Shown here: in pieces, positions 1 through 5,365 of the stretch
How positions within the stretch are numbered: position 1 is the stretch's first letter
Layout of the letters: every line of letters begins with the position of its first letter
From: Minisyncoccota bacterium
GTDB taxonomy: Bacteria; Patescibacteriota; Microgenomatia; UBA1400; PJMF01
Length of the DNA: 5,365 nucleotides
Assembly (NCBI GenBank): GCA_014728425.1
Contig: WJLO01000023.1
Span: forward strand, 1-5,365
Reading direction: 5' to 3'
Notes under the pieces: model-generated
Databases searched by the model: none
Seen by the model: the letters and a program-made list of their open reading frames with translations, nothing else
Told to the model about the DNA's origin: nothing
Translations under genes and position numbers: made by a program

Positions 1-134
1 ACCAGGCCCTCATCAGGATGGTTATAGTATCTTAACTATGAGTGGTTTGCCTAAACCTGTGTCTTTAGATCGATCTAACCAGGTTGTAGTCCAAGACTTG
101 CCTTTAATTAGAAATGAGCAAATGCACCGCTGTC
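1..134. repeat. 134-bp direct repeat R1, left copy
   Basis: This segment matches 2040-2173 in the same orientation with one difference (G at 49, A at 2088). Similarity stops at 134/2173; the left limit is unknown because the copy begins at the window edge. Read on the plus strand from base 2 it is open for 45 codons (from PGPHQDGY to NEQMHRCH) and stops at 137-139, so it could be the 3' end of a gene truncated by the edge. The G/A difference is synonymous in that frame (Leu), but also synonymous in an open minus-strand frame, so it does not settle the coding strand. I do not recognise the peptide. The copy lies to the left of the displaced ssrA fragment, just as the other copy lies to the left of the intact ssrA gene. 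Confidence 0.9.
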
Positions 135-169
135 ATTGAAGGGGCAACTTTGGCATTATTTTTTTGTTG

Positions 170-175
170 TATATT
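170..175 (+). promoter_or_regulatory. possible -10 element, leaderless spacing
   Basis: TATATT ends six bases before the ATG at 182, which would put the transcription start at or next to the A of the ATG. The only nearby -35-like match (TTTGGC, 149-154) is poor. The spacing is the same as at the 851 and comF starts. Confidence 0.35.
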
Positions 176-181
176 CAGCAT

Positions 182-631
182 ATGAGTAAAGTAATTACGA
201 TTTTTAACCAGAGCTTCAGAGGAATGCTCCCCAATTACCTGAATTTATCAAAAGAATTGTTGGCAATATAAATGATTTAACTGGAGAAGGCAGAGGATCA
301 ATGTTTATGCATATTGCTGAAATTATGAAAAAAGGTGGTAAAACTATTTCGTGTGTAGATATAACTAATAGAGTCAGCTACGAAGCTTATTATAATTTAA
401 TGAAATTACAAGCCCTGCCTATGGCTGCTTCTCTTATACCTTAAATACCTATAACGCCCGTTGGTCGACTTCTGTTAGCATTAGTATTACCTTTATCTTC
501 TTTTATAAAAGCCATTAGGGCAGCAAAACAATTTTTTTTATCATCTTCCACATTTAGATTATTTTTATAGAATTTATTCTTGGAAAGAGAGTTTAGCTAG
601 AGCTGCTAATCAGCCCGCATTAGCGTCATGA
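182..631 (+). pseudogene. decayed coding region, possibly a Rossmann-fold (methyltransferase-like) protein
   Basis: Coding-like sequence can be followed across three lesions. It starts at ATG 182 (MSKVITIF). A one-base loss near 206 moves it to the frame open from 208 (PELQRNAPQLPEFIKRIVG...). TAA at 442-444 interrupts it after AASLIP. The same frame resumes (IPITPVGRLLLALVLPL) up to the run of eight T at 532-539, where one extra T shifts it to the frame ending RAANQPALAS and TGA at 629-631. Repaired, it would be about 149 residues. The part reading GEGRGS, then about ten residues, then KKGGKTISCVDIT resembles a glycine-rich loop followed by a beta strand, as in class I SAM methyltransferases. 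That family call is weak. It lies between repeat R1 and the displaced ssrA fragment, in the presumed older element. The stops are TAA and TGA, so simple UGA recoding would not rescue it. Confidence 0.6.
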
Positions 632-696
632 TAGTTAACGACTTCAAAAAGAATACTCATTTTTAAATAGTTTTCAGATTGATACACCAACCTTTA
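632..696. other. short spacer without recognisable features
   Basis: These 65 AT-rich bases separate the pseudogene from the displaced ssrA fragment. No open frame, hairpin or promoter stands out. The end of the segment (TTTTCAGATT, 671-680) recurs in part at about 2182-2191 in the equivalent spacer next to the intact ssrA gene, but the match is too short to prove homology. Confidence 0.5.
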
Positions 697-796
697 GAGA
701 TGAGGGGCAATGAACCCCTGCCCGCAAACACGCAATCAAACAACCTCTACAGGCATAGTTTACTTTTAGATTTAGAGTTAGTGGTGAGTAAACCAA
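697..796 (-). repeat. displaced 3' fragment of ssrA (outer attachment-site copy)
   Basis: These 100 bp match 2283-2382, the 3' end of the tmRNA gene, in the same orientation with one substitution (C721 versus T2307). On the minus strand the fragment covers part of the PK4 region, the 3' strand of helix 2, the T-arm with its TTCATTG loop, and six of seven bases of the 3' acceptor strand. It has no 5' half, so it cannot make tmRNA. The one difference turns the conserved GGAC before the T-arm into GGGC, and the last acceptor base is also changed (C to T), as expected of a non-functional copy. A duplicated gene 3' end is the usual trace left by integration of an element at a tRNA or tmRNA gene. 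Confidence 0.85.
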
Positions 797-821
797 TAAC
801 ATTTATTTGGTTTTAGGTGTG

Positions 822-844
822 TATAATACTTAGGCATATATAAT
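822..844 (+). promoter_or_regulatory. two TATAAT -10 elements before the 851 gene
   Basis: Perfect TATAAT hexamers occur at 822-827 and 839-844. The second ends six bases before ATG 851, which would give a leaderless mRNA; the first would give a leader of about 17 bases. The bases TGTG precede the first box, close to an extended -10. No convincing -35 and no Shine-Dalgarno sequence are present in 797-850. The promoter lies directly beside the displaced ssrA fragment, at the edge of the putative element. Confidence 0.6.
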
Positions 845-850
845 ACACTC

Positions 851-2032
851 ATGCAAAAAGAAGAACAACAAGCTCAGCCTAAACAAGTAGAGTTAAAACA
901 AGAACTTTCTTTTCTCCTCAAAAAAAGGTACTGGAAGATAATTACAATTATTTTGGCACTACTTCTAGCACTCATTTCTATTGCTTTTTATTTTAGTCAA
1001 AATGAAGCAACTTTTTTAAAAACCACAAAAACAGAGACAGAAACAATGCCGGCTTCCTTAGCTACACAAGAAGAGGAATCGCTAGCAACAGTTGAAGAAC
1101 TAGAGTGCACAGGTAATAGAATAACAGATTATTCTGTGGGTTTTTCAATTACTTGCCCTTCTGATCTTAAACTATATACATATCAAGATAAACACCTTGC
1201 TTACAATGGCGCTTCTGAAAAAATGCTATATTTTTGTGAATCTCAAATAAATCCTTCAGAGGGATATGCAGATAGATGCACTACTGGTGGTATTTTAATT
1301 TGGGCTAACGGTGATGATTGGGAGGGCGAGTGTGAACCTGAGAACAGAGCTAGCATCCACCTAAATGGAGAGAAAAAGTCATACTGCTTATATCCAGAAC
1401 GATTTGATCAATTATATGTAGGAGACTTATTTGAAAAGCCAACTAATAGTGCCTTTTTGATTCAAGGGTCATTTTCTGATAATTTTACAAAAGAAGATGC
1501 CTTGGAGATGTTGAGCACTTTTCAGACTTTGCCAGATATAAGTGAGTGGAATATTTATGAAAATGAAGAATATGGGTTTAAATTCAAATATCCGGATGGT
1601 TGGGAAGTGGAGAAGATAAATTTAGATGCTGATACGGCTTTCCACGAGGGGGCAGAAAAAGTTGAATACATGTTGATATATTCCCCAAATAAAAAATATC
1701 AGCTTCACTTAGGCATAAAAGAAAAAGGAAATGAAAAAGTACAGATAACAACAAGGACTGGAGTTGGTGCTGGTGATTTTGTAAAAACGAATTATATTTT
1801 AGTCAATGGTCTTAAAGTTGATGTATACAACCTTGTTTTTCAAGATAAAGTACAAGAAGTGTTTTTTGGAAAAGATGCAAGTAGATTTTATATTGGAGAA
1901 TACGAATTAGTATCTTACTTTAGTTATTCCAATGAAAATGACAGCATCAACATAGATAAAATGGATATGACAGACATAGAAGAAGTTGATATTGCTAAGA
2001 GAATTCTTTCTAGCTTAGAGTTTATGAACTGA
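851..2032 (+). CDS. membrane-anchored secreted protein with two PsbP-like modules, function unknown
   Basis: The 393-residue product has a charged N-terminal cytoplasmic tail (1-28), one membrane helix (about 29-48, ITIILALLLALISIAFYF) and a Thr/Glu-rich linker (about 52-85). The rest is probably outside the cell. Two modules follow. The first (about 88-229) begins YSVGFSITCPSDLKL and ends EMLSTFQTL; the second (about 235-392) begins YGFKFKYPDGWEVEK and ends KRILSSLEF. This layout (GFxhxhPxxW near the start, a hhSSh helix at the end) is like the PsbP-related proteins common in CPR bacteria. All six cysteines (86, 102, 129, 143, 161, 179) lie before or in the first module, so disulfides are plausible. 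ATG 851 is chosen because it starts the open frame beside the -10 boxes; there is no ribosome binding site. It is the only gene in the putative element. A surface or binding role is inference. Confidence 0.85.
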   Translation: MQKEEQQAQPKQVELKQELSFLLKKRYWKIITIILALLLALISIAFYFSQNEATFLKTTKTETETMPASLATQEEESLATVEELECTGNRITDYSVGFSITCPSDLKLYTYQDKHLAYNGASEKMLYFCESQINPSEGYADRCTTGGILIWANGDDWEGECEPENRASIHLNGEKKSYCLYPERFDQLYVGDLFEKPTNSAFLIQGSFSDNFTKEDALEMLSTFQTLPDISEWNIYENEEYGFKFKYPDGWEVEKINLDADTAFHEGAEKVEYMLIYSPNKKYQLHLGIKEKGNEKVQITTRTGVGAGDFVKTNYILVNGLKVDVYNLVFQDKVQEVFFGKDASRFYIGEYELVSYFSYSNENDSINIDKMDMTDIEEVDIAKRILSSLEFMN

Positions 2033-2039
2033 TTTTACA

Positions 2040-2173
2040 ACCAGGCCCTCATCAGGATGGTTATAGTATCTTAACTATGAGTGGTTTACCTAAACCTGTG
2101 TCTTTAGATCGATCTAACCAGGTTGTAGTCCAAGACTTGCCTTTAATTAGAAATGAGCAAATGCACCGCTGTC
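2040..2173. repeat. 134-bp direct repeat R1, inner copy
   Basis: This is the second copy of 1-134 with one substitution (A2088). It begins seven bases after the TGA of the 851 gene, though its true left limit is unknown because the other copy is cut by the window edge. It ends 109 bases short of the duplicated ssrA tail. The plus-strand frame of the left copy is open here from 2014 (after TAG at 2011-2013) to TAG at 2176-2178 and has no start upstream, so any gene in it is truncated. It may be an end region shared by related elements. Confidence 0.9.
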
Positions 2174-2280
2174 GGTAGATTTTTTTCAGATTTGCCAAAT
2201 GATTTTTTGAGTATATCAAGCAGGGCAAACCCTTCAAACCTTGGTGTAGGGTAAACCATTAGAACCTTGGTGAAGAAGGG
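2174..2280. other. spacer downstream of ssrA with a 10-bp direct repeat
   Basis: This unique spacer lies between repeat R1 and the tmRNA 3' end. AACCTTGGTG occurs twice (2237-2246 and 2263-2272, period 26). Arm-type integrase sites are often short direct repeats near attachment sites, so this is worth noting, but two copies prove nothing. On the minus strand, CAAG...GGG TTTG CCC...CTTG (2247 down to 2221) could fold into a weak hairpin after ssrA, without a following T run, so I do not call a terminator. The open minus frame across this spacer and the ssrA tail is not taken as a gene. Confidence 0.5.
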
Positions 2281-2282
2281 TG

Positions 2283-2382
2283 GAGATGAGGGGCAATGAA
2301 CCCCTGTCCGCAAACACGCAATCAAACAACCTCTACAGGCATAGTTTACTTTTAGATTTAGAGTTAGTGGTGAGTAAACCAA
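2283..2382 (-). repeat. ssrA 3' end, functional attachment-site copy
   Basis: This is the 100-bp stretch of ssrA duplicated at 697-796. It includes the T-arm hairpin (AGGGG/CCCCT) and nearly the whole 3' acceptor strand. It is the intact copy: it keeps the GGAC motif and continues into the rest of the gene. If an element integrated here, this copy joins the chromosomal 5' part of ssrA to an element-supplied tail. Confidence 0.8.
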
Positions 2383-2398
2383 CCGCACTTACTCCATC

Positions 2399-2497
2399 CA
2401 GGTCAAAATTCTTAAGTTAACAGCGACCTGCAACCATTAACTGTCACACTGACTAGGTTTTCACCCATGAGCTTTCGCCAGTGAAAAAAGACTCATG
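2399..2497 (-). other. tmRNA pseudoknots PK2 and PK3
   Basis: PK2: stem 1 is CATGAG (2497-2492) with CTCATG (2471-2466). A loop stretch TTTTCAC (2487-2481) pairs with GTGAAAA (2464-2458). PK3: stem 1 is AGTTAA (2442-2437) with TTAACT (2420-2415). The loop stretch CAGGTC (2430-2425) pairs with GACCTG (2404-2399). Both are perfect H-type pseudoknots in the order expected after helix 5, and both fit only the minus strand as an RNA. Confidence 0.85.
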
Positions 2498-2501
2498 AAT
2501 G

Positions 2502-2527
2502 CCAGTTTAAGCGTAAAGCTGAGCTGG
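2502..2527 (-). other. tmRNA helix 5 containing the tag stop codon
   Basis: CCAGCTCAGC (2527-2518) pairs with GC, one bulged base, then TTAAACTGG (2512-2502), allowing two G-U pairs, around a five-base loop. The tag stop TAA (2509-2507) lies in its 3' strand, as in E. coli helix 5, where the tag stop is also within the helix. Confidence 0.65.
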
Positions 2528-2611
2528 AGCTGCCTGCCGTCCTTGGAGCATGGCGACAAAATTGTCGCGAGCCTCGCGGAGGGCGGCAACTGTACTGCGT
2601 ATTTCAGAAAC
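2507..2611 (-). other. tmRNA proteolysis-tag reading frame, 34 codons
   Basis: The frame resumes at GTT 2611, eleven bases after PK1, the same distance as in E. coli tmRNA, and ends at TAA 2509-2507 inside helix 5. The peptide starts VSEIRSTV and ends APAQLYA. At 34 residues it is far longer than the common 8-16 and longer than the roughly 26-residue mycoplasma tags. Codons 8-26 include a strong hairpin: TGCCGCCCTC (2588-2579) with AAGGACGGCA (2544-2535), one G-U pair allowed, with an inner GCGACA/TGTCGC stem (2568-2563 with 2558-2553). The hairpin spans 54 nt, a multiple of three; without it the tag would be the 16-residue VSEIRSTVAAPAQLYA. The other two frames give an immediate TGA or no stop near helix 5, which supports this frame. 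The small hydrophobic end (LYA) resembles other tags ending in Tyr-Ala or Ala-Ala. Confidence 0.7.
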
Positions 2612-2619
2612 GACAGTTA

Positions 2620-2657
2620 TTTTTTAACTCTGTTTGATATCTATTAGTTAAAGATAG
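2620..2657 (-). other. tmRNA pseudoknot PK1 upstream of the tag
   Basis: CTAT (2657-2654) pairs with ATAG (2644-2641); shifting to TATC/GATA is equally possible. The loop stretch TTTAACT (2652-2646) pairs with AGTTAAA (2629-2623), giving an H-type pseudoknot. Eleven bases (2622-2612) then lead to the resume codon, which fixes the tag frame. Confidence 0.8.
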
Positions 2658-2712
2658 CCTGCAGTTGTTAAAGAGCGGTCACGTCAAAACTATACATCCC
2701 CTTAAGCTATAT

Positions 2713-2741
2713 ATTATAGGATATTCAAGCTTAAAATTCAA
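2713..2741 (-). promoter_or_regulatory. ssrA promoter (TTGAAT-N17-TATAAT)
   Basis: On the minus strand, -35 TTGAAT occupies 2741-2736 and a perfect -10 TATAAT occupies 2718-2713, with the ideal 17-base spacer. Transcription would start at about 2706, a few bases before the mature tmRNA 5' end at 2701, leaving a short leader for RNase P. The -35 begins one base after the comF stop codon (2745-2743), so comF read-through could also feed ssrA. This is the best consensus promoter in the window, fitting a highly expressed RNA. Confidence 0.8.
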
Positions 2742-2742
2742 T

Positions 2743-3396
2743 CTAACCTTCATGACAAACTGCTACACTAATTACTCGAGTAACGCCAGTTTGTTTAAGC
2801 ACTTTAGCACATTCATTAAGGGTAGTGCCAGTAGTAATTACATCATCTAAAATCAACACTGTTTGATCAAGTAGTTGATTACTTTTTATGCCTGGCATTA
2901 ATAAAAAAACGTTTTGTAAATGCTGTAGTCGTTTGGCCCGATCTCGAATTTGGGCTTGAGGTTGAGTGTAGTAAGTCCTGACCAGCAATTCTTGATAGTC
3001 AGTTTGTGTTAAACGCGCCAATTCTTGACCCATCACTGCTGCTTGATTAAAACCACGCTCTTTTAGGCGATCAGAGTGCAAAGGTACAGTAGTAATTAAG
3101 GGCGCAGTTATTACATCAGCCAAATAAAACCACAGCAGCTTAGCTAAAAACAATCCAATTTTTTTAATTTGTTGATATTTATAAGCTTGAATCAAGCTTG
3201 ATAATGGAGGCTGATAACGACCCATAGCCCAACTTTGATCAAGATAGTTAGGTTTAAGTTGGAGTTGTACTGGTAAACTAAAAAAATCAATTTGGTTTAA
3301 ACAATCATCACAAAGAAAACAGTTCCATCTTTGACATTGCACACAAAACTTGGGTAAAACTAGATCTAGTAAATTGTTTTTGAGTTGAGCTAGCAT
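2743..3396 (-). CDS. comF: ComF family phosphoribosyltransferase-like protein
   Basis: The 217-residue product has the full ComF layout and a normal family length. An N-terminal zinc-ribbon-like region holds Cys18, 21, 26, 29 and 32 (FCVQCQRWNCFLCDDC). The middle has VPLHSDRLKERGFNQA (104-119), the usual ComF VPxxxxRxxxRGFNQ motif. The C-terminal part has the PRPP-binding loop LILDDVITTGTTL (181-193) with its paired acidic residues. ComF proteins are linked to DNA uptake in naturally competent bacteria and the family also occurs in many others; the reaction, if any, is unsettled. ATG 3396 is chosen because the conserved N-terminus follows it and a TATAAA box lies six bases upstream; there is no Shine-Dalgarno. 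The gene diverges from the 3430 gene and ends beside the ssrA promoter with no clear terminator between. Confidence 0.92.
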   Translation of the reverse strand: MLAQLKNNLLDLVLPKFCVQCQRWNCFLCDDCLNQIDFFSLPVQLQLKPNYLDQSWAMGRYQPPLSSLIQAYKYQQIKKIGLFLAKLLWFYLADVITAPLITTVPLHSDRLKERGFNQAAVMGQELARLTQTDYQELLVRTYYTQPQAQIRDRAKRLQHLQNVFLLMPGIKSNQLLDQTVLILDDVITTGTTLNECAKVLKQTGVTRVISVAVCHEG

Positions 3397-3402
3397 TGTT
3401 TG

Positions 3403-3410
3403 TTTATAAC
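3403..3410. promoter_or_regulatory. shared -10 box between divergent genes
   Basis: TTTATAAC serves both strands. On the minus strand TATAAA (3408-3403), preceded by TG and one base as in an extended -10, ends six bases before the comF ATG and suggests a leaderless comF mRNA. On the plus strand TATAAC (3405-3410) would give a leader of roughly 13 bases before ATG 3430. The whole gap between the two genes is 33 bp, so their promoters must overlap. Neither strand has a clear -35. Confidence 0.5.
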
Positions 3411-3429
3411 ATGAGATACTGACATCTAG

Positions 3430-5100
3430 ATGACATCAGTTTTTAAAGCAAGGTTTTTACCTGACCAACCCAGCCAATTTTGGCATCTAAACAAGGTTTT
3501 ATTAGGTCTAGTTTTGTTGATAGCTTTAGTGGTCTATCTGCCAGTAATCAACAATGGTTTTGTTTGGGATGATGAAGAGCAAATAGTCAGTAACTTAGCA
3601 ATCAGAGATTTAAGCAACATTCCCAATTTATTTGCTGGCGGCACCTTTAATGCTGGTGGCTCAAGCAAGCTGACTGGCGGTTACTACAAACCATTAATGC
3701 CAGTGTTTTTTAGTTTGAACTATGCTTTTTTTGGGCTTTGGCCTGGCGGTTATCATCTTACTCAATTAGGCTTACATTTATTAGTAGTGAGTTTGGTTTT
3801 TTTAGTGAGCAAAAGTTTTTGGCAGCGCCATTATCCTCAATCAGCATCAGTAATTGCTTTTTTTGTTAGCCTATTTTTTGCCATTCATCCTGCCAACAGC
3901 GAAGCAGTGGTTTATAGCTCTGGAGCTCAAGATGTTTTAAATACTTTGTTTGGCCTAATAGCAGTGTGGCTAGCCATCAAGATTAGTCAACAAACTCAAA
4001 CAGATCTACTGGTACAGTTAAAATGGTTAGGTTTGACTGCGACTAGCTGTTTATTGGCTCTACTGAGCAAAGAGGCTGGTGTAGTATTTTTAGCTATTAT
4101 TGGATTTTATTTTTGGCTTTATCAACGCCAACTAGCACGCTTGTGGTGGGCTTTTGCTAGCACTGTAGTTTTGCTTTATTTATTTATGAGGCTAATTATC
4201 GCTCAGATGAGCATCGGAGTACATGGTGTAGCACCTATGAGTCAAGCTAGTTGGTGGCAACGCTTGCTTACTTTACCCTTTGAGTTGTTTTCTTATTTGA
4301 GATTAGTGTTTTTTCCTGCTCAGCTGTTTATTTCTCAACATCAGTTAGTCACTCAAGTGAGTGACCCGCGTTGTTGGGCAGCTGGTTTAGTAGTATTAGC
4401 AGTTTTACTAGCTTGGCTATTATTATTATGGCATTGGCAGAAAAAATGGCTGTTTTTTTGGAGTGGTTGGGTGGTGATCTCCTTAGGTCTAGTGCTGAAT
4501 CTGTTTCCTTTAGATATGACTATTTCTGAACGTTGGTTATATGGACCCATTATTGGCATTTTTAGCTTATTGGCTGGGTTGTTGCATCAGCTTGTTTTAG
4601 CTCGTCCTAGTTGGCAGCGACCAGGGTTAGTTGCTTTGATCATTTTGACGTTTTTGCTGGCCGGTCGGAGTTTTAGGCGTGTGTTTGACTGGCAGGATGG
4701 CTTGACTCTTTATGCTCATGATCTACAATTTAATCCGCAGGCTTATGATTTACAGCATAATTATGGAGTGGAGCTGTTTCGGGCTGGTGCTTACGACCAG
4801 GCTAAAATTCATTTTGAACGTTCTGTTTACTTAGCCCCAGACTGGTGGATTCCTTATAATAACTTAGGGGTTTACTACCAACATCAAGGTGAATTAGATC
4901 AGGCAGAAAAGTTTTATCAACGCTCGATTGATAAAGGCAATTATTATTTAGCTTATGAAAATTTAGCTGGCTTATTAATTAAGACTGGCGAACTAGAAAG
5001 AGCCAGTTCGCTGATTAAAGTTGCTAGGCAAAAATGGCCTTTAAGCCAGCAATTTTGGCAAATGGAGCTTTATTTACTCAACTCAGCCAAGGTGGAATGA
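3430..5100 (+). CDS. TMTC-like integral membrane GT-C protein with C-terminal TPR repeats
   Basis: The 556-residue protein has many membrane helices (about 22-40, 106-127, 140-152, 165-185, 203-230, 238-258, 316-336, 341-360, 370-390, 397-412) and then a soluble TPR region. The first outer loop carries FVWDDEEQ (44-51), like the acidic motif of GT-C glycosyltransferases. KPLMP (87-91), HPANSEAVVYSSGAQD (153-168), SKEAG (213-217) and ERWLYGP (367-373) match the pattern of TMTC/DUF1736-type proteins. About three TPR units follow (441-474, 475-508, 509-542; NNLGVYYQHQGELDQAEKFY is typical). In animals TMTC proteins are O-mannosyltransferases using dolichyl-phosphate mannose; bacterial relatives are mostly uncharacterised, so protein glycosylation is inferred. 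ATG 3430 is the only start before the first helix; no good ribosome binding site is seen. The stop is eight bases from the convergent tRNA gene, leaving no room for a terminator. Confidence 0.88.
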   Translation: MTSVFKARFLPDQPSQFWHLNKVLLGLVLLIALVVYLPVINNGFVWDDEEQIVSNLAIRDLSNIPNLFAGGTFNAGGSSKLTGGYYKPLMPVFFSLNYAFFGLWPGGYHLTQLGLHLLVVSLVFLVSKSFWQRHYPQSASVIAFFVSLFFAIHPANSEAVVYSSGAQDVLNTLFGLIAVWLAIKISQQTQTDLLVQLKWLGLTATSCLLALLSKEAGVVFLAIIGFYFWLYQRQLARLWWAFASTVVLLYLFMRLIIAQMSIGVHGVAPMSQASWWQRLLTLPFELFSYLRLVFFPAQLFISQHQLVTQVSDPRCWAAGLVVLAVLLAWLLLLWHWQKKWLFFWSGWVVISLGLVLNLFPLDMTISERWLYGPIIGIFSLLAGLLHQLVLARPSWQRPGLVALIILTFLLAGRSFRRVFDWQDGLTLYAHDLQFNPQAYDLQHNYGVELFRAGAYDQAKIHFERSVYLAPDWWIPYNNLGVYYQHQGELDQAEKFYQRSIDKGNYYLAYENLAGLLIKTGELERASSLIKVARQKWPLSQQFWQMELYLLNSAKVE

Positions 5101-5108
5101 GAATTGGG

Positions 5109-5182
5109 TGGTCGGTACAAGACTCGAACTTGTGGCCTCTGCAATGTGAATGCAGCGCTCTGACCAACTGAGCTAACCGACC
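5109..5182 (-). tRNA. tRNA-Val (anticodon CAC)
   Basis: A full cloverleaf of 74 nt is present. The acceptor is GGTCGGT/ACCGACC, the D-arm GCTC-AGTTGGTCA-GAGC, the anticodon arm CTGCA-TTCACAT-TGCAG with anticodon CAC (reads GTG), the variable loop AGGCC, and the T-arm ACAAG-TTCGAGT-CTTGT with discriminator A. The CCA is not encoded in full (ACCC follows), as with the tmRNA gene. It is convergent with the TPR gene and divergent from the YqeY gene. No displaced tRNA fragment is seen in the window, so this tRNA shows no sign of being an integration site. Confidence 0.97.
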
Positions 5183-5210
5183 TAGTTAGTCATTAATTAA
5201 AGTGCTATCA

Positions 5211-5225
5211 GCAGTTAGTAACTGC
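5211..5225. repeat. perfect 15-bp inverted repeat between tRNA-Val and the YqeY gene
   Basis: GCAGTT-AGT-AACTGC is perfectly symmetric. For the plus-strand gene it lies where the -35 and spacer would be, so it could be an operator. For the minus strand it would lie at the very start of the tRNA precursor, forming a 5' leader hairpin. It has no T run to make it a terminator. Confidence 0.55.
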
Positions 5226-5229
5226 ATAT

Positions 5230-5237
5230 ATTATAAT
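5230..5237. promoter_or_regulatory. overlapping divergent -10 boxes
   Basis: ATTATAAT contains TATAAT on the plus strand (5232-5237, toward the YqeY gene) and on the minus strand (5235-5230, toward tRNA-Val, 47 bases before its 5' end). On the minus strand a weak TTGCTT (5257-5252) lies at a 16-base spacing. On the plus strand no -35 is evident. This is the second symmetric divergent -10 in the window. Confidence 0.5.
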
Positions 5238-5270
5238 CTACTCTAGTTAACAAGCAATAGAAAGGCATTA

Positions 5271-5365
5271 ATGTCATTAAAAAATCAACTCATTCAAGAC
5301 ATGAAGCAGGCAATGAAAGCTAAAGATAGTCTCAAGTTAAACACGATTCGTTTAGCGTTGGCTGA
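5271..5365 (+). CDS. yqeY: GatB/YqeY domain protein, 5' part only
   Basis: Thirty-one complete codons are present before the window ends. MSLKNQLIQDMKQAMKAKDS followed by LKLNTIRLALA matches the N-terminal helices of stand-alone GatB/YqeY proteins (about 150 residues), which resemble the tRNA-binding tail of the GatB subunit of the amidotransferase. Their own role is not settled. AGAAAGG (5259-5265) lies five bases before the ATG and is the only fair Shine-Dalgarno in the window; with the -10 at 5232-5237 the leader would be about 27 bases. The neighbouring tRNA is suggestive but may be chance. Confidence 0.85.
   Translation, partial: MSLKNQLIQDMKQAMKAKDSLKLNTIRLALA

Follow-up and report, generated by a model that had tools for sequence, protein, structure and literature searches.

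A duplicated gene junction around an extra gene beside the tmRNA gene of a Minisyncoccota bacterium: a possible Campbell-like homologous insertion

A second copy of the tail of ssrA, the tmRNA gene, stands beyond an extra protein gene in this Minisyncoccota bacterium, which raises the question whether the DNA in between is a site-specific element set into ssrA or a product of some other exchange. The window analysed is the whole of contig C2 (5,365 nt), which belongs to a draft genome (846 kb, 124 contigs, 81% complete); its features are collected in Table 1. The first-pass annotation had read 697–2282 as a cargo-only mini-element integrated at ssrA, and the observations on which it relied were reproduced. 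The terminal 100 nt of ssrA recur in direct orientation with a single change (721/2307), and the identity ends at 697/2283, one base inside the 3' strand of the acceptor, in agreement with the edge within two bases of the tmRNA 3' end that had been described. Beyond this edge, positions 696/2282 differ, the discriminator A (695/2281) is common to both copies, and divergence follows. The enclosed DNA likewise holds one protein gene (Y) and no integrase, as had been stated.

What had been missed is a second direct repeat, A, which is co-linear with the ssrA-tail repeat (T) and agrees at 133 of 134 positions. As one A copy lies inside the claimed element and the other outside it, the reading of the locus changes. 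The mini-element reading is supported in part: an insertion or duplication beside ssrA is indeed present in the assembly; an att-bounded element spanning 697–2282 fits less well, because the A repeat shows that a larger junction module has been duplicated. With a second repeat of like divergence, the locus comes close to the larger local duplication with no att-like boundary which the annotation had set against its own proposal.

Table 1. Features of the tmRNA locus on contig C2 (positions in the window).
Feature	Position	Strand	Remark
A1, 3' end of gene X	1..134	+	direct repeat with 2040–2173; X stop codon 137–139
B, first-module spacer	135..696		broken reading frames; longest open stretch inspected 208–441
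T1, displaced last 100 nt of ssrA	697..796	-	99/100 identical to 2283–2382; taken as relic
Gene Y, 393 aa	851..2032	+	single long frame of 797–2282
A2, second X-tail copy without the X 5' part	2030..2173	+	2040–2173 repeats 1–134; 2030–2084 identical to the end of contig C85
D, second-module spacer	2174..2282		adjoins the 3' end of mature ssrA
T2, tail of the complete ssrA	2283..2382	-	continuous with the Rfam tmRNA match 2701–2278
ssrA (tmRNA gene)	2278..2701	-	Rfam RF00023, 84.4 bits

The score of the tmRNA match compares with a gathering score of 47 in Rfam, and ARAGORN made no tmRNA call at the ssrA locus. All 31 aligned ssrA tails have A as the minus-strand base at 2307, whereas T1 carries G; T2 was therefore considered the functional tail and T1 a relic, and for the same reason the complete ssrA is regarded as the copy that adjoins spacer D. 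The longest exact run within the T repeat is 75 nt. A hairpin spanning the T1/Y join is no more stable than most of its shuffles (z −0.8). Directly upstream of ssrA, at 2743–3396, lies a ComF-like phosphoribosyltransferase gene, and a ComF-like match was found in 21 of the ssrA loci of 30 relatives.

The only mismatch of the A repeat (49/2088) is a synonymous TTG/TTA change, and no exact direct repeat in the window is longer than its run of 85 nt. As 50 dinucleotide shuffles gave exact repeats of 18 nt at most, chance is excluded for both A and T; the locus is present in the assembly and is not a product of chance. The 5' part of gene X (188 aa) is found on the minus strand of contig C85 (L039), where it is open at the contig end. 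The terminal 55 nt of C85 are identical to window positions 2030–2084, and the last 45 of them also to 1–45; from this overlap at the contig ends we infer that C85 joins the start of C2. The identity between the A copies ends at the first base of the last X codon, and either copy would give X an intact end (HRCH or HRCR); A1 was left as the tail of X because A2 follows Y in the assembled order. The stop codon of Y is formed by the first three bases of the A segment in common with the C85 end. From left to right the order is thus X 5' part (C85), A1, B, T1, gene Y, A2, D, T2 and ssrA, that is, a module of X tail, spacer and ssrA tail stands in two copies, in the same order but with different spacers, around the extra gene Y.

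The explanation preferred for this arrangement, with confidence about evenly balanced, is that the duplicated junction around Y arose by a Campbell-like homologous insertion of ∼2.04 kb rather than through a site-specific integrase. It is favoured because the two co-linear direct repeats diverge about equally (1/134 and 1/100), and supported by the continuation of X from C85 into A, by T2, which has the invariant A that T1 lacks, by the two spacers, both of which begin in the last codon of X and finish at the ssrA 3' end, and by the lack of a recombinase in the interval together with the Xer-like nature of the tyrosine recombinases of the draft. In the proposed course of events, the native state would be a convergent-gene junction, X-A-D-T-ssrA, which would be met by a circle (or other copy) of the form A-B-T-Y. 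Recombination in the A homology would then yield X-A1-B-T1-Y-A2-D-T2-ssrA, a product in which X would keep a full tail (A1) and ssrA a full tail (T2), with the relics T1 and A2 facing the new gene. Recombination between the two A copies would release a circle of 2,039 bp and restore X-A-D-T-ssrA; recombination between the two T copies would release one of 1,586 bp. The incoming DNA would probably derive from transformation or from a local duplication. Furthermore, between the module copies the blocks stand in the order T-Y-A, reversed with respect to the native A-spacer-T. This supports a circle or a tandem copy, since either produces such a reversal; a site-specific insertion at T would do so only for an element that had A beforehand.

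The spacers B (562 nt) and D (109 nt) have a longest exact match of 10 nt and otherwise only a single 17-nt stretch at 82% (664–680 / 2176–2192), a resemblance taken for chance in such A+T-rich DNA. This unlikeness demands a second allele or an extra step and counts against the Campbell-like insertion. As both spacers run between two gene ends, the att-like edge of T is also the edge of a swapped spacer, and it is not evident that the boundary at the tmRNA 3' end is that of an att site; an edge at that position is also expected from a site-specific element, a further point against the homologous reading. B gave no Pfam family at a useful score, nothing usable in PHROGs, no match except itself across 88 genomes and none confirmed among viral contigs, and its identification as a known gene was rejected on these grounds. 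Compared with its shuffles, the fold of spacer D does not stand out (z −1.3); two adjacent 26-nt direct repeats (81%) lie in this spacer at 2222–2273, immediately beyond the 3' end of ssrA.

The same structure could in principle be made if the A-D-T junction had been duplicated in tandem, with Y as 1.2 kb of filler where the copies meet, and B had later replaced one of the spacers. Such a course would account for both repeats and for the everted T-Y-A order without any circle; however, the filler must comprise one complete gene whose stop codon falls where the copies meet, and one spacer must have been exchanged in a separate event bounded by both gene ends. This origin is considered very unlikely.

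The Campbell-like insertion presupposes that the assembler joined the sequence correctly across T and A, in which the exact runs measure 75 and 85 nt, respectively, and an assembly effect has to be weighed at this point. A chromosome of the form X-A-D-T-ssrA and a 2,039-bp circle A-B-T-Y, or two mixed strains, may have been threaded together through A and T. That contig C2 begins inside A and C85 finishes inside A agrees with such threading, and a chromosome plus a circle fits the set of junctions as well as a single path does; a 127-nt contig-end overlap in another genome of the class (G416) is a concrete case of a second tail being mimicked in this manner. However, both T copies and A2 lie within one contig, the would-be circle carries no replication gene, and the junctions T1-Y and Y-A2, each of which is unique, must exist on some molecule if they are not chimeric themselves. 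An artefact of this kind is given a low probability.

The tmRNA was searched in 52 genomes, and the ssrA loci of 30 relatives were compared, all of which belong to other genera, so that none serves as a true empty-site control. A second copy of the relative's own ssrA tail was found in none of the 30 loci within the ≤1.5 kb of flank examined, and X had no match in these loci. The comparison of relatives proposed in the annotation thus gave a consistent lack of second tails and no empty site of the kind it had called for; neither a circle nor an empty site was seen in the assembly and the other-genus relatives compared, which also stands against the Campbell-like insertion. A 70-nt tail model run on 88 genomes of the order matched in 79, with two matches only in the present genome, although the model requires most of the 70 nt and short att-like tails would be missed; the 87 other genomes gave one match in 78, none in 9 and two in 0. 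Among 373 genomes drawn from the class, the tail was matched in 334, and two matches were recorded in 6 including the present one. The second tail of G416 is the contig-end overlap mentioned above, imitating a duplicate; the two-tail matches of G150, G288, G389 and G393 may be displaced tails or contig-end overlaps, and a single tail was found in the 16 kb examined of G288.

The proposal of the first-pass annotation can be put in its fullest form as follows: a recombinase coded elsewhere would integrate a T-Y-A-D circle at the 3' end of ssrA, A and D being host DNA that the element had picked up earlier. The termination of the repeat at the tmRNA 3' end agrees with this, and ssrA is a known target; in addition, 15 of 31 Dehalococcoides ssrA islands have no integration module (PMC3146451). 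However, integration at T alone leaves the second repeat A unexplained, the repeat measures 100 nt instead of a short core (20 bp in Dehalococcoides, PMC3146451), and no second tail turned up in the other 87 genomes of the order, among which 9 lacked any tail match. The interval also contains no recombinase and has no phage or plasmid match and no confirmed viral-contig match. A cargo-only ssrA element is accordingly judged unlikely.

The recombinases of the genome were surveyed for an enzyme that could act on the locus. No recombinase family was detected in Y, the only long frame of 797–2282, or anywhere on C2 and C85, and an element with its own integrase was rejected because none is encoded in the interval. 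The search for a tyrosine recombinase that the annotation had recommended did find two in the draft; they are XerC/XerD-like, both match the XerC model best and both fall below the XerC/XerD cut-offs, and exactly two tyrosine recombinases occur in 26 of 42 family genomes, the present one included. There are also two large serine recombinases, on C108 (L058, 6–1766) and C20 (L059, 386–2095), each near a contig end, whose frames extend into the genes for tRNA-Ser(CGA) and tRNA-Glu(TTC), respectively, at their 3' ends. They resemble integrases of elements sitting at tRNA genes and could act in trans, which favours the cargo-only element. As the draft is 81% complete, a further recombinase could be missing from it. 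When the tRNA-Ser end on C108 was taken as a control for long tail repeats beside a recombinase of the present genome, no near-identical second copy was found, and three other matches stood at 81–84%. Beside the serine recombinase of L059, a 61-nt tandem repeat (95% identical) starts at the tRNA-Glu gene (2126–2247).

Gene Y gave no confirmed link to phage or plasmid DNA in the collections searched. Window positions 1–2720 gave no DNA match in phages or plasmids, and the Y protein gave none either; PHROGs returned two weak matches (0.0037 and 0.012) and PADLOC none. A search for Y relatives found one stretch in viral contigs that fitted the pattern and was unconfirmed, and 49 in genome contigs, none of them confirmed. 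A 24-mer derived from A was not found in viral contigs, and a 23-mer of the ssrA tail was absent from the viral and genome contigs searched. A phage or plasmid origin was rejected on the lack of a DNA match for 1–2720, of a Y protein match and of a confirmed relative in viral contigs. The third-position G+C of Y (0.25) lies within the range seen for six genes nearby on C2 and C85 (0.21–0.34), and composition therefore shows no sign of foreign origin.

The Y protein has an N-terminal hydrophobic stretch, read from its sequence, and a weak PsbP-like stretch below cut-offs; at a guess, it may be a membrane-anchored surface protein. Screened against ∼5.8 billion proteins, it matched itself and a single weak relative, P0002, and in 42 family genomes two short partial matches were obtained besides itself, one on contig C75 of its own genome and the other in G060. 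The best match in the ssrA loci of the 30 relatives had an E-value of 0.08. The predicted structure (mean pLDDT 36.7) is too poor to use, and no relative was found among solved structures. On C75 (L042), two small genes at 1147–1857 and 2285–2878 encode a hydrophobic N-terminal stretch and match the PsbP-like part of Y over a short length.

A route of entry for the homologous insertion is suggested by Saccharibacteria, in which natural transformation with recombination has been shown with flanking homologies of ∼1,000 bp each (PMC10633639). This supports the Campbell-like insertion and, by analogy, makes entry by transformation and recombination plausible at the present locus; the homologies of 134 and 100 nt are, however, shorter than those ∼1,000 bp, which counts against it. 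It is also conceivable, although quite unlikely, that the locus represents a recombinase-free cassette that is moved by homologous recombination alone and spreads by transformation among CPR-type bacteria. Such a cassette would enter and leave as a 2.04-kb circle with both genes unharmed, because its ends copy the tails of the convergent X and ssrA. If the locus is real, a very small genome would have gained a gene beside its tmRNA gene without an integrase and with its neighbours unbroken. A displaced tmRNA tail alone is not proof of an integrative element, as evident from the second repeat, which altered the reading here. No paper on a comparable locus in Patescibacteria/CPR was found among those listed from the open-licence literature.

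Among known systems, the ssrA islands of Dehalococcoides (including vcr-GIs), the closest published case encountered, are described in PMC3146451 as having 20-bp repeats and, in 16 of 31 cases, a module with a CcrB-like serine recombinase (DsiB). The present locus is like those islands in that the DNA downstream of ssrA has a displaced copy of the ssrA tail as its boundary, but it is unlike them in its 100-nt repeat, in the lack of a recombinase at ssrA and in the additional 134-nt repeat of the tail of a neighbouring gene. The locus would at most work like a module-less Dehalococcoides island. Cis-mobilizable elements (CIMEs), a term used in PMC3146451, likewise hold cargo between att-like repeats and have no integrase of their own; here, unlike in CIMEs, no partner element was found at ssrA and the repeats extend beyond an att core. 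An integrase inside the element, which is needed for an IME and not for a CIME, is absent. The direct repetition of the ssrA 3' tail at the far end is as in a site-specific ssrA element, in which nothing but the attachment site recurs at the two ends, but here the A repeat is present as well.

The remaining comparison is with insertion by homology. In a Campbell-type single-crossover insertion or a tandem duplication, direct duplicated homology flanks new DNA and the host genes stay whole. The present locus is alike in its direct duplicated homology around new DNA and in its two whole host genes, and A and T provide the at least two co-linear, directly duplicated blocks that belong to such an event. 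Homology does not extend over the whole block, as B and D are unlike; this sets the locus apart from a plain Campbell-type insertion and indicates that the donor differed from a simple copy of the junction found here. The unlike spacers thus lower the case for a plain Campbell insertion, not the case for a locus that works like one.
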